Part shown: positions 1 to 64,000 of the stretch, piece by piece | Layout: every line of letters begins with the position of its first letter | Position numbering within the stretch: the first letter of the stretch is position 1 | From: Henriciella sp. AS95 | Lineage (GTDB): Bacteria > Pseudomonadota > Alphaproteobacteria > Caulobacterales > Hyphomonadaceae | Direction of reading: 5' to 3' | Length of the DNA: 64,000 nt | NCBI RefSeq assembly: GCF_038900055.1 | Contig: NZ_JBBMQM010000001.1 | Span: 744,001 to 808,000, forward strand | Notes under the pieces: generated by a model | What the model saw: the letters and a program-made list of their open reading frames with translations, nothing else | What the model was told of the DNA's origin: nothing | Databases searched by the model: none | Made by a program: the position numbers and the translations under genes

Positions 1-1
1 G

Positions 2-526
2 CATGCGATTGAAGAGGCAGACAGCCCGCGCGCAGTCTTGCGTGAAGCGTGGCGATTGCTCGCACCGGAAGGCAGAATGCTGGTCGCGGTCGCCAATCGC
101 AAAAGCAGCTGGTCTCTTGTCGAGGGCACACCGTTTGGTCATGGCCGTCCCTGGACCCGCCGGCAGCTGATTGCCTACCTCAATGACCACTTGTTGCAGG
201 TGACAGCCAGCACAACCACGGTCCATATGCCGCCCATCAAGTTCGGCTTCATGGTGTCCGGGGCCGAGGCCTGGGAGAAAGTCGGACAGATTTTTGCCCC
301 CGGTCTAGGCGGTGTTGTTATGGTCGAAGCGGTCAAAAGGATGTATGCAAAACCTGGTAGTGGCGCCGTCGCACCGGTTACGGCTCTGTCAAAGGGGCGC
401 AAAGGTGTGGCACAACTGCCTAGAAAAGAGGCAGAGGTGAAAAGCGTTGAAAAACGGCAGAAAACACGCGTTGACCCGCAAGGTCGGGCGCGCTCAACTG
501 TAGAAGTTGAAAAATGGGAGGCTTAG
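2..526 (+). CDS. Class I SAM-dependent methyltransferase, C-terminal part (5' end outside window)
   Basis: The frame is open to the left edge and ends with TAG at 524-526, so only the C-terminal 174 codons are visible. The first part reads like the post-motif-III region of a type 11 methyltransferase (LREAWRLLAPEGRMLVAV, then GRPWTRRQL). The SAM-binding motifs themselves would lie upstream and cannot be checked. The last 50 residues are a basic, low-complexity tail. The stop lies 5 bases before the start of the PII gene, so the two are probably co-transcribed. Substrate unknown. Confidence 0.75.
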   Translation, partial: HAIEEADSPRAVLREAWRLLAPEGRMLVAVANRKSSWSLVEGTPFGHGRPWTRRQLIAYLNDHLLQVTASTTTVHMPPIKFGFMVSGAEAWEKVGQIFAPGLGGVVMVEAVKRMYAKPGSGAVAPVTALSKGRKGVAQLPRKEAEVKSVEKRQKTRVDPQGRARSTVEVEKWEA

Positions 527-531
527 GGGCC

Positions 532-876
532 ATGAAATTGATTACCGCCATCTTCAAGCCAAGCCGGCTTGACGCCGTCATAGACGCACTCAGCGAGGCT
601 GGTGTTGCCGGCCTTACCGTATCTGAGGTGCGTGGCTATGGCCGCCAGCAAGGCAAGACCGAAGTTTACCGCGGCGCTGAATACGAAGTTCGCCTTCTTC
701 CGAAAGTGAAGGTCGAGGTTGCATGCGCCGGCGCTGACATTGACCGTCTCGTCGAGTCCATTATCGGTGCCGCGAACACAGGCACGATCGGCGACGGCAA
801 GATTTTCGTCTCCGCGCTCGACTCTGTCACCCGCATCCGCACCGGTGAAAAGAACGAACAAGCCCTGAGCGGCTAA
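532..876 (+). CDS. glnB: Nitrogen regulatory protein P-II
   Basis: A 114-residue protein, almost exactly the family length. It is a trimeric sensor of 2-oxoglutarate, ATP/ADP and, through uridylylation, glutamine. The T-loop carries the modifiable tyrosine at position 51 (YRGAEYEV). The B-loop TGTIGDGKIF (83-92) and C-loop RIRTGE (101-106) are intact, so nucleotide binding should be normal. The ATG at 532 is preferred over an upstream in-frame ATG at 514 because the family starts MKLI and AGGGG lies just upstream. Neither glnA nor amtB is adjacent, so GlnB and GlnK cannot be told apart from context. A strong terminator follows. Confidence 0.93.
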   Translation: MKLITAIFKPSRLDAVIDALSEAGVAGLTVSEVRGYGRQQGKTEVYRGAEYEVRLLPKVKVEVACAGADIDRLVESIIGAANTGTIGDGKIFVSALDSVTRIRTGEKNEQALSG

Positions 877-905
877 GTCAAAGCGCAGTCCGTCAGGACG
901 CGCAG

Positions 906-941
906 AAAGCCGGTCGGGGGTCAGGGCCCGACCGGCTTTTT
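906..941 (+). terminator. Rho-independent terminator after the PII gene
   Basis: A 13-bp perfect stem (906-918 with 927-939, core GCCGGTCGGG) has an 8-base loop and runs directly into five T residues. The A's on the left arm give a U-tract on the other strand, so it can also end the convergent metW transcript, whose stop codon abuts it. Confidence 0.92.
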
Positions 942-1546
942 CATTTACGGTGAAGATGCAGGATAACCTCGTCGGCGCCCCAGTTTAGGCGCGACAGCCC
1001 GGCTTCCCTGAAACCGCCAACCTTTCCGTCTCTCACAGCGGCCATGGCCACAGTTTCAAGGCCGAGGTCACCGCAAAGCTCCACCATGTCGCGGGCCGTT
1101 GACGGATGTAGCGCGGCTTCGTCGTGCCAGATGCGATGGCCCGGCATACGGCCCGACGAGAAGAGCGACAGGCGGCGACGCCAGAGACCGTAATTCCTGA
1201 ACGACACGATCACATCGGGCGCGATACGCGCCAGCTCCCGCAGCACCAGGTGCGGCCGGCGCATTTGCTGGATCGCCTTGGACAGGATCGCGAAATCGAA
1301 GCCATTGTCGGGAAAGACTTCAAGGTCGCTATCGGCGTCTCCCTGAATGACAGACAGGCCGCGCGCCATTGCAGCGCCGGCAAGCTCACCAGACAGCTCC
1401 AGACCCCTCGCCCGAACATTCCGTTCAGCGACAAGAAGGGCGAGCAGGTCTCCATTGCCACAGCCAACATCAAGCACGCGTGCGCCTTCCGGCACGCGCT
1501 CTGCGATCGCCTTGTGGTCGGCGCGGGACAGGGACGGCTCGGTCAT
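941..1546 (-). CDS. metW: Methionine biosynthesis protein MetW
   Basis: A 201-residue class I methyltransferase-fold protein with motif [13 protein letters not shown] at residues 24-35. The body ([32 protein letters not shown]) is diagnostic for MetW. MetW partners MetX in methionine synthesis in many proteobacteria, probably stimulating the acyltransferase rather than acting alone. Its ATG overlaps the metX stop (ATGA), giving translational coupling. Transcription ends in the shared bidirectional terminator at 906-941. Confidence 0.93.
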
Positions 1547-2682
1547 TGAATGCCTCGTTTGACGGCATTGGCGGACAGGAAGCCCGCGAGCGCATCTTCA
1601 AAAAGTGGCTCTTCAAGGAAGAACGCATCATGCCCGTTATCGGTCTCGATTTCGAGATAGCTGACTTCGGCCCCAGCCGCCGCGAGGGCGCGGGTGATTT
1701 CCCGCGTCGTCGAGGGTGGGTAGTGCCAGTCCGATGAGAAGGAGAACAGGCAAAAGCGGACGGGAGTGTCGACGAAAGCGTCTGCCAGGCGGCCATCATG
1801 GCGGGCGGCAAGGTCATAATAGTCCATGGCCCGCGTCACATAGAGATAGGAGTTGGCGTCAAACCGGTCGACGAATGAGTGGCCCTGGTGACGCAGATAG
1901 GATTCGACCTGGAAGTCTGCGTCAAAGCTGAAGCTCGTCTTGTCGCGGTCCTGGAGGCCGCGATCGAATTTCCGCTTCAGCGCCTCTTCGGAGACATAGG
2001 TGATGTGTGCGGCCATACGCGCAATGGCGAGACCGCGTGACGGCCGCTTGTTCTGCGCGAGGTATTGGCCGCCGCACCAGTCAGGGTCCGCCATGATCGA
2101 CTGGCGTCCGACCTCATAGAAGGCAATGTTCTGCGCCGAATGGCGGGCGGCGGTTGCAATTGGAATGGCCGTGAAGACACGGTCCGGCGCCTTCTCAGCC
2201 CAGTCCAGCACCTGCATGCCGCCCATTGAGCCGCCAATCACAGAGAACAGCGTGTCGATGCCGAGCGCATCGATGAAGGCGATCTGGGCCCGTACCATGT
2301 CGCTGATCGTGATCACAGGAAACCGTGTGCCCCAGGGCTTGCCGTCGGGGGCGTCCGATGCAGGTCCGGTCGTGCCCATGCAGCCACCGAGGACATTGGT
2401 CGCGATGACATGGAAGCGATTTGTGTCGATTGGCAGGCCGGGGCCGATCATGCGCGTCCACCAGGCGGGTCGCTCGGTAATCGGGTTCGGGGAGGCTGCA
2501 AACTGGTCGCCGGTCAGCGCGTGACATATCAGGATGGCGTTCGACTTGTCGGCGTTCAACTCGCCCCAGGTCTCGTAGGCAATGCGCACGTTTTGCAATC
2601 GCTCTCCACAATCGAGCGGGAGCGGATCGGGCAGCGTCAGATGGTTCACTTCGCTGATGGCAAGGTTTGACCGGTCGGACAT
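1543..2682 (-). CDS. metX: Homoserine O-acyltransferase (MetX)
   Basis: An alpha/beta-hydrolase that acylates homoserine as the first committed step of methionine synthesis. With the ATG at 2682 it is 379 residues. The nucleophile is Ser152 in GGSMGG (150-155). The triad is completed by Asp318 (SSDWHYPP) and His351 (NGHDAF). Sequence alone does not settle acetyl versus succinyl specificity. An in-frame TTG at 2718 would add 12 residues; neither start has a strong ribosome-binding site, so the start is uncertain. It leads a metX-metW operon and diverges from hisC. Confidence 0.93.
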
Positions 2683-2849
2683 CGCGCCTGAGGTGTCGGC
2701 AGCAGTGGGTGAAGTCAAGTCAATTCAGACTGATGGAGATGCGCAATAATCATCTGGAACTTATCGGTGCAGATGCGCAGAACGCATTGGCTGACTTGAT
2801 TTTCCCTCCGTCTTTGATCACGAGGAGGGCAAGTTGAGGAGCAGGACAC
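2683..2849. promoter_or_regulatory. Divergent metX / hisC promoter region with short repeats
   Basis: This 167-base interval serves both the metXW (minus) and hisC-tyrC (plus) operons. It holds a direct repeat AGATGCGCA at 2737-2745 and 2771-2779, 34 bases apart. Inverted AAGTCA/TGACTT arms occur at 2717-2722 and 2791-2796. A SAM-II riboswitch was looked for upstream of metX and its conserved core was not found. Any regulator is unknown. A good ribosome-binding site (GAGGAGCAGG, 2836-2845) precedes hisC. Confidence 0.4.
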
Positions 2850-3932
2850 ATGACCGGGCCGAAGCCGCTTGCGAATATTCTTGAGATCACGCCGTACAAG
2901 GGCGGGCAGAAACTCGACCATGGCTGGAAGCTGTCGTCGAATGAGAACCCGCTCGGCTGCAGTGCGGCGGCGCGCGAAGCCCTTTCGAAAACGGCAGAGC
3001 ATCTTGAACTCTACCCTGATGGCTCGGCGCTCAAATTGCGCGAAGCCATTGGCAAGAAATACGGAATTGATCCCGACCGGATCGTCTGCGGCGCCGGGTC
3101 GGATGAGATCTTTCAATTGCTTGGCCGCGCTTATCTCTCGCCGGGCGATGAGATTATCCAGTCCGAGCACGGTTTTCTGGTTTACCGGCTGGTGGCCCAG
3201 CAGTCTGGTGCGAAATGCATCAGTGCGCCCGAACAGGACCTGAAAGCCGATGTCGACGCCATTCTCGAGCGCGTCACCGACAAGACGAAGATCATCTTCC
3301 TTGCTAATCCCAACAATCCGACGGGCAGCTACATTCCGTTCAAGGAGGTCAAGCGGCTGCATGCCGGTCTGCGCGACGACATCCTGCTGGTTCTGGACGG
3401 GGCCTATGCTGAATATGTTCAGAAGAATGACTACGCCGCCGGCATGGAGCTGGCGGGCGAAGCGCCGAACGTTCTGGTCACGCGAACCTTCTCGAAGATT
3501 CACGGGCTCGCCGGTCTGCGCATGGGCTGGGCTTACGGCCCTGAAAGCGTGATCGATGCTATCCACCGCGTGCGCGGCCCGTTCAACACGACCTCTGTCG
3601 CACAGGCCGCGGCAATTGCAGCGCTCAGCGACGAGCGGTTTGTATCTGAATCGGTCGAACACAATAATTCCGAGCTTGAGCGTGTTGGCGCTGGTCTCGA
3701 AAAGCTGGGCTTCAAGATCTATCCAAGCGTCGGCAATTTCCTGCTGATAGAGTTTGAAGACAAGGATGGCCGTCGCTCGACAGATGCGGACGCCTTCCTG
3801 CGTGAACGCGGCATCGTGATCCGTGACATGAATGCTTACGGCTTGCCGAAATGCCTGCGCCTCTCGATTGGCACCAAGCAAGCCAATGACGATGTGCTCG
3901 CGGCGTTTAAAGCCTTCAAGAAAGCCAGCTGA
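2850..3932 (+). CDS. hisC: Histidinol-phosphate / aromatic amino acid aminotransferase
   Basis: A 360-residue fold-type I PLP aminotransferase. The N-terminal SSNENPLG, the NPNNPTG loop (153-159), the PLP lysine K216 in TFSKIHGLAGLR, and the C-terminal RLSIGTKQ arginine all match HisC. The family uses histidinol phosphate and often also phenylpyruvate or 4-hydroxyphenylpyruvate. Because tyrC follows after 2 bases and no other his genes are nearby, its main job here may be the tyrosine/phenylalanine transamination. This is an inference from context. The start is supported by GAGGAG 5-10 bases upstream. Confidence 0.92.
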   Translation: MTGPKPLANILEITPYKGGQKLDHGWKLSSNENPLGCSAAAREALSKTAEHLELYPDGSALKLREAIGKKYGIDPDRIVCGAGSDEIFQLLGRAYLSPGDEIIQSEHGFLVYRLVAQQSGAKCISAPEQDLKADVDAILERVTDKTKIIFLANPNNPTGSYIPFKEVKRLHAGLRDDILLVLDGAYAEYVQKNDYAAGMELAGEAPNVLVTRTFSKIHGLAGLRMGWAYGPESVIDAIHRVRGPFNTTSVAQAAAIAALSDERFVSESVEHNNSELERVGAGLEKLGFKIYPSVGNFLLIEFEDKDGRRSTDADAFLRERGIVIRDMNAYGLPKCLRLSIGTKQANDDVLAAFKAFKKAS

Positions 3933-3934
3933 AA

Positions 3935-4870
3935 ATGAGCCCCGCGACCTTCGATGAGATTGCCATTATCGGCATTGGCCTCATCGGCTCGTCGCTGGCG
4001 CGCGCCGCCAGGGAAACCGGCGCTGCTACGAAAGTCAGCCTTTACGACGCCAATGAAGAGGTGCGCAGCACTGCATCAAGGCTGGGCCTTGGTCATGTCT
4101 GCGATGATCTGAAATCGGTCTGCCAGTCTGCTGACTGTGTCCTTCTCTGCGTGCCGGTTGGTGCGATTGAGGCAACGATGCAGGAGATTGCGCCCTACCT
4201 GAAGCCTGCCTCCATCATCACAGATGTTGGCTCGGTCAAGGAAAGCGCGCTGACGGCGATGCAGGCGCATTGCCCGGCCCATGTGCACCTGATTCCGGGT
4301 CACCCCATCGCCGGCACGGAGAAGTCTGGTCCCGAAGCCGGGTTTGCGAGCCTTTTTCGCGGTGCATGGCATATCCTGACGCCTATTCCGAAGCAGGGCG
4401 AAGCCTATAATGGCGCGGTTGACCGGCTCGCCGCGTTCTGGGAGCGCCTTGGCGCGCGTGTTGAGATCATGGATGCCGCTCGTCATGATCGCGTCCTCGC
4501 CATCACGTCTCACCTGCCGCACCTCATCGCCTACAATATCGTCTCCACCGCCTACGATATGGAAAGCGTCGGCGAGGGCGAGGTGGTGAAATACTCGGCT
4601 GGCGGTTTTCGCGATTTTACCCGTATTGCCGCGTCCGACCCGACAATGTGGCGAGACGTGTTCCTCAACAACAAGGACGCCGTGCTGGAGACGCTGGGGC
4701 GTTTTAGCGAGGATCTGGCAGCGCTTCAGCGCGCGATCCGCTGGGGCGATGGCGACACGCTGATGCGGGAGTTCGAGCGGGCTCGCGGCATACGCAAGGC
4801 GATCATCGAGGCCGGGCAGGATACGGACGAGACCAATTTCGGCCGAAACACACCTGACAAGAACGACTGA
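3935..4870 (+). CDS. tyrC: Prephenate/arogenate dehydrogenase
   Basis: A 311-residue NAD(P)-dependent dehydrogenase that oxidatively decarboxylates prephenate or arogenate on the way to tyrosine. The Rossmann motif GIGLIG is at residues 13-18 and DVGSVK at 97-102. The catalytic/substrate segment GHPIAGTEKSG is at 122-132. There is no chorismate mutase domain; a separate AroQ is encoded at 12363-12656. It starts 2 bases after hisC and is certainly co-transcribed with it. Confidence 0.9.
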   Translation: MSPATFDEIAIIGIGLIGSSLARAARETGAATKVSLYDANEEVRSTASRLGLGHVCDDLKSVCQSADCVLLCVPVGAIEATMQEIAPYLKPASIITDVGSVKESALTAMQAHCPAHVHLIPGHPIAGTEKSGPEAGFASLFRGAWHILTPIPKQGEAYNGAVDRLAAFWERLGARVEIMDAARHDRVLAITSHLPHLIAYNIVSTAYDMESVGEGEVVKYSAGGFRDFTRIAASDPTMWRDVFLNNKDAVLETLGRFSEDLAALQRAIRWGDGDTLMREFERARGIRKAIIEAGQDTDETNFGRNTPDKND

Positions 4871-4883
4871 AAAGCAGAGCGGT

Positions 4884-4918
4884 GGGGCGGACGCTGTCCC
4901 CTCAGGCCTGTCCGCCCC
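4884..4918 (+). terminator. Possible transcript-end hairpin after tyrC
   Basis: A perfect 9-bp GC-rich stem (GGGGCGGAC 4884-4892 with GTCCGCCCC 4910-4918) has a 17-base loop, 14 bases after the tyrC stop. There is no T-tract, so it may be a 3'-end stabiliser or a Rho-linked site rather than an intrinsic terminator. The rest of the gap to 5157 shows no supportable gene. Confidence 0.45.
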
Positions 4919-5157
4919 CGCGCGCGTTCTGCAACGCGATCGCGCGGCCTGCCCTGCCGCTTGAACGCATCAAGGACAGGGCGGCGCGAAGCCGCACAGC
5001 GCCTTCTGTGGTTCAGGGGAGAAGGCCACCGGCGCTGATATTCGCAATTTAACGGACCCAAGCTGAACAGGTGCGCCGCACACGCGTTGCTTTGTGTTCA
5101 TGCTGCGTTCGGATATGAACTGATAGCTGAAGCGACAAACCAAGAGAGGTTGCACCA

Positions 5158-5634
5158 ATGATCAGAACTGCAAGCGCCATCGCCATCCTCGCGGCAGGCC
5201 TCATGGGCTGCACCACGGCCAAACCGTATGGGCCCGCAGCGTCCGCAACAGCGCAGGGCTACCTGGTCCAGCCGATTGAGACCAATCGCTACCGCGTCTC
5301 CTATACGGCCCTGACGCCCGACGAGGCGCGTCGGTATGCGTTGCGCCGTGCGGCTGAAGTGACCGTGGAGCAGGGTGCGGACTGGTTCCGCGTCGTTTCT
5401 AACTATACCGACCAGGATTACTCCCGGTCCGGCGGGTCGTCTGTTTCGGTCGGCGGATCGTCGGGCGGTCGCTATTCTGGCGTGGGTGTCGGTGTCGGTA
5501 TTGGTCTTCCCCTCGGCGGCGGAGACTCCAAGACCACTGAAGCCCTTGAAATCATAACCGGATCGGGATCAAAGCCCGATGAACCGAACGCCTATGATGC
5601 GCGGTCAGTCCTGGTGAACACGGCAGGATACTAG
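5158..5634 (+). CDS. Lipoprotein of the CC0125/CC1285 type
   Basis: A 158-residue predicted lipoprotein: a short basic start, a hydrophobic stretch and the lipobox LMGC with Cys18. The mature part resembles the Caulobacter CC0125/CC1285 lipoproteins (LTPDEARRYALRRAAEVT, then DWFRVV). A Gly/Ser-rich patch (91-122) with a GVGVGVGIG run may be flexible or membrane-interacting. GAGAGG lies about 10 bases upstream of the ATG. Its 3' end overlaps the convergent SDR gene by 4 bases. Function unknown; the family call is from memory of the pattern. Confidence 0.75.
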   Translation: MIRTASAIAILAAGLMGCTTAKPYGPAASATAQGYLVQPIETNRYRVSYTALTPDEARRYALRRAAEVTVEQGADWFRVVSNYTDQDYSRSGGSSVSVGGSSGGRYSGVGVGVGIGLPLGGGDSKTTEALEIITGSGSKPDEPNAYDARSVLVNTAGY

Positions 5635-6344
5635 GCCGGGACTTCCTTCCCGGCCCAATCGAAGACTTTTCCGGTGTCCTCTGGCGTCAGGCGATCGACG
5701 ACGCCGAGCAGGTAGCCTGCTGATTGTTCAGCACTGAAGAGCTGTTTGCCAGGAACGTTGGCCTGAAAGGGTTTCGAGAGATCGGTATCAACCGTTCCCG
5801 GATGCAGGCCGACACAGATCGACTGGTCATTCTTGCGCCGCCATTCGATTGCGAAGTTGCGGATCAGCATGTTCAGTGCGGCTTTGGAAGCGCGGTAGGC
5901 GTGCCAGCCGCCGAGGCGATTATCGCTGATGGAGCCGACACGCGCAGAGACGGCTGCGAACACTGCGCGTCGATCATTTGGCATGATCGACAGGAAGTGC
6001 TTGGCGATGAGCGCCGGGCCGAATGTATTGATATCGAACACCCGCCGGTAGGAGTCCAAACCCTGATGACGCCAGCTTTTTTCAGGCTGCGTGTCGCCCT
6101 CGGACAGAAGGCCGGATGCCACGATAACGAGCTCTGGGTGCCCAGCCTTTGCGACCTGGTTTGCCGCTGCCTTGATGGTGGCTTCATCCAGAATGTCGAT
6201 ATGCCCGGGCACGACACCGGCAGGCCAATCGCGAACCTCGCGTCTCGAGAAGGCGTGAATGGTCCCAAACTTGCTGTTATGGCTGAGAGCGAGGGTGAGG
6301 GCGCGGCCAATACCTCCGCTAGCACCGATGATGACTGCTGACAT
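5631..6344 (-). CDS. Short-chain dehydrogenase/reductase family protein
   Basis: A 237-residue classical SDR. The cofactor motif is GASGGIG (7-13), followed by a candidate serine S133 (AVSARVG) and the catalytic pair Y150/K154 (YRASK). The short form and the downstream PGTVDTDLSKPF segment resemble the CsgA-like cell-to-cell-signalling SDR subgroup. Substrate unknown. It stands alone between the lipoprotein gene and tRNA-Leu. Confidence 0.85.
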   Translation of the reverse strand: MSAVIIGASGGIGRALTLALSHNSKFGTIHAFSRREVRDWPAGVVPGHIDILDEATIKAAANQVAKAGHPELVIVASGLLSEGDTQPEKSWRHQGLDSYRRVFDINTFGPALIAKHFLSIMPNDRRAVFAAVSARVGSISDNRLGGWHAYRASKAALNMLIRNFAIEWRRKNDQSICVGLHPGTVDTDLSKPFQANVPGKQLFSAEQSAGYLLGVVDRLTPEDTGKVFDWAGKEVPA

Positions 6345-6404
6345 GGAGAATGAGGTAGTGTTTCAGAGAAATTGGCAAGGCTTTGCCGCTCTATCCATCG
6401 CGAA

Positions 6405-6491
6405 TGGTACCTCTGGCCGGACTCGAACCGGCACTCTGTTGCCAGAAACGGATTTTGAATCCGTCGCGTCTACCGATTCCGCCACAGAGGC
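6405..6491 (-). tRNA. tRNA-Leu (anticodon CAA)
   Basis: Read on the minus strand, the 87 bases fold as a class II tRNA. The acceptor stem is GCCTCTG with CAGAGGT (one G-U closing pair). The anticodon arm ACGGA-TTCAAAA-TCCGT carries CAA. A long variable arm is present, the T-arm is GCCGGTTCGAGTCCGGC, and CCA is encoded at the 3' end (6405-6407). It decodes UUG. Confidence 0.95.
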
Positions 6492-6578
6492 ACTCGGATG
6501 GAAGGCATGCTCCTGCCTCAAGAGGAAAGATGCGTCAATCGTCTCGACCACCACACAAAAGCGCGATACCCGATTTTC

Positions 6579-7181
6579 ATGACCGAACAGATCACTCCGC
6601 ACACCTTTTTGCAGTCGATTGAGCGCATGGCCGACGAGGCGACGGAGGAGGGATTTTCCCTGCGCCAGATCTTTGACCGGCTCGACGAGCGCGCATTTGG
6701 CGCGGCGCTGTTCATTCTGGCATTGCCCTGCTGCATCCCTTTTCTCTACGGCGTCCCACAGGTCGTCTCACTGCCAATGATGGCGCTTGCCGCCCAAATG
6801 GTGGCGGGCCGGGAAGAGCCGTGGCTGCCGGAGAAATTCGCGAAGCGGATGATCGACAAAAAGGGACTCACGCGGACAGCCAAAGGGGGACGTAAGTGGT
6901 TTGGCTGGCTGGAGAAAATCGCCAGGCCGCGGTTCACTTTCCTGATGGGCAATCGTGGTGAGCGAATTATCGGACTTTTCCTGGTCTTCTTTTGCGCGTC
7001 CATTCTAGTGCCGTTGCCGTCGACCAATACAGTTCCCGGAATCGGCGTTGCAATTGTTGCATTCGGTCTGATGGCCCGCGATGGAATCCTCGTGATCCTG
7101 GGGTCGATTATCGGAACGGCCTGGATCGCGACGTTGATCATCCTCGTCGCTCTCGGCATCAAGACTGTCACAGGTTCATGA
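6579..7181 (+). CDS. ExoD family exopolysaccharide synthesis membrane protein
   Basis: A 200-residue integral membrane protein of the ExoD family, named for a Rhizobium exopolysaccharide phenotype; the biochemical role is not established. Hydrophobic segments lie at about 40-77 (with the conserved ALPCCIPFLYGVPQ), 129-150 and 155-195. The ATG at 6579 is preferred to an in-frame start at 6498, because the family begins close to this point and the extra residues would read through sequence beside the tRNA. Confidence 0.82.
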   Translation: MTEQITPHTFLQSIERMADEATEEGFSLRQIFDRLDERAFGAALFILALPCCIPFLYGVPQVVSLPMMALAAQMVAGREEPWLPEKFAKRMIDKKGLTRTAKGGRKWFGWLEKIARPRFTFLMGNRGERIIGLFLVFFCASILVPLPSTNTVPGIGVAIVAFGLMARDGILVILGSIIGTAWIATLIILVALGIKTVTGS

Positions 7182-7272
7182 CGAGGCGCGCTTGAACGCC
7201 GCATTGCGCCATGCTCTCGCCTTGGTCATTGTCCAGCTAATCAAACGACCAAGATTTGGACATTAGGGACGA

Positions 7273-7794
7273 ATGACCGCATTTCTGGCACCGGTTTTCA
7301 GAACGTGGCGCTGGCCGTTGATCGCGCTGTTGGCTTCGCTTGCCATGCTGGCTTCTGCCCATGCGTTCGAGCGTCTTGCCTATTTTCTCCCCTGCCAGCT
7401 TTGCCTGCGCCAGAGAGAGGTGTACTGGGCGGCCGCAGCAATGGCGGTCACCGGACTGGTTCTCTGGAACTTTCGCCAGAACCGACGCTTCCTGGTTGCC
7501 TTCAATGTCATGCTTGCGCTGGTTTTCCTGACAGGAGCCGTTGTCGCGGTTTACCATTCGGGCGTTGAATGGCGCTGGTGGCCCGCCCCGACAGGGTGCG
7601 TGGATGGGCCTGTCGATGTGATGAGTATTGATATGGGCGGCCTTGATGAGCGCACGGCCACGGCGTCGTGTCTCGATGCGCCGTTCCGCATTCTGGGTCT
7701 GTCCATGGCCGGCTGGAATGCGCTCGCTTCGATCGTGCTGGCCGCGTTCAGTTTTATAGCTGCAACCAAGGCGCTTCCAAAGGATCTCGCCTAA
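7273..7794 (+). CDS. dsbB: Disulfide bond formation protein B
   Basis: A 173-residue four-helix inner-membrane quinone reductase that re-oxidises DsbA. The first periplasmic pair is Cys41/Cys44 in PCQLCLRQ. The second pair is Cys109 and Cys133. Arg46, next to the first pair, matches the quinone-linked arginine. The DsbA partner is not in the window. The stop codon overlaps the convergent DUF3429 gene by 4 bases. Confidence 0.93.
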   Translation: MTAFLAPVFRTWRWPLIALLASLAMLASAHAFERLAYFLPCQLCLRQREVYWAAAAMAVTGLVLWNFRQNRRFLVAFNVMLALVFLTGAVVAVYHSGVEWRWWPAPTGCVDGPVDVMSIDMGGLDERTATASCLDAPFRILGLSMAGWNALASIVLAAFSFIAATKALPKDLA

Positions 7795-8249
7795 AGCCCG
7801 AAACTTGGAACAGCCCAGGCGAAAACCAGACTGCCCGCTGCCGCCACAGTCGCGCCGAGCCGCATCGGCTTGAACCAGGCTGGCACCCTGGTCGACGTCC
7901 AGTCCCAGGCCAGCTGGATCACGAAGAGGGCGGCGAGCGCCAGATACCAGTTCGGGTTTGGCAGCAGGATAATGGCGAATGGCAGGATGACCCAGCCAAG
8001 CAGGGCCGGCATGACGGACAGGATGAGCGTCGAGGACCGCGACCTGTCGGACGTCAGTGACATCCCCCACCTGATCCCGCCGAGAAAGCTGAGGATGACG
8101 GCAGCATAGGTCTGAAGCCACAATCCAGCCGTCGCATTGGTAGGGGCTTCAAGTGTCGCCGTGGCGACCGAGAAACCGAGAAACGGTAGAGCGCCAGCGG
8201 CGGTCAGAATGAGCGCGGTGCGGCGAAAGGCGGAGCTATGATCAATCAT
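7791..8249 (-). CDS. DUF3429 family membrane protein
   Basis: A 152-residue protein with about four or five hydrophobic helices and the conserved family core AAVILSFLGGIRWGMSL and DWTSTRVPAWFKPMR. No biochemical function is known. The ATG at 8249 is chosen over an in-frame TTG at 8258. Confidence 0.75.
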   Translation of the reverse strand: MIDHSSAFRRTALILTAAGALPFLGFSVATATLEAPTNATAGLWLQTYAAVILSFLGGIRWGMSLTSDRSRSSTLILSVMPALLGWVILPFAIILLPNPNWYLALAALFVIQLAWDWTSTRVPAWFKPMRLGATVAAAGSLVFAWAVPSFGL

Positions 8250-8382
8250 GCAGGCCAATATGGGGCCGACGATGCAGCGGTCCAGCGATTTGCTCTAATT
8301 CGTGAACAACTCGTTGTCGGATTGTGTGAAATTGAAACTATGCATTCATGCCGTGTAAATCACGATTGTTTACAACTCTGTC

Positions 8383-9021
8383 ATGCCTCGTCGCCTGATT
8401 GCCCTCCTTATTTCCGGCATTTCCATCGTGTTCGCCTTTGGCGCGCTGACGGCGATCCGCTGGCCGAGCATCATGATGTTTCTGGGCCTGTTCTTTCATC
8501 CCGACCCGTCGCTGGGTCTCAGCAATATTAACTGGCGGGAACTCGGCTTTGCTTATGGCGCGCCATACTTCCTGGCAGCGCTTTGTTTCTACGCCTCATC
8601 GATCTGTGTCGCATCGCGGCGCAAGGGATCGATCATCTGGTACATCATGGGCTGTGTGTCGGCGACACCAAGCTTCTATCTGGTTGATTTCGAGCAGGGC
8701 TGGTGGCGCAACCCCAGTGGCCCGGAGGGCATGGTCGCGGGTGGGGCTGTGATGATCATCCTGCTTGGCATTGCAGTGGCGCTCCTGCGGAGACGACGTG
8801 TCGGCGAAGTGGTGAGCGAAGACGGTGAAGAAGATGGCAGCGTACAGCTCAGCAAGGAGCAGTTCGAGGCGTTAATCGCCAGATCAGAGGCGCGCTCGGC
8901 GCCCGCTGAAGAGACAGTACGCCCGGTTCGCCGCCGGGGCCCCGTTCCGGCCGCGATTGCTCGCCAGCGCGCGCATTTTGCTGCCGAAGGCCGCCGCATG
9001 AAGGCACGGCGTGGACGCTGA
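8383..9021 (+). CDS. Hypothetical four-TM membrane protein
   Basis: A 212-residue protein not recognised as a known family. Four hydrophobic helices (about 6-26, 56-77, 83-103, 115-135) are followed by a cytoplasmic-looking tail. The tail has an acidic patch (EDGEEDGS) and then a very basic, Arg/Ala-rich end. A WWR motif sits just before the fourth helix, where the next two proteins have WRD. It may be a distant relative of them. Its promoter region (8250-8382) is AT-rich. Confidence 0.6.
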   Translation: MPRRLIALLISGISIVFAFGALTAIRWPSIMMFLGLFFHPDPSLGLSNINWRELGFAYGAPYFLAALCFYASSICVASRRKGSIIWYIMGCVSATPSFYLVDFEQGWWRNPSGPEGMVAGGAVMIILLGIAVALLRRRRVGEVVSEDGEEDGSVQLSKEQFEALIARSEARSAPAEETVRPVRRRGPVPAAIARQRAHFAAEGRRMKARRGR

Positions 9022-9123
9022 AACCCTACCAGGTTCGTGTCAACTTTGACGACCTTGTTCAGAAAGTTTTGAGGACATGTGGCTAGCGTTCGAGGCAGTC
9101 TCGGCGAGAGGGAGCCAACCAAG

Positions 9124-9540
9124 ATGAGATTCCGACAGTTTTGCGGCTTCTGCCTCGGCCTCCTCGGTACATGGTTCATGTGGCAAGTCGGCGTTGGCTT
9201 GGCTCACTTCATCCACTCCACCTACAATGTGACGATTCCGGGCGCGATAATGGAGCCCAGCGTGACCATGCGTATCATGTCGGCGCTGGCGGCCTTTCTT
9301 GCCGGTCTTGCAGCCCTCACTGAACGAAAGGGCGGGGCCTGGCTCGCTGGGCTTTCAACCTTCATGTTCGCCTGCGTCGCCTTTGGTGTGATCCAGGGAC
9401 GCCACGACATTTCCGTCTGGCGCGACGATTACCTGTATCTCTCCATCCTCACCATTCTTTTCCTCGCCCTGGTGGTTCTGCGCCGCGAGGCCGAACATGA
9501 TGACGAGGTCGTCTACGATACGGCTGAGCCCGTCTCATAG
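9124..9540 (+). CDS. Hypothetical four-TM protein, paralogue of the next gene
   Basis: A 138-residue protein with hydrophobic helices at about 5-28, 48-66, 71-91 and 103-120 and an acidic C-terminal tail. Landmarks are TWFMW at 16-20, KGGAW in the second loop, and SVWRDD at 97-102. The downstream gene repeats this plan position for position. The ATG at 9124 follows GAGAGGGAGCC and is preferred to a GTG at 9079. No family is recognised. Confidence 0.65.
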   Translation: MRFRQFCGFCLGLLGTWFMWQVGVGLAHFIHSTYNVTIPGAIMEPSVTMRIMSALAAFLAGLAALTERKGGAWLAGLSTFMFACVAFGVIQGRHDISVWRDDYLYLSILTILFLALVVLRREAEHDDEVVYDTAEPVS

Positions 9541-9623
9541 CACCCCTTGCCGGTTTGCCCGGCTTGCCATACCTCACGACTGGCAATTGCAGGACCCCAT
9601 GATGAGACAGGGGAGGGTGTGCC

Positions 9624-9989
9624 ATGCTGATCAGGCGTCTCGCTGGATTTGTCGGAATCGTTGTCGCGACCTGGATGCTCTGGGAAACTATCAATCCGGT
9701 GATGCGGCAGATCTCGTTTGGATCTGACTTCGTGACGGAACTGCTCAATCCACCGACCACGCTTCTTCGTTTCATTTCAACGCCGCTCATGATTGTTGGG
9801 GGTATTCTGGCCGTGCTGAGCGTGCGCGGCGGTGCATACGTGTTCACGGCCGGCGCGCTGGTCTTCGCTGTCCTGACAGGCGCTCTGGTCGGGTACGGCT
9901 CCGATTACACCCTCTGGCGCGATGAGGCGGTGCTCGCCCCTTTCCTGATGGTGATCAGCGGCGTGCTGCTTCTGACCCACAGGAATTGA
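9624..9989 (+). CDS. Hypothetical four-TM protein, paralogue of the previous gene
   Basis: A 121-residue protein with the same layout as its upstream neighbour: TWMLW at 16-20, RGGAY at the second loop and TLWRDE at 96-101, with four hydrophobic helices but no acidic tail. GGGGAGG precedes the ATG. It is probably the product of an old tandem duplication. Function unknown. Confidence 0.65.
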   Translation: MLIRRLAGFVGIVVATWMLWETINPVMRQISFGSDFVTELLNPPTTLLRFISTPLMIVGGILAVLSVRGGAYVFTAGALVFAVLTGALVGYGSDYTLWRDEAVLAPFLMVISGVLLLTHRN

Positions 9990-10073
9990 CGACAAAGCCG
10001 CATTGATTTCGACAGATCAGTGCTTAGGTTCGCGACGAGTCAATCACTTGCGATCCTACAAGGCAGACATTCC

Positions 10074-11462
10074 ATGGCAGACACATATGACGTCGTCATC
10101 ATCGGCGGTGGCCCCGGCGGCTATAATTGCGCGATCCGCGCGGGCCAGCTTGGCCTCAAGACGGCGATCATCGAGAAGCGCGGCAAGCTGGGCGGGACCT
10201 GCCTGAACGTCGGTTGTATCCCTTCAAAAGCTCTGCTGCATGCGTCCGAGCTGTTCGATGCCGCCAAGAACCAGTTCGCAGGCCTTGGCATCAAGACAGG
10301 CAAGGTAGAGCTCGATCTGAAATCCATGATGGGCCAGAAGGATGATGCCGTCGAAGGCCTCACCCAGGGCGTCGAATTCCTGATGAAGAAAAACAAGGTC
10401 GACTACATCAAGGGCTTCGGCAAGATCACCGGCCCCGGCAAGGTCGACGTCGACGGCAAGACGCTGACCACAAAGAACATCGTCATCGCAACTGGCTCCG
10501 AGCCTTCGACGCTGCCCAACATCGAAATCGATGAAGAGCGCGTCGTGACCAATACCGGCGCCATCGCGTTGAAAGAGGTACCGAAGAAGCTGATCCTCAT
10601 CGGGGCGGGCGTGATCGGTCTTGAGCTTGGTTCTGTCTGGTCGCGCCTCGGCTCAGATGTGACCGTTGTCGAATATCTCGACCGGATCATGCCGGGCGCT
10701 GACAATGAGATCGCCAAGGAAGCCCAGCGCGTCTTCAAGAAACAGGGCCTCGACTTCCGTCTCGGCATGAAGGTGACCGGCGTCGAAAAGATGAAATCCA
10801 AACTCAAGCTCTTCATGGAGCCGGCCAAGGGCGGCGATGAGGAAGTGCTTGATGCTGATGCTGTCATTGTTGCCGTCGGACGCCGTCCATACACTGAAGG
10901 CCTCGGCCTCGAAGCGGTTGGCGGGAAGACCGACAAGCGCGGGGTGATCGAGGTCACCGACCACTTCAAGGTGGCAGATGGTGTCTGGGCTGTTGGCGAT
11001 TGTATCCCCGGCCCGATGCTTGCCCACAAGGCTGAGGATGATGGTGCGGCCGTCGCTGAGCTGATCGCCGGTAAGGCGGGCCATGTCGATTACAATCTCG
11101 TGCCTAGCGTCGTTTACACGAATCCGGAGATCGCTTGGGTCGGCAAGACCGAGGAGCAACTCAAGGAAGCGGGCATCGAGTACAAGAAGGGCAAATTCCC
11201 CTTCCAGGCCAATTCCCGCGCGCGCACCAATCATGAGACGACAGGCTTCGTGAAAGTCCTCGCAGACGCGAAGACCGATCGCATCCTCGGTGCCCACATG
11301 ATGGGCGTCGGCGTTGGCGAGATGATCCACGAAATCTGCGTTGCCATGGAATTTGGCGCGGCATCGGAAGATGTGGCCCGCACCTGCCATGCGCACCCGA
11401 CCATGTCAGAAGCCGTCCGCCAGGCCGCCATGGGCGTCGAAGGCTGGACGATGCAGATGTAG
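10074..11462 (+). CDS. lpdA: Dihydrolipoyl dehydrogenase
   Basis: A 462-residue flavoprotein (E3) that re-oxidises dihydrolipoamide on 2-oxo acid dehydrogenases. The FAD motif is GGGPGG (11-16) and the redox pair is Cys43/Cys48 in GGTCLNVGC. The NAD motif is GAGVIG (177-182). The C-terminal catalytic dyad is His441/Glu446 in HAHPTMSE. The ATG at 10074 matches the family start (MADTYDVVIIG). The gene stands alone here, without sucAB or pdh genes. Because AhpD-type proteins take electrons from dihydrolipoamide, it could also feed the AhpD at 15263-15796 (inference). Confidence 0.95.
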   Translation: MADTYDVVIIGGGPGGYNCAIRAGQLGLKTAIIEKRGKLGGTCLNVGCIPSKALLHASELFDAAKNQFAGLGIKTGKVELDLKSMMGQKDDAVEGLTQGVEFLMKKNKVDYIKGFGKITGPGKVDVDGKTLTTKNIVIATGSEPSTLPNIEIDEERVVTNTGAIALKEVPKKLILIGAGVIGLELGSVWSRLGSDVTVVEYLDRIMPGADNEIAKEAQRVFKKQGLDFRLGMKVTGVEKMKSKLKLFMEPAKGGDEEVLDADAVIVAVGRRPYTEGLGLEAVGGKTDKRGVIEVTDHFKVADGVWAVGDCIPGPMLAHKAEDDGAAVAELIAGKAGHVDYNLVPSVVYTNPEIAWVGKTEEQLKEAGIEYKKGKFPFQANSRARTNHETTGFVKVLADAKTDRILGAHMMGVGVGEMIHEICVAMEFGAASEDVARTCHAHPTMSEAVRQAAMGVEGWTMQM

Positions 11463-11489
11463 GCAGCGCCGGGTTCTGTCACAGCACTC

Positions 11490-11528
11490 GGCCGCTTCAT
11501 CCTGAGCCTGTCGAAGGATGAAGCGGCC
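11490..11528. repeat. Palindromic repeat element downstream of lpdA
   Basis: A perfect 14-bp inverted repeat (GGCCGCTTCATCCT 11490-11503 and its complement 11515-11528) surrounds an 11-base centre. The core CATCCTGAGCCTGTCGAAGG recurs, in the other orientation and with one change, at 23354-23375. It could form the 3' end of the lpdA mRNA. Confidence 0.75.
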
Positions 11529-11568
11529 AGATGCAGCACGCGAACAGTATTCCAATCCCATTGCGAAC

Positions 11569-11597
11569 AAAAAAAGCCGGACGGTTTCCCGCCCGGC
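11569..11597 (-). terminator. Rho-independent terminator of rpsP
   Basis: On the minus strand a stem GCCGGGCGG / CCGTCCGGC (one internal mismatch, four-base loop, 11576-11597) is followed by seven T residues (11575-11569). It lies 26 bases past the rpsP stop. Confidence 0.93.
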
Positions 11598-11622
11598 CTG
11601 AAATGCTCGAAAGAGACCCGCC

Positions 11623-12114
11623 TTAGCTGGCTTTCTCTTCTTCAGCAGCCTCTTCGGCCGGTGCTTCTTCAGCTTCGGCTTCAGCAGGCGCTTCTTCTTC
11701 GGCTGGAGCGTTTTTGGCTTCTTCAGCGGCTTTCTTGGCTTCGGCTTCAGCTTCCTTGCGGGCAGCTTCTTTTTCAGCCTTCTCCTCGATGCGTTCTTTC
11801 GCCTTCGTGCCTGGCTCACCCTTGTTCGGGTTGTTGCCATGCTCCCAGGCGACCACTGGCTTGCCGTCAACTTCCATCTGGCTCAGGAAGCGAGCGACGC
11901 GGTCGGTCGGCTTGGCGCCTTTGGCGACCCATTCAGCGGCTTTCTCGGCGTCGATCTTGATGCGCTCTTCGCTGTCTTTCGGCTGGCGAGGGTCGTAGGT
12001 GCCGATCTTCTCGATGTAACGGCCGTCGCGCGGGGCGCGGCTGTCAGCAACGACAACGCGGTAGAAGGGGCGTTTCTTGGACCCGCCTCGGGCGAGTCTG
12101 ATTTTCAGGGCCAT
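11623..12114 (-). CDS. rpsP: 30S ribosomal protein bS16
   Basis: The first 80 or so residues ([22 protein letters not shown], then [12 protein letters not shown]) are canonical bS16, a small-subunit assembly protein. Length is 163, about twice the E. coli protein. The excess is an Ala/Glu/Lys-rich tail from about residue 105, a type of extension seen in alphaproteobacteria. AAGGAG lies 7 bases before the ATG. The usual partners rimM, trmD and rplS do not follow; a terminator does. Confidence 0.97.
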
Positions 12115-12243
12115 GGTGTATCTCCTTAAGTGTCTTATGGCGTCTCTGGTTTAGTGTTTGCTCGTGGCTGATCGCTGGTATGCGCCAGCGGCCACTGCGC
12201 CTTCGCCTTGCTTGTGAGGAGCAAGACTGGGGCGTAATCCTTT

Positions 12244-12353
12244 GCCGCCGGTCCCTGCGAAGGCAGGGACCCATGGTGCGACCTCAGCGGCTGCACGACG
12301 GGGAAAGGGCTGTCCATGGACACCTGCCTGTGCAGGTGTCTGCGGATATTGTG
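12244..12353. repeat. Paired-hairpin dispersed repeat, copy A
   Basis: Two perfect 8-bp hairpins with four-base loops: GTCCCTGC/GCAGGGAC (12251-12270) and ACACCTGC/GCAGGTGT (12320-12339), set in a 110-base unit. The reverse complement of 23239-23330 has the same unit with conserved flanks (GCCGCCGGT, CCCATGG, TCTGCGGA). Between copies, paired bases change together. The rest of the rpsP-aroQ gap (12115-12362) shows no supportable gene. Confidence 0.85.
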
Positions 12354-12362
12354 CGGAATGGC

Positions 12363-12656
12363 TCATGAGTGTTGGCCATCCCTGATCTGCTCATGGTGGC
12401 GAATGACTTCGGCCACGATGAAATTGAGGAATTTCTCGGCAAAGGCCGGGTCTAGGCCGCTCTCCTTGGCGAGGCGCTGCAGGCGCTCGATCTGGCGGGC
12501 TTCGCGGGCTTTGTCCGATGGTGGCAGATCATGCTCGGCCTTCAGGTGGCCGACCTGCTGGGTCAGCTTGAAGCGCTCTGCCAGCGTATGCAGCAGGATC
12601 GCATCCATATTGTCGATGCTGGCGCGGAGGCGTTCGAGTTCTGGGAGGGCGCTCAT
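12363..12656 (-). CDS. aroQ: Chorismate mutase, AroQ class
   Basis: A 97-residue all-helical monofunctional chorismate mutase, which makes prephenate from chorismate. Conserved positions are Arg11 (LRASIDNMD), Arg28 in the LLHTLAERF helix, Lys39 (VGHLKAEH) and the DKAREARQIERL segment. Its product is the substrate of TyrC at 3935-4870. It overlaps the upstream small membrane protein gene by 4 bases, placing it in the ffh operon, a pairing with ffh/rpsP seen in related bacteria. Confidence 0.92.
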   Translation of the reverse strand: MSALPELERLRASIDNMDAILLHTLAERFKLTQQVGHLKAEHDLPPSDKAREARQIERLQRLAKESGLDPAFAEKFLNFIVAEVIRHHEQIRDGQHS

Positions 12657-12862
12657 TTATTCGCCCTCATTTTCGGGTCAAGGATCAGCGTCGCGACCAC
12701 CCATCCGAAACCAAGATACATGAGTTTGTCGCTGAAATTGCTCAAGCTGCCAAGGTCTACAAATTCGAGAAACAGGCCGCTGAGGATCACAAACGCGCCA
12801 ATCGCCCGGACAACACGAAGTCTTGTCTCGGTAATGGTGAAGGTCTTTTTCTCGTCGCTCAC
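12653..12862 (-). CDS. Small two-TM hypothetical protein in the ffh operon
   Basis: A 69-residue protein with two hydrophobic helices (about 17-35 and 44-61) and a charged N-terminus. Four-base overlaps with ffh upstream and aroQ downstream indicate translational coupling and strongly support that it is a real gene. No family recognised. Position next to SRP54 suggests nothing specific beyond co-expression. Confidence 0.75.
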   Translation of the reverse strand: MSDEKKTFTITETRLRVVRAIGAFVILSGLFLEFVDLGSLSNFSDKLMYLGFGWVVATLILDPKMRANK

Positions 12863-14313
12863 TTCTTCTTCCCCCCGCCAAGGCCGGGAAGACCGCCTGG
12901 AGGCATGGCGCCGCCCATTCCCGGCATTCCGCCCTTGCCCATCTTGGCGATATCTGTCGGAGAGACGCCCGCGCCGCCGAGCGCATTCATCATGCCCTTC
13001 ATGCCGCCCTTGCCGAGCTTTTTCATCATGTCGGCCATCTGGCGGTGCATTTTCAGCACCTTGTTGACGTCCTGCACCGAAACGCCCGCACCAGCGGCGA
13101 CCCGCTTGCGGCGTGAGGCATTGAGGAGGGCGGGCTTGGCGCGCTCTTTCTTGGTCATGGAGGAGATGATCGCTTCCTGACGCTTCAGGACGCTGTCATC
13201 CATATTCGCGGCGGCGAGGGCCTGCTTGGCTTTCTTGGCGCCGGGCAGCATGCCCATGATGCCGCCAAGGCCGCCCATTTTCTGCATCTGCTTGAGCTGG
13301 TCGGCGAGGTCATTGAGGTCGAACTCGCCCTTGCGCATTTTCTTGGCCATGCGCTCGGCTTTTTCAGCGTCGAGCTGGTCGCCGGCTTTTTCGACGAGGG
13401 AGACGATGTCGCCCTGGCCGAGGATGCGTCCGGCCACGCGTTTGGCTTCGAAGGCGTCGAGGCCGTCGAGCTTCTCGCCCGTGCCGAGGAATTTGATCGG
13501 GAGGCCCGTGACCGCGCGCATGGAGAGCGCGGCGCCGCCGCGGCCGTCACCGTCCATACGGGTGAGGACGAGGCCGGTGAGCGGCAGGCGCTCATGGAAG
13601 CGACGGGCCGTCTCGACAGCGTCCTGACCGGTCAGCGCGTCAGCGACGAGGAGGGTTTCCTTGGGCTGCGCGATCTTCGCGATCTCGGCCGCCTCGGCCA
13701 TCATCTGCTCATCGATGGACGTGCGGCCAGCGGTGTCGAGGAAGACGACATCATGGCCGCCAAGCTTGGCCGCCTGCAGCGCGCGCCTGGCGATCTCTGC
13801 CGGCATCTGACCTTCGACGATCGGCAGCGAGGTAACGCTTCCGCCAACCTGTTTGGCGAGGATGGCAAGCTGCTCCATCGCGGCCGGACGGCGAACGTCG
13901 AGCGAGGCCAGGAGGACTTTCTTCTTGTCACGTTCGGCAAGGCGCTTGGCGATCTTGGCCGTGGTCGTTGTTTTACCAGAGCCCTGAAGGCCGGCCATCA
14001 TGATGACGGAAGGCGGATTGTCGACGCGAAGGCCTGTCTCGGCATCCTCGCCGCCCAGCATGTCGACAAGGCCGTCATGGACGATCTTGATGACCTGCTG
14101 GCCAGGTTTCACCGAACGGATGACTTCCTCGCCAACCGCGCGTTCCTTGATCTTGCTGATGAAGTCCTTGACGACCGGCAGGGCGACGTCGGCTTCCAGC
14201 AGCGCCACGCGGATTTCGCGAAGGGCTGCCGTGACGTCTTTCTCCGACAGGGCGCCGCGCCCGGTCAGTCCGTCAAATATGCCGCCAAGGCGGTCTGTCA
14301 GCGCGTCAAACAT
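12859..14313 (-). CDS. ffh: Signal recognition particle protein Ffh (SRP54)
   Basis: A 484-residue GTPase that binds signal sequences and 4.5S RNA and targets membrane proteins to FtsY. The N domain comes first, followed by G1 GLQGSGKTT (108-116), DTAGR and TRMDGDGRGGAALS. A methionine-rich M domain ends in a Gly/Met-rich tail. The ATG at 14313 has GGAG 9 bases upstream; a longer in-frame start at 14367 looks spurious. It leads an operon with the small membrane protein gene, aroQ and possibly rpsP. The 4.5S RNA gene is not visible nearby. Confidence 0.96.
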   Translation of the reverse strand: MFDALTDRLGGIFDGLTGRGALSEKDVTAALREIRVALLEADVALPVVKDFISKIKERAVGEEVIRSVKPGQQVIKIVHDGLVDMLGGEDAETGLRVDNPPSVIMMAGLQGSGKTTTTAKIAKRLAERDKKKVLLASLDVRRPAAMEQLAILAKQVGGSVTSLPIVEGQMPAEIARRALQAAKLGGHDVVFLDTAGRTSIDEQMMAEAAEIAKIAQPKETLLVADALTGQDAVETARRFHERLPLTGLVLTRMDGDGRGGAALSMRAVTGLPIKFLGTGEKLDGLDAFEAKRVAGRILGQGDIVSLVEKAGDQLDAEKAERMAKKMRKGEFDLNDLADQLKQMQKMGGLGGIMGMLPGAKKAKQALAAANMDDSVLKRQEAIISSMTKKERAKPALLNASRRKRVAAGAGVSVQDVNKVLKMHRQMADMMKKLGKGGMKGMMNALGGAGVSPTDIAKMGKGGMPGMGGAMPPGGLPGLGGGKKK

Positions 14314-14500
14314 CGCGATACTCCTTGCTCGTCTGCCAATAGGTGACAGGTAAGCGCTCCGTGCCATTCGCGCAAAGCATGAGAGCCCCGCTGAGCGAAA
14401 CTTCGCCGGGCGGGGGCTTCGCCGAGTTCATAGCCTCGGAAAAGCGCGCTTCATGTTTTGCGCGGATTTCGCGTGCGTAAAGCACGTCATGGCCGGTAAA

Positions 14501-15112
14501 TCAAGCGCCAGGCGCTGGTAGCGTCTCACCAATCATTGCGCCGATCTTGTCCAGCGCGGCTCTTATCTCGTCATCGATCAGCGAAAACACATAAACGTCT
14601 GCCCAGCTGCCATCCGCCATTCTGGAGTATTTTCGCAATGTGCCCTCGTGGATGGCACCAAGGCTTTCGATGTGCGCGAAGGCCCGCTCGCTGCGTGATG
14701 ACATCAGCCATTCGACCCGTCGGGCCCGCCATTCAATCGATCGCTTGATCATGAGGTACTGGACATGTGTTGCAACGCCGGTCCCGCGGTGAGCCTCTTC
14801 CAGCCAGGTATAGCCGACGCGTACACGCCGGTGCAGCCGGTTCGGAAGGATGAACGCCGCGATCCCGATCAGTTCATCGGTTTCCTTTGACAGGACAACC
14901 AGAGCCTGACCTGTGCCGAGCTGCGACATGCGTAGCGTATGGTCGAAATAGGCGTTCAGATTGTGACCGTCAGGAATGACCGGCATGAACTTCCACATGT
15001 CATTGATCGCGTTCCTGTTGTGGATCACGGCGCGATGCTCTTCAGCCAGGGGCTGAAGTCGAATCATTGATGTTTCGAGACCGGGAGCATTGAGTTCCAT
15101 TGCGAGGTCCAT
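14501..15112 (-). CDS. GNAT family N-acetyltransferase (RimJ/RimL-like)
   Basis: About 203 residues with the GNAT plan: ELIGIAAFILP, RVGYTWLEEAHRGTGVAT (the acetyl-CoA loop) and the C-terminal LGAIHEGTLRKY typical of RimJ/RimL-type enzymes. Substrate unknown. The start is uncertain: ATG codons at 15112 and 15100 are both possible and neither has a clear ribosome-binding site. It is a single-gene unit. Confidence 0.8.
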   Translation of the reverse strand: MDLAMELNAPGLETSMIRLQPLAEEHRAVIHNRNAINDMWKFMPVIPDGHNLNAYFDHTLRMSQLGTGQALVVLSKETDELIGIAAFILPNRLHRRVRVGYTWLEEAHRGTGVATHVQYLMIKRSIEWRARRVEWLMSSRSERAFAHIESLGAIHEGTLRKYSRMADGSWADVYVFSLIDDEIRAALDKIGAMIGETLPAPGA

Positions 15113-15262
15113 TGTCGTTCGAAAGCGAACGCTGTGCAACGCTGCGCGCAAAAATGTGATCCCCGTCCACGCCGCCGTCGCCCCTGAATGTGAACAGTAT
15201 TCAATTCAGGGGCGACGAACGGGAAACACTCAAGCGGGCAGTCCCAATTATTCTGCGTGCCG

Positions 15263-15796
15263 CTATTCGCTGGCAGCTTTCTCTGCTTCCAGCACGCGGG
15301 CGACTGCATTGACGACCGATGCAATGCGCAGCGACGCCTGGATCTGCTCTGATGTCATGCCGGCCTTGCGCAGCTCGGCTTCGTGCGCGTCAAGGCACAT
15401 GCCGCAACCATTCACGGCAGAGACCGCCATGGAAAACAGTTCGAAATTCGCTTTCGAAATCCCGGGCGCGCCGATCACATTCATGCGCAGCCGCGCTGGC
15501 AGGGTGCGGTAGGTCTCGTTGGAGAGAAGGTGGATGGAGCGGTAATAGACATTGTTCATGCCCATGATCGCCGCGGCAGCCTTCGCGGCCTTCGTCGCTT
15601 CCTCGCTCAGCTTACCGTCTGTCTCGGCCGCGATGCCCTTGACGATATCGCCTGTACCGACCGCGTAGGCGCAGGCGAGCATGCAGCCATATTTCTGCTC
15701 ATCGTCGAGGATGGTTTCGTTAAACAGGGAGCCGAGGTTGAGCTTCAGGTCCTTGGCATAATCGGGCAGGGCCGATTTCAGTGTGTCGATCGACAT
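15263..15796 (-). CDS. ahpD: Alkyl hydroperoxide reductase AhpD
   Basis: A 177-residue carboxymuconolactone-decarboxylase-fold protein with the AhpD redox centre NGCGMCLDAHE. Cys131/Cys134, His138 and Glu119 match the Mycobacterium AhpD catalytic set one position on. AhpD passes electrons from dihydrolipoamide to AhpC. It lies 111 bases after ahpC on the same strand, with no ahpF present, so the AhpC-AhpD route is the expected peroxide reductase here. Confidence 0.92.
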   Translation of the reverse strand: MSIDTLKSALPDYAKDLKLNLGSLFNETILDDEQKYGCMLACAYAVGTGDIVKGIAAETDGKLSEEATKAAKAAAAIMGMNNVYYRSIHLLSNETYRTLPARLRMNVIGAPGISKANFELFSMAVSAVNGCGMCLDAHEAELRKAGMTSEQIQASLRIASVVNAVARVLEAEKAASE

Positions 15797-15907
15797 TGTA
15801 TTGTTCCGGATATCTTGAAGTCTGAGAGGGTAGACAGGAACACGCCGCCCGAACGGGCCGGGCGGCGCTGGACTGTCATTGCTATTTAACGCTTGAACGT
15901 CAGCGGC

Positions 15908-16471
15908 TTATTCGGCCGCGATGTTCAGGACATCTCCGCCAACCGGGCGGTTGCACGGGCAAAGCTCGTCGGTTTGCAGGCCATCGAGAACGCGCAGCGT
16001 ATCCTGAGGGTTGCGGCCGACATTGAGGTTGTTGACGTAGACGTGCTGGATGACGTTGTGCGGGTCGACCAGGAAGGTCGCGCGATAGGCGACACCTTCG
16101 TCCTGGTTGCGCACGCCAAGGCCGTCGACGAGCGAGCCATTCGTGTCAGCAAACTGCCAGATCGGCAATTCGTTGAGGTCCTGGTGGTCGCGGCGCCAAG
16201 CGAGCTTGACGAATTCATTGTCGGTGGAGCCGCCGAGAACGACACAGTCACGGTCTTCGAATTCGCCCGCAAGGCGGCCGAACTCTGCGATCTCGGTCGG
16301 GCAGACGAAGGTGAAGTCCTTCGGGTAGAAGAAGATAACTTTCCACTTACCGTCAAAGCTGTCGCGGTTGAGCTCTTCGAACGCGCTTTCGCCGTTCTGC
16401 TCGTGTTGCATGAACTTCGGCTTTACGCCGACGACTTTGAAGTCAGGGAGGATGTCGCCAATACCAAGCAT
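15908..16471 (-). CDS. ahpC: Peroxiredoxin (alkyl hydroperoxide reductase AhpC)
   Basis: A 187-residue two-Cys peroxiredoxin. The peroxidatic cysteine is Cys57 in DFTFVCPTE. The C-terminal CPCNRP has Cys171 and Cys173, the three-cysteine arrangement of AhpD-dependent AhpC rather than the AhpF-dependent type. The ATG at 16471 matches the family start. It diverges from oxyR across 126 bases that contain an OxyR-type operator, so peroxide induction is expected. Confidence 0.94.
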   Translation of the reverse strand: MLGIGDILPDFKVVGVKPKFMQHEQNGESAFEELNRDSFDGKWKVIFFYPKDFTFVCPTEIAEFGRLAGEFEDRDCVVLGGSTDNEFVKLAWRRDHQDLNELPIWQFADTNGSLVDGLGVRNQDEGVAYRATFLVDPHNVIQHVYVNNLNVGRNPQDTLRVLDGLQTDELCPCNRPVGGDVLNIAAE

Positions 16472-16562
16472 GGGAGGACCTTTCGTAATATCTGCTATGC
16501 GAAAATGCATTGCAAGTTGCTTCTGTAATGCATCTTTGGCATGCAGTTGTTGGTAAAATCCA

Positions 16563-16599
16563 ATTGATAAATAAAATTGTTTCGATAGATTATATCTAT
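16563..16599. promoter_or_regulatory. OxyR binding site between ahpC and oxyR
   Basis: The half-site ATAG-N7-CTAT (16585-16599) is an exact match to the OxyR consensus. Seven bases away, 16563-16577 reads ATTG-N7-AAAT, a weaker second half-site at the spacing required for a tetramer. The exact half overlaps the first two bases of the oxyR ATG, consistent with autorepression together with activation of ahpC. Confidence 0.8.
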
Positions 16600-17503
16600 G
16601 CACCTGCCTACGTTGAGACAGCTTCAATTTCTCTGTGCGCTCGCCGATGAGCGTTCTTTCTCGCGCGCGGCCGACGTCTCGAATGTGACGCAGCCGACGC
16701 TATCGTCAGCTATCAAGGAAGTGGAAGCCATTCTTGGGGTTCAACTGGTCGAGAGAGAGGCGCGGGGAGCGTCCCTGACGCGGGCTGGCGAAGAAACCGT
16801 TGAACGCGCCCGGGCCATTCTTTCGAGCGCTGCCGATCTGGTCTCTGCCGCCCACCAGGCGGGCACGCCGTTGACCGGCCCGTTTCATCTTGGGGCCATT
16901 CCGACGCTTGCGCCCTATCTGCTGCCGCGTACGCTATCGGCCTTGAGGTCCGGGCACCCCGAACTGAAGCTATACCTTCGAGAGGACCAGACCGATCGGC
17001 TCATAGAGGGATTGCGCAACCGCACGCTGGACGCCGCCTTGATCGCCTTGCCCTGGGAGTCGCCCGGCATCGAAACCGAAACACTGGGGGACGATGAGTT
17101 CCTGTTCATTGCCCCAAAGGACCACAAGCTTTCAAAAGCCAAGAAGCTGTCGCCCAAAGACCTGAATGGTGAAGATGTGTTGCTGCTCGAAGACGGCCAT
17201 TGCCTGCGCGATCATGCGATCGCGGCATGTGCGCTGTCTCCTTCTGCGTCGCCGTCCAACGTGTCGGCGACGTCGCTGGCAACGCTCGTTCAGATGGTGG
17301 CGGGTGGCCTTGGTATTTCGCTCGTGCCGAAAATCGCGGCCGAAGCCGGTCTCGGGACGGGTACGGACGTGAAAATTCGTCAGTTCGACAAGCCGGTTAT
17401 CGGACGTCAGATCGGTATTGCCTGGCGCGCTGGAAGCCCGCGCGAAAAAGAAGCGCGGATGATCGGCAAGAGCGTGAAGAAGACTTTGGCCGCTCGAGCC
17501 TAA
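16598..17503 (+). CDS. oxyR: Peroxide-sensing LysR regulator OxyR
   Basis: A 301-residue LysR-type regulator with an N-terminal winged helix-turn-helix (about 6-65). The redox pair is Cys202 and Cys211 in GHCLRDHAIAAC, spaced nine apart like E. coli Cys199/Cys208. Peroxide forms this disulfide and turns OxyR into an activator. The start fits the family (MHLPTLRQLQFL). No ribosome-binding site precedes it and the operator runs into the start codon, so the mRNA may be leaderless. The 3' end overlaps the convergent symporter gene by 4 bases. Confidence 0.94.
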   Translation: MHLPTLRQLQFLCALADERSFSRAADVSNVTQPTLSSAIKEVEAILGVQLVEREARGASLTRAGEETVERARAILSSAADLVSAAHQAGTPLTGPFHLGAIPTLAPYLLPRTLSALRSGHPELKLYLREDQTDRLIEGLRNRTLDAALIALPWESPGIETETLGDDEFLFIAPKDHKLSKAKKLSPKDLNGEDVLLLEDGHCLRDHAIAACALSPSASPSNVSATSLATLVQMVAGGLGISLVPKIAAEAGLGTGTDVKIRQFDKPVIGRQIGIAWRAGSPREKEARMIGKSVKKTLAARA

Positions 17504-18852
17504 GTCTCGTGAGTCACTGTCCGGTCGATCTCGGCGGTGACATTGTCCTCGGCGCGGTAGATCCCCTCATCAAATTCGTTTTCCCATTTCGCCACGACCG
17601 TCGAGACAGCGAGGTCACCTGTGATGTTGGTCACGGTCCGCATCATGTCGAGCAGGCGGTCGAAGGCAAAAAGCGGCGCGAGGATGAGCAGCATCTGGGT
17701 TTCGTTGGCGCCAATGACGCCAAGCGTTGTTGTGGCAAGGAACAGGCTGACGGATGGGATACCGGCGGTGCCGATTGAGACCAGCGTCGCCATCACGGCG
17801 ACCGTCACATACATGCCGAAATCGACCTCGAGACCGAGCGCCTGGGCCGCAAACAGCGCAATCAGCCCCTGATAAAGCGCCGTGCCGTCCATATTAATGG
17901 TCGCGCCGAGCGGCAGCACGGAGGAGGCGACGGGCTTTTTGACGCCGAGATTCTTCTGCGCCACGGACATGGTGACGGGAAGGGTCGCGTTCGAGGACGA
18001 GGTTGAGAAGGCGACCATCTGCGCGTCGGTAATGCCGCGATAGAAGGGAAGCAGCGGCAGTTTCGCGACGAATTTGATCAGGAAACCATGCGTCAGCAGC
18101 ATGTGCAGGCCGCACGCAAGATAAAGAGCGAGCGTCATCATGCCGAGCGCTGCGACCACAGAAAGGCCGTAGGCGGCCATCACCCAGGCCATCAGGGCGA
18201 GCACGCCGAACGGTGCGACTTCCATGATAAGCAGAGTAAGCTTCAGGATCGCTTCAGAGGCGGAGTTGAAGACATCTGCAACCGGCTTGCCGGCATCGCC
18301 CGCGAGCAGGATACCAATGCCAAACATGATGGCGAAGAAGATGACGGGCAGGACATCGCCATTTGTCATCGCGGCGACAGGATTGGTCGGGACGATGGAA
18401 AGAACGGTCCGCATGATCTGCTCGAACACGCCGACCGTTTCCATGGCACCGCCGCTTTCAAGCCGCTGGCGCGTCGCCTCGATATCGTCAGCGGATACTG
18501 AATTGACATCAAAGCCTGCGCCGGGCTGCAGCAGCGTGCCCATGATGAGGCCAATCGTAACGGCGACGGCCGTTGTGCCCATATAGATGGCAATGGCGCG
18601 GCCACCGAGACTGCCGAGCTTCTTCGGGTCTCCCATCGCCAGAACGCCTGAGACCAGCGTCAGGAAGATGAGCGGGACGACCAGCATCCGGATAAGATTG
18701 AGGAAGAGGTCGCCAAAAGGCTTGAAGTAGTTGCCGACGGCTGAGGCTTCAGCTTCGCTCATCGTATAGCGAATGACGAGGCCGATCGCAGTGCCGAGCA
18801 CGAGGCCGATCATCACGCGCTTCCACAGATCAATCCTGAACCAGGCCTTCAT
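17500..18852 (-). CDS. Dicarboxylate/amino acid:cation symporter (DAACS family)
   Basis: A 450-residue transporter with about eight helices and the two re-entrant loop signatures. The serine-rich HP1 motif is FSTSSSNATLPVTM (282-295) and the NMDGTALYQG motif is at 320-329. The family takes up glutamate, aspartate or C4-dicarboxylates with Na+ or H+. Sequence does not separate GltP-like from DctA-like specificity. An insert of about 25 residues at 112-138 is polar and probably extracellular. Monocistronic. Confidence 0.9.
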   Translation of the reverse strand: MKAWFRIDLWKRVMIGLVLGTAIGLVIRYTMSEAEASAVGNYFKPFGDLFLNLIRMLVVPLIFLTLVSGVLAMGDPKKLGSLGGRAIAIYMGTTAVAVTIGLIMGTLLQPGAGFDVNSVSADDIEATRQRLESGGAMETVGVFEQIMRTVLSIVPTNPVAAMTNGDVLPVIFFAIMFGIGILLAGDAGKPVADVFNSASEAILKLTLLIMEVAPFGVLALMAWVMAAYGLSVVAALGMMTLALYLACGLHMLLTHGFLIKFVAKLPLLPFYRGITDAQMVAFSTSSSNATLPVTMSVAQKNLGVKKPVASSVLPLGATINMDGTALYQGLIALFAAQALGLEVDFGMYVTVAVMATLVSIGTAGIPSVSLFLATTTLGVIGANETQMLLILAPLFAFDRLLDMMRTVTNITGDLAVSTVVAKWENEFDEGIYRAEDNVTAEIDRTVTHET

Positions 18853-18983
18853 GCCGCAACCCCTTAAATGCCAATCCTTGCCGCGCAGCCTAGAGTGGGC
18901 CGCACCGAAATCAAAGCTGCATATGTAAGAGACGAGCCAAAGCCGTTTCGCCGACAGCCAATACAGTCTACAACGCAGCGCAG

Positions 18984-20780
18984 ATGAACTGGATTGATCG
19001 CCTCTCGACCGGCTGGAAAGCCTGGGTCCTGCTGTTTGCGCTGACGATTACGGCAGCCGCACCTGGCGTGTTCAATCTGCCGGCGCTTGACCGTGACGAG
19101 AGCCGCTTCGCGCAAGCCTCGAAGCAATATCTCGAAACCGGCGACTACATCACGATCCGATATCAGGATGAGTACCGTAACAAGAAGCCGGCTGGCATTC
19201 ACTGGCTTCAGGCAGGCGCGACAGCCGCTTTCGGCGAAGGCGAACATCTGGAGGTCTGGACGTATCGTGTGCCGAGCTGGATCGGGGCCGGGCTTGCGAC
19301 GCTTGCTTGCTTTTGGCTAGGTATCGCAGCGATTGGTCGGCGCGGCGCTTTCATTGGCGCGGCCTTGTTTGGCTCCAGTCTTTTGCTGACATCGGAAGCG
19401 CACATCTCAAAGACGGATGGCGTTCTCGTCTTCCTGATCACGGCGGCGATGGGCTGTCTGCTGCGGCTCTATCTTCGCAAGGATAATGACAAGCGGCTCG
19501 CCCTGGCGTTCTGGATAATCCATGGCGCGGGCTTCCTGATCAAAGGGCCGGTCATCACGCTCGTGGCCGGAATGGCGGTGCTGGTACTCTGGCTCTGGGA
19601 CCGGCGCGACCGTGACTGGATGCGCGCGCTGTGGTGGTGGCCGGGACCGCTGATCACCGTGTTGATGGTGCTGCCATGGTTCATCATGATCCAGATCGCG
19701 ACGCAGGGCACCTATGTCGAGGGCGCCGTCGGTAAGGACCTCAAGGACAAGCTGGTGTCAGCATCCGAGGGGCATGGCGGATTGCCGGGCTATCATCTCA
19801 TGCACCTGCCGGCCTGGTTCTTCCCGGGCATTCTATTACTGGTCCCGGCTGTCGCTTTGACCTGGCGGTATTTGCGTCACAAGACGCTGGAATCGCTCGG
19901 AGATGTCGACCGTGACGGGCTGAAATTCCTCGTCGCCTGGGCCGTGACCACCTGGATTTTCTTCGAATTACTCCTCACCAAGCTCAGCCATTATATCCTT
20001 CCGGCTTATCCTGCCTTTGCCCTTCTGTGCGGCTGGGCGGCGGTGAAGCTGATCGAGGGTAACCGGGCTGTGATTTCACGCTACGTCTCACTCATTCTGT
20101 TCCTGATCGGTGGTGTCGCGCTTGCGGGCTTCACCTCACCGTGGGCAGTTGAGGCGCTGCAGGCGGACAAGGCGGGTGATTTCAAGACCGTCGAAGAAAG
20201 CGCCGTCATGGCGCAGTGGGCCGGCGCAACCGATTATCCGATGTTTTTCTGGTATATGGGCGCGGGCGCTGTCCTTCTTGGTGGTATTGCCCTGGCTGTG
20301 CGCCGCATTCCCCTCGCAGTACTGGGCGGTGTTCTGGCAAGTATACTCCTTGGCTGGCAGGCGCGCATCTTTGTCCTGCCGACGCAAACCTGGGTGCAGG
20401 CAACCGAAACGGCCAAGCTCGCGCTGGAAGAGGTGTGCGGGATTCCGCATCAGGCTTGCGACGGCGAGGCCGGGCCGGACCGCGTGCTGGCGCTCGGTTA
20501 TGCAGAGCCGTCCTATGTGCTGACGCTCGGTACGCAGAACCTTCATCCGCCTGAGACGCCGAGCGTCCTGCCGGATGATGAGGCTGCCTATCCGGTTGTT
20601 TATCTGGTCAATCTCGAAGACCAGCGTGCGCAGGTTGAATTTGCCGAAGTGGAGGCGTCTTCGGCGGCGCTCGGCCGATGTGAAACGCGGTCTGACCCGT
20701 TCTACGCGCTAAACTATTCGAACAATGATCCGGTCGCCTTCATCGCGGTTCGCTATGAGGCCGACTGCCCGGCTGGCTAG
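18984..20780 (+). CDS. ArnT-like glycosyltransferase (GT39/PMT family)
   Basis: A 598-residue GT-C membrane enzyme using a polyprenyl-phosphate sugar donor. The first loop carries the catalytic acidic motif LDRDESRFAQA (Asp36, Asp38, Glu39). The conserved YRNKKPAGIHWLQ (64-76) follows, and about 12 helices precede a C-terminal soluble region. ArnT adds 4-amino-arabinose to lipid A, but no arn genes accompany this one, so the acceptor (lipid A, protein or polysaccharide) is open. Confidence 0.87.
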   Translation: MNWIDRLSTGWKAWVLLFALTITAAAPGVFNLPALDRDESRFAQASKQYLETGDYITIRYQDEYRNKKPAGIHWLQAGATAAFGEGEHLEVWTYRVPSWIGAGLATLACFWLGIAAIGRRGAFIGAALFGSSLLLTSEAHISKTDGVLVFLITAAMGCLLRLYLRKDNDKRLALAFWIIHGAGFLIKGPVITLVAGMAVLVLWLWDRRDRDWMRALWWWPGPLITVLMVLPWFIMIQIATQGTYVEGAVGKDLKDKLVSASEGHGGLPGYHLMHLPAWFFPGILLLVPAVALTWRYLRHKTLESLGDVDRDGLKFLVAWAVTTWIFFELLLTKLSHYILPAYPAFALLCGWAAVKLIEGNRAVISRYVSLILFLIGGVALAGFTSPWAVEALQADKAGDFKTVEESAVMAQWAGATDYPMFFWYMGAGAVLLGGIALAVRRIPLAVLGGVLASILLGWQARIFVLPTQTWVQATETAKLALEEVCGIPHQACDGEAGPDRVLALGYAEPSYVLTLGTQNLHPPETPSVLPDDEAAYPVVYLVNLEDQRAQVEFAEVEASSAALGRCETRSDPFYALNYSNNDPVAFIAVRYEADCPAG

Positions 20781-21145
20781 TCAGTCCTGGCGCTGCGGGG
20801 CGCGGCGAGGCCCCGTTCCTTTGCCTCTTCGGGCAGGCTGTCCCACCAGTCGGCATAGGATGACCCCTTCGGGTGTTTCATCGTCTCGTCGGGTGCGCCG
20901 TCATCCCACCAGACCGGGCCGCGTTCCCCAAGCGCTTCCTTGGCGGCGTTGACCTGACGCCGGGCCGCCCTCAGCAGGCGCTCATTGTTCTGGACTTCCT
21001 TCACCTTGCGGCGGGCCGCCATCAGATTTTTCATGAGCGCCTTGCGCCCTGCTGGCGTCAGGCGCGGATTCGAACAGCGCCAGAGTTTGCCATTGGCGAC
21101 GAAGTAGCGACCGTCGGGGGTGTGGGGGTAATCCTTGAGAGACAT
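20777..21145 (-). CDS. Conserved hypothetical protein
   Basis: A 122-residue soluble, basic protein. The N-terminus reads DGRYFVANGKLWRCSNP, then a charged helix (KNLMAARRKVKEVQ) and a Trp-rich segment (GPVWWDDGAPD, SYADWWDSLP). I recall similar small proteins in many alphaproteobacteria without a known function. It overlaps the convergent glycosyltransferase gene by 4 bases. The pattern of conserved Trp/Gly/Pro supports coding. Confidence 0.7.
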   Translation of the reverse strand: MSLKDYPHTPDGRYFVANGKLWRCSNPRLTPAGRKALMKNLMAARRKVKEVQNNERLLRAARRQVNAAKEALGERGPVWWDDGAPDETMKHPKGSSYADWWDSLPEEAKERGLAAPRSARTD

Positions 21146-21306
21146 GCGCAGGAGCGATTGGCGTATGGGGCTGCATTGGTCAAGCCGCGCGCGGCAGACA
21201 TTAACGGCAAATTAAATCGGGCCGGGCAGCGTTTACAGCTATCATCAGTCGAATGCAGTCTGTTCTCGCCCCCAGAAGAGGGGTCGCCACCCAAGGAGGG
21301 TATCTC

Positions 21307-21744
21307 ATGGATCAGTCCCGTCGCCGCCTGCTCATGCTGGCCGGAACCACCGCGCTTGCCGCACCGCTCAGCGCCTGCGGAACGCTGCTTTACCCCGAAC
21401 GCCGCGGGCAGACAGGCGGGCGCCTTGATACCGCCGTTGTGATCCTCGATGGGCTGGGCCTGCTGCTATTCCTGGTACCTGGCCTCATCGCCTTTGCTGT
21501 CGATTTCGGGTCCGGCGCCATCTACCTGCCGGGCGGCCGACGTGCAGATGCGTCCGACGCGTACGATCAGTACGCGTTTGAGGGCAAGCTGACGGCCGAG
21601 AAATTCGACCGCGCCTATGAGGCCCAGTATGGCCAGAAGCGCGATTTCGAGTTCGATCAGGTGCAGCGTATCGAGGTTTCGGACGTGGCTGACATGCATC
21701 GCAAGATGGCCATGCTCAATCGCCAGGCCGGGTTCCGCGGCTAG
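21307..21744 (+). CDS. Predicted Tat-type lipoprotein, conserved hypothetical
   Basis: A 145-residue protein with SRRRLL near the start, a hydrophobic stretch and the lipobox LSAC (Cys24): a twin-arginine-style lipoprotein signal. The mature part TLLYPERRGQ and a hydrophobic GLLLFLVPGLIAFAVDFGSGAIYLP segment recur in conserved proteobacterial lipoproteins of unknown function. AAGGAGGG precedes the ATG, which is preferred to an upstream in-frame start at 21253. The frame stays open for 52 codons after the TAG stop. Confidence 0.75.
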   Translation: MDQSRRRLLMLAGTTALAAPLSACGTLLYPERRGQTGGRLDTAVVILDGLGLLLFLVPGLIAFAVDFGSGAIYLPGGRRADASDAYDQYAFEGKLTAEKFDRAYEAQYGQKRDFEFDQVQRIEVSDVADMHRKMAMLNRQAGFRG

Positions 21745-21899
21745 GGAAATTTCGCGAGATTCCATGCGTTTTGGATGGGCCGAAAGCAGGCCGATTACGG
21801 GCCGATCCTAGGCCGATTGCGGGTCATTTCCGGCTGCGCTGTCTTCGGCCCGCCTGCTGACCTGCCCCTGGTCGTCGACAAGATGCAGCTGGTGCTGGA

Positions 21900-22184
21900 C
21901 TAGCCTTGTACGGCCATCTCGGCGAGGCAGCTGGAGACCATGCTGCGGATGGCGCCGGAGGAGGCCGAGCCGCCATCATGATTGTAGCGGTCCCACGCGC
22001 AATCGCAGGCAGCAGCGGCGTTCTGGGCGCTCATGAGATTGGTCGACGTGCCGGGCTGTTCCTGCATCTGGGCGACGGGCAGGCACTTGTCGATGAATGT
22101 GTCATAATCGTTTGCCGCTGGCTCACAGGCGGCGACAGCGCTGAGGCTCAGGGCGGCGATGGCCAGTCTTGATGGCATGGACAT
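21900..22184 (-). CDS. Small cysteine-containing lipoprotein, hypothetical
   Basis: A 94-residue protein with a signal sequence ending AVAAC (lipid-bearing Cys20). The short mature part has four further cysteines (DKC, ACDC, SSC) that could form two disulfides. GGGAG precedes the ATG at 22184. No family recognised. Confidence 0.6.
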   Translation of the reverse strand: MSMPSRLAIAALSLSAVAACEPAANDYDTFIDKCLPVAQMQEQPGTSTNLMSAQNAAAACDCAWDRYNHDGGSASSGAIRSMVSSCLAEMAVQG

Positions 22185-22292
22185 GATGGGCGTCTCCCTT
22201 TCTTCAGGTGCCGCCATGATGGCGGACCGGGCGAAGGCGTGTCATTACGGGGTAATCCTGATGCGTTTGCGGCAGGTTGGGAAGGACGAGCC

Positions 22293-22661
22293 ATGAAACT
22301 GCGCAAGGAGTATCGCGCCGAGCGGGTGTTTACCCCTGTCAGTCTTTATGTGCACCGGCGGGTGAATGCGGGCGTGGCGCGCGAGCTTTCGCAGACTGAT
22401 CCGCCCATGCCGCCAAAGGAAATGGGCAAGGGCTGGCCGGTCTGGATCCTTGAGCATCAGGGCCGGGAATTGCGCTTTGCCTCACCGGAGGAGATGGCGC
22501 ATGTCGCCGAGGTGTTGGGGCAAAAAGTGCTGCCACGCCCCTGGCAGGTAACGGACGGGCTCGGCCAGGCCAATTCGCACTGGCTCTCACGGCTGCATAC
22601 GAGCTGGCGGCCCTGGAAGGTGCGCGAGAAGGTTGTGGCGGTGTTGCGGGCGGGGGTTTGA
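22293..22661 (+). CDS. Conserved hypothetical protein
   Basis: A 122-residue soluble protein. It contains a Gly/Pro/Trp-rich core (PPKEMGKGWPVWILEHQG), a FASPEEMAHVAEVLGQK helix and a conserved-looking SHWLSRLHTSWRPWKVREK end. It begins ATG at 22293 with GAAGGACGAG upstream. Similar proteins occur in related bacteria as far as I recall, with no known function. The repeat-rich island begins just downstream. Confidence 0.65.
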   Translation: MKLRKEYRAERVFTPVSLYVHRRVNAGVARELSQTDPPMPPKEMGKGWPVWILEHQGRELRFASPEEMAHVAEVLGQKVLPRPWQVTDGLGQANSHWLSRLHTSWRPWKVREKVVAVLRAGV

Positions 22662-22689
22662 GGGTTGCTCCAACCCGCCTCCCTCCGCT

Positions 22690-22770
22690 CATTCCCGCGA
22701 AGGCGGGAATCTCGTGCGGCTAGGTCAGACCTCACCTGCCTGAGATCCCCGCCTTCGCGGGGATGAGCGG
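22690..22770. repeat. Paired-hairpin repeat, copy B (upstream of the GIY-YIG gene)
   Basis: Two perfect 8-bp hairpins: ATTCCCGC/GCGGGAAT (22691-22710, loop GAAG) and ATCCCCGC/GCGGGGAT (22745-22764, loop CTTC). The linker begins CTCGTGCGGCTA. The same pair, linker included, recurs in the same orientation at 23141-23222, on the other side of the GIY-YIG gene. Confidence 0.88.
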
Positions 22771-22806
22771 TGTTTGGGTTAGCGTTGGAAATGGTTACAG
22801 AACCAG

Positions 22807-23091
22807 ATGGCCTTCTACGTCTACATCATGACCAACAAGCCGGGCGGCGTCCTTTATATTGGCATGACGGACGACATCAATCGGCGGGCCTATGAGCACC
22901 GGGAGCATATTCTGAAAGGCTTCACGTCCAAGTACAATTGCGAGACGCTCGTATGGTATGAGGCGCACGAGACGCGCGAATCCGCATTTGAGCGCGAGCG
23001 GCGGATCAAGAAATGGGAGCGGGCGTGGAAGGTTCGTCTCATCGAGGAGATGAACCCGGACTGGCGGGACTTGGCCGACGTGCTGATTTGA
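22807..23091 (+). CDS. GIY-YIG nuclease family protein
   Basis: A 94-residue single-domain GIY-YIG protein. The motif appears as YVY (4-6) and YIG (17-19), followed by Arg26/Arg27, His31 and the metal-binding glutamate region FERERRIKKW (61-70, Glu62). This small UPF0213-like group is widespread and of unknown physiological role. The gene sits alone, 42 bases after one paired-hairpin repeat and 50 bases before another copy. Confidence 0.87.
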   Translation: MAFYVYIMTNKPGGVLYIGMTDDINRRAYEHREHILKGFTSKYNCETLVWYEAHETRESAFERERRIKKWERAWKVRLIEEMNPDWRDLADVLI

Positions 23092-23140
23092 AGTCCATTA
23101 CATAAACCCCAACACCCGCTCATTCCCGCCTCCATCCGTT

Positions 23141-23222
23141 CATTCCCGCGCAGGCGGGAATCTTGTGCGGCTACGTCTGACTTTTACGGCCCGAGATCCC
23201 CGCCTTCGCGGGGATGATCGGA
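23141..23222. repeat. Paired-hairpin repeat, copy C (downstream of the GIY-YIG gene)
   Basis: Hairpins ATTCCCGC/GCGGGAAT (23142-23161, loop GCAG) and ATCCCCGC/GCGGGGAT (23196-23215, loop CTTC) share the linker TTGTGCGGCTACGTC with copy B. A second CATTCCCGC half-hairpin sits just before at 23121-23129. This begins a 468-base gene-free stretch (23092-23559) made largely of repeats. Confidence 0.88.
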
Positions 23223-23238
23223 GTTGGGTTTGGGCGCG

Positions 23239-23330
23239 CATGTCCGCAGATACCTGCGCAGGCAGGTATCCATGGCTCAACCGGCTGAAGCGATGCGCCA
23301 TGGGTTCCTGCTTTCGCAGGAACCGGCGGC
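23239..23330. repeat. Paired-hairpin dispersed repeat, copy D (inverse of copy A)
   Basis: Hairpins ATACCTGC/GCAGGTAT (23250-23269) and GTTCCTGC/GCAGGAAC (23304-23323). Read on the minus strand, the unit matches 12244-12353 in order, flanks and hairpin positions. Base pairs are exchanged on both sides of each stem. Confidence 0.85.
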
Positions 23331-23350
23331 ACCGTACAACGCCATGTTGA

Positions 23351-23511
23351 GCGTCCTTCGACACGCTCAGGATGAGGGGCGAACCATGAGGAAACCTGGC
23401 GCACCCGCCGCTGTGGTTCGACTTCGCTCACCATGGCGGCTTTGGGAGGTGTCCGATCTGTTTCAGCCCTAAAGGCCAGGCGGCCCTCATCCTGAACGTG
23501 TCCAAGGACGC
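23351..23511. repeat. 161-base element with 27-base terminal inverted repeats
   Basis: Positions 23351-23377 (beginning GCGTCCTTCGACACGCTCAG) and the reverse complement of 23485-23511 agree at 25 of 27 bases. The interior, about 107 bases, has no gene. The arm core also occurs at 11498-11520. It looks like a miniature inverted-repeat element. Confidence 0.7.
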
Positions 23512-23559
23512 CGTGCCATTCGCCGTGAAGATGATGGCTACATTGGCGACACAGCCAAT

Positions 23560-24549
23560 CTAGCGAGCGCCGTCGCCTGCCAAGTCGACAATTCTTTCCT
23601 TCAACTGATCGAAAGCTGATCTGGAGAGATAATACTCCGATAGATTGACGCGATCTGAATTGGTTTGCTGGATGACTACCGATGCCGCCTCTTCAAGAGA
23701 GAGTTCGGCCTCGACGGACATTCTCCTCTTTAGGGCCAGAACAACTGCTGATCTTTGAAGTCTTGCCTCTCTTGAATTTGCTGATGTCGGCTGGGTTGAT
23801 ATCCCCAAGCCCGCCGCTCGAAACCGGCTTTTTGCCGTACTTGCTCTAGCATACCGGATTAATCCCTCCGCCAGACGTGCTGCGCGTTCGCGGGTTAATA
23901 TTCGTCCGTCGGATTCAACCGGAGCATCATCTATGTACGACGCCAACCCGATAGTAATGAATTCCGCTCCTTCAGCCTGAGCTTCCGCGACTAGCGTCCT
24001 AACATCGTCGGTTTCGAACACGCTCGAAATTGAAAGCTCTTCTCCATCAAGTTCAAAATGGTGGCTGCTACGTTTGTACCAGCAGGCTTCGTGGTGAATG
24101 ACGTAAATGTCAGCGAAGGCGACGGTGTCACCTTCAATTTGTAGAACAACTTCCACTCTCGGCTGCGCAGCGCGTTTTGTGGAGCACTCTTTTGAGTAAA
24201 CCTTGATGCCGCCGTGCGAGCCAGAAAATTTGTAGGCGCGTTGAATCAGTTGCTTTTCAGAGAGTCGCCAAATCGGACGAGACAAGCCTTCCTTTTTAGC
24301 TGCTTCGCGACGTCGAAGGTAGGCTTGCTCGCGCGCACCTTGATAAACAAGGAAATAGAAAAATAGCCCGATTTCGATGAACGTGAGGAAGACTTTCAAT
24401 TCAATGGAATTGGTGGAGGTCCAAGTTAGGCACAAAGCACCAGTCAGTAGTCCAGTGCTCAGAAGCATGAGACCTGCCCACCAAATGCTGGCTCGTCCGT
24501 TTTGGTGCCAAATCTCGTAGTCGGGCTCTGGTAGGCTTAGTCCAGCCAT
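23560..24549 (-). CDS. Two-TM protein with an OmpA-like C-terminal domain, accessory
   Basis: A 329-residue protein. Two hydrophobic helices (about 22-43 and 49-69) are followed by a basic linker and a soluble domain. Residues 168-277 follow the OmpA-C plan: a strand FITIGLAS, helix LTRERAARLAEGL where OmpA has its arginine-rich helix, then AAGLGIS and a closing QRSAVVLALKRR. The canonical peptidoglycan-binding residues are not clearly kept. Base composition is low (27 of 60 G+C at 24241-24300) against about 65% in gyrB next door, suggesting transfer. Function unknown; the domain assignment is by pattern only. Confidence 0.6.
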   Translation of the reverse strand: MAGLSLPEPDYEIWHQNGRASIWWAGLMLLSTGLLTGALCLTWTSTNSIELKVFLTFIEIGLFFYFLVYQGAREQAYLRRREAAKKEGLSRPIWRLSEKQLIQRAYKFSGSHGGIKVYSKECSTKRAAQPRVEVVLQIEGDTVAFADIYVIHHEACWYKRSSHHFELDGEELSISSVFETDDVRTLVAEAQAEGAEFITIGLASYIDDAPVESDGRILTRERAARLAEGLIRYARASTAKSRFRAAGLGISTQPTSANSREARLQRSAVVLALKRRMSVEAELSLEEAASVVIQQTNSDRVNLSEYYLSRSAFDQLKERIVDLAGDGAR

Positions 24550-24573
24550 CTAGAACACTTCGTAGAGCTAAGC

Positions 24574-27278
<2,705 letters not shown>

Positions 27279-27782
27279 ATGACGGATGATGATTTTCTCA
27301 AACGGCTCGGCGTGTCGGCGCTGGGGACGCGGCTCAGGCGGCTGCTGGAGCGGCTCAATGGGCCGGTGACGCAGCTTTACCGCGATGAGCTTGGTTTTGA
27401 GCAACGTTGGTTTGCGCTGCTTCAGCTGCTCGGCGATCGCGGAGAGGTGAGAATGGGGGAGGCGGCAAGCGCGCTCGGCGTCAGCCATGTCGCAATCGTC
27501 CATTCGGTGACCGAGATGACCCGCAAGGGCCTTGTCGAGAAACGCGCAGACGAGGCCGACAGGCGCGTGTCCCTGATTGCGCTGAGCGATGCCGGCCAGG
27601 ATGTGCTTTCGCGTGTCCGAACCGTCAGCCGTCGCGTTGATATGGCGGCAAAGGCGCTGCTCGAAGAAGCCGCGCCTGACTTCATGACGAGCCTCGACCG
27701 GCTGGATACGGCGCTCGAGGCGAAGGGCTTTGCTGCGCGGATTGAGGCCGCGCGGAAAACTGAAAAGGAAAATCAGATATGA
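27279..27782 (+). CDS. MarR family transcriptional regulator
   Basis: A 167-residue winged-helix regulator. The recognition region (about residues 45-105) includes GEVRMGEAASALGVSHVAIV and the wing EKRADEADRRVSLIALSDAG, typical of MarR. Effector unknown. It has no ribosome-binding site and a palindrome ends 6 bases before the ATG, so autoregulation is likely. The S41 peptidase gene overlaps its stop (ATGA) and is probably under the same control. Confidence 0.9.
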   Translation: MTDDDFLKRLGVSALGTRLRRLLERLNGPVTQLYRDELGFEQRWFALLQLLGDRGEVRMGEAASALGVSHVAIVHSVTEMTRKGLVEKRADEADRRVSLIALSDAGQDVLSRVRTVSRRVDMAAKALLEEAAPDFMTSLDRLDTALEAKGFAARIEAARKTEKENQI

Positions 27783-28729
27783 GCGTTCTTCTTGCAGCGG
27801 CCCTCGCTGCGCTTTGCCCGGTCGAGGCCGATGTGATGGACGAGGCTGCCCGTGCATTTGAGGCGCACTATGTGTTGCAGGACCGGGCGCCTTCAATCGC
27901 GCTGGCGATCCGCGAGGACGCTGCCGTGCTACCGCGCAGTGATGCCTGTCAGGCCCCCGAGCGTTTTGCGGATGAGGCGACAGCCTATCTGCGCGATGTG
28001 TCGAACGACAGGCATGTGAAACTGGACGCCACACGCGCATCGCCAGAGGACGCCGAGGCCGATGAGGGCGGGTCGTGGATCGAGGACTGGTATGCGGCTG
28101 CACCATCGAAAAACCATGGCGTTGCCGCAGTCGAGATTCTCGACGGCAATATCGGCTATCTGAAGCTTACCAGTTTCTACGACCTGCCTGAGACATGGGC
28201 GCGCTATGGCGCGGCCTTCACCCTGTTGCAGGACACTGAAGCCCTGATTCTTGACCTGCGCGGCAATGGTGGCGGGTCTCCTGAAGCAGAGCTGCGCGTT
28301 CAATGGTCGATGCTTGAGCCGGGTACCACACCGCCGATCGTCATGGATCGGGGCGCCGATGGCCTGGAGCAGCGGCCCGTGCCGGAAATTGACTGGCCGC
28401 GCTATGGCGCCCGGCGGCCGCTCTACATCCTGACCAGTGGCCGAACATTTTCAGCGGCCGAAGCGGTCACTTATGGTTTGCAGGCCGCAGGTCGTGCGCG
28501 CGTGGTCGGCGAAGCGACAGGCGGCGGGGCTCACATGGTCGGCGATGGCCTGGCCTTGTCAGATAGTTTCAGCCTTTACATGCCAGAAGAGCGCCCGATC
28601 AGCCCGCATACTGGCGGTAACTGGGAAGGCGCCGGCGTGCCGCCCGATCTTGTGGTTGACGCAAGCGACGCGCTCGATGCGGCGCTCGATGACCTGACGA
28701 TATTGCTTGCAGCAGAGACGGCCGACTAA
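27779..28729 (+). CDS. S41 family peptidase
   Basis: A 316-residue tail-specific-protease/IRBP-like enzyme without a PDZ domain. The first 17 residues look like a short signal peptide. DLRGNGGG (159-166) and the nucleophile segment LTSGRTFSAAEA (Ser225) are present, followed by GEATGGG (244-250), the usual S41 catalytic-core elements. Substrate unknown. Translationally coupled to the MarR gene, so its expression probably responds to the MarR ligand. Confidence 0.87.
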   Translation: MSVLLAAALAALCPVEADVMDEAARAFEAHYVLQDRAPSIALAIREDAAVLPRSDACQAPERFADEATAYLRDVSNDRHVKLDATRASPEDAEADEGGSWIEDWYAAAPSKNHGVAAVEILDGNIGYLKLTSFYDLPETWARYGAAFTLLQDTEALILDLRGNGGGSPEAELRVQWSMLEPGTTPPIVMDRGADGLEQRPVPEIDWPRYGARRPLYILTSGRTFSAAEAVTYGLQAAGRARVVGEATGGGAHMVGDGLALSDSFSLYMPEERPISPHTGGNWEGAGVPPDLVVDASDALDAALDDLTILLAAETAD

Positions 28730-28778
28730 GGGAAACCCCGGATAGCGGGGACCGTTCTGCATCGTGTTTCTACACGGC

Positions 28779-30134
28779 ATGAAAAACGAATGGATCCCCT
28801 ATGCGCGCGCTGCGGTGCCGCGTTATACGAGCTACCCGACGGCGGTGCAGTTTCACGATGGCGTTGGCGCGGTAGAGGCCGAGCGCTGGGCTGATAGTGT
28901 CGATCATGACAAGCCGATCTCGGTCTATGTCCATATCCCCTTCTGTGAGCGCCTCTGCTGGTATTGCGGGTGCCATACGAGCGTGCCCAACGGCTATTCG
29001 CGCGTCACGCGCTATGTCGACCTGCTGCACAAGGAAATCGAGCTCTGGGCGAGCCATGTGCCCACGCATGGTGGGGTAAAGCATCTTCACTTCGGGGGCG
29101 GCTCTCCCAACGCTCTCTCAGCCGATGATTTCATCGAGGTCTCCGAGCATATCTGTGAGGCGTTTGGTTTGTTGCCCGACGCCGAGTTCGCTGTGGAGCT
29201 GGACCCGCGCTCGCTCACCCCTGAGCGGATCGGCGCGCTCGCCATGAGCGGCGTGACCCGTGCCAGCCTCGGCGTCCAGACGCTCGCGCCGCATGTGCAG
29301 GAAGCGATCAACCGCATCCAGCCGCGAGACATGCTCGCGCGTGCCGTTGAGGACATGCGCGGTGCCGGGATTTCCGGGATCAATATGGATCTCATGTACG
29401 GTCTGCCGCACCAGACGGTGGACGACGTCATCGATACGGCCTGCTTCGCCGCGGCGGCAGGCGCCGACCGCGTCGCGGTCTTCGGCTATGCGCACGTCCC
29501 ATGGTTCGCCAAGCATCAGAGGGCGATCGATGAGGCGGCGCTACCGGGGCTGACCGAGCGCTTCAGGCAGGCCGAAGCCGTCGCCGGGACGCTGGCGGCG
29601 GCTGGATATGAGCCCGTCGGACTGGACCACTTTGCAAGGCCCGGCGACGAAATGGCCGCTGCGGCGCGAGAAGGGCTCCTGCACCGCAATTTCCAGGGCT
29701 ATACGACCGACCCCTGCGAAACACTTATCGGGCTCGGTGTGTCGTCCATTTCGGCGTTCCGGCAGGGCTTCGTGCAATCGACCAAGGACCGGCGGGCCTG
29801 GGAAACCTCCGTTTTGATGGGCCAGCTGCCGACCGAGCGGGGTGTCGTCGTGACCGAAGAAGACCGGCTGCGCGGCCGGGCGATCGAAGCCCTGATGTGT
29901 TCACTGACCGTCGATGTTGAGGCGGTCTGCCGCGAGATGGGGGCGGACCCACACGCTCTGGATGACGCGCTGACGCGCGCTGCGCCGCTTGCGGCAGCAG
30001 GCCTCTGCGTGATCGAGGGGACACGGATAACCGTGCCGGAGCCTGCCCGCGCCCTGATGCGGACCGTCGCGCGCTGCTTCGATGCCTATGTCCCGGATGA
30101 GACCGCCGCGCCCCGTCACGCCAAGGCGGTGTGA
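28779..30134 (+). CDS. hemN: Oxygen-independent coproporphyrinogen III oxidase
   Basis: A 451-residue radical SAM enzyme that converts coproporphyrinogen III to protoporphyrinogen IX without oxygen. The cluster ligands Cys56, Cys60 and Cys63, followed by Cys65 (FCERLCWYCGC), match true HemN rather than HemW. HFGGGSPN follows. The N-terminus with PRYTSYPTA is also HemN-specific. The ATG at 28779 is preferred to a GTG at 28764. A short hairpin (CCCCG/CGGGG, 28735-28749) lies upstream. No FNR box was recognised. Confidence 0.94.
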   Translation: MKNEWIPYARAAVPRYTSYPTAVQFHDGVGAVEAERWADSVDHDKPISVYVHIPFCERLCWYCGCHTSVPNGYSRVTRYVDLLHKEIELWASHVPTHGGVKHLHFGGGSPNALSADDFIEVSEHICEAFGLLPDAEFAVELDPRSLTPERIGALAMSGVTRASLGVQTLAPHVQEAINRIQPRDMLARAVEDMRGAGISGINMDLMYGLPHQTVDDVIDTACFAAAAGADRVAVFGYAHVPWFAKHQRAIDEAALPGLTERFRQAEAVAGTLAAAGYEPVGLDHFARPGDEMAAAAREGLLHRNFQGYTTDPCETLIGLGVSSISAFRQGFVQSTKDRRAWETSVLMGQLPTERGVVVTEEDRLRGRAIEALMCSLTVDVEAVCREMGADPHALDDALTRAAPLAAAGLCVIEGTRITVPEPARALMRTVARCFDAYVPDETAAPRHAKAV

Positions 30135-30137
30135 CCG

Positions 30138-31388
30138 TCAGCCGGCCCTAGGGTCTTCGATGCGGCCCATGAAGGGAATGGCACCGGTCTCCTGCTCACG
30201 GATCACGAAAAGGAAAGGCCGGTCGCAATGAAAGGGTGTCGGAGGCGGCTCATAGCCGGAAGGGGCTATCATCATGTCAACCATCTCAATGGCGGTGGCA
30301 GCGGCTGCTTCTGTGCCTTCCTCGTCGACCTCGACAAAGGTCTTCTGGATGACCTCGTCAAACGCAATGCCTTTGCCATCGGGCTGGCGCGCAGGGTCTG
30401 CGATGCCTGAAAAATCGGCGTCCAGACCGAAGCATTTGCGCAGGCCCATGGCGTTGAGAGCAGGAGACAGCTCGTAGGTTTTCTCGACCCGGAATTTCGG
30501 GAGCTTGAGGTCAAGTTTCTCAAAGTCAGCGTTCGAGAGGTCCAGCTCTTCGGTCAGCGTGTCACCTGAGACGAGGAGTCGTTCGACCTCGCTGACCGAA
30601 ACACCTTTTAAGGGCAGGATCACGTCCATGCAAAGCCCAGCCGGGCGATAGGCCAGACGCGCCACGCTGAACGACTTGCCGCGATGGAACTGATAGCGCC
30701 GCGTTTGTCCCATCATGGGCACCTGCACCGTCTGTCCGCTAGCCAGCTCAAAATCATGATCGGTTGTGTCTCTGTGGCTGAACTCAGTGGCCCAGCCCGC
30801 TTTCATGTAGATCGTGTTGACCAGAACGGCGCGGATGTCGGGCGACATCGACCCTGCGTCCAGCAGATTCTTGATGCGGTTATTTGTTTTGTCCTCGACC
30901 CAGCGGTTGATCGTGCTGGCCGCTTCGCCCCGGTCCTCCCTGAACGGTGCGCGGTGTTCCTCGGCGTCAAAATACTGCGCAACGGCATCCAGCCAGGCCT
31001 GTTCGACGACCACGCACGGATCGAACCAGACCGAGTTGTTGATGTAGATGGGCTGCGGTTCGGGCTCCCGGCCCATGGCTTCGTCACGTTCAGACAGCGT
31101 GTCGCCCGTGGCGAGGCGTCTTTGAAGGAAACTGCTGGCTTCAATGGTGGCATCGGCGTCGCCGCCATGCCCGAGCGTTTCCTGCAAGCCCGCTAGCGTT
31201 TCGCCGCGAGCGCCCGGCAGCAGCAGCGCAAGACACGCTTCGAGGCTGACCGGCGATATGAACAGGTTGCCCGGCCGGTCGCGGACGGTGTTGTAAAGCG
31301 CAGCCGCGAAGCTTTCCGGTGGCTTTGCGGGCGCGTCTGCATTCTGTCGAACGCTTGAGATGATGTTTCTGAGCGAAGGGGTGGTCAT
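30138..31388 (-). CDS. Serpin family protein (serine protease inhibitor)
   Basis: A 416-residue protein with serpin landmarks throughout: NLFISPVSLEACLALLLPGA (41-60), NRWVEDKTNNRIKNLL (161-176) and NTIYMKAGW (191-199). The hinge EEGTEAAAATAI (356-367) and the closing FHCDRPFLFVIRE (386-398) are also present. Small residues across the hinge are what an inhibitory serpin needs for loop insertion. The reactive loop is longer than in antitrypsin; P1 by simple counting is a Met near 372. There is no signal peptide, so it is probably cytoplasmic. ATG at 31388 with GGAGGC upstream. Serpins are sporadic in bacteria. Confidence 0.92.
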   Translation of the reverse strand: MTTPSLRNIISSVRQNADAPAKPPESFAAALYNTVRDRPGNLFISPVSLEACLALLLPGARGETLAGLQETLGHGGDADATIEASSFLQRRLATGDTLSERDEAMGREPEPQPIYINNSVWFDPCVVVEQAWLDAVAQYFDAEEHRAPFREDRGEAASTINRWVEDKTNNRIKNLLDAGSMSPDIRAVLVNTIYMKAGWATEFSHRDTTDHDFELASGQTVQVPMMGQTRRYQFHRGKSFSVARLAYRPAGLCMDVILPLKGVSVSEVERLLVSGDTLTEELDLSNADFEKLDLKLPKFRVEKTYELSPALNAMGLRKCFGLDADFSGIADPARQPDGKGIAFDEVIQKTFVEVDEEGTEAAAATAIEMVDMMIAPSGYEPPPTPFHCDRPFLFVIREQETGAIPFMGRIEDPRAG

Positions 31389-31472
31389 GAGCGCCTCCAA
31401 TACCGAGCCGATACAGGCTCAATAAAGAAGGCGCAGAAAGGGGCGTTATCGGTCCAGAAGCTGGTGTTTGTC

Positions 31473-32231
31473 CTAGTCCTCGAAGACCGGCGCGCGTTTC
31501 TGCATGAAGGCGGCGGCGGCCTCGGCAAATTCGGGCGATTTCAGCTGGGCGGAGAAGATCTTGCCTTCGGCCTGCATCTGGGCGGCGACGGCGTCACGGT
31601 TGTGACGGATGAGGGTTTTCGCCAGCCGCGTGGCTTGCGGGGCCGAGGCCGCGATCTTGCCGGCACATTTCATGGCTGCTTCGACTACTTTACCGGCCGG
31701 CAGGACACGCGAGACCAGTCCACAGGAGAGCGCTTCTTCCGCGCTGAGGGCGCGGCCAGCGAGCAGGATTTCGTTCGCCATGGAGTTTCCGACGGTCAGC
31801 GGCAGCAGCATGGAGGAGCCCGCCTCCGGTACAAGGCCGAGCGCGGTGAAGGGCGCCCGGAAGTCAGCGGTTTCGGCGGCGTAGGCGATGTCGCAGTGGA
31901 GCAGCATGGTCAGGCCGACGCCGATGGCTGGACCATTCACGGCGGCAATGATGGTTTTTTCCGCATCGCGGATCGTGTTGAGAAACCGCTGAACCGGTGG
32001 CTCTCCCTCTTCCATGCCGGCCGCGAAATCGGTGAGATCATTGCCGGCGGTGAAGAGGTCGCCATTGCCGGTAATGACGATGGCGCGGACGCCTTTGTCG
32101 CTATTGGCATCCTTGATCGCGTCGGCCATGGCGCCGTACATCGCCTGCGTCAGTGCATTCTTGCGCTCGGGGCGGTTGATCATGATGGTGAGGATGCGGT
32201 CCTGGGTCGTCGTCTTGATGTGCTCAGTCAT
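31473..32231 (-). CDS. Enoyl-CoA hydratase/isomerase family protein (isomerase-like)
   Basis: A 252-residue crotonase-fold protein. The oxyanion segments are TAGNDLTDF (61-69) and GPAIGVGLTMLLHCD (100-114). The hydratase glutamate equivalent to rat Glu144 is replaced (GVGLT where hydratases have GGGCE). Glu136 in GLVPEAGSS is kept. This is the pattern of delta3,delta2-enoyl-CoA isomerases, so isomerase activity is more likely than hydration. Its start overlaps the end of the marR gene by 8 bases, so they are co-transcribed. Confidence 0.85.
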   Translation of the reverse strand: MTEHIKTTTQDRILTIMINRPERKNALTQAMYGAMADAIKDANSDKGVRAIVITGNGDLFTAGNDLTDFAAGMEEGEPPVQRFLNTIRDAEKTIIAAVNGPAIGVGLTMLLHCDIAYAAETADFRAPFTALGLVPEAGSSMLLPLTVGNSMANEILLAGRALSAEEALSCGLVSRVLPAGKVVEAAMKCAGKIAASAPQATRLAKTLIRHNRDAVAAQMQAEGKIFSAQLKSPEFAEAAAAFMQKRAPVFED

Positions 32232-32703
32232 GATGTGTCTCCGTCTGATCTGCTGAATTGGGGTGGGAGATGCCGGACACGATGCGGTCGCCATTCTCCG
32301 AAACATGGGTGAGAAATCGCTCGACTGCCGCGATTTCTGTTGTTGTGAAGCCCTCAAGCAGCGCTGCGTTGACCGCGCGCGTCTGGATGGCAGCGCGTTC
32401 GATGAGGGCGCGGCCCTTGTCTTCGATATAGACCAGCTGGTTGCGCCCGTCGTCAAAGCTCGTTTCGCGGCGCGCCAGACCGTCTTCGACAAGGCGGTCA
32501 ACGATGCTGGTCAGGGTCGATTTGCTCATGCTCAGAACTTTGGCGATCTCTCCAATGGGGCGGCCGTCCTTCTGATGCAGCACGAACAGCACGCCCTGCT
32601 GAGAGGAGGATATGCCTGCATCGCTGCGCAGCTTGCGGTCGGCGGCGCGAAACAGGGCGCCATGGGCGCGCTGGAGGAGGTGGAAGATTCTGGGTTGGTG
32701 CAT
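32224..32703 (-). CDS. MarR family transcriptional regulator
   Basis: A 159-residue MarR protein with the wHTH RPIGEIAKVLSMSKSTLTSIV and the wing ARRETSFDDGRNQLVYIEDKG. It is the first gene of a two-gene unit with the enoyl-CoA isomerase-like protein, suggesting control by an acyl- or aromatic-CoA ligand (inference). A perfect palindrome sits 4 bases upstream of the ATG and no ribosome-binding site is seen. Confidence 0.9.
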   Translation of the reverse strand: MHQPRIFHLLQRAHGALFRAADRKLRSDAGISSSQQGVLFVLHQKDGRPIGEIAKVLSMSKSTLTSIVDRLVEDGLARRETSFDDGRNQLVYIEDKGRALIERAAIQTRAVNAALLEGFTTTEIAAVERFLTHVSENGDRIVSGISHPNSADQTETHHD

Positions 32704-32706
32704 AAT

Positions 32707-32722
32707 AGTACGGATTCGTACT
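32707..32722 (-). promoter_or_regulatory. Palindromic operator upstream of marR (32224-32703)
   Basis: AGTACG-GATT-CGTACT is a perfect inverted repeat with a 4-base spacer, directly before the ATG. On the minus strand a TACTAT -10-like hexamer overlaps its end, so bound MarR would block transcription of the marR/isomerase pair. Confidence 0.65.
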
Positions 32723-32769
32723 TTACACGTCTAAGGGGAGTATCTGGAAAAATCAATTCGGATGTTGGC

Positions 32770-33597
32770 TTACCCGGGGACTTTCGCCAGGATTGCGGTC
32801 GGCATGATCTGCTCTGCCTGCCATGCGGCAAGCAGATTGGCGCTTTTTTCGCCGGCGCCGTCACCCATCAGGGTGGCCGTGCTGATCGCTGAGGGCTTCT
32901 TGCCTGTCTGCTCTGCCAGTCGCTCAAAGAAAGCGCCGGCGATATCCGACTGAGGCACGCTGCTATGGATTGCGAACCCGGCGGCTTCGAGGCCATCCTC
33001 ATAGGTTTCGACCGGTTCAACGAAGCTGATCGAGCCTTCGCTGGCCCATGGCATCGGAAAGCGGAGCGGCGTGCTCGCATCCCGCCCGCGCATGATGTCG
33101 TAAATGAGAAAGCGGCCACCGGGTTTCACGACGCGCTTAACTTCGGAAAAGAGCTCGCCTTTGTGCTCGATATTCATGCCTACATGGAACATCCACGCGC
33201 AATCGAATGTGTCGTCTTCGAAGTCGGTCTCTGCGGCATTGCGGTGATGCAGACGCACCTTGCTGGTCAGGTTGAGCCAGGATGAGATCGTCTTTCCAGC
33301 TTCGATGAAAGTGGCGGTCAGGTCCACGCCATCCACCGCGCATCCGTAGCGGTTGGCGGCGTAGCGGGACACGCCGCCTGTGGCGCAGCCAACATCAAGC
33401 GCGCGATGGCTGGATTTCAGTTCGAGTTTCGGAATAAGGGCCGCGGTCGCCGCGCGAGCGCCGATATGGAATTCCTCGAGCGGTGCAATCTCTTCGATCG
33501 TCACCGTGTCAGGCGTGCGATCTATAGTGCCCAGGGCCCGCTCTATGCGCGATAATAAATCGATAGAATTGTAGTGATCACTGACCGGACCTGGCAT
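32770..33597 (-). CDS. Class I SAM-dependent methyltransferase
   Basis: A 275-residue methyltransferase. Motif I is ALDVGCATGGVSRY (67-80) and the acidic motif II is VDGVDLTATFIEAG. The post-motif VVKPGGRFLIYDIMRG is typical of small-molecule methyltransferases. The N-terminal segment HYNSIDLLSRIERAL and EFHIGARAAT resemble methyltransferases of the sarcosine/glycine or arsenite type, but specificity cannot be read. The ATG at 33597 fits the family; a longer frame to 33795 is not supported. Confidence 0.85.
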   Translation of the reverse strand: MPGPVSDHYNSIDLLSRIERALGTIDRTPDTVTIEEIAPLEEFHIGARAATAALIPKLELKSSHRALDVGCATGGVSRYAANRYGCAVDGVDLTATFIEAGKTISSWLNLTSKVRLHHRNAAETDFEDDTFDCAWMFHVGMNIEHKGELFSEVKRVVKPGGRFLIYDIMRGRDASTPLRFPMPWASEGSISFVEPVETYEDGLEAAGFAIHSSVPQSDIAGAFFERLAEQTGKKPSAISTATLMGDGAGEKSANLLAAWQAEQIMPTAILAKVPG

Positions 33598-33748
33598 CGC
33601 TTTCGCCTCCCTCACCCGGTTATTCTGTAAGGATTTCCGACAGCGCGTACAGTCATCATGCGCCTGATTTGCAGCATGGCTGAGCCTTGAGGCGCGATCT
33701 GGAAATGAATTGACTTCGCGGGCGGGAAGGCGGATTCCTTTTTCCGTC

Positions 33749-34150
33749 ATGGGGACGTTGAACTCGCTCATCGGGCGCCATAGAGCGCAGATCAAGGAAA
33801 GGTCGCGCAGATCGCGCTACATCCTGCTGCTCGCGATCATGGCGACGCTGACCTGTTTTGCGACCTTCATTTCGGCCTTGTCCGGCGACTACCCTCTCCC
33901 CATCGGGGCCGAGATTTTTGCCGGAAAGCCGGAGCGGTTGCTCGGCGCGACCAATTTTTTCATGATGACTGCGATCGGCGCGGCGCTGCGGATGTGGCGG
34001 TTTCGGCAGATGAGGGTCAAGCTGATGATCGCCGAGGCGTTCATCCGGGAAGACGATCAGGATACCGCCATGAAACTCTTGCTTGAACCGGTCTTCGGCG
34101 ACGAGGTCTGGGATGAGACCGATGGACAGACAATCAGCGCGCGTGCGTGA
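33749..34150 (+). CDS. Hypothetical two-TM membrane protein
   Basis: A 133-residue protein with a basic N-terminus, hydrophobic helices at about 24-45 and 66-82, and a soluble helical tail (MLIAEAF-like repeats, then an acidic end). Not recognised. It lies 10 bases before a larger bitopic protein gene and is almost certainly co-transcribed with it, so the two may form one membrane complex (inference). Confidence 0.6.
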   Translation: MGTLNSLIGRHRAQIKERSRRSRYILLLAIMATLTCFATFISALSGDYPLPIGAEIFAGKPERLLGATNFFMMTAIGAALRMWRFRQMRVKLMIAEAFIREDDQDTAMKLLLEPVFGDEVWDETDGQTISARA

Positions 34151-34160
34151 AGGAAATTGA

Positions 34161-35534
34161 ATGACTGACACGACGAAAGAGCATCAGATCACATCGGCCG
34201 ACCTGCTCGCCGAGCTGCGGGAAGAGCAACAGAGTTTCCGCTTCCTGATGACAGCGCTCGCGGCGATCATTGGCATGGCGGCCGTCATCGTGGCGGGCAG
34301 CGTGATCTATTTCTACATGCAGCTGTCCGGCCTGAAGCAGCAATATGCCGAACAGACGCGTCTCAACGAGATGAATTTGCGTATCGTTGCCGGAGAGGCT
34401 GGGCGCCAGCGAGAATCGACGCAGGCCGCTATCGTTGCCATTCGCGAAGAGAATGAGGCGGCCCGTCGGCAGGCCGATCTCGCGCGGGAAATCCAGCGTG
34501 CCGACAGTGTCAGCCAGGCGTCTGGATACAAGGAAAATGCGATGCAGCTGGCCCAGGCGCATTTCCTTGGCAATCCGCTCAATGAGGTGACGTCTCAGGT
34601 TGTCGGGCTGGTCCTGCGGGCCGATGGCACTGATGGTGAACTTCTCTCAACCGATGAGCGTCTTCAGTTGCAGGCGGCGCTTGAGGACTGGGGCGGACAG
34701 AATGCCGAGGCGGTGCGCGGCTCAATGACGGCGCTGCTGGAGAACTCTGAATCCCTGGAGGCGCAGGCGCGAGGCGCCGCCGGACTCGCAGCGCTGGAGT
34801 ACCGGGCCGCCAACGATTCTTCGCTTGGCTGGAATCGCGGGTGTTCGACCGTGGTCGACTATGTGAACCAGGCGTCGGCGCGTGGACTCGAGGCGCCGAT
34901 GTTGCTGCTCTGGAAGGGGCAATGCCTGCGCAAGCGCGGCGATGCGCTGCTGGCTTATCAGGCCTTCCTGAAAGCGGCGTCCATGCTTGAAGGTGGTGAT
35001 TTCGACGAAACCCTCCTGCAGGCCCAGATCGCCCATCACGGCGTTGGCACGACCCTCGTTGCCCTGGTCGCAAGTGAGCAGCTGCCTTCGGGGCAGGACT
35101 CCGAAAGCGCCCTTCAGGAAGCCCTTGCAGAGCTTCGCGAAGCGGCGCGTCTGCGGGCCGAGCGCGGCGCAACAGCCGTTGGTGTTGCCTATACTGAAGA
35201 GAATATCGGGTTCATCCATATCCTGGATGAGGACTGGCAAACCGCCCTCGATCATACCAAGCGAATTGATGACATCCTGCCGCTGGCCTGGAACCTCACC
35301 GTCCGCAACATTGCAGCGGCAGAGAATGAGCAGGCGCTTCGCCGCTCGGACGGATCACGCGAAGACATCCGCAGGATGGAGAAAATCCAGGATGATACAA
35401 AGCTGGTTCTGGGGCTCATGAGCTGCAACCAGATCGACCGGCCGGAGCTGAAGCGTCTGTTGCCCGCGCGGTACTCAGCCAAGGTCGACGAGCTGTCGCG
35501 TCATTGCGAGGCCGATGCGGGTGGATCGCCTTAG
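34161..35534 (+). CDS. Bitopic membrane protein with coiled coil and TPR-like helical domain
   Basis: A 457-residue protein. A short N-terminal cytoplasmic part is followed by a TM helix (28-52) and a heptad-rich coiled coil (about 53-118, rich in Gln, Arg and Glu). A long all-helical region follows with TPR-like units (LLWKGQCLRKRGDALLAYQA and VAYTEENIGFIHILDEDWQT). Four cysteines are scattered in the C-terminal half. GAAGGAAATTG precedes the ATG. No family recognised; the architecture suggests a periplasmic scaffold. Confidence 0.65.
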   Translation: MTDTTKEHQITSADLLAELREEQQSFRFLMTALAAIIGMAAVIVAGSVIYFYMQLSGLKQQYAEQTRLNEMNLRIVAGEAGRQRESTQAAIVAIREENEAARRQADLAREIQRADSVSQASGYKENAMQLAQAHFLGNPLNEVTSQVVGLVLRADGTDGELLSTDERLQLQAALEDWGGQNAEAVRGSMTALLENSESLEAQARGAAGLAALEYRAANDSSLGWNRGCSTVVDYVNQASARGLEAPMLLLWKGQCLRKRGDALLAYQAFLKAASMLEGGDFDETLLQAQIAHHGVGTTLVALVASEQLPSGQDSESALQEALAELREAARLRAERGATAVGVAYTEENIGFIHILDEDWQTALDHTKRIDDILPLAWNLTVRNIAAAENEQALRRSDGSREDIRRMEKIQDDTKLVLGLMSCNQIDRPELKRLLPARYSAKVDELSRHCEADAGGSP

Positions 35535-35597
35535 GTGAGCGGCCTTGCCAGCGACTGATCGCGTTGCCGGGAAATGTCTCAGTCCAGCTGGGAGGCG

Positions 35598-36689
35598 CTA
35601 GGCTTCTTCGCCCATTCGCACCCGGTCCGGTAGAGCGGTCACCGAATAATTGAAGCTTTCGGGCTGAATGTCGAAGATTGCTTCGCCGCCGAATGTCTTT
35701 GGCACGATGCGCTTCAGGATCATGCTGCCAAAACCGTTGCCGGGCTCGCGCGCTTCACGCGGCGCGATGAGCTTTTCCTGCCAGTAGAATTGCATCAGGT
35801 CGCCCTGCGTCCAGCCAAATGTTGCGCGTCCGCCCGTAGAACCAAGCGCGCCGTGCTTGACGGAATTGGTGCCGAGTTCATTCAGCAGCAGCGACATCGC
35901 AAAAGCGGCGCGCGCCGTGATGTGAAAGTCATCCTTGTCCTGGATGGCGATCAGCGGTTGGTCGGGTTCGGGCTCAAATGGCGACAGCGACTTGATGGCC
36001 AGTTCGCGGATCGAGACCGATTGCCACTCATTCATTGCGAGAAGTGACTGGGTTTCGGCCAGCGTATTGATCTTGTCGCGCAGGCGGCGGACGAACTCGT
36101 CGCGCTCCACATCTGATTTGTCGAGCAGGCTGATCAGGGAGGACACATGCGCATACATGTTGCCCATGCGGTGCTCCAGCTCCCGATTGATGACCGAGAG
36201 GTCGCGGACCTGACGTTTGCGGGCATCAGCCTGAATCTCGACCATGACACCATCAGCGAGATCGCGAAGGATCTGCTTGTCGGTTTCGTCGAATGACTCG
36301 CGGGGCTTCGGGTCGATCACACACAATGTGCCGAGCGCGTGTCCGTCTTTTGTGACGAGCGGCGCGCCTGCATAGAAGCGGATGAAAGGGTCACCCGTGA
36401 CGAGGGGATTGTCCGCAAAGCGGATGTCCTTGGACGCATCCAGAACGACCATGACGTCATTGCCGCGAATGGCATATTCGCAGAAGGCGACATCGCGGCT
36501 GGTCTCTGTTGTGTTCAGCCCATAGCAGGATTTGAACCACTGGCGATCAGCATCGATCAGCGAAACAAGAGCGACTTCCGTTTCCAGCGAATTCGCTGCG
36601 AGACGGGTCAATCGGTCAAAACGCGGATCGGGGGCTGAATCCAGCAGCTTCGTTTCCGACAAGGCAGCCAGACGAGCTTGCTCTTTCAT
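35598..36689 (-). CDS. GAF domain HWE-family sensor histidine kinase
   Basis: A 363-residue soluble kinase. The GAF domain (about 25-155) has DRQWFKSCYGL and FYAGAPLVTKDGHALGTLCV, the type often fused to HWE kinases. The phospho-accepting histidine is His173 in ELEHRMGNMYA. The N box is NELGTNSVKHGAL (Asn275) and the WxE motif is at 303-305. No response regulator is adjacent, so it is an orphan kinase, possibly acting in the general stress response as many HWE kinases do (inference). ATG at 36689 is chosen over a TTG at 36734. Confidence 0.88.
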   Translation of the reverse strand: MKEQARLAALSETKLLDSAPDPRFDRLTRLAANSLETEVALVSLIDADRQWFKSCYGLNTTETSRDVAFCEYAIRGNDVMVVLDASKDIRFADNPLVTGDPFIRFYAGAPLVTKDGHALGTLCVIDPKPRESFDETDKQILRDLADGVMVEIQADARKRQVRDLSVINRELEHRMGNMYAHVSSLISLLDKSDVERDEFVRRLRDKINTLAETQSLLAMNEWQSVSIRELAIKSLSPFEPEPDQPLIAIQDKDDFHITARAAFAMSLLLNELGTNSVKHGALGSTGGRATFGWTQGDLMQFYWQEKLIAPREAREPGNGFGSMILKRIVPKTFGGEAIFDIQPESFNYSVTALPDRVRMGEEA

Positions 36690-36831
36690 GGTCGTAAGAC
36701 CTCTCACCTCAGCACCCGGCCTGCGAGTGCTCAATATGCATCCCTATCGGGTAGCGTGCCCTATCGCTCGGAATTATGCAATGTTTTGAAAGCAGGAATA
36801 ATTGGATTTTCGATGCAAGCCTTGTGGGACA

Positions 36832-37947
36832 TCAGGACCGGGATGGGACGATGTCTCCATCGGCGACTTCAAGGGCCTGTGCGCGGTCTCTGAAGGCGTC
36901 AAACAGGAAGCTTTCGGTGCCGGTGAGCCAGGCCTGTCCGCCGAGGTCGCAGAGCTCGTCGAAGAGGGCGGCGCGGCGGTCGGCGTCGAGGTGGGCTGCG
37001 GCCTCGTCGAGCAGGAGGATAGGCGAGGGCCCTTCGCCATCCTGGCTGAGCGCTTTGGCAGAGGCGAGAATGAGCCCGATCAGCAGCGCTTTCTGCTGGC
37101 CGGTCGATGCTTCGCCGGCAGGCATGCCTGTGGGCCGGTGGATGACAGCGAGATCTGTGCGGTGCGGGCCGGACAGGGTGCGTCCCGCCGCCATGTCGCG
37201 GCGACGGCCATTGCGATAGGCATCGGCGAGCCCCTCAAAGATGGTCTTGAAGTCCTCGCCCTTGATGGCGGATTGCTCGGCCTCGCCCTCCAGAGAGAGA
37301 GCGCCTTTCGGGAAATAACCGTCGGGCCGGGCGTCGACAGCGGCTTGCAGGTTTTCCAGGACACTGGCGCGGTTGATGGCGATTTCGGCGCCCGCTTCGG
37401 CCATCCGGGTTTCGATGGCATCGGCCCAGGCCGGGTCGACATGGCCGCGCTCAAGCAGGGCATTTCGCTCTCGCATGGCGCGCTCATATCGGGCAGCCGC
37501 GGTGCCGTGTGAGGGGATGTGGGCCATGACCTGGCGATCGAAAAAGCGGCGGCGATCGGATGCCCCGCCGCGAAACACGCCGTCCATGGCAGGGGTCAGC
37601 CAGACGATGCGGATGAGATCTGCGAGGTCAGAGGCCTGGGACGGGGCGCCGTCGATGCGGATGATGCGTTTGGAGGAATTGCCATCGGTTTCGAGGCCGA
37701 CGCCGATCTTCTGGTCATCGACGGTGGCAGAGACGGTCCAGCCTGTGTCTGCGCCATGGCGGGTGAGATCGGCGAGCGTGGCTGAGCGCAGGCCGCGTCC
37801 CGGACCGAGCTGTGAGACCGCTTCCAGAAGGTTGGTCTTGCCCGCGCCATTCGAGCCATAGAGGCAGACATGCCGCCCAACGAGATCGAGCGAGACGGTC
37901 TCGTAATTGCGGAAGTTGGACAGGCGGAGGCGCGTTAGGGCGGTCAT
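36832..37947 (-). CDS. recF: DNA replication and repair protein RecF
   Basis: A 371-residue SMC-like ATPase that loads RecA at gaps. Walker A is GSNGAGKTN (31-39), with SNFRNYE before it. The signature region STGQQKALLIGLILASAKAL and Walker B ILLLDEAAAHLD lie near the C-terminus. It is transcribed in the same direction as dnaN and dnaA, but a palindromic element and a small membrane ORF lie between it and dnaN. Confidence 0.95.
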   Translation of the reverse strand: MTALTRLRLSNFRNYETVSLDLVGRHVCLYGSNGAGKTNLLEAVSQLGPGRGLRSATLADLTRHGADTGWTVSATVDDQKIGVGLETDGNSSKRIIRIDGAPSQASDLADLIRIVWLTPAMDGVFRGGASDRRRFFDRQVMAHIPSHGTAAARYERAMRERNALLERGHVDPAWADAIETRMAEAGAEIAINRASVLENLQAAVDARPDGYFPKGALSLEGEAEQSAIKGEDFKTIFEGLADAYRNGRRRDMAAGRTLSGPHRTDLAVIHRPTGMPAGEASTGQQKALLIGLILASAKALSQDGEGPSPILLLDEAAAHLDADRRAALFDELCDLGGQAWLTGTESFLFDAFRDRAQALEVADGDIVPSRS

Positions 37948-37956
37948 GTCTTGTCA

Positions 37957-38077
37957 TCCTCCCCCGTTCACGGGGGAGGTGGCCTGCGAAGCAGGTCGGA
38001 GGGGGGAACCGCAGAAGGGAGCGCTTGCTGCTTTCCCCCTCCGCCCTTCGGGCACCTCCCCCGTAAACGGGGGAGGA
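37957..38077. repeat. Large palindromic repeat between recF and dnaN
   Basis: A roughly 121-base near-perfect inverted repeat. Each arm itself carries a 9-bp hairpin: CCTCCCCCG/CGGGGGAGG at 37958-37979 and again at 38055-38076. Each arm also has an inner small hairpin (CCTGC GAA GCAGG; GCCC TTC GGGC). The arms agree closely when one is reverse complemented. Followed at 38195-38245 by a further 10-bp stem (GCCCATCTCC/GGAGATGGGC). No gene lies in 37948-38284. Confidence 0.85.
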
Positions 38078-38284
38078 GGACAGTCATCGAAGGATGTGGC
38101 TAACGCAATCATGATCCGAACGTTTAAGGCTGACTCTCCACACATTTCCAGATGTTGAAGTATGCGTCACCCTCGACCGCGCAGCGGTCAGAGGGCCCAT
38201 CTCCGAACGCTGAAGTCACGCGAGCCGAGATGGTAGGAGATGGGCTGTCAGATCGCCTTGGGGCCATCGAGAGTGACGCCAACA

Positions 38285-38614
38285 CTATCCAAAGAGCCCA
38301 TTCAACGACCCCACAGCATAGATTGGCACGAGCACAAGAAGCGTGATGATTGCATTGCCTGCGTAAAAGAAGGCACGCCCCCGGCGCATCAGCAAAAAAA
38401 TGATCGAAGTTACGAAGGCGATCAATGGAATAAGGTGAGCCAATGCAAAAATGAAGAGCGGAACGATAGCGTCCGAGTATCCGATGGCAAAGACATCCTC
38501 TCGTCCAGTCGACCAAAAGGTCGCGACGCAGATTATTCCGAAGATCGTTAGAACATAGAGAATGAACCTCTGCAGCGCGACGATCGGGTTGTCTCGCCCC
38601 GCCACGGCGATCAA
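38285..38614 (-). CDS. Small membrane protein between dnaN and recF, hypothetical
   Basis: A 109-residue open frame with three hydrophobic helices (about 16-34, 46-74 and 84-104). The start would be TTG overlapping the dnaN stop (TTGA), or GTG at 38605, so it would be translationally coupled. Composition is lower than its neighbours (26 of 60 G+C at 38401-38460). No family recognised. Hydrophobic periodicity and coupling favour coding, but the non-ATG start leaves doubt. Confidence 0.5.
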   Translation of the reverse strand: MIAVAGRDNPIVALQRFILYVLTIFGIICVATFWSTGREDVFAIGYSDAIVPLFIFALAHLIPLIAFVTSIIFLLMRRGRAFFYAGNAIITLLVLVPIYAVGSLNGLFG

Positions 38615-39732
38615 ACCCGAAGCGGCATCAGCACATAGCGTGTGGCAAGATCGCCCGGATCGAGGATCAGCGCTGGTGAGGCCGGGTCGTTCAGCATGAA
38701 TTCGGCGTCTTCGGCTTCGATCTGCGCTGTGACATCGAGGAGGTATTTGGCGTTGAAGCCGATTTCCATCGCGTCATCGCTATAGTCGCATTCGATCTCT
38801 TCATGGCCCTGGCCGGTTTCCGCGGAGTTCACAGCGAGCGTGACCTTGCCGTCGGCCAGCGACAGCTTCACAGAGCGTGAGCGTTCGGCGGACACGGTGG
38901 AGACCCGGTCAACGGCGGCTTCGAAGGATTTGTTGTCGATGACGAGGCGCTTGTCATTGCCCTTCGGAATGACGCGCTGATAGTCCGGGAAGGAGCCGTC
39001 GATCAGCTTGGACGTCAGCACGGCGCGGCCGGCCTGGAAGACGATCTTGGTCTCGGATACGGAAATGGTGACATCGCCGTCGACCGCATCGATGAGGCGG
39101 CGCACTTCGCCGATTGCCTTACGCGGGACGATCACGCCATCAAGCCCTTCAGAGCCTTTCGGGGCCGGCGCGTCAGCGAGCGCGAGCCGGTGGCCATCCG
39201 TGGCCACGGCGCGCAGGACTTTCGCGCCCTTGTCGCCATCGGCCGCGTGCAGATAGACGCCGTTCAGATAATACCGCGTCTCTTCGGTCGAGATGGCAAA
39301 ACGCGTCTTGTCGATCAGGCGGCGAAGATCTGCCGCGTCGACATCAAAAGTCGTCGCGCTGTCGTCGCCGGTCATGGTCTGGAAGTCGGTGGCCGGCAGG
39401 GTTGGCAGCTCGAACTTGGCGCGCCCGGAGCGGATCGTCAGGCGGCGGTTTTCCGGGTTGAGTTCAAGCTCGACATCTGCGCCAGCGGGCAGCTTGCGGA
39501 TAACGTCGAACAGGGTGCCGGCAGGCGCTGTGATCGACCCTTCGCTGTCGATCTTCGCATCGGCGCTGTCGACGGCCTCGATATCAAGGTCTGTTGCGAC
39601 CAGCGTCAGTTCGCTGCCCTTGGCTTCCATCAGGACGTTCGACAGGATCGGAATCGTGTTGCGCCGCTCCACCACGTTCTGCACGTGGGACAGTGCGTTC
39701 AACAGATCACTTCGTTCAATCGTCAGCTTCAT
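38611..39732 (-). CDS. dnaN: DNA polymerase III subunit beta (sliding clamp)
   Basis: A 373-residue three-domain clamp. Recognisable segments are the N-terminal LLNALSHVQNVVERRNTIPILSN, ATDGHRLALADAP in the second domain, and the C-terminal RYVLMPLRV; the MPLRV end forms part of the peptide-binding pocket for polymerase and MutS clamp-binding motifs. It lies downstream of dnaA on the same strand after a 177-base gap. Confidence 0.97.
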   Translation of the reverse strand: MKLTIERSDLLNALSHVQNVVERRNTIPILSNVLMEAKGSELTLVATDLDIEAVDSADAKIDSEGSITAPAGTLFDVIRKLPAGADVELELNPENRRLTIRSGRAKFELPTLPATDFQTMTGDDSATTFDVDAADLRRLIDKTRFAISTEETRYYLNGVYLHAADGDKGAKVLRAVATDGHRLALADAPAPKGSEGLDGVIVPRKAIGEVRRLIDAVDGDVTISVSETKIVFQAGRAVLTSKLIDGSFPDYQRVIPKGNDKRLVIDNKSFEAAVDRVSTVSAERSRSVKLSLADGKVTLAVNSAETGQGHEEIECDYSDDAMEIGFNAKYLLDVTAQIEAEDAEFMLNDPASPALILDPGDLATRYVLMPLRV

Positions 39733-39810
39733 CGATCAGCCCATCCTGTCAGCAGTCTTGGTGCCGCTGTCCTTCTTGTTTGCCTGTTCATCATCCCCGG
39801 TTGAGACGAA

Positions 39811-39841
39811 TCGGCCCGCCTCCTCAAAGGAAGCGGGCCGA
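39811..39841 (-). terminator. Hairpin between dnaA and dnaN
   Basis: A 13-bp stem with one internal mismatch and a three-base loop (TCGGCCCGC and TCCT arms with AGGA and GCGGGCCGA). There is no T-tract on either side, so it may be an attenuator, a processing site or a weak terminator ending dnaA rather than a strong one. Confidence 0.5.
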
Positions 39842-39909
39842 GTACCCTTGTCAAAATGGGCTAAAATGCAAGCCCCTGAAAGCGGAAGATTCGCAGGAAT
39901 CTTTGCGGA

Positions 39910-41379
39910 TCAGCCATTTCCCTCGGACTGGATTTCGAAGACCATCTCCCGGACACGTTCAACATCACGAACCATGTCGGCATCGGTCTGCATGGCCTTG
40001 CGGATCTTGCGCCATGCATGAAGCACCGTGGTGTGATCCTTCTTGGCAAAGGCACGCGCAATCTGCGGCAGGGATTTGTCCGTCATTTCACGGCACAGAT
40101 ACATGGCGATCTGGCGCGGGTGACAGACCTGACGGGCCTTCTTCGCGCTCTCAATCTCCGGCTTGGAGATATCGAAAATGCGCATGGCGGCACGTTTGAT
40201 ATTGTCCAGCGTCGGGGCCTGATATTCGCCCTGCTGACGGCGAAGCACCGTAACCAGCATGTCCATATCCGGTTCGACATCGCCGTAGCCGGTTTCGGTC
40301 TGCAGGCTCCACAGGACACCGCACAGCTCACGGCCCGGGCCACGAACGGTCGCGACGATCCGGTCGATCATCTCTTCGCTCAGCTCGAAGTTTGGCTGAT
40401 CCTTGCGGATGAGAGCGGCATGGAGGCGCACAATCTCACGGCGCATTTCCTGATCGGGCAGACCCACTTCAGCCGTTGCCGCACCGAGCAGCTCACCGCG
40501 CATACGCTGTGAGAAGCCTTTCAGGTCTCCGGGGGCTTCGTCAGCCGTCAGGAGAACACGGCCACCGCTCTTTGTGACGGACCGGATGTTCGCAAAGAAT
40601 GCCTCATCGGTCTTCTTCTTGCCGGCGATCCACTGCAGGTCATCGATCAGCAGGAGATCATTGTCGCGAACTTGCGCTTTCAGATTGCGGGTGTCGCCCT
40701 CGCGAGCCCCATCAACGAAGGCCGTCATGAATTCTTCGGCCGTCATATAGGTCACCCGGCGTCCGTCAGCGCGGGCGGCGATGGCGAATTCGATCGCACG
40801 GAGAATGTGCGTCTTGCCAGTGCCCTGGCGGCCATAAATGAGCGCGACGTCGGCCCGCAGCATGGTGCCTTCAACGAGCCGCTCAGCCAGACGTACGGCA
40901 CACTTGTTTGTGTCGCCCACGATCAGCGTCTCGAAGGTCATCGAGCCGTCGCTTGGTGCGGTGACTTCGGCGGCTTCGTCGGCGTCGTTGCCGATTGCCC
41001 GTTTTGCTTCCTGTTCCGCGGACCACAGATCACCTGCGAGCTCGCGTGTTTCTGCCGGTATGTCCTTCCAGCAGGCGATTTCGAGGGCACGGCCCTTCGG
41101 GTCAGTCTTGCGCCAGACTCGTTTCAACATCGGGCGGTGATTGCCACTGATGCGGTCAAAGGTGAGTTGGTCACGCGCAGCGATGAGAACAGAATTGTTA
41201 ACCTCAGCCACGAAGCGCAGGTCTTTGATCCACTTGTTGTAGTCGTCGGGTGACGCGATCTGCCGGGCGTCATCCAGAACAGCGTTCCAAATGGCCAGAC
41301 CCTGATGCTTGTCGATAACTTTACCCTCGGCTTTTTTGCCTTCTCTACCCCAGTTGCCAGATTCTTCTTGGCGCCCCAT
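39910..41379 (-). CDS. dnaA: Chromosomal replication initiator DnaA, divergent
   Basis: A 489-residue AAA+ initiator. Domain I lies at about 27-105. Walker A is GRQGTGKT (183-190), Walker B LLLIDD followed by LQWIAGK, and sensor 1 LLTADEAP. The DNA-binding domain IV is well conserved, with RQIAMYLCREMTDKSLPQIA and KDHTTVLHAWRKI. By eye, the box VII arginine finger (SRFGWGL in E. coli) is replaced by Glu296 in RMRGELLGA. The sensor-2 arginine (GALNR) aligns with Ser358 in CGVLWSL. GGGAAG precedes the ATG. Context (rpsT, dnaN) leaves no doubt about identity. Confidence 0.93.
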   Translation of the reverse strand: MGRQEESGNWGREGKKAEGKVIDKHQGLAIWNAVLDDARQIASPDDYNKWIKDLRFVAEVNNSVLIAARDQLTFDRISGNHRPMLKRVWRKTDPKGRALEIACWKDIPAETRELAGDLWSAEQEAKRAIGNDADEAAEVTAPSDGSMTFETLIVGDTNKCAVRLAERLVEGTMLRADVALIYGRQGTGKTHILRAIEFAIAARADGRRVTYMTAEEFMTAFVDGAREGDTRNLKAQVRDNDLLLIDDLQWIAGKKKTDEAFFANIRSVTKSGGRVLLTADEAPGDLKGFSQRMRGELLGAATAEVGLPDQEMRREIVRLHAALIRKDQPNFELSEEMIDRIVATVRGPGRELCGVLWSLQTETGYGDVEPDMDMLVTVLRRQQGEYQAPTLDNIKRAAMRIFDISKPEIESAKKARQVCHPRQIAMYLCREMTDKSLPQIARAFAKKDHTTVLHAWRKIRKAMQTDADMVRDVERVREMVFEIQSEGNG

Positions 41380-41776
41380 CGGAACTTCCCCTTTTCTGTG
41401 TTTTGTGTTCCACTCTCCACAACGACAAGGAAGACACGAACCCTGCTTTCAGACCTCACCGGTCTGACGCCAAAAACACGCTGTACAGGGACTAATTTCC
41501 GTCGATGGATTTACTAAAACACAGGGCCTCAGAGTGAGTCTAGCTGCCTTTTTTTTGATTCTTCGGAATAAGCATCTTGAAGTTCTTGTGACAGGGGAAA
41601 ACTCCAGAAAATTCAATTGTATATAAGCCTGAAAAAATATTCGGCGCACAAGTGAACGTATAGTACCTATATATCTGTTCCGCAATTGTTCTGTCAACTT
41701 TTGAGGCCCCAACAAGCTGTGAATTTAACAATTTTTTTGTCGGCTTTTGCAGCCTGATCACAGCCTGTGCAGACGT
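41380..41776. promoter_or_regulatory. AT-rich dnaA upstream region, candidate origin
   Basis: There is no gene in this interval. It is strongly AT-rich for this genome (19 of 60 G+C at 41581-41640). It holds imperfect DnaA-box-like nonamers: CTCTCCACA near 41411-41419 and, on the minus strand, AAATTCACA near 41716-41724, each 7 of 9 against TTATCCACA. It must contain the dnaA promoter; an origin is possible but unproven. Confidence 0.35.
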
Positions 41777-41811
41777 AAAAAAAGACCCGCATGGGAAGCC
41801 ATGCGGGTCTT
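41777..41811 (-). terminator. Rho-independent terminator of rpsT
   Basis: On the minus strand a perfect 13-bp stem (AAGACCCGCATGG with CCATGCGGGTCTT, loop CTTC) is followed by a run of T's down to 41777. It lies 37 bases after the rpsT stop. Confidence 0.95.
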
Positions 41812-41848
41812 GCAAAAATGCAGATTTGTAACGCTTCGAAGGAAAGCG

Positions 41849-42112
41849 TTAGCTCATCGCTTTGACGCGCGCGCTGAGGCGCGAAATCTTGCGGGCCGAG
41901 GTGTTCTTATGAAGAACGCCCTTGCTGGCGGCGCGCATGATTTCCGGCTGGGCCGTCTTCAGCGCTTCAGCAGCGGCTTTCTGGTCGCCGGCATCAATCG
42001 CTTCCTCAACCTTGCGGATGTAGGTGCGCATGCGCGAACGGCGTGCTGTGTTCACTTCGGTGCGACGTGCAATCTTGCGCACCATTTTCTTGGCTGAGCG
42101 TGTATTCGCCAT
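41849..42112 (-). CDS. rpsT: 30S ribosomal protein bS20
   Basis: An 87-residue basic helical protein with the family start [19 protein letters not shown] and end [21 protein letters not shown]. It binds 16S rRNA early in 30S assembly. GGAG lies 8 bases before the ATG at 42112; a longer in-frame start is not supported. Position just upstream of dnaA on the same strand is common in alphaproteobacteria. Confidence 0.97.
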
Positions 42113-42245
42113 CAATAACTCCTGAGTGTCCGGTCGGACGCAAGCGGCGGACATACCTAAACCACCCCATGTCGTCAACCGGAATGGGCGGTGATGGGTG
42201 CAATAAAGGCAGGCGCGATACAGCTCGCCCCCGCCGGACCCCGTT

Positions 42246-43022
42246 TTAACGATTATTGAAGTGCGGTTCGCGCTTCTCGACGAAGGCTTCCATGCCTTCT
42301 TTCTGGTCGTCCGTTGCGAACAGCGAATGAAAGAGGCGGCGTTCGAACATCACGCCCTGGCTGAGTGTGGTTTCATAGGCCGTATTGACCATTTCCTTGG
42401 TCATCATCGCTGTGGCGCGCGGCATGGACGCGATCTTGCGGGCAACAGACCGGGCTTCATCAAGAAGATCATCAGTCGGTACGATGCGCGAGACGAGACC
42501 GGAGCGTTCAGCTTCGGCGGCGTCCATCATGCGGCCGGTGAGGCACATTTCCATCGCCTTGGACTTGCCGGCAAAGCGCGTCAGGCGCTGCGTGCCGCCA
42601 GCGCCGGGCGATACACCGATGGTGATCTCCGGCTGGCCGAACTTGGCATTCTCGGCAGCGAGGATGAAATCGCACATCATGGCCAGCTCACAGCCGCCAC
42701 CAAGCGCGTAGCCTGACACGGCTGCGATAACCGGTTTGCGCATGCGCGAGGCGCGCTCCCAGTTCTTCGTGATGAAATCGGCATAATAGGCGTCGAGATA
42801 GGATTGCTCGCGCATTTCCTTGATGTCGGCGCCGGCAGCGAAGGCCTTCTTGGAGCCGGTGATCACGATGCAGCCAATCGTTGCATCATTATCGAAACGG
42901 TCGAGCGCTTCGGTCAGCTCATCCATGAGCTCATTATTGAACGCATTCAGCGCGTCCGGTCGGTTCAGCGTGATAATCGCGATCGCGTCATCGACTTCGG
43001 TCAGCAGCGTTTCATATGCCAT
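42246..43022 (-). CDS. Enoyl-CoA hydratase
   Basis: A 258-residue short-chain crotonase. Both catalytic glutamates are present: Glu112 in [11 protein letters not shown] and Glu132 in [15 protein letters not shown]. The oxyanion loop is [10 protein letters not shown] (61-70). It hydrates 2-trans-enoyl-CoA in fatty-acid or amino-acid degradation. It contrasts with the paralogue at 31473-32231, which lacks the first glutamate. Monocistronic beside rpsT, an arrangement also seen near dnaA in related genomes. Confidence 0.92.
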
Positions 43023-43122
43023 GTAAAGTCCCGTTTTTGCGTTCTTCTTGCGTTTGCGGTCTCAAGCCGCGAATGTCGTGTGCCATACGGGAATAAAGGT
43101 TCGACGTCGATAGGAGTCCCCA

Positions 43123-45051
43123 GTGAAGAGAATTGGCAAGGCGGTTATGTCCACTGTTGCAGGCGTTGTTCTGGCGGGGCTCGCAGCCTGTGTGACAGAG
43201 ACAGCAGCCGCCCCGGAAGCGAGGGCGCAGGCTGTTACACCCAGCGAGGCGCCAGTCTCGGAGGCGGACTCTGAACCGGTGCTGCCCGGCCCCGGCGACC
43301 GGATGCCGTCAGGCCGCGATATCGGTGTTCGATCGGCTGTCGTCGCGCCGAATGCGGCGGCGGCCACGGCCCATCCGCTGGCCACACAGACAGCGCTTGA
43401 TGTGATGAAGCGCGGCGGCAGTGCGGTCGATGCGGCGATTGCCGCGAATGCGATGCTCGGGCTGGTTGAGCCGACCGGCAATGGCATTGGCGGCGACTTG
43501 TTCGCTATCGTCTGGGATCCAGAAACGCAGAAGCTCTACGGTTATAATGGGTCGGGCCGCTCGGCGATGGGCGCGACACTTGAGGATATGCAGGCCAAGG
43601 CCGATGAATTCATGGATGGCGAGGAAATCCCGCCTTATGGGGCGGCGCCCGTGACTGTGCCAGGGACCGTCGAGGCCTGGTATGCGCTGCATGAGCGGTT
43701 CGGCAAGCGTCTGATGAACGAGAACCTCGAGCCAGCGATCCGCTATGCGCGCGAAGGCGCGCCGATCCCCGAAGTGATCTCTTACTATTGGAGCTTTGGA
43801 CCAAAGCGATACGAGCCGGCCTATGAGAGCGGCATGTTGGAAGAGTATGAGAACGCCAAGGCGACGTATTTCTCGCCGGCGCCGCGCGAAGGCTCGCTGT
43901 TCAAGAACCCGGACCTTGCCGACACGCTGGAGCGGATTGCCTATCACGGCGCGGCCGAATTCTATTCAGGCGAGACCGCCCACATCATGTCGGACTATTT
44001 CGAGCGCATTGGCGGGGCGCTGCGCTATGAGGATTTCAACCAGCATGACGGCGAGTGGGTCGAGCCGTTGTGTGTGACGTATAGAGACGAGGTGAAGCTC
44101 TGCGAACTTGGGCCGAACACGCAGGGCGTCGCGGCGCTGCAGATGTTGCAAATGCTGGAGCGGTTCGATCTGCGGGAGATGGGTTTTGGCTCGGCGGATA
44201 GTCTGGTGGCGCAGATCGAAGCGAAGCGTCTCGCCTTTGCGGATCGCGCCAAGGGCTATGCCGATCCGGCCTATAGCGGCATTGATCCTGAGGTCTTCAT
44301 CCGCGAGGGCTATAACGCCGAACGCAGCCAGCTGATTGATCTCAGCAAGGCCATGGATCCACCTGAAGCTGGCTTTGGCGCGGCAGACGCGGCTCTGAAT
44401 GATGGCGACACAACCTATCTCACCGTGGTCGACAAGGACGGCATGATGGTCTCGCTGATCCAGTCGAACTATCGCGGCATGGGCTCAGGCCTTGTGGCCG
44501 ATGGTCTCGGCTTCATGTTCCAGGATCGCGGCCAGCTCTTCTCGCTCGACCCTGAGCATCCGAACGTCTTCGAGCCAGGCAAACGGCCTTTCCATACGAT
44601 CATTCCGGCCTTCGCGTTCAGGAAGGACATGCCGGGCTGTCAGGTCCGCGCTGTGGCCGCCGAAGAGGCCTGCCCATATGAGCCGTGGATGAGCTTCGGC
44701 CTGATGGGCGGGGGCATGCAGCCGCAGGGCCATGTCCAGATCATCCTCAACCTCGTCGATTTCGATATGGGCCTGCAGGAGGCGGGCGACGCGGCGCGCT
44801 GGGAACATACAGGTGGCTGCGAGCCGACCGATGACCTCTCCGGCGACGCCTGCGAGAGCGATATGGGCGTCGTCCACCTCGAAAGCGGTATCCCGCCGGA
44901 AACGCGCGCCGAGCTTGAGCGCCGCGGCTTTACAGTCGAGTGCTGCAGCGCCAATGGCGGCGGCTATCAGGCGATCGCGAAGGATTTCGAGACCGGCGCC
45001 TGGATCGCCGCGACCGAGATGCGCAAGGACGGCAATGCGGACGGGTATTAG
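43123..45051 (+). CDS. ggt: Gamma-glutamyltranspeptidase, predicted lipoprotein
   Basis: A 642-residue Ntn-hydrolase precursor that cleaves gamma-glutamyl bonds of glutathione. The start is GTG with TAGGAG 7 bases upstream. A lipobox GLAAC gives Cys23, so it is probably membrane-anchored in the periplasm. The large subunit contains SGRSAMGAT. Autocleavage is expected before Thr430 in NDGDTTYLTVVD. GGGMQPQGHVQI lies in the small subunit. Cysteine pairs (CQVRAVAAEEAC, CEPTDDLSGDAC) suggest disulfides. With gshB at 60309-61259 it may take part in glutathione turnover. Confidence 0.93.
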   Translation: MKRIGKAVMSTVAGVVLAGLAACVTETAAAPEARAQAVTPSEAPVSEADSEPVLPGPGDRMPSGRDIGVRSAVVAPNAAAATAHPLATQTALDVMKRGGSAVDAAIAANAMLGLVEPTGNGIGGDLFAIVWDPETQKLYGYNGSGRSAMGATLEDMQAKADEFMDGEEIPPYGAAPVTVPGTVEAWYALHERFGKRLMNENLEPAIRYAREGAPIPEVISYYWSFGPKRYEPAYESGMLEEYENAKATYFSPAPREGSLFKNPDLADTLERIAYHGAAEFYSGETAHIMSDYFERIGGALRYEDFNQHDGEWVEPLCVTYRDEVKLCELGPNTQGVAALQMLQMLERFDLREMGFGSADSLVAQIEAKRLAFADRAKGYADPAYSGIDPEVFIREGYNAERSQLIDLSKAMDPPEAGFGAADAALNDGDTTYLTVVDKDGMMVSLIQSNYRGMGSGLVADGLGFMFQDRGQLFSLDPEHPNVFEPGKRPFHTIIPAFAFRKDMPGCQVRAVAAEEACPYEPWMSFGLMGGGMQPQGHVQIILNLVDFDMGLQEAGDAARWEHTGGCEPTDDLSGDACESDMGVVHLESGIPPETRAELERRGFTVECCSANGGGYQAIAKDFETGAWIAATEMRKDGNADGY

Positions 45052-45057
45052 TCAGCG

Positions 45058-45309
45058 CTAGGTCCGGGGCGTCTTGTCCCGCACCTTCTGTTTTGCTTTC
45101 CGTGCCGGACTGTGGCTCGGCTTCCCGCGTGAGCGATCATTGCGCGCAGCCGGTTTAAGATCGCTATGGTCCGTGGGCGGTCCCGCCTCGGCCTTTTTCA
45201 GCGTGCGCTTCCGCGCCTTGATCTTGTGAACAGGAGCGCCCTGCTCAGCCAGGACAGCCTGGTCCGCCTTGCGCTCATTCTGGGTTTTCGGCTTTCGGAA
45301 GTACGCCAT
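45058..45309 (-). CDS. Small basic hypothetical protein
   Basis: An 83-residue, very basic, low-complexity protein (MAYFRKPKTQNERKADQ, then KIKARKRTLKK and a Ser/Arg/Pro/Lys tail). The N-terminal pattern of K/R-T-x-x-E-R-x-A recalls small conserved alphaproteobacterial proteins of unknown role, possibly nucleic-acid binding. No ribosome-binding site is obvious. Confidence 0.5.
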   Translation of the reverse strand: MAYFRKPKTQNERKADQAVLAEQGAPVHKIKARKRTLKKAEAGPPTDHSDLKPAARNDRSRGKPSHSPARKAKQKVRDKTPRT

Positions 45310-45349
45310 TCGCCCAGACTATCGGGAAAATACGGCGCTGCGAAGTCGG

Positions 45350-46804
45350 CTAGTTCGTGAAGCAGACCTGTTTTGTGCCGTACTTGGTATCGCCGGCCGA
45401 ATAGCAGCGTGTCGTCGGTGCGTTCGTCCAAAGATAGTTCTTCTGCGCTGGCGGCGCCCATCGATCGCGCGATTGCTGCGTGCGTTGCTCATTGATCCGT
45501 CGCTGGCGTTCTGCGGCGGCGCGATCTGCTGACTGTTTCGCCCTATATTGCTGGACCTTCGGCCAGACATAGTCCGGCGTGAAGGCGCAGACGGCTGAGG
45601 TTGCGACCTGACGCTCGGGCGACTTCTCGGCCAGATACAGAAGACGGCGGAACGCGGCCTCGGCGCTGTCGGCCGACATGTTGTCGCCGTTCGTGCCGAA
45701 CACATAATCCTTGACGTCCTGGCACCGGTTAGAAGCGTTGACGAGGTCGTAGCGCTCCATCCATGCTTCGGCGAAATCGGTCCAGGCGGCGTGGTCGTTT
45801 CCGAATGTCGGGCGGGTGCGACGCCGCAGAGCCGTGTAGGGGTCGGGCGCGGGCTGGAAAGATTCGAGGGGCTGTTTCATCACCCAGTCGCTCAGCGCCT
45901 GGGGCATGACGGGACATTCTTCATTGTTGAGGTTGGCTTTCTCATAGTCGAGCGCCCAGCCGATCCCCTCACCAGGCACGCGTCCTGCGGGCACGTAGTC
46001 GGCGTTGATGCCGTTGTAGACATAGCCGTAAGCGATCTCGCAGCCGTTGAGGCCGGCGAATTTTGCGTCGCGGGCAGCTTGTCTCTCATTGGCGAGCTTC
46101 GACTGGTAGTAATCATAGACCGTCTTCTCACCAGATTTCGGATAGAAGGTGCAGTTGTAGCTTTCAAAGAAGGTCATGCCATACATGATTGCCCAATCGG
46201 CCTGACGCAAAAGGGCCGGATCGGCGCTCTGGTTCAGCTTTGTCGCGTCGATCTTCAGGCCTTGGCCATTGGTCTTGATGCTCATCTCGTTCGACAGGTT
46301 TGTGCAGGCCTCCTGGTCGAACTCGCTGACATAGAAATCGTCTTCGAGATTGATGTGGACATTGTCGTCGCCAAAGCAGGTGCCGATATTCTGGCCCGCA
46401 TATTTGATGGCGGCAGGCGGAGGTGGACCTGCTTCAAAATAGCGGTAGAGCGCGCCGCCGGGCTGGAGCGCGGCTGCGCCATTCGGGCCGCGCAGCGTGG
46501 CGGCCATCGCCGCGTCCCGCGGGATGCCGCAATCGAGGACAAAGTCCGGGTCAAAACAGTCCGCGAAAGGCAGGACAGCCTCCGGATTGGCTGACGCGAA
46601 GGGCGCTGCGCCATGGATATACCAGGTCAGAATGATGCCGGAACGTGTGAAGAAATAGGGGTCCTGCAGCAGGGCTTGCGGCTCATTGCCCATCGCGGTG
46701 GGGGCAATGCAGTTTTTGTAGCTTGCCCAGGTCTCAGCGCTTGCAGATGCCGCCATAGCCACGGCCAGCGCCGCTGCCGCCATTCCACGACGTAGAAGTT
46801 TCAT
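45350..46804 (-). CDS. Secreted cysteine-containing hypothetical protein
   Basis: A 484-residue protein with a clean Sec signal peptide (MKLLRRG, then an Ala-rich core and ASASAET, cleavage near residue 24). The mature protein has many spaced cysteines (KNC, FADCF, DCGIP, GTCFG, EACTN, YNCTF, NGCEI, EECPV, NRCQD), suggesting a disulfide-bonded periplasmic protein, and a Gln/Arg-rich coiled segment near 430-455. No family is recognised. The ATG at 46804 follows GGGGACGG. Confidence 0.7.
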   Translation of the reverse strand: MKLLRRGMAAAALAVAMAASASAETWASYKNCIAPTAMGNEPQALLQDPYFFTRSGIILTWYIHGAAPFASANPEAVLPFADCFDPDFVLDCGIPRDAAMAATLRGPNGAAALQPGGALYRYFEAGPPPPAAIKYAGQNIGTCFGDDNVHINLEDDFYVSEFDQEACTNLSNEMSIKTNGQGLKIDATKLNQSADPALLRQADWAIMYGMTFFESYNCTFYPKSGEKTVYDYYQSKLANERQAARDAKFAGLNGCEIAYGYVYNGINADYVPAGRVPGEGIGWALDYEKANLNNEECPVMPQALSDWVMKQPLESFQPAPDPYTALRRRTRPTFGNDHAAWTDFAEAWMERYDLVNASNRCQDVKDYVFGTNGDNMSADSAEAAFRRLLYLAEKSPERQVATSAVCAFTPDYVWPKVQQYRAKQSADRAAAERQRRINEQRTQQSRDRWAPPAQKNYLWTNAPTTRCYSAGDTKYGTKQVCFTN

Positions 46805-46890
46805 GAAACCGTCCCCCTCAAGTCTGGGCCGCACATTAGCATCAATCGAAGCGCTGCCAATCGTGATCGTCTCGCCAGACCGCGCTCGTA

Positions 46891-48702
46891 TCAGGCCAGC
46901 GGCCAGAAAACCGGGATCACGAACATGGCGACGACGAACAAGGTCAGGTTCAGGGGAATGCCGACCTTGGCGAAATCGGTGAATTTGTATCCGCCCGCGG
47001 AGTAGACCAGCGTATTGGTCTGATAGCCGATGGGCGTTGCGAAACTGGCGCTCGCTGCGAACATCACAGCGACGACAAAGCCGCGCGGGTCTGCGCCGAG
47101 GCTGGTTGCAAGGCCGATGGCGATTGGCGTCATGAGGATGGCGGTCGCATTATTGGAGACAAACTCTGTCAGCACCGAGGTGATGAGATAGATCGCCGCC
47201 AGGGCGGCCAGAGGGCCGAACGCGCCTAGTGGGCCGGCAATGCCGCCGACGATCAGGGCGGCCGCGCCCGACTTGTCCAGCGCAATGCCAAAGGCGAGCA
47301 TGCCGAAGATCAGCATCAGGATATCCCACTGAATGGATTTATAGGCTTCCTGATGATCAAGGCAGCCCAGCGCGATGACACCGGCCGCGGCGATGAGGGC
47401 AAGGCCAGCGATTGGCATCACGCCAAGGGCAGCAAACACCATCACGAAGAGAACGGCGCCAATGGCGATGGGCGCCTTGTCGCGGCGAACCGGGCGTTCT
47501 GTGGTCTCTGTGAGGTTGGAGAGCATGCCATCCTCGAACATCTGTTTCAGGCCGGCCGCCGGGCCTTCCAGCAGGACGGTGTCGCCCACATCGAAGCGAA
47601 TATCGCGTCCGCCAAGGCCAATATTCTCACCGCGCCGATGGATGGCCAGCGCGTAGACACCATACAGGCGGACCAGGCCTGCGCCGACGATGGGACGGCC
47701 CACAAGCCGGGATTCAGGGCCGACGACGCCTTCCATGACATGGGTCTCGGTCGTCTGGACCGGCTCGAATGCGTGCTGCCCGCCCGCGCCTGCGCCAATA
47801 GCGACATTCCCGGCCTCGCGAAGGGTCAGCATTTCTGACACAGGGGAGCGGATGACCAGGCGGTCGCCGCCTTGCAGGGTCAGCGTCGACAATTCGTCTC
47901 TTCGCGAACGGTTCTCGCGCATGACGTCAATAACGGTGAATCCTTTCTCGGCGGAGAAGCCCGTTTCCTTGACGGTGCTGCCAACAAGCGGGGAGTCGAC
48001 CGGGACGAGAACTTGCGCAACGAATCGCCGGTTTTTCGTCGTGGGTAGCAATGCCGCGAGGCTGTCACGGTCCGGCAAGAGCTGACGGCCCATAATGACC
48101 ATGTAGATCGTCCCACCAAGCGCCATGAACAGACCGGCCGCTGTGATTTCGAATATGCCGAAAGCGGCCAGACCCGCATCCCGGGCTACGCCGTCCACTA
48201 GCAGGTTTGTCGATGTCCCGATCAGCGTTGTCATGCCGCCGAAGATGGATGCGAAGGATAGGGGGATCAGCAGTTTCGACGGCGACGTGCCAACCGTCTG
48301 CGCCAGCCGGATTGCGACTGGAATAAGGATCACGACGATCGGCGTGTTGTTCATGAAAGCCGAAAGCGTGATGACGATTGCCATCAGCGCCACGACGGCG
48401 AGCGTCGGCGTCCATCGTGTCGCCAGACGGATCACCAGATTACCGATTGCGCCGATAACGCCCGTGCGCTCAAGCGCAGCCGACAGGATGAACATGGCGC
48501 CGATGGTGATGGGGGCGGCGTTGGAGAAGACGCCCAGCGTCTCATCGACCGTGAGAATGCCTGTGACAAGCAAGGCCGCCATGGCCAGAAGCGCCGTGAC
48601 GTCCGACGGCAGTTTTTCGCGAACAAAGCCCGCAAAGACCAATGCCAGAAGACCGAGCACAATCGCGATCTGGATCGGTTCGGACAGGGTGAAGTCAATC
48701 AT
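46891..48702 (-). CDS. SLC13-type permease with two TrkA-C domains
   Basis: A 603-residue anion transporter of the CitT/SAC1 kind. The N-terminal helical half has NNTPIVVILIPVA and ASIFGGMTTLIGTSTN. Two cytoplasmic TrkA-C-type regulatory domains lie at about 215-290 and 305-385. The second half has EFVSNNATAILMTPIA and ASASFATPIGYQTNTLVY. The paired SNNT-like motifs are the substrate/Na+ sites. Members carry sulfate, dicarboxylates or other anions; specificity is not readable. The neighbouring LysR gene upstream may regulate it. Confidence 0.87.
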   Translation of the reverse strand: MIDFTLSEPIQIAIVLGLLALVFAGFVREKLPSDVTALLAMAALLVTGILTVDETLGVFSNAAPITIGAMFILSAALERTGVIGAIGNLVIRLATRWTPTLAVVALMAIVITLSAFMNNTPIVVILIPVAIRLAQTVGTSPSKLLIPLSFASIFGGMTTLIGTSTNLLVDGVARDAGLAAFGIFEITAAGLFMALGGTIYMVIMGRQLLPDRDSLAALLPTTKNRRFVAQVLVPVDSPLVGSTVKETGFSAEKGFTVIDVMRENRSRRDELSTLTLQGGDRLVIRSPVSEMLTLREAGNVAIGAGAGGQHAFEPVQTTETHVMEGVVGPESRLVGRPIVGAGLVRLYGVYALAIHRRGENIGLGGRDIRFDVGDTVLLEGPAAGLKQMFEDGMLSNLTETTERPVRRDKAPIAIGAVLFVMVFAALGVMPIAGLALIAAAGVIALGCLDHQEAYKSIQWDILMLIFGMLAFGIALDKSGAAALIVGGIAGPLGAFGPLAALAAIYLITSVLTEFVSNNATAILMTPIAIGLATSLGADPRGFVVAVMFAASASFATPIGYQTNTLVYSAGGYKFTDFAKVGIPLNLTLFVVAMFVIPVFWPLA

Positions 48703-48805
48703 GCAGGCTTGGGTCTCGAGGAGCTATACTATCTACAGTCTTGCGCGCACAGGCAGCGTCATTGCAACTGATTTGTGCGATCAGAAAAGTGAAACGCCAT
48801 AATGG

Positions 48806-49693
48806 CTAACAGTCGAAGACCTTGCGAACGTCTGATAGCCCATGGCTCATGAAATCCATAAAAGCCCGAACGCGAGGCGACTGGCGCAAGTCAGGGTGCG
48901 TCAACATCCATAGCCCGGTCGAGATGCGCTCATCCAGCATCCCTTCGATGCGTTTCAAGCCATCGTGCTGATCGCCGAAGGCTCGGGGGAGGACGGCAAT
49001 CCCTGATCCCCAGCGCGCCGCCTCAGCAATGGCGACGTAATTGTCTGCCCGCATTCGGACCCGGTTGCGGGGGACGTTGTTCGAAATCCATTCATTCGCC
49101 GGCGTGCCTTCAAAACTGTCGGTATAGCCAATCCAGTCATGCTCTGCCGGCGAGTGGGACCTGAAGCGAGCGGCATATTCCCATGAAGCATACAGCCCGA
49201 AAGTCACGTCGCAGATCCGCCGGCCCGCCAGATGTTCAGGCGGCGCCATGGATGGGCGGATGGCCACTTCGGCTTCGCGCTGGCTGACATTGAGGGTGCT
49301 GCTGGTGAGGTTGATGTGGAGCAGGATGCCCGGATGAGCGCTCTGAAACCGGCTGACGAGTTCAGCGATCTGCGCGATATACATCGAATTCGTGGTGGTG
49401 AATGTGAGATCGCCGGACACGTCGCCAGAGGCTCCGCTCATTTTTCGCTCGATCGCCGAAAGGGATTCGTCGATCTGGCGAGCGGCCTCCAGGAAGGGCG
49501 TCGCCTCCGGGAGCGGGGTTAGTCCCCAACCGTCGCGGGAAAACAGCCTGTATTGCAGTTGCTCTTCGAACGCTGAAATTCGCCGCTGAACCGTGGTCCG
49601 GTTGACGTTCAGCCGTCGGGCGGCTTCTGCAATAGTTCCAGTGTCGGCGAGCGCTGCGACATAGCGCAGGTCATCCCAATTCCAGTTGTGCAT
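48806..49693 (-). CDS. LysR family transcriptional regulator
   Basis: A 295-residue regulator. The winged HTH (about 1-62) includes TGTIAEAARRLNVNRTTVQRRI. The substrate domain follows (FTTTNSMYIAQIAELVSRFQ, then GSGIAVLPRAFGD). It is the type sometimes annotated with GcvA/AaeR-like proteins; the ligand is unknown. The ATG at 49693 is favoured over a TTG at 49714. It sits upstream of, and in line with, the SLC13 permease gene. Confidence 0.88.
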   Translation of the reverse strand: MHNWNWDDLRYVAALADTGTIAEAARRLNVNRTTVQRRISAFEEQLQYRLFSRDGWGLTPLPEATPFLEAARQIDESLSAIERKMSGASGDVSGDLTFTTTNSMYIAQIAELVSRFQSAHPGILLHINLTSSTLNVSQREAEVAIRPSMAPPEHLAGRRICDVTFGLYASWEYAARFRSHSPAEHDWIGYTDSFEGTPANEWISNNVPRNRVRMRADNYVAIAEAARWGSGIAVLPRAFGDQHDGLKRIEGMLDERISTGLWMLTHPDLRQSPRVRAFMDFMSHGLSDVRKVFDC

Positions 49694-50184
49694 TTTTGCA
49701 AAATCTTTGGGCAAATTTGAACGATCTTAGGCATAGACGCACAGCTGGAATCGTTCTTCAATAGACGCGGGCTGATTTATATAGTAATTCGCTTAACAGG
49801 CGAGTTTTCTCAAGTATGTAAACCTGCCCACAAGTTTCAGTTTGGCCGTTACTGGTCAGCTGTTTGAAATTGTCGACGCCGCCCAGGTCCCGTCCCTGGA
49901 CCAAGAGGTAACTCTTGCATGCAGATTCGTTGCTGCGAATGAATTTGCATCGTCACTGCCACGTTGTCCCCCATTACCATGATGTGGCTGTGAATTGGGC
50001 TGGCGTCGACAAGCTCATTCATCCTTAAATTTTTGTTAATGACAAGCGCGAATCCCTTCGCAGGCGCAAAAATAATCAAAAATTGCATCTTTTTCGCGCT
50101 CGGCGCGAGATTCGCCCGCTGAGTGGTCTCGCGGCGCGAACAAATTCGCTGGTGGGTTGTCTCCAGATGAAGCCGGCGCAGGCG
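49694..50184. other. Gene-free interval between lysR and mutS
   Basis: 491 bases of lower GC content. A 79-codon minus-strand frame (49849-50088) has no recognisable ribosome-binding site or domain and I do not support it. Short inverted repeats are present (GGTCC/GGACC at 49886-49902; ATTCG/CGAAT near 49925-49940), but nothing that I can name. Confidence 0.5.
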
Positions 50185-52863
50185 CTAGCTATTGTTCTTC
50201 AGCCGGTAGATGAGATCGAGCGCTTCCTTCGGCGTCAGATTATCCGGTTCTATGCTTTCAAGCAGTTTGAGGGCCTCTGATTCCGGGGCGGCATCGAAGG
50301 GTTCGGCGTCCTCAGCGACCGCTGCGAACAGGGGCAGGGCATCGACCGCGTCGGGTTTGGCTTCGAGCTTTTTGAGAACCTGTTCTGCGCGTCGCACGGC
50401 CCGAGCAGGCAGCCCGGCAAGGCGCGCGACCTGCACCCCGTACGATTTGTCGGCCGGGCCTGATTGCACGTCATGCAGGAAGACAAGCTCATCCTTCCAT
50501 TCCTTGGCGCGAAGGCTGAGATTGGCTGCGTGGTTCAAATCGTCAGCCAGATTTGTCAGCTCATGATAATGGGTCGCGAAGAGGGCCCGGCAGCCGTTGA
50601 CATTGTGCAGGTGTTCGACGGCGGCCCAGGCGATGGCGAGGCCGTCATAGGTCGATGTACCCCGGCCGACTTCGTCGAGAATGACAAAGCTCTTGTCGCT
50701 TGCCTGGCTGAGAATGGCGGCGGTTTCGACCATCTCGACCATGAAGGTGGACCGTCCGCGCGAAAGGTCATCGGATGCGCCAACGCGAGAGAACACCCGG
50801 TCCGCGACGCCGAGCGTCAAGGATCTGGCGGGGACGAACAAGCCTGCTTGAGCCATGATGATGGCAAGACATGCCTGGCGCAGATAGGTCGACTTACCCG
50901 CCATGTTCGGGCCGGTGACGAGGGCAAGCCGTGGGGCGGTATTGCCTGAGGCATCGAGCTCCAGGGCGTTGGCTGTAAAGCCTTCGCCTTCCGCCTTGAG
51001 CGCGGCTTCAACGACGGGATGGCGCAGACCATCGGCCTTGAAGACAGGGTCCGCCACCAGGGCAGGGCGAACCGCGCCGACTTCGTTCGCCCACGATGCC
51101 GCTGCCGAAGCAAGGTCTATCGCGGCGAGGGCGTTCGAAACGGCCGATATGGCCCTTGAATACGCCTCGACGCGGGTGCAGAGCTCCCGGTAGAGTTCGA
51201 GTTCGCGTGTCTTGGCCGCTTCCTCGGCGCGGGAAATCCGGCCAGCGAGATCCGACAGTTCGGCGGTGGAAAACCGAATGTTAGAGGCAAGCGTCTGGCG
51301 ATGGATGAAGGTCTCGGCGTGCGGCGGTTTCAGCAGGGCTTCGCCATGGCGGGCCGGCACATCGATGAAATAGCCGAGTACATTGTTGAATTTGATCTTG
51401 AGGGCGCTGATGCCGGTCTCTTCTGCGTAGCGCGACTGCAGGGCCGCGATGACCTTCCGCGAGTCGCGGCGAAGGGACTGGGCCTCGTCCAGTGCCTCGT
51501 CCCACCCGTCTGCGATGAAGCCGCCATCGCGGGCGAGGGTTGGCAGGTCTTCGCGAAGCGCGGCGGCGAGATCGGAGGCAAGCGTCGCAAGGTCGGCCTG
51601 TTGTTCGAGCGCGAGCGCGTTGGCGGCATCGGCGACCAGCTTCGGCAATCCGGTCTCAAGGCTGGCGAGACAGGTTGAAACGTCACCGCCCGCTCTGATC
51701 GCGTCGCCGATGGCTTTGAGATCGCGCGGGCCGCCCCGGTCCAGACGGATACGCGTTCGCGCGCGTTCGATATCGGGGACGGATTTGAGCTGAGCGCGAA
51801 CATCGCTGCAAAGGTCGGTTTCGTTCGCAAAGAAGCTGACACCATCGTGGCGCGCGGCTATTTCCTCAATGTCACACGAGGGTTGCGCGAGACGGGCGGC
51901 CAGCAGGCGTGCGCCCGGCGCGGTGAGCGTGCGGTCGACTGTGGCGAGCAGCGTGCCGGATCGTCCGCCATTTATCGCGCTGTCAATCTCCAGGCTTGCG
52001 CGGGTGGCCGGGTCAATGGCCAGCCGATTGCCGGTCTCTCCGCGTTGGGGCGGGTCGAGACGGATATCGGCGCCTGCCTGGGTGAGGCTGAGATAGTCGA
52101 GCAGGAGACCGGCGGCAGACAGCTCGGCGCGCGTGAACGCGCCGAAGGCGTCGAGGGCGGCGACCTTGTAGGTCGCCTTCAGGGCGGCTTCACCCGATTT
52201 GGGCGAGGCGGCGCGTTTCGGGCGCCGGGTGACCGGCGTGCGGAACGCTGACAGGGCTTGCCGGACGAGCGGGCGGGCTTCGTCTTCCTCTGTGACTAGA
52301 AGTTCCCGCATGGGCAGCGCCGACAGACTGTCGCCGATGGCCTCGGGCGCAATCGACCGGATGTCAAAAGCGCCGGTCGAGACATCGCAAGCGGCAATGG
52401 CTGCGTCTGCCCCACCAGATGCAAACGCAATGGCGACGAGCGCCTGGGCCTGACGGGCAGGGAGGATTGTGTCTTCGGTGATCGTGCCGGGCGTAACAAT
52501 GCGCACGACATCACGGTTCACGATGGATTTCGATCCGCGCTTCTTGGCTTCGGCGGGCGTTTCTGTCTGTTCGCAGACCGCAACGCGTTCGCCGGATTTG
52601 ATCAGTCGGGCGAGATAGGCCTCGGAGGCATGGTATGGCACGCCGGCCATCGGAATCGGCCTGCCTTCATGTTCGCCGCGCGAAGTGAGCGTGATGTCGA
52701 GGATCTCCGAGGCGCGAACGGCATCTTCGAAAAACAATTCGTAGAAGTCGCCCATGCGGAAAAACAGCAAGGCATCCGCGTGTCTCGCCTTGATATCAAG
52801 ATACTGCGCCATGAAAGGAGTCGGCGCTTTGGCAGGCTTTGCACTCATGTGACTATCGGGCAT
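50185..52863 (-). CDS. mutS: DNA mismatch repair protein MutS
   Basis: An 892-residue mismatch recognition ATPase. The mismatch-wedge motif is F40-Y41-E42 in [12 protein letters not shown]. Walker A is [14 protein letters not shown] (about residue 630), with [14 protein letters not shown] and ATHYHELT beyond it. The C-terminal tail with [15 protein letters not shown] is the tetramerisation end. The ATG at 52863 is used; one at 52848 is also possible. A frame extension to 53082 is not supported. Confidence 0.96.
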
Positions 52864-52990
52864 TGCGGGAGTGTAACGGATTCGGGCGCGGCGTCTGCAT
52901 TTCAAATAAGCGCGCTTCAGCGGGTTGTCGCCCCCTTCGGAGCGGCGTAGAGACTGGCAAACCAATACAAGGCATAAAAGGTCAGAAGAC

Positions 52991-55273
52991 ATGACGTCAA
53001 AGCGCCCGACATTCACCGACAAGGAAGCGCTCGACTTCCACAGCCAGCCACGTCCCGGCAAACTCTCCATCGCGCCGACCAAGCCGATGGCGACGCAGCG
53101 TGACCTGTCGCTCGCCTACAGCCCGGGCGTCGCAGTCCCTGTAAACGCTATTGCAGCGGACAAGGACCTTGCGTTCGAGTACACGTCGAAAGGCAACATG
53201 GTCGCCGTCATCTCGAACGGCACGGCGATCCTTGGCCTTGGTAATCTCGGCGCGATGGCATCGAAGCCGGTGATGGAAGGCAAGGCGGTCCTGTTCAAGC
53301 GCTTTGCGGATGTCGACTCCATCGACGTTGAAGTCGAGACGACCGACACTGAGGAATTCATCACGACGGTTCGCAACATCGGCGAGACCTGGGGAGGGAT
53401 CAACCTCGAAGACATCGGCTCGCCGGAATGCTTCATCATCGAGAGCCGCCTGCGCGAAGAGCTGGAAGTTCCTGTGTTCCATGATGACCAACACGGCACG
53501 GCCATCATCGCCGCCGCCGGCATCATCAACGCCTGTGCCATTACCGGCCGCGAACTGAAAGACGTCAAGGTTGCCGTGTCTGGCGCTGGCGCCGCTGGTC
53601 TGTCGTGTGCGGGCCTGATCCGTCATCTCGGTGTGAAGGCCGAGAACATCCTGATGTGCGACTCCACCGGCGTCGTCTATGAAGGCCGCACCGAGAAGAT
53701 GGACCAGTTCAAGTCTGCCTATGCGGTGAAGACCGACAAGCGCACGCTGTCAGAAGCCGTCGAGGGCGCTGACGTCCTCCTCGGCCTGTCGGTGAAGGGC
53801 GCCGTCACCAAGGAAATGGTGGCCAGCATGGCCCCCAATCCGATCATCTTTGCCATGGCGAACCCGGACCCGGAAATCCTGCCTGAAGAGATCAAGCAGG
53901 TGCGTGACGATGCGATCATTGCGACGGGTCGTTCCGATTATCCGAACCAGGTCAATAACGTCCTTGGCTTTCCCTACATTTTCCGCGGTGCCCTCGATGT
54001 GCGCGCCCGTGGGATCAATGAAGAGATGAAAGTCGCGGCAGCTCGAGCGCTTGCCCAGCTGGCCCGTGAAGACGTGCCGGACGAAGTGGCAGCGGCCTAT
54101 CACGGCTCGCGCCCGCAATTTGGCCGGGAATATATCATCCCGACGCCGTTCGATCCGCGCCTGATCAGCTTTGTGCCGCCCTTCGTGGCGCAAGCGGCGA
54201 TGGATACTGGCGTTGCCCGCACACCGATCAAGGATATGGACGAGTATCGCCGCCAGCTGGCGCGCCGGCTCGACCCGACGGCGTCGTTCATTCAGGGCGT
54301 GCAGGGCTACGTGCGCGAGAAACAGCCGCGCATTGTCTTTGCAGAGGGGGAGGAGCCGAGCGTCGTGCGCGCTGCCTTCTCGTTCAAGAACCAGGGTCTC
54401 GGCATTCCGATCCTGATCGGCCGCGAAGACCAGGTTACGCGCAGCATGCAGCAAATGGGTGTGCCGGAAGGCTCACTCGATATCATCAATGCGCGCCTGT
54501 CCGACCGGAACCCGGAATATACCGACTATCTCTACGACCGGCTGAAGCGGCAGGGATTCCTGCGCCGCGACGCGCAGCGCATGGTCAACCAGGACCGGAA
54601 CGTATTTGGCTCCTGCATGCTGAAATTCGGCGATGCAGACGGCATGATTACCGGGGTTACGCGCAATTATGACGTTGCGCTGAAAGACGTTCAGACCGTG
54701 CTGGACCCCATTCCGGGCAAGCAGGTCATCGGCATGTCCATGGTGATCAACCAGGGCAAGACGATCTTCATTGCCGATACGTCGATCACTGAACTGCCCG
54801 TGGCAAAAGATCTTGTCGGCATCGCCTGTGAAGCCGCAGATTCGGTCAGAAGCCTAGGGTTTACGCCGCGCGTCGCTTTCGTGTCCTACTCGACCTTCGG
54901 CAACCCGATGGGCGAGCGGGCCGAGAAAGTCCGTGAAGCGGTCGCCATGCTGGATGCGCGCGATGATATCGATTTCGAGTATGAGGGCGATGTCGCTGTG
55001 GATGTCGCGATGAACCCGGGGCACAAGCTGCTCTACCCGTTCTCGCGCCTGACCGATGCGGCCAATGTGCTGGTCATGCCGGCGATCCACTCGGCGGCGA
55101 TTGCGACCAAGCTGCTCACCTCGATGAGCCGTGCAACGGTGATTGGTCCGATCCTGCTGGGCTTTGAAAAGCCGGTTCAGATCGCGTCTCTCGGTGCGAC
55201 GGTGAACGATATCGTGAATCTCGCGACCTTTGCCGCCTTCGACATCGACAAGCTGGTTCACAATAAGGGCTAG
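52991..55273 (+). CDS. maeB: NADP-dependent malic enzyme with phosphotransacetylase-like domain
   Basis: A 760-residue fusion typical of proteobacterial MaeB. The N-terminal malic enzyme (about 1-430) has [19 protein letters not shown] and the nucleotide motif [11 protein letters not shown]-terminal PTA-like domain (about 430-760) follows, which is regulatory and binds acetyl-CoA. It converts malate to pyruvate and CO2 with NADPH, used in gluconeogenic growth. The ATG at 52991 matches the family; mutS diverges upstream. Confidence 0.94.
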
Positions 55274-55285
55274 GCGCAGCGCGCG

Positions 55286-56749
55286 TCAGGCCTTGGCGGG
55301 TGTCGGCCCTTCAGGGGCGGGCACCGCGTCGCTGTCGACCTCATCCCCTTCGATGCGGATGCCTTTGGCGCGGTCCGGGCCGTATTTCATCACGAACAGG
55401 ATGAGCGCGATGGGCGGCAGCGTGTAAAGCGCGGTAACCGTGAAGAAGCCGGCCCAGCCTATGGATTCCGACAATGGGCCGGAGGTCGTCGTTGCGGCGA
55501 GCTTGCAGAAGAAGGAATAGGCCGAGCTGAGCAGAGCGTATTGCGTCGCGGCGAATTTCCGGTCTGCCAGCGAGGACATGTAGGCGATGAAGACCGAGCC
55601 GACATAGCCGGCGGCCAGATTGTCAGCCACGATGACACCCATCAGCGCCCAGACGTCCGGTGTGTGAACAACCGCGCCTTCGGGCGGCGCGACCCCCGCA
55701 GACACGGCATTGGCGACCACGTCGAGATCCGGCCCTGCCATGATCGCCAGGGCGGCGAAGGCGCCATTGGTGAGCAGGGTAATGACGCCGCCGGCAATGA
55801 GCGCGGGCATGAGGCTGTAGCGGACGGCTACGAAACCGCCGACAAAGCCGCCGACAATGATCGGCCAAGGGCCGAGGATGCCCTGGATCCAGCCAACGGT
55901 TTCGCGCGAATAACCGAGGTCTACATAGAAGGGGCTGGCCATGACGCCCATGGTGAAGTCACTGATCCGGTAGAGTGTGACGATCCCGGCGACCGGTATG
56001 ATCCAAATGCCGAATTTGCGGACAAGTTGCCAGAAGGGCTCGACGACGGCGTCCTTCACTTTCATGGCAAAGGATTTGGTCTCATCCTTGATGCGATCGA
56101 CATGCTCCGGCTCTGAGACGAAGAAGATGATGATGGCGCCGATCGTCAGCATGACGACAGCCATCAGGGCATAAGCAAAATGCCAGCTCGTCGACCCGGC
56201 AATCACCATGCCGAAGCCCGCAAACATGATGGCAAAGCGGTAGCCGAGATTGTAGACGGCGGCCATGTTGGCCTGCTCGTCATTGGGCGCCGATTCAATG
56301 CGCCAGGCGTCAACCGCAATGTCGAGCGTGGCCCCTGAGAAGGCGAGGACAAGCGCGCCGATCACAACAGGCCCGAGCGCGACGGCCGGGTCTGTCGAGC
56401 TGATCAGGAAGAGGCCGAGCGCCGTGCCGCATATGGCGAGCACCATCCAGCTGCGCCGCTGGCCCAAGAGCTGTTTGAGGACTGGGATCTGGATCCGGTC
56501 GACGACGGGCGCCCACAGGAATTTCAGGGAATAGGCAAATGAAACAGCGTAAAGACCGCCGATCGAGGCGCGGTCGATGCCGGACTCCCGCAACCAGAAG
56601 GACAGCTTCGAGAAGACCATCATCAGCGGCAGGCCAGAGGCAAAGCCCAGCACCAGCATGAAGGCCATGGTCGGTTTCAGATAGGATTTAAAAGACGCTT
56701 TGAGCGTTTCCTTGCGGGGCTTGGCTGCCTCGGAGGACTGCGTGCTCAT
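55286..56749 (-). CDS. ampG: AmpG-family muropeptide permease (MFS)
   Basis: A 487-residue protein with about 14 hydrophobic segments. AmpG-type motifs include GFASGLPLMMVFSKLSFWLRE, LKFLWAPVVDR, RRSWMV and DIAVDAWRIE. AmpG imports GlcNAc-anhydroMurNAc peptides for wall recycling and beta-lactamase induction. The ATG overlaps the stop of the hybrid kinase gene (4 bases), linking the two genes' expression. Confidence 0.88.
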   Translation of the reverse strand: MSTQSSEAAKPRKETLKASFKSYLKPTMAFMLVLGFASGLPLMMVFSKLSFWLRESGIDRASIGGLYAVSFAYSLKFLWAPVVDRIQIPVLKQLLGQRRSWMVLAICGTALGLFLISSTDPAVALGPVVIGALVLAFSGATLDIAVDAWRIESAPNDEQANMAAVYNLGYRFAIMFAGFGMVIAGSTSWHFAYALMAVVMLTIGAIIIFFVSEPEHVDRIKDETKSFAMKVKDAVVEPFWQLVRKFGIWIIPVAGIVTLYRISDFTMGVMASPFYVDLGYSRETVGWIQGILGPWPIIVGGFVGGFVAVRYSLMPALIAGGVITLLTNGAFAALAIMAGPDLDVVANAVSAGVAPPEGAVVHTPDVWALMGVIVADNLAAGYVGSVFIAYMSSLADRKFAATQYALLSSAYSFFCKLAATTTSGPLSESIGWAGFFTVTALYTLPPIALILFVMKYGPDRAKGIRIEGDEVDSDAVPAPEGPTPAKA

Positions 56750-58227
56750 GCTGCGCCCAATTTGCGGCCAGAAGACGAGCGAGTGGTCCAGTCCGTTGCG
56801 AGGCGGCGAAGGGCTTCGGCATCGAGCGGCTTGGCGGCGACGCCGGTCGCCCCGGCGGCGCGCGCGCGACGTTCAATGTCGGGATTGATCTCGGCTGAGA
56901 TGGCTATGATCGGCATTTTGTGTCCGGCGCTCCTCAAGCTCTTCATCGCTTCATACCCATCCATGATCGGCATACGCAGATCCATGAGAATGAGAGCCGG
57001 CTTGAGACGCTGCACGATATCGACCGCGTCGCGACCGGTCGACACCACACTGACCGAGAATCCTGCCGATTCCAAGGCACGTTGCGCAATCAGAGTGTTG
57101 ACCGGGTTATCGTCGGCGATCAGGACACGTCCGCTCGCGGAGGGGCTTTCTTTTTCGTCCGGTGAAGCTGTGCCTTTCAGGGCGAGATGGGCCCGTTCGA
57201 TGAGGGACCGGTCTCGCAAGGGCCGCACGAGCCAACCGCTGGCGCCCATGTCGTGAAAGCGGCCGAGCAGGCCCCGGTCCTCCGGACGCATCACGACCAG
57301 TGTCGGTGCAATCCGGGTGAGCGCGCGCAGCGACCGTTCCGGCAGCTTCGCATCCGCCAGAATGAGATCCGGCCGGGCCTGGCGGGCGTGCTGAGCATTG
57401 TCTGTGATGAGCGGCGTTGCGCCCGCATTTGCCAGGGCGCCGGCGGCAGACAGGCAGGTGCTCGGCGAAAATCCGGCAAGGGCTACGCGTGCCTCGAGGC
57501 GGGGGCCGGCCGGACGGGTCTGTTCTGCAGCGGTGACGGGGATGCGGACGGTAAATTTCGTGCCGAGGCCCGGCTGGCTTTCGAGCGTAACGCTGCCGCC
57601 CATAAGCTCTGCGAGCTTCTTGACGATCGCAAGGCCGAGACCGACGCCGCCATCCTTCTGCGCGTCGCCCGCCGAAGTCTGCCGGAAGGCCTCGAACAGC
57701 GCTGTCTGGTCGGCGCGCGCGATGCCGGGGCCAGTATCGATGATGTTGAAGAGGAGGCTGGTCTCATCCGCATCGATGTCGACCAGAACGCCGCCGGTTT
57801 CGGTGAATTTGAGCGCGTTGCCGACAAGATTGAACAGGATCTGGCGCAGTTTTCCGCCGTCCGTGACCACGTCTGTCGGAATGCCGGCATGTGTTCGCAC
57901 AGCGACATCCAGGCCGATGCTGTGAGCCCGGGGGGAAAGCAGCTCTGTCACTTCCCGGGCGAGATCGGTGACGTTTATTGTTTCCTGCTCGAGTTCGGTG
58001 GGCGCGCTGTCGAGGCGGGCAAAATCGAGGATGTTATTCAGCAGGTCCAGAAGGCGCGAGCCCGACAGGCGGATCGCTTCGGCATATTCCTTCTGGGCGG
58101 GATCCAGCTCTGTTTCGAGCAGCAGCGAGACGGTGCCGAGAATGCCGTTGAGCGGCGTGCGGATTTCATGGCTCGTTGTGGCCAGGAAGGCCTGCTCTGG
58201 GGAGAGTTTACCGGATGGATCTGTCAT
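56746..58227 (-). CDS. Soluble hybrid sensor histidine kinase
   Basis: A 493-residue kinase with no TM or PAS domain: HisKA from the start (His20 in TTSHEIRTPLNGILG), then a HATPase with NLVGNALKF and GVGLGLAIVKKL. A degenerate receiver (about 245-350) and a complete C-terminal receiver follow; the latter has VLIADDNPVNTLIA and the phospho-Asp416 in LILMDLRMP. Signal input may come from a partner protein. Translational coupling to ampG hints at a wall-status role (inference). Confidence 0.87.
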   Translation of the reverse strand: MTDPSGKLSPEQAFLATTSHEIRTPLNGILGTVSLLLETELDPAQKEYAEAIRLSGSRLLDLLNNILDFARLDSAPTELEQETINVTDLAREVTELLSPRAHSIGLDVAVRTHAGIPTDVVTDGGKLRQILFNLVGNALKFTETGGVLVDIDADETSLLFNIIDTGPGIARADQTALFEAFRQTSAGDAQKDGGVGLGLAIVKKLAELMGGSVTLESQPGLGTKFTVRIPVTAAEQTRPAGPRLEARVALAGFSPSTCLSAAGALANAGATPLITDNAQHARQARPDLILADAKLPERSLRALTRIAPTLVVMRPEDRGLLGRFHDMGASGWLVRPLRDRSLIERAHLALKGTASPDEKESPSASGRVLIADDNPVNTLIAQRALESAGFSVSVVSTGRDAVDIVQRLKPALILMDLRMPIMDGYEAMKSLRSAGHKMPIIAISAEINPDIERRARAAGATGVAAKPLDAEALRRLATDWTTRSSSGRKLGAA

Positions 58228-58292
58228 GACCCGGCCAGACCTAACCGAAAAGCCTGATGAATCGCTTAATATCGCAGGCGGATGTTACAGGT

Positions 58293-59837
58293 TCAGCGGG
58301 CCAGCGAGGATTGGCTGGAGGCGGGTTGATCGCCCGGAAGCCTGCGGCGATAGGACAGGGCTTCGGCCAGGTGAACCCGCTTTACACCGCCTGCACCATC
58401 AAGGTCTGCAATGGTCCGCGCGACTTTCAGCACGCGGTGATAGGCGCGCGCCGACAGAGCGAGTTTTGCCGCAGCATCTGAGAGCAGGCTGCTCGCGGCG
58501 TCATCAGGAGCGGCAATGGCGGCGATGTCGCGAGCTGGCGCATCGGCGTTCACAGCGCGCCGGCCTTCGGCGGGGCTGGAATAGCGCTCTGTCTGGATGT
58601 CACGAGCGGTCTGAACGCGAGCAGCCGCTTCTTTGGTGCCTTCCGACGGGGCGGGCAAGGCCAGGTCCATGGCTGTGACGGGCGGTGTGTCGAAGAAGAG
58701 ATCGATGCGATCAAAGAAAGGGCCCGAAATGCGCGACTGGTAGGTCCGCGCGCAGGCGGGCCCACGCTTGCAGGCCCCGTCGCCCGGGCCCCCGCCGCAA
58801 CGGCAGGGATTCATCGCGGCGATCAACTGAAAGCGTGCCGGGTACCGCACGTGTCGGTTGGCGCGTGAAATGACGACCGAGCCATCCTCGAGAGGCTGGC
58901 GAAGGCTGTCGAGCACCTGGGCTGGAAACTCGGGCAGCTCGTCAAGGAACAACACGCCGTGATGGGCCAGTGAAACTTCACCCGGACGCGCCTTGATGCC
59001 GCCGCCGACGAGGGCTGCCATCGATGCTGAGTGATGCGGCGCGCGAAACGGGCGCTGGCGCGAAAGCTGGCCGCGCTCCAGCAGGCCGGCGACCGACTGA
59101 ATCTGCGAGACTTCCAGCAGTTCGGTCGCAGAGAGCGGCGGCAACAGACCGGGAAGCCGTTGGGCAAGCATGGATTTGCCCGAACCCGGCGGGCCGCAGA
59201 ACAGGAGGTTATGTCCGCCCGCTGCAGCGATTTCGAGAATGCGCTTTGCGCCTTCCTGACCCTTGACATCGGAAAGGTCGGGAATTGCCATTGGCGGTGC
59301 AAGTTCGCCCGCGACAGGCGGCACGAGGCTGGCGCGGCCGGCAAAGTGATTGATCATGGATATGAGGTTTGGCGCTGCCAGCGCCCCCTCGCCTGCCCAG
59401 GCGGCTTCAGGCCCGCATGCTTCAGGGCAGATCAATCGCAGATCCATGGCGATCGCAGCCATGGCTGCCGGCAGGACACCGAGCGTTTGGCCCAGCGCGC
59501 CGTCCAGCGAAAGCTCGCCAATGGCCGCGTGACCATCCAGAGCGTCAGGCGCGATCACGCCCATCGCTGCCAGAACACCTAATGCAATCGCAAGGTCATA
59601 ATGACTGCCTTCCTTGGGCAGGTCGGCCGGCGCGAGATTGACGGTGATCCGCTTGGGAGGGAGGGCGAGGCCTATTGCCGAAAAGGCGGCGCGTACACGC
59701 TCACGGCTTTCGCCAACGGCCTTGTCGGGCAGGCCAACGATGGTGAAAAATGGATTGCCCGAGGTAATCTGCACCTGAACGTCGACAGGCTTTGCCTCGA
59801 TGCCCTCAAATGCAAATGTCGTGATCCGACAAACCAT
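58293..59837 (-). CDS. comM: YifB/ComM family Mg-chelatase-like AAA ATPase
   Basis: A 514-residue protein. The N-terminal ChlI domain includes VQITSGNPFFTIVGLPDKAV and VNLAPADLPKEGSHYDLAIA. The AAA core has GPPGSGKSMLA (Walker A), a C4 zinc-like insert NPCRCGGGPGDGACKRGPAC and the terminal RAYHRVLKVARTIADL. In naturally competent bacteria ComM acts as a helicase driving branch migration during transformation. The ATG at 59837 matches the family start MVCRITTFAFEG. Confidence 0.93.
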   Translation of the reverse strand: MVCRITTFAFEGIEAKPVDVQVQITSGNPFFTIVGLPDKAVGESRERVRAAFSAIGLALPPKRITVNLAPADLPKEGSHYDLAIALGVLAAMGVIAPDALDGHAAIGELSLDGALGQTLGVLPAAMAAIAMDLRLICPEACGPEAAWAGEGALAAPNLISMINHFAGRASLVPPVAGELAPPMAIPDLSDVKGQEGAKRILEIAAAGGHNLLFCGPPGSGKSMLAQRLPGLLPPLSATELLEVSQIQSVAGLLERGQLSRQRPFRAPHHSASMAALVGGGIKARPGEVSLAHHGVLFLDELPEFPAQVLDSLRQPLEDGSVVISRANRHVRYPARFQLIAAMNPCRCGGGPGDGACKRGPACARTYQSRISGPFFDRIDLFFDTPPVTAMDLALPAPSEGTKEAAARVQTARDIQTERYSSPAEGRRAVNADAPARDIAAIAAPDDAASSLLSDAAAKLALSARAYHRVLKVARTIADLDGAGGVKRVHLAEALSYRRRLPGDQPASSQSSLAR

Positions 59838-59921
59838 ATCCGTGCGCCCCAATGCTGGCCACTGCCTAGCATGACACTCGGAACAAATAAAGAACAAATT
59901 TAAACTTTGGCGCGAGCCAGA

Positions 59922-60287
59922 CTAGTCGAGACGGATAATCTCGTCGTCGGGGTCGGTTTCTGCTGGAGGCACTTCTGTCGCCGGCGTTTCGATTTCCGGA
60001 ATGTCGGCCAGGCGGTTCTCATTGATCGCCCCATCAGGCAGGCGAATGCCTTCCTGCGGCGCGCCTGCGTCTGGAATGCGCAGGTTAAACCCGCCGCTGG
60101 AATCAGATGCTGTCGTCGATTCAGACCCCGGATAACGGAGATTGAACTCAGAGGCGGCTGGTGCGCTGGCGGTTTCAGCCGAAACGTTGGCAGCCGTGCC
60201 GGACTCGGCAGGTGCCTTTTCCGAGCAGGCGACGCCGGTAAAGGACAGGGCGACAACAGATGCGAAGACGGCAGCTTTCATATTCAT
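59922..60287 (-). CDS. Small lipoprotein with FNLR repeats, hypothetical
   Basis: A 121-residue lipoprotein with signal peptide and lipobox TGVAC (Cys21). The mature part is acidic and disordered-looking, Ala/Ser/Pro/Glu-rich, with related short units: EFNLRYPGSES (47-57), GFNLRIPDAGA (66-76) and a looser GIRLPDGAI (80-88). Ends DDEIIRLD. No family recognised. It follows gshB on the same strand after 21 bases and may be in its operon. Confidence 0.6.
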   Translation of the reverse strand: MNMKAAVFASVVALSFTGVACSEKAPAESGTAANVSAETASAPAASEFNLRYPGSESTTASDSSGGFNLRIPDAGAPQEGIRLPDGAINENRLADIPEIETPATEVPPAETDPDDEIIRLD

Positions 60288-60308
60288 ACCCTCAGTTTGG
60301 GGTGCAGA

Positions 60309-61259
60309 TCAGCTCTTGGCAACCATCTCCTGCACACAGTCCCAGAAGATGGCCGCTGCATCGATGCCTGTAAAGCGCTTCAGTTCCTGAATGCCGGTCG
60401 GGGAAGTGACATTCACTTCGGTCAGCTTGTCGCCGATCACATCAATGCCGACAAAAATCTGTCCGCGGCTTTTCAGTTCCGGGCCGATGGCCTCGCAGAT
60501 TTTGAGGTCGGTCTCGGTCAGCTCGACCGGCTCTGCCGTGCCGCCGACATGCATGTTTGACCGGGTTTCGCCCTTTTGCGGCCGGCGATTGATCGCGCCG
60601 ACGGCCTTGCCATCAACAAGGATGACTCGCTTGTCGCCATTGCTGACGGCAGGAAGGAAGGCCTGGGCAATCATCGGCTCGCGTGTGCGCTCGAGAAACA
60701 TTTCCATCAGCGAGCTGAAATTGCTGTCGTCTTCCTTCATGCGAAAGACGCCGGCGCCGCCATTGCCGTAGAGCGGCTTGATGATGATGTCCTTGTGGCG
60801 TTTGCGGAAGTCGAGAATGGATTTCAGATCGCGCGAGATCAGCGTATCGGGAATGATTTCCGGGAATAGGAGCGGGAAGAGTTTCTCCGGACCCGAGCGA
60901 ACGAATTCCGGATCATTGAGAACCAGCGTCTCGCCCTTGAGAAGCTCAAGGATGTGGCACGCCGTAATATACGCCATGTCGAAAGGCGGATCCTGGCGCA
61001 TCAGCACGACGTCGATATCATCGGCAAGATCAAGCAGGGTTTCCTCGCCCACAAGACCAGGCTCATCGGCGACGCGCTGGAAGGTGACGGGCTTGGCCCG
61101 GGCGGTGACGCGGCCGGTATCGAAGGAAAGGTGGCGCGGTTCGTAGATCCAGAGTTTGTGACCGCGTGCCTGCGCTACTTCTGCCAGCGCAAACGTGGTA
61201 TCGGCATCTATATTGACCGTGGACAGCGGGTCCATCTGGATCGCGATACGCAGGCTCAT
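60309..61259 (-). CDS. gshB: Glutathione synthetase
   Basis: A 316-residue ATP-grasp enzyme joining gamma-glutamylcysteine and glycine. It has the prokaryotic GshB start (IAIQMDPLSTVNIDADTTFALA), VLMRQDPPFDMAYI, KPLYGNGGAGVFRM in the ATP-grasp domain, RRPQKGETRSNMHVGG and the metal/glycine end TEVNVTSPTGIQE. The usual order rsmI-yraN-gshB is interrupted here by the envelope protein genes at 61404-63543. Confidence 0.95.
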   Translation of the reverse strand: MSLRIAIQMDPLSTVNIDADTTFALAEVAQARGHKLWIYEPRHLSFDTGRVTARAKPVTFQRVADEPGLVGEETLLDLADDIDVVLMRQDPPFDMAYITACHILELLKGETLVLNDPEFVRSGPEKLFPLLFPEIIPDTLISRDLKSILDFRKRHKDIIIKPLYGNGGAGVFRMKEDDSNFSSLMEMFLERTREPMIAQAFLPAVSNGDKRVILVDGKAVGAINRRPQKGETRSNMHVGGTAEPVELTETDLKICEAIGPELKSRGQIFVGIDVIGDKLTEVNVTSPTGIQELKRFTGIDAAAIFWDCVQEMVAKS

Positions 61260-61349
61260 AAAGGCTCCCTCAGCAAGTGTGGCTGCTATATGAGGGCGAT
61301 TGAGCGCCTTGATAAGTGCCCGTGCCGATCAATGCGCCATCTGATAAGG

Positions 61350-61380
61350 AAAAGCCCCTCCGGCGCGAGGCCAGAGGGGC
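61350..61380 (-). terminator. Rho-independent terminator of the fasciclin gene
   Basis: On the minus strand GCCCCTC.GGC pairs with GCC.GAGGGGC (11 positions, one mismatch, five-base loop) and is followed by TTTT. It lies 24 bases after the fasciclin stop. Confidence 0.85.
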
Positions 61381-61403
61381 GATCCCGTGAGGGGCGTGGT
61401 CGA

Positions 61404-61913
61404 TTATTCTGGCAGGATAACGCTGTCGATGACGTGGATGACGCCATTGGAGGCTTTCACATCAGCGGTAACGACATCTGCGTCGCCGACAGTGACAGCG
61501 CCGTGGCTGTCCTTGGTGACGGTGATCGTATCACCGGCCAGGGTTTCCACCTCGGTGGAGCCTTCAGCGATGTCTCCGGCCATGATCTTGCCCGAGACGA
61601 CGTGGAGCTTGAGGATGCCCTGTAGCTGATCCTGGTTTTCTTCCATGAGCAGCGTATCGAGTGTGCCTTCTGGCAGGGCCGCGAAGGCCTCGTTGGTCGG
61701 AGCAAAGACGGTGAATGGGCCGTCGCCTTTCAAAGCCTCGACGAGGTCTGCTTCAGTGACAGCTGTGACGAGAGTCGAGAAGGCGTCGTTGGACGCAGCG
61801 GTGTCAACGATGTCCATCTTTTCCGACTTTTCCATGTGGTGTTCGGCGTGGGCGAGGCCCGCGCCACCAACAAAGAGGGCAGTCGTCGCAACGGCGGTGA
61901 AGAGGGATTTCAT
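61404..61913 (-). CDS. Secreted fasciclin (FAS1) domain protein
   Basis: A 169-residue protein with a Sec signal peptide (cleavage about AHA/EHH, residue 23) and one FAS1 domain. It has DIVDTAASNDAFSTLVTAV, the H1 motif GPFTVFAPTNEAFAALP, and the H2 region NGVIHVIDSVILP. FAS1 proteins mediate adhesion in the envelope or outside. It is a single gene with its own terminator, divergent from the META-domain lipoprotein. Confidence 0.93.
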   Translation of the reverse strand: MKSLFTAVATTALFVGGAGLAHAEHHMEKSEKMDIVDTAASNDAFSTLVTAVTEADLVEALKGDGPFTVFAPTNEAFAALPEGTLDTLLMEENQDQLQGILKLHVVSGKIMAGDIAEGSTEVETLAGDTITVTKDSHGAVTVGDADVVTADVKASNGVIHVIDSVILPE

Positions 61914-62092
61914 GAGGGGTCTCCTTTTGAGTTGTGGATATCCTCAATACGGCGACCGCTCATGCGTGGATCATTAAAAAACTTATAAAAACAATGATCT
62001 AATGTTTTGGATGGACCCGTCCTTGTACAAGGCATTACGATGTGTATCAGATCGTGGATCACTTGCTCGCAAAATCGTGAAAGGTGCCGACC
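61914..62092. promoter_or_regulatory. Divergent promoter region, fasciclin / META lipoprotein
   Basis: Contains GATCATT and AATGATC as perfect 7-base inverted arms 17 bases apart (about 61970-62000). A perfect 12-base palindrome CCTTGTACAAGG lies at 62021-62032. The surroundings are AT-rich. Both fit regulator sites, but no regulator gene is adjacent. Confidence 0.4.
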
Positions 62093-62914
62093 ATGCGCAC
62101 GCTCTTCGTCCTTCCTGTCGCCATGGCGATGCTTGTGGCTTGCGAAACGGATACGGCGAAAGACGTGCCGAACGGGACAGCCGGTTCCGACGCTGAAATG
62201 AGTGCAGAGATGTCAGACCCTGCAGAGACCGAACCGATGACCATTACGGGCACGCTTGCCTATCGCCAGCGGATTGCTCTGCCGGCAGATGCGATTGCCA
62301 GCATCCTCGTTTATGAGGAGGGGCCTGCTGATATGGTCAGGGAAGAAATCGCAAGTGAGAGCTTCGAGCTGAACGGGCGCCAGGTGCCTATTCCGTTTCA
62401 GGTGATTGTGCCGGCGGACATCGAGCTGGAGCGTGACAGACTGTCCTTGCGGGCCGAGATCCATGATGCCGCAGGCGACCTGATGTGGACGAGCGACACG
62501 GCGAACATTTTCGACCGTACCGAGGGTCTTTATGAGCTAGGTAACATCAATCTCGTGCCGACAACGTCCGCCGTTGTTTCAATGGACCAGCTAACGGCGC
62601 ATGAGTGGATGGCAGCCACCCTGAATGGCGACCCGCTTTTTCAGAGTTCGCAGATCACGATGACCTTTGAAGAAGACGGCCGGGTTAGCGGCTCGTCCTC
62701 GTGCAACTCGTATACGGGGAGCTTCAAGCTGAATGCGGGGACGCTGACATTTGGCCCGCTGGCCATGACGCGCCGCGCCTGCTTCCCGCAGGAGATCATG
62801 GAACAGGAGCAGGCTTTTGTTGCGGTCATGGGCGACAATCCGGATGTCGATCTCGACGAGAATGGATTGCTGACCCTGACGGGCGCGGATGGCCGCAGCC
62901 TGACGGCGCGTTAG
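62093..62914 (+). CDS. Lipoprotein with YbaY-like and META (HslJ) domains
   Basis: A 273-residue lipoprotein with lipobox LVAC (Cys17). The first mature domain (about 45-145; MTITGTLAYRQRIALPADA, PIPFQVIVP) follows the YbaY/pilin-chaperone beta pattern. The second (about 155-273; HEWMAATLNG, GSSSCNSYTGSF, MTRRACFPQ) is a META domain like HslJ. Such proteins occur in stress-related envelope contexts. The ATG at 62093 (AAAGG upstream) is preferred to a GTG at 62084. Confidence 0.85.
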   Translation: MRTLFVLPVAMAMLVACETDTAKDVPNGTAGSDAEMSAEMSDPAETEPMTITGTLAYRQRIALPADAIASILVYEEGPADMVREEIASESFELNGRQVPIPFQVIVPADIELERDRLSLRAEIHDAAGDLMWTSDTANIFDRTEGLYELGNINLVPTTSAVVSMDQLTAHEWMAATLNGDPLFQSSQITMTFEEDGRVSGSSSCNSYTGSFKLNAGTLTFGPLAMTRRACFPQEIMEQEQAFVAVMGDNPDVDLDENGLLTLTGADGRSLTAR

Positions 62915-63543
62915 CTGCCTGAGCCACCCAGCAATTCACTATCGCTGCCGCCTGACGCTTCGAACTGGGCTGGAATCTGACGCACTTTGACGTAGGACAC
63001 GACACGCTGCACGCCGCCGACGACGCTGGCGCGCTCTGCGGCTTCTTTCAGTTCTTCGTTGGATTGGGCGATCCCCATCAGGTAGACGACGCCATCATAC
63101 GTCTCGATATTGTAGTTGACGCTTTTCACATTCTTGGCGGCGATCAGCGAGGCGCGCACGCGCGCCGTGATCAACTCGTCAGAAGCGTTGGCGAAAAAGC
63201 CGCCGGGCCGTTCAATCACAATCTCATTGGCGACATCGCGGGTGCGGGTTGCTGTCCATGCAATGTCTTCCGCGCGTACGCGGTGTTCCGGTGTTGCGAC
63301 ACGGCCAGACAGCAGGACGAGGCCTTGAGCGACTTCAACATCGACCTCGCCAAAACCGTCTTCATTGAGCAACATGGCCTTGATCTGGTTGGACACCGTC
63401 GCGTCATCGACGGCTTCACCGAGTGAACGTTCCTGCACCGAGGCGACGCCGACCGCGCCAGCGGTTCCAAGGACAGCGGCTGCACAGCCGGACATGAGGA
63501 CAGGTGCCGTCAGGGCGAGAGCCATAAGGGATGATCTGATCAT
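62911..63543 (-). CDS. BON domain lipoprotein
   Basis: A 210-residue lipoprotein with lipobox LMSGC (Cys20). Two BON domains follow (about 48-110 and 120-190), each ending in the GxVxLxG-type strand: GLVLLSGRVATPEH and GVVYLMGIAQSNEE. The layout is that of DolP/YraP-type proteins of the outer membrane, which often lie near yraN as here. The stop overlaps the convergent META gene by 4 bases. A second ATG at 63561 would add six residues. Confidence 0.88.
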   Translation of the reverse strand: MIRSSLMALALTAPVLMSGCAAAVLGTAGAVGVASVQERSLGEAVDDATVSNQIKAMLLNEDGFGEVDVEVAQGLVLLSGRVATPEHRVRAEDIAWTATRTRDVANEIVIERPGGFFANASDELITARVRASLIAAKNVKSVNYNIETYDGVVYLMGIAQSNEELKEAAERASVVGGVQRVVSYVKVRQIPAQFEASGGSDSELLGGSGS

Positions 63544-63579
63544 GGGCCAAATCTCTTTCATCTAAAAGCTAAGTATGAC

Positions 63580-63963
63580 CTAGGCGCCGGATGGGGCAAA
63601 ATCTGGGCGCCACTGATTGCGCAAATGTATTGGCAATCGGTGTGGCAAAATCATCACGAGGTCGAAGCGCCAGTCGAGATGTTCGGCTTTCGCTTGTTGT
63701 GCCATCCAGCTTTGCGCGGCGCGATTGATCCGCCGCCAGTTTGCTTCGGGAACGGCTGTCTCGGCGACCGTGCGCGTCTGCCGCGCCTTCACCTCGATGA
63801 AGGCGACCGTATTGGCGCGCCGGGCAATGAGGTCGATTTCGCCAACGGGCAAGCGCACGCGGCGCGCGAGGATGCGATACCCTTTCAGCCGCAACCAGAG
63901 TGCGGCCAGCGTTTCAGCGCGCCGCCCGCGCCGCTCGGCCCGCTGCCGGACGCCCTCAGCCAT
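63580..63963 (-). CDS. yraN: UPF0102 family protein YraN
   Basis: A 127-residue restriction-endonuclease-like fold protein with the PD-(D/E)xK-type core GEIDLIARRANTVAFIEVKAR (Asp44, Glu57, Lys59). The family is predicted to be a nuclease but has no settled function. Its start overlaps the stop of rsmI by 8 bases, the usual rsmI-yraN pair. Confidence 0.92.
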   Translation of the reverse strand: MAEGVRQRAERRGRRAETLAALWLRLKGYRILARRVRLPVGEIDLIARRANTVAFIEVKARQTRTVAETAVPEANWRRINRAAQSWMAQQAKAEHLDWRFDLVMILPHRLPIHLRNQWRPDFAPSGA

Positions 63964-64000
63964 TGTCCTTCAGGGCGAGTGCCCTCTGATAGGCGTCGCG
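63956..64000 (-). CDS. rsmI: 16S rRNA 2'-O-ribose methyltransferase RsmI, C-terminal end only
   Basis: Only the last 14 codons are in the window: RDAYQRALALKDNG then TGA. This matches the usual end of RsmI (DAYxRALALK) and sits immediately upstream of yraN, as in many proteobacteria. The rest lies beyond the right edge. Confidence 0.75.
   Translation of the reverse strand, partial: RDAYQRALALKDNG

Follow-up and report, generated by a model that had tools for sequence, protein, structure and literature searches.

The contact between an arginine finger and ATP is the textbook route by which ATP drives assembly of the DnaA filament. The window analysed here, a 64,000-nucleotide stretch of the Henriciella sp. 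AS95 genome, carries a dnaA gene that had been predicted from its sequence to lack both the canonical finger and the sensor-2 arginine. This raises the question of which of these residues are really gone, whether the loss is peculiar to this organism, and how ATP could still govern a DnaA without its finger.

The DnaA protein and its box VII

The dnaA gene is found on the minus strand at positions 39910..41379 as an intact frame of 489 aa, in a locus with the gene order rpsT, dnaA, dnaN, small unassigned frame, recF. Its product matched the Pfam models DnaA_N, Bac_DnaA and Bac_DnaA_C, each above the cut-off, with domains I, III (AAA+) and IV in order. The match to TIGR00362 covered model positions 1–436 of 437 and scored 325.2 bits, below the cut-off of 343.9; the best match was likewise below the cut-off in 64 of the 101 genomes of the order. 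An AlphaFold monomer (mean pLDDT 88.8, pTM 0.64) matched domain III of a solved DnaA (2z4r_A; Z 28.4, rmsd 1.8, 239 aligned) as well as 1j1v_A (Z 18.3, rmsd 1.0, 94 aligned), and the modelled fold of domains III and IV is the DnaA fold. By its domains, Walker motifs, sensor-2 arginine and fold, the protein is predicted to be a bacterial replication initiator that binds DnaA boxes and opens the origin.

A search of the rest of the genome for a second DnaA or an Hda protein, as proposed with the original prediction, yielded no second full-length DnaA and did yield an HdaA-like protein (described below). Profile searches of the genome found no finger-bearing backup DnaA: PF00308 gave one match and TIGR00362 two, the second covering only domain IV (≈70 residues). 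The window dnaA encodes the ordinary DnaA of this organism, the only full-length copy found. The domain-IV-only match, at G000:C1:2735235-2735438, is located within a 159-aa open frame and may be an HdaB-like protein.

Residues were assigned by aligning the protein and the DnaAs of relatives with E. coli MG1655 DnaA, in which residues 178, 236, 281, 285 and 334 are K, D, R, R and R, respectively. Box VII of the window protein, RMRGELLGA (residues 292–300, 40480..40506, minus strand), overlaps a helix comprising residues 291–298 in the AlphaFold model. The alignment ran across box VII without a gap and placed E. coli R285 opposite Glu296 (codon 40492..40494, minus strand). The box VII arginine of four solved DnaA chains paired with Glu296 as well in phmmer alignments, and in an alignment of the window DnaA with 49 of 80 named loci, the Glu296 column was almost invariantly Arg. 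The canonical arginine finger is indeed missing, as had been predicted. Two arginines precede Glu296 within the box: Arg292 (40504..40506, minus strand), which aligns with E. coli box VII Arg281, and Arg294 (40498..40500, minus strand), which aligns with E. coli Lys283.

The sensor-2 arginine, by contrast with the prediction, is present. E. coli R334, the R of NVRELEGAL, corresponds to window Arg350 (GPGRELCGVL; codon 40330..40332, minus strand), a column that was invariant in the same alignment with named loci. R334 and its C. crescentus counterpart R357 are given as the sensor 2 residue of box VIII in a report on the latter organism (PMC3193534). The R of EGALNR had been mistaken for sensor 2; the residue thought to have replaced it, Ser358 (40306..40308, minus strand), pairs with E. 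coli R342. Walker A Lys189 (40813..40815, minus strand) and Walker B Asp246-Asp247 (40639..40644, minus strand) are in place, which, together with the domain IV match, agrees with the prediction that these elements were kept.

The window protein therefore resembles E. coli DnaA in its domain architecture, Walker A and B motifs, sensor-2 arginine and the adjacency of dnaA and dnaN, but differs from it at Arg285 (Glu296), AID-2 Leu290 (Ala301) and Arg342 (Ser358). Where a finger-dependent ATP-DnaA of the E. coli type has its box VII finger, this protein has Glu296.

Distribution of the loss

The order was sampled with 101 genomes (that of the window and 100 relatives) in five families, f1–f5, of which f1 is the family of the window. 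DnaA counts refer to 100 proteins; one genome (G044) had no full DnaA match and was dropped, and an extra copy in another (L003 in G007) was not counted. In f1, the finger column was Glu in 54 proteins, with Asp and Gln in two each and Val and Ile in one each. All 10 f2 proteins had His. In f3, five proteins had Val, two Ile and one each Gln, Lys and Asp; in f4, three had Tyr, two each Leu and Val, and one each His, Arg and Ile. All 10 f5 proteins had Arg. The finger arginine was consequently absent from 89 of the 90 DnaAs of f1–f4, the single exception being the f4 genome G071, and within the genus of the window all 29 DnaAs had Glu. The suspicion that the loss might be shared by the lineage was correct: on these alignments, it is lineage-wide in the sample and not a local oddity.

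Outside the order, the finger arginine was present in 78 of 80 DnaAs of other Alphaproteobacteria and in 80 of 80 of a mixed, diverse set of named DnaAs. The 80 class genomes were a non-random selection from 285 outside the order (30 best-scoring, 30 low-scoring and 20 from the listed rest), in which the low-scoring picks passed over genomes with only short matches and one sequence, L223, was a partial frame. Both class exceptions, L219 (G143) and L225 (G156), had Leu in the finger column, and L225 also had His at sensor 2. These two small genomes look like two more independent cases of finger loss among Alphaproteobacteria outside the order.

The Walker A Lys, both Walker B Asp residues and the sensor-2 Arg were each present in all 100 DnaAs counted for the order. 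Because sensor 2 is retained throughout, the earlier argument that its loss would alter regulatory inactivation falls. In seven columns, a single residue accounted for ≥90% of the class and for no more than 25% of f1–f4, and among them the finger was the most thoroughly lost (1% kept). In the E. coli R342 column, 95% of the 80 class proteins had a basic residue, but no protein of f1–f4 or f5 did; as judged from these columns, the change at Ser358 is real. Other replacements in f1 were Ala or Val in the AID-2 Leu290 column (51/60), loss of box VII Arg281 (18/60) and Lys in the domain IV Arg399 column (41/60). The B-motif Arg245 column was non-Arg in all but one row of f1–f4, which says little, since it is also unconserved in the class (Ser in 52/80).

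A FastTree phylogeny based on all kept columns grouped f1–f4 in one clade with a support of 99. In a quick IQ-TREE run without the box VII columns, the base was not resolved and the long branch L225 fell inside. A single loss in f1–f4 is compatible with these trees but not proven by them. Since His occurs in all 10 f2 proteins and in one f4 species, a one-base change from Arg to His was likely the first step; the site would then have drifted and, in f1, mostly settled on Glu. The Arg of G071 could represent either a return or a survival. The excluded copy L003 (G007:C13) is a second, canonical DnaA in a member of the genus and branches outside the alphaproteobacterial rows; the G007 assembly is listed at 3% contamination, and L003 is likely a contaminant.

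HdaA and the remaining role of ATP

In E. coli, a review describes Arg285 as essential for ATP-DnaA-specific origin complexes, intrinsic ATPase activity and DDAH, but not for RIDA, and Arg334 as important for intrinsic ATPase activity, DDAH and RIDA, although functional initiation complexes can form without it (PMC5742627). Since R334 is kept and R285 is lost, the lineage appears to retain what RIDA needs and to have dropped what is needed for sensing of ATP between DnaA subunits.

HdaA is the partner that switches DnaA off. The genome encodes a divergent HdaA-like protein (G000:C1:2028365-2028985), matched by both HdaA and Hda models with scores below their cut-offs. It has the finger arginine and, near its N-terminus, the sequence QLKLDF, which is like a clamp-binding motif. 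The clamp itself, the docking partner of Hda in RIDA, is encoded next to dnaA by dnaN (38611..39732, minus strand; TIGR00663, 323.9 bits, above the cut-off). The genome thus has an AAA+ protein of the Hda type that carries the box VII finger and is predicted to stimulate hydrolysis of DnaA-bound ATP. In C. crescentus, HdaA is reported to require its finger, R145 (PMC3836487).

HdaA matches were obtained from 99 of the 101 genomes, the exceptions being G024 and G066. The 58 proteins fetched from these 99 genomes all had Arg at the finger position of box VII, that of R153 in E. coli Hda; 54 of them came from genomes with a fingerless DnaA and four from genomes with a finger-bearing DnaA. The Walker Lys position of HdaA, however, differed between families. 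Of the 34 f1 proteins, 25 had L, V or I there and the other nine K or R, as against K in 9/9 of f2, 5/6 of f3, 5/5 of f4 and 4/4 of f5. In much of f1, DnaA and HdaA have thus lost opposite halves of an AAA+ interface.

With a probability of about 0.6, we read these observations as a lineage-wide type of DnaA that has dispensed with its trans-acting finger, in which HdaA would still turn over the ATP while DnaA–DnaA sensing of ATP through residue 285 would be gone. DnaA would still bind ATP, and clamp-bound HdaA would still switch it off (RIDA), HdaA lending its finger to the ATP of DnaA and DnaA supplying sensor 2. The contact at residue 285, through which each DnaA reads its neighbour's ATP, would be lost, probably together with finger-dependent intrinsic hydrolysis. 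Assembly would then depend on the occupancy of DnaA boxes, on other contacts between subunits and on the conformation that ATP sets within each monomer, and would take place at an origin with weak boxes and a CtrA site.

Several observations sit less comfortably with this reading. G071 has Arg at the finger site, G024 and G066 lack an HdaA match, f2 keeps Arg in the 281 column in 9 of 10 proteins and in the 283 column in all 10, and a weak-box origin does not track the finger (see below). The altered Walker A motif of HdaA need not be new, because E. coli Hda itself has Arg at the Walker Lys position. A stricter version, which we offer as possible rather than probable, is that DnaA (ATP site and sensor 2) and HdaA (finger, with its nucleotide site lost in much of f1) form complementary halves of one ATPase, such that DnaA-bound ATP would be hydrolysed only across the DnaA–HdaA interface. 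If so, ATP would never be read across the DnaA–DnaA interface, and this order, Caulobacter relatives included, would build its initiation complex by some means other than the classical ATP-finger filament.

The most serious alternative to a DnaA without a trans finger is that another arginine has taken over, with Arg294, Arg292 or Arg266 reaching the neighbour's ATP, so that sensing between DnaA subunits persists. The window protein has both Arg292 and Arg294, and the 283 column is Arg in all f2 proteins, as noted above. Arg294, which the original prediction had named as one residue that might be found in the finger position, is nevertheless a weak candidate and no gain, being the ordinary residue of its column, with R or K in 68 of the 80 class proteins and in 74 of the 80 named ones. 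Within the genus, 14 of 29 DnaAs have Arg at both 281 and 283, and 15 of 29 lack both box VII arginines, while 12 of the 100 DnaAs of the order have no Arg anywhere in columns 276 to 293. Another candidate is Arg266 (40582..40584, minus strand; E. coli N255 column), which is fixed in f1 (60/60) and could be a substitute contact there. This column is basic in 68% of f1–f4 and 100% of f1, but it is Thr in 7 of 10 f2 proteins, and Arg266 can therefore not explain f2. On balance, a substitute finger seems unlikely. An arginine found at this position in ≈1% of the class and in every f1 protein is a candidate compensating residue.

ATP-independent initiation was one of the readings suggested with the original prediction; initiation would then largely do without ATP, and DnaA would simply be a scaffold that binds DNA. 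The residue on which the ATP specificity of E. coli origin complexes depends is indeed lost, and E. coli DnaA(R285A) is reported to serve if provided with a suitable origin (PMC6727663). A protein indifferent to nucleotide would not be expected to hold the Walker A Lys, the Walker B residues and sensor 2 constant throughout the order, however, and reports from C. crescentus describe ATP dependence: ATP-bound DnaA matters for initiation and partition, and expression of a sensor-2 mutant leads to over-initiation (PMC3193534, PMC9945499, PMC6399470). We consider ATP-independent initiation improbable, the more so of the two alternatives. Finally, a sequencing error, a pseudogene or a misaligned box VII, to which the low TIGR00362 score might point, can be dismissed, given the open frame of 489 aa, the gap-free alignment with E. 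coli, the identical pairing with solved DnaAs, and relatives that carry the same replacement, including Glu in every DnaA of the genus.

Like the original prediction, which knew of no precedent, we found no description of a DnaA without a finger in this lineage in the full-text literature searched (titles and the starts of abstracts, with subscription papers mostly outside); as far as searched, the loss is undescribed. A fingerless DnaA has a laboratory counterpart in E. coli DnaA(R285A) with oriC-allADP, which is reported to serve where ATP-selective sites are absent from the origin (PMC6727663); that protein is a mutant, whereas in this lineage the fingerless state is the natural one. The lineage, probably including the model Caulobacter, has swapped the finger for residues as unlike one another as Glu, His, Val and Tyr while keeping the ATP site and, apparently, the inactivation route. 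This makes the need of finger contacts for origin opening directly testable, and sets the part of ATP in triggering assembly apart from its part as a clock that RIDA reads.

The hemE region and comparison with Caulobacter

In this genome, dnaA is located at 784 kb and hemE at 372 kb. It is likely that dnaA is not at the origin, and that a candidate Caulobacter-type origin lies beside hemE, ≈400 kb from dnaA (L338:8907-9182, with a CtrA site and weak DnaA boxes). As read by eye from the translations, hemE lies between a group of parA, parB and gid-like genes and a maf-aroE-coaE-dnaQ-like run. Upstream of hemE, the gap contains a TTAA-N7-TTAA CtrA site and several sites two mismatches from the E. 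coli box, including TCCACA and TCCCCA types. No DnaA box within one mismatch of the E. coli box was found in 20 kb of this hemE region.

C. crescentus DnaA and HdaA share with the window system a hemE-side origin with a CtrA site and an HdaA with a finger, and belong to the same order if f2 is the Caulobacteraceae. This is probably the case, because the f2 genome G093 was the only one of the 101 to exceed the HdaA cut-off; one control genome that does not bear the name of this group exceeded it as well. The f2 proteins differ from those of the window in having His rather than Glu in the finger column, and in keeping the HdaA Walker Lys that the window organism has lost.

The C. crescentus origin is reported to contain G-boxes and weak W-boxes (PMC4468827, PMC4285127), and in E. 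coli, an origin without ATP-selective sites is reported to suppress the lethality of DnaA(R285A) (PMC6727663). The idea that weak boxes accompany finger loss was rejected: there were three boxes within one mismatch in five genomes of f5, which has the finger, and two in five genomes of the fingerless f2. Over the whole genome, TTATCCACA occurred 11 times (21 for its reversed control) and TGATCCACA 36 times (1 for its reversed control); these counts were set aside as evidence, the controls being poor. An exact consensus DnaA box was found upstream of hemE in four of 31 genomes. TCCACA cores were more frequent, with four in the 1 kb upstream of hemE in the genome of the window, and, over the 31 genomes, 71 in 1 kb each upstream of hemE compared to 11 in 1 kb each of hemE itself. 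This enrichment fits an origin at hemE, but does not track the finger.
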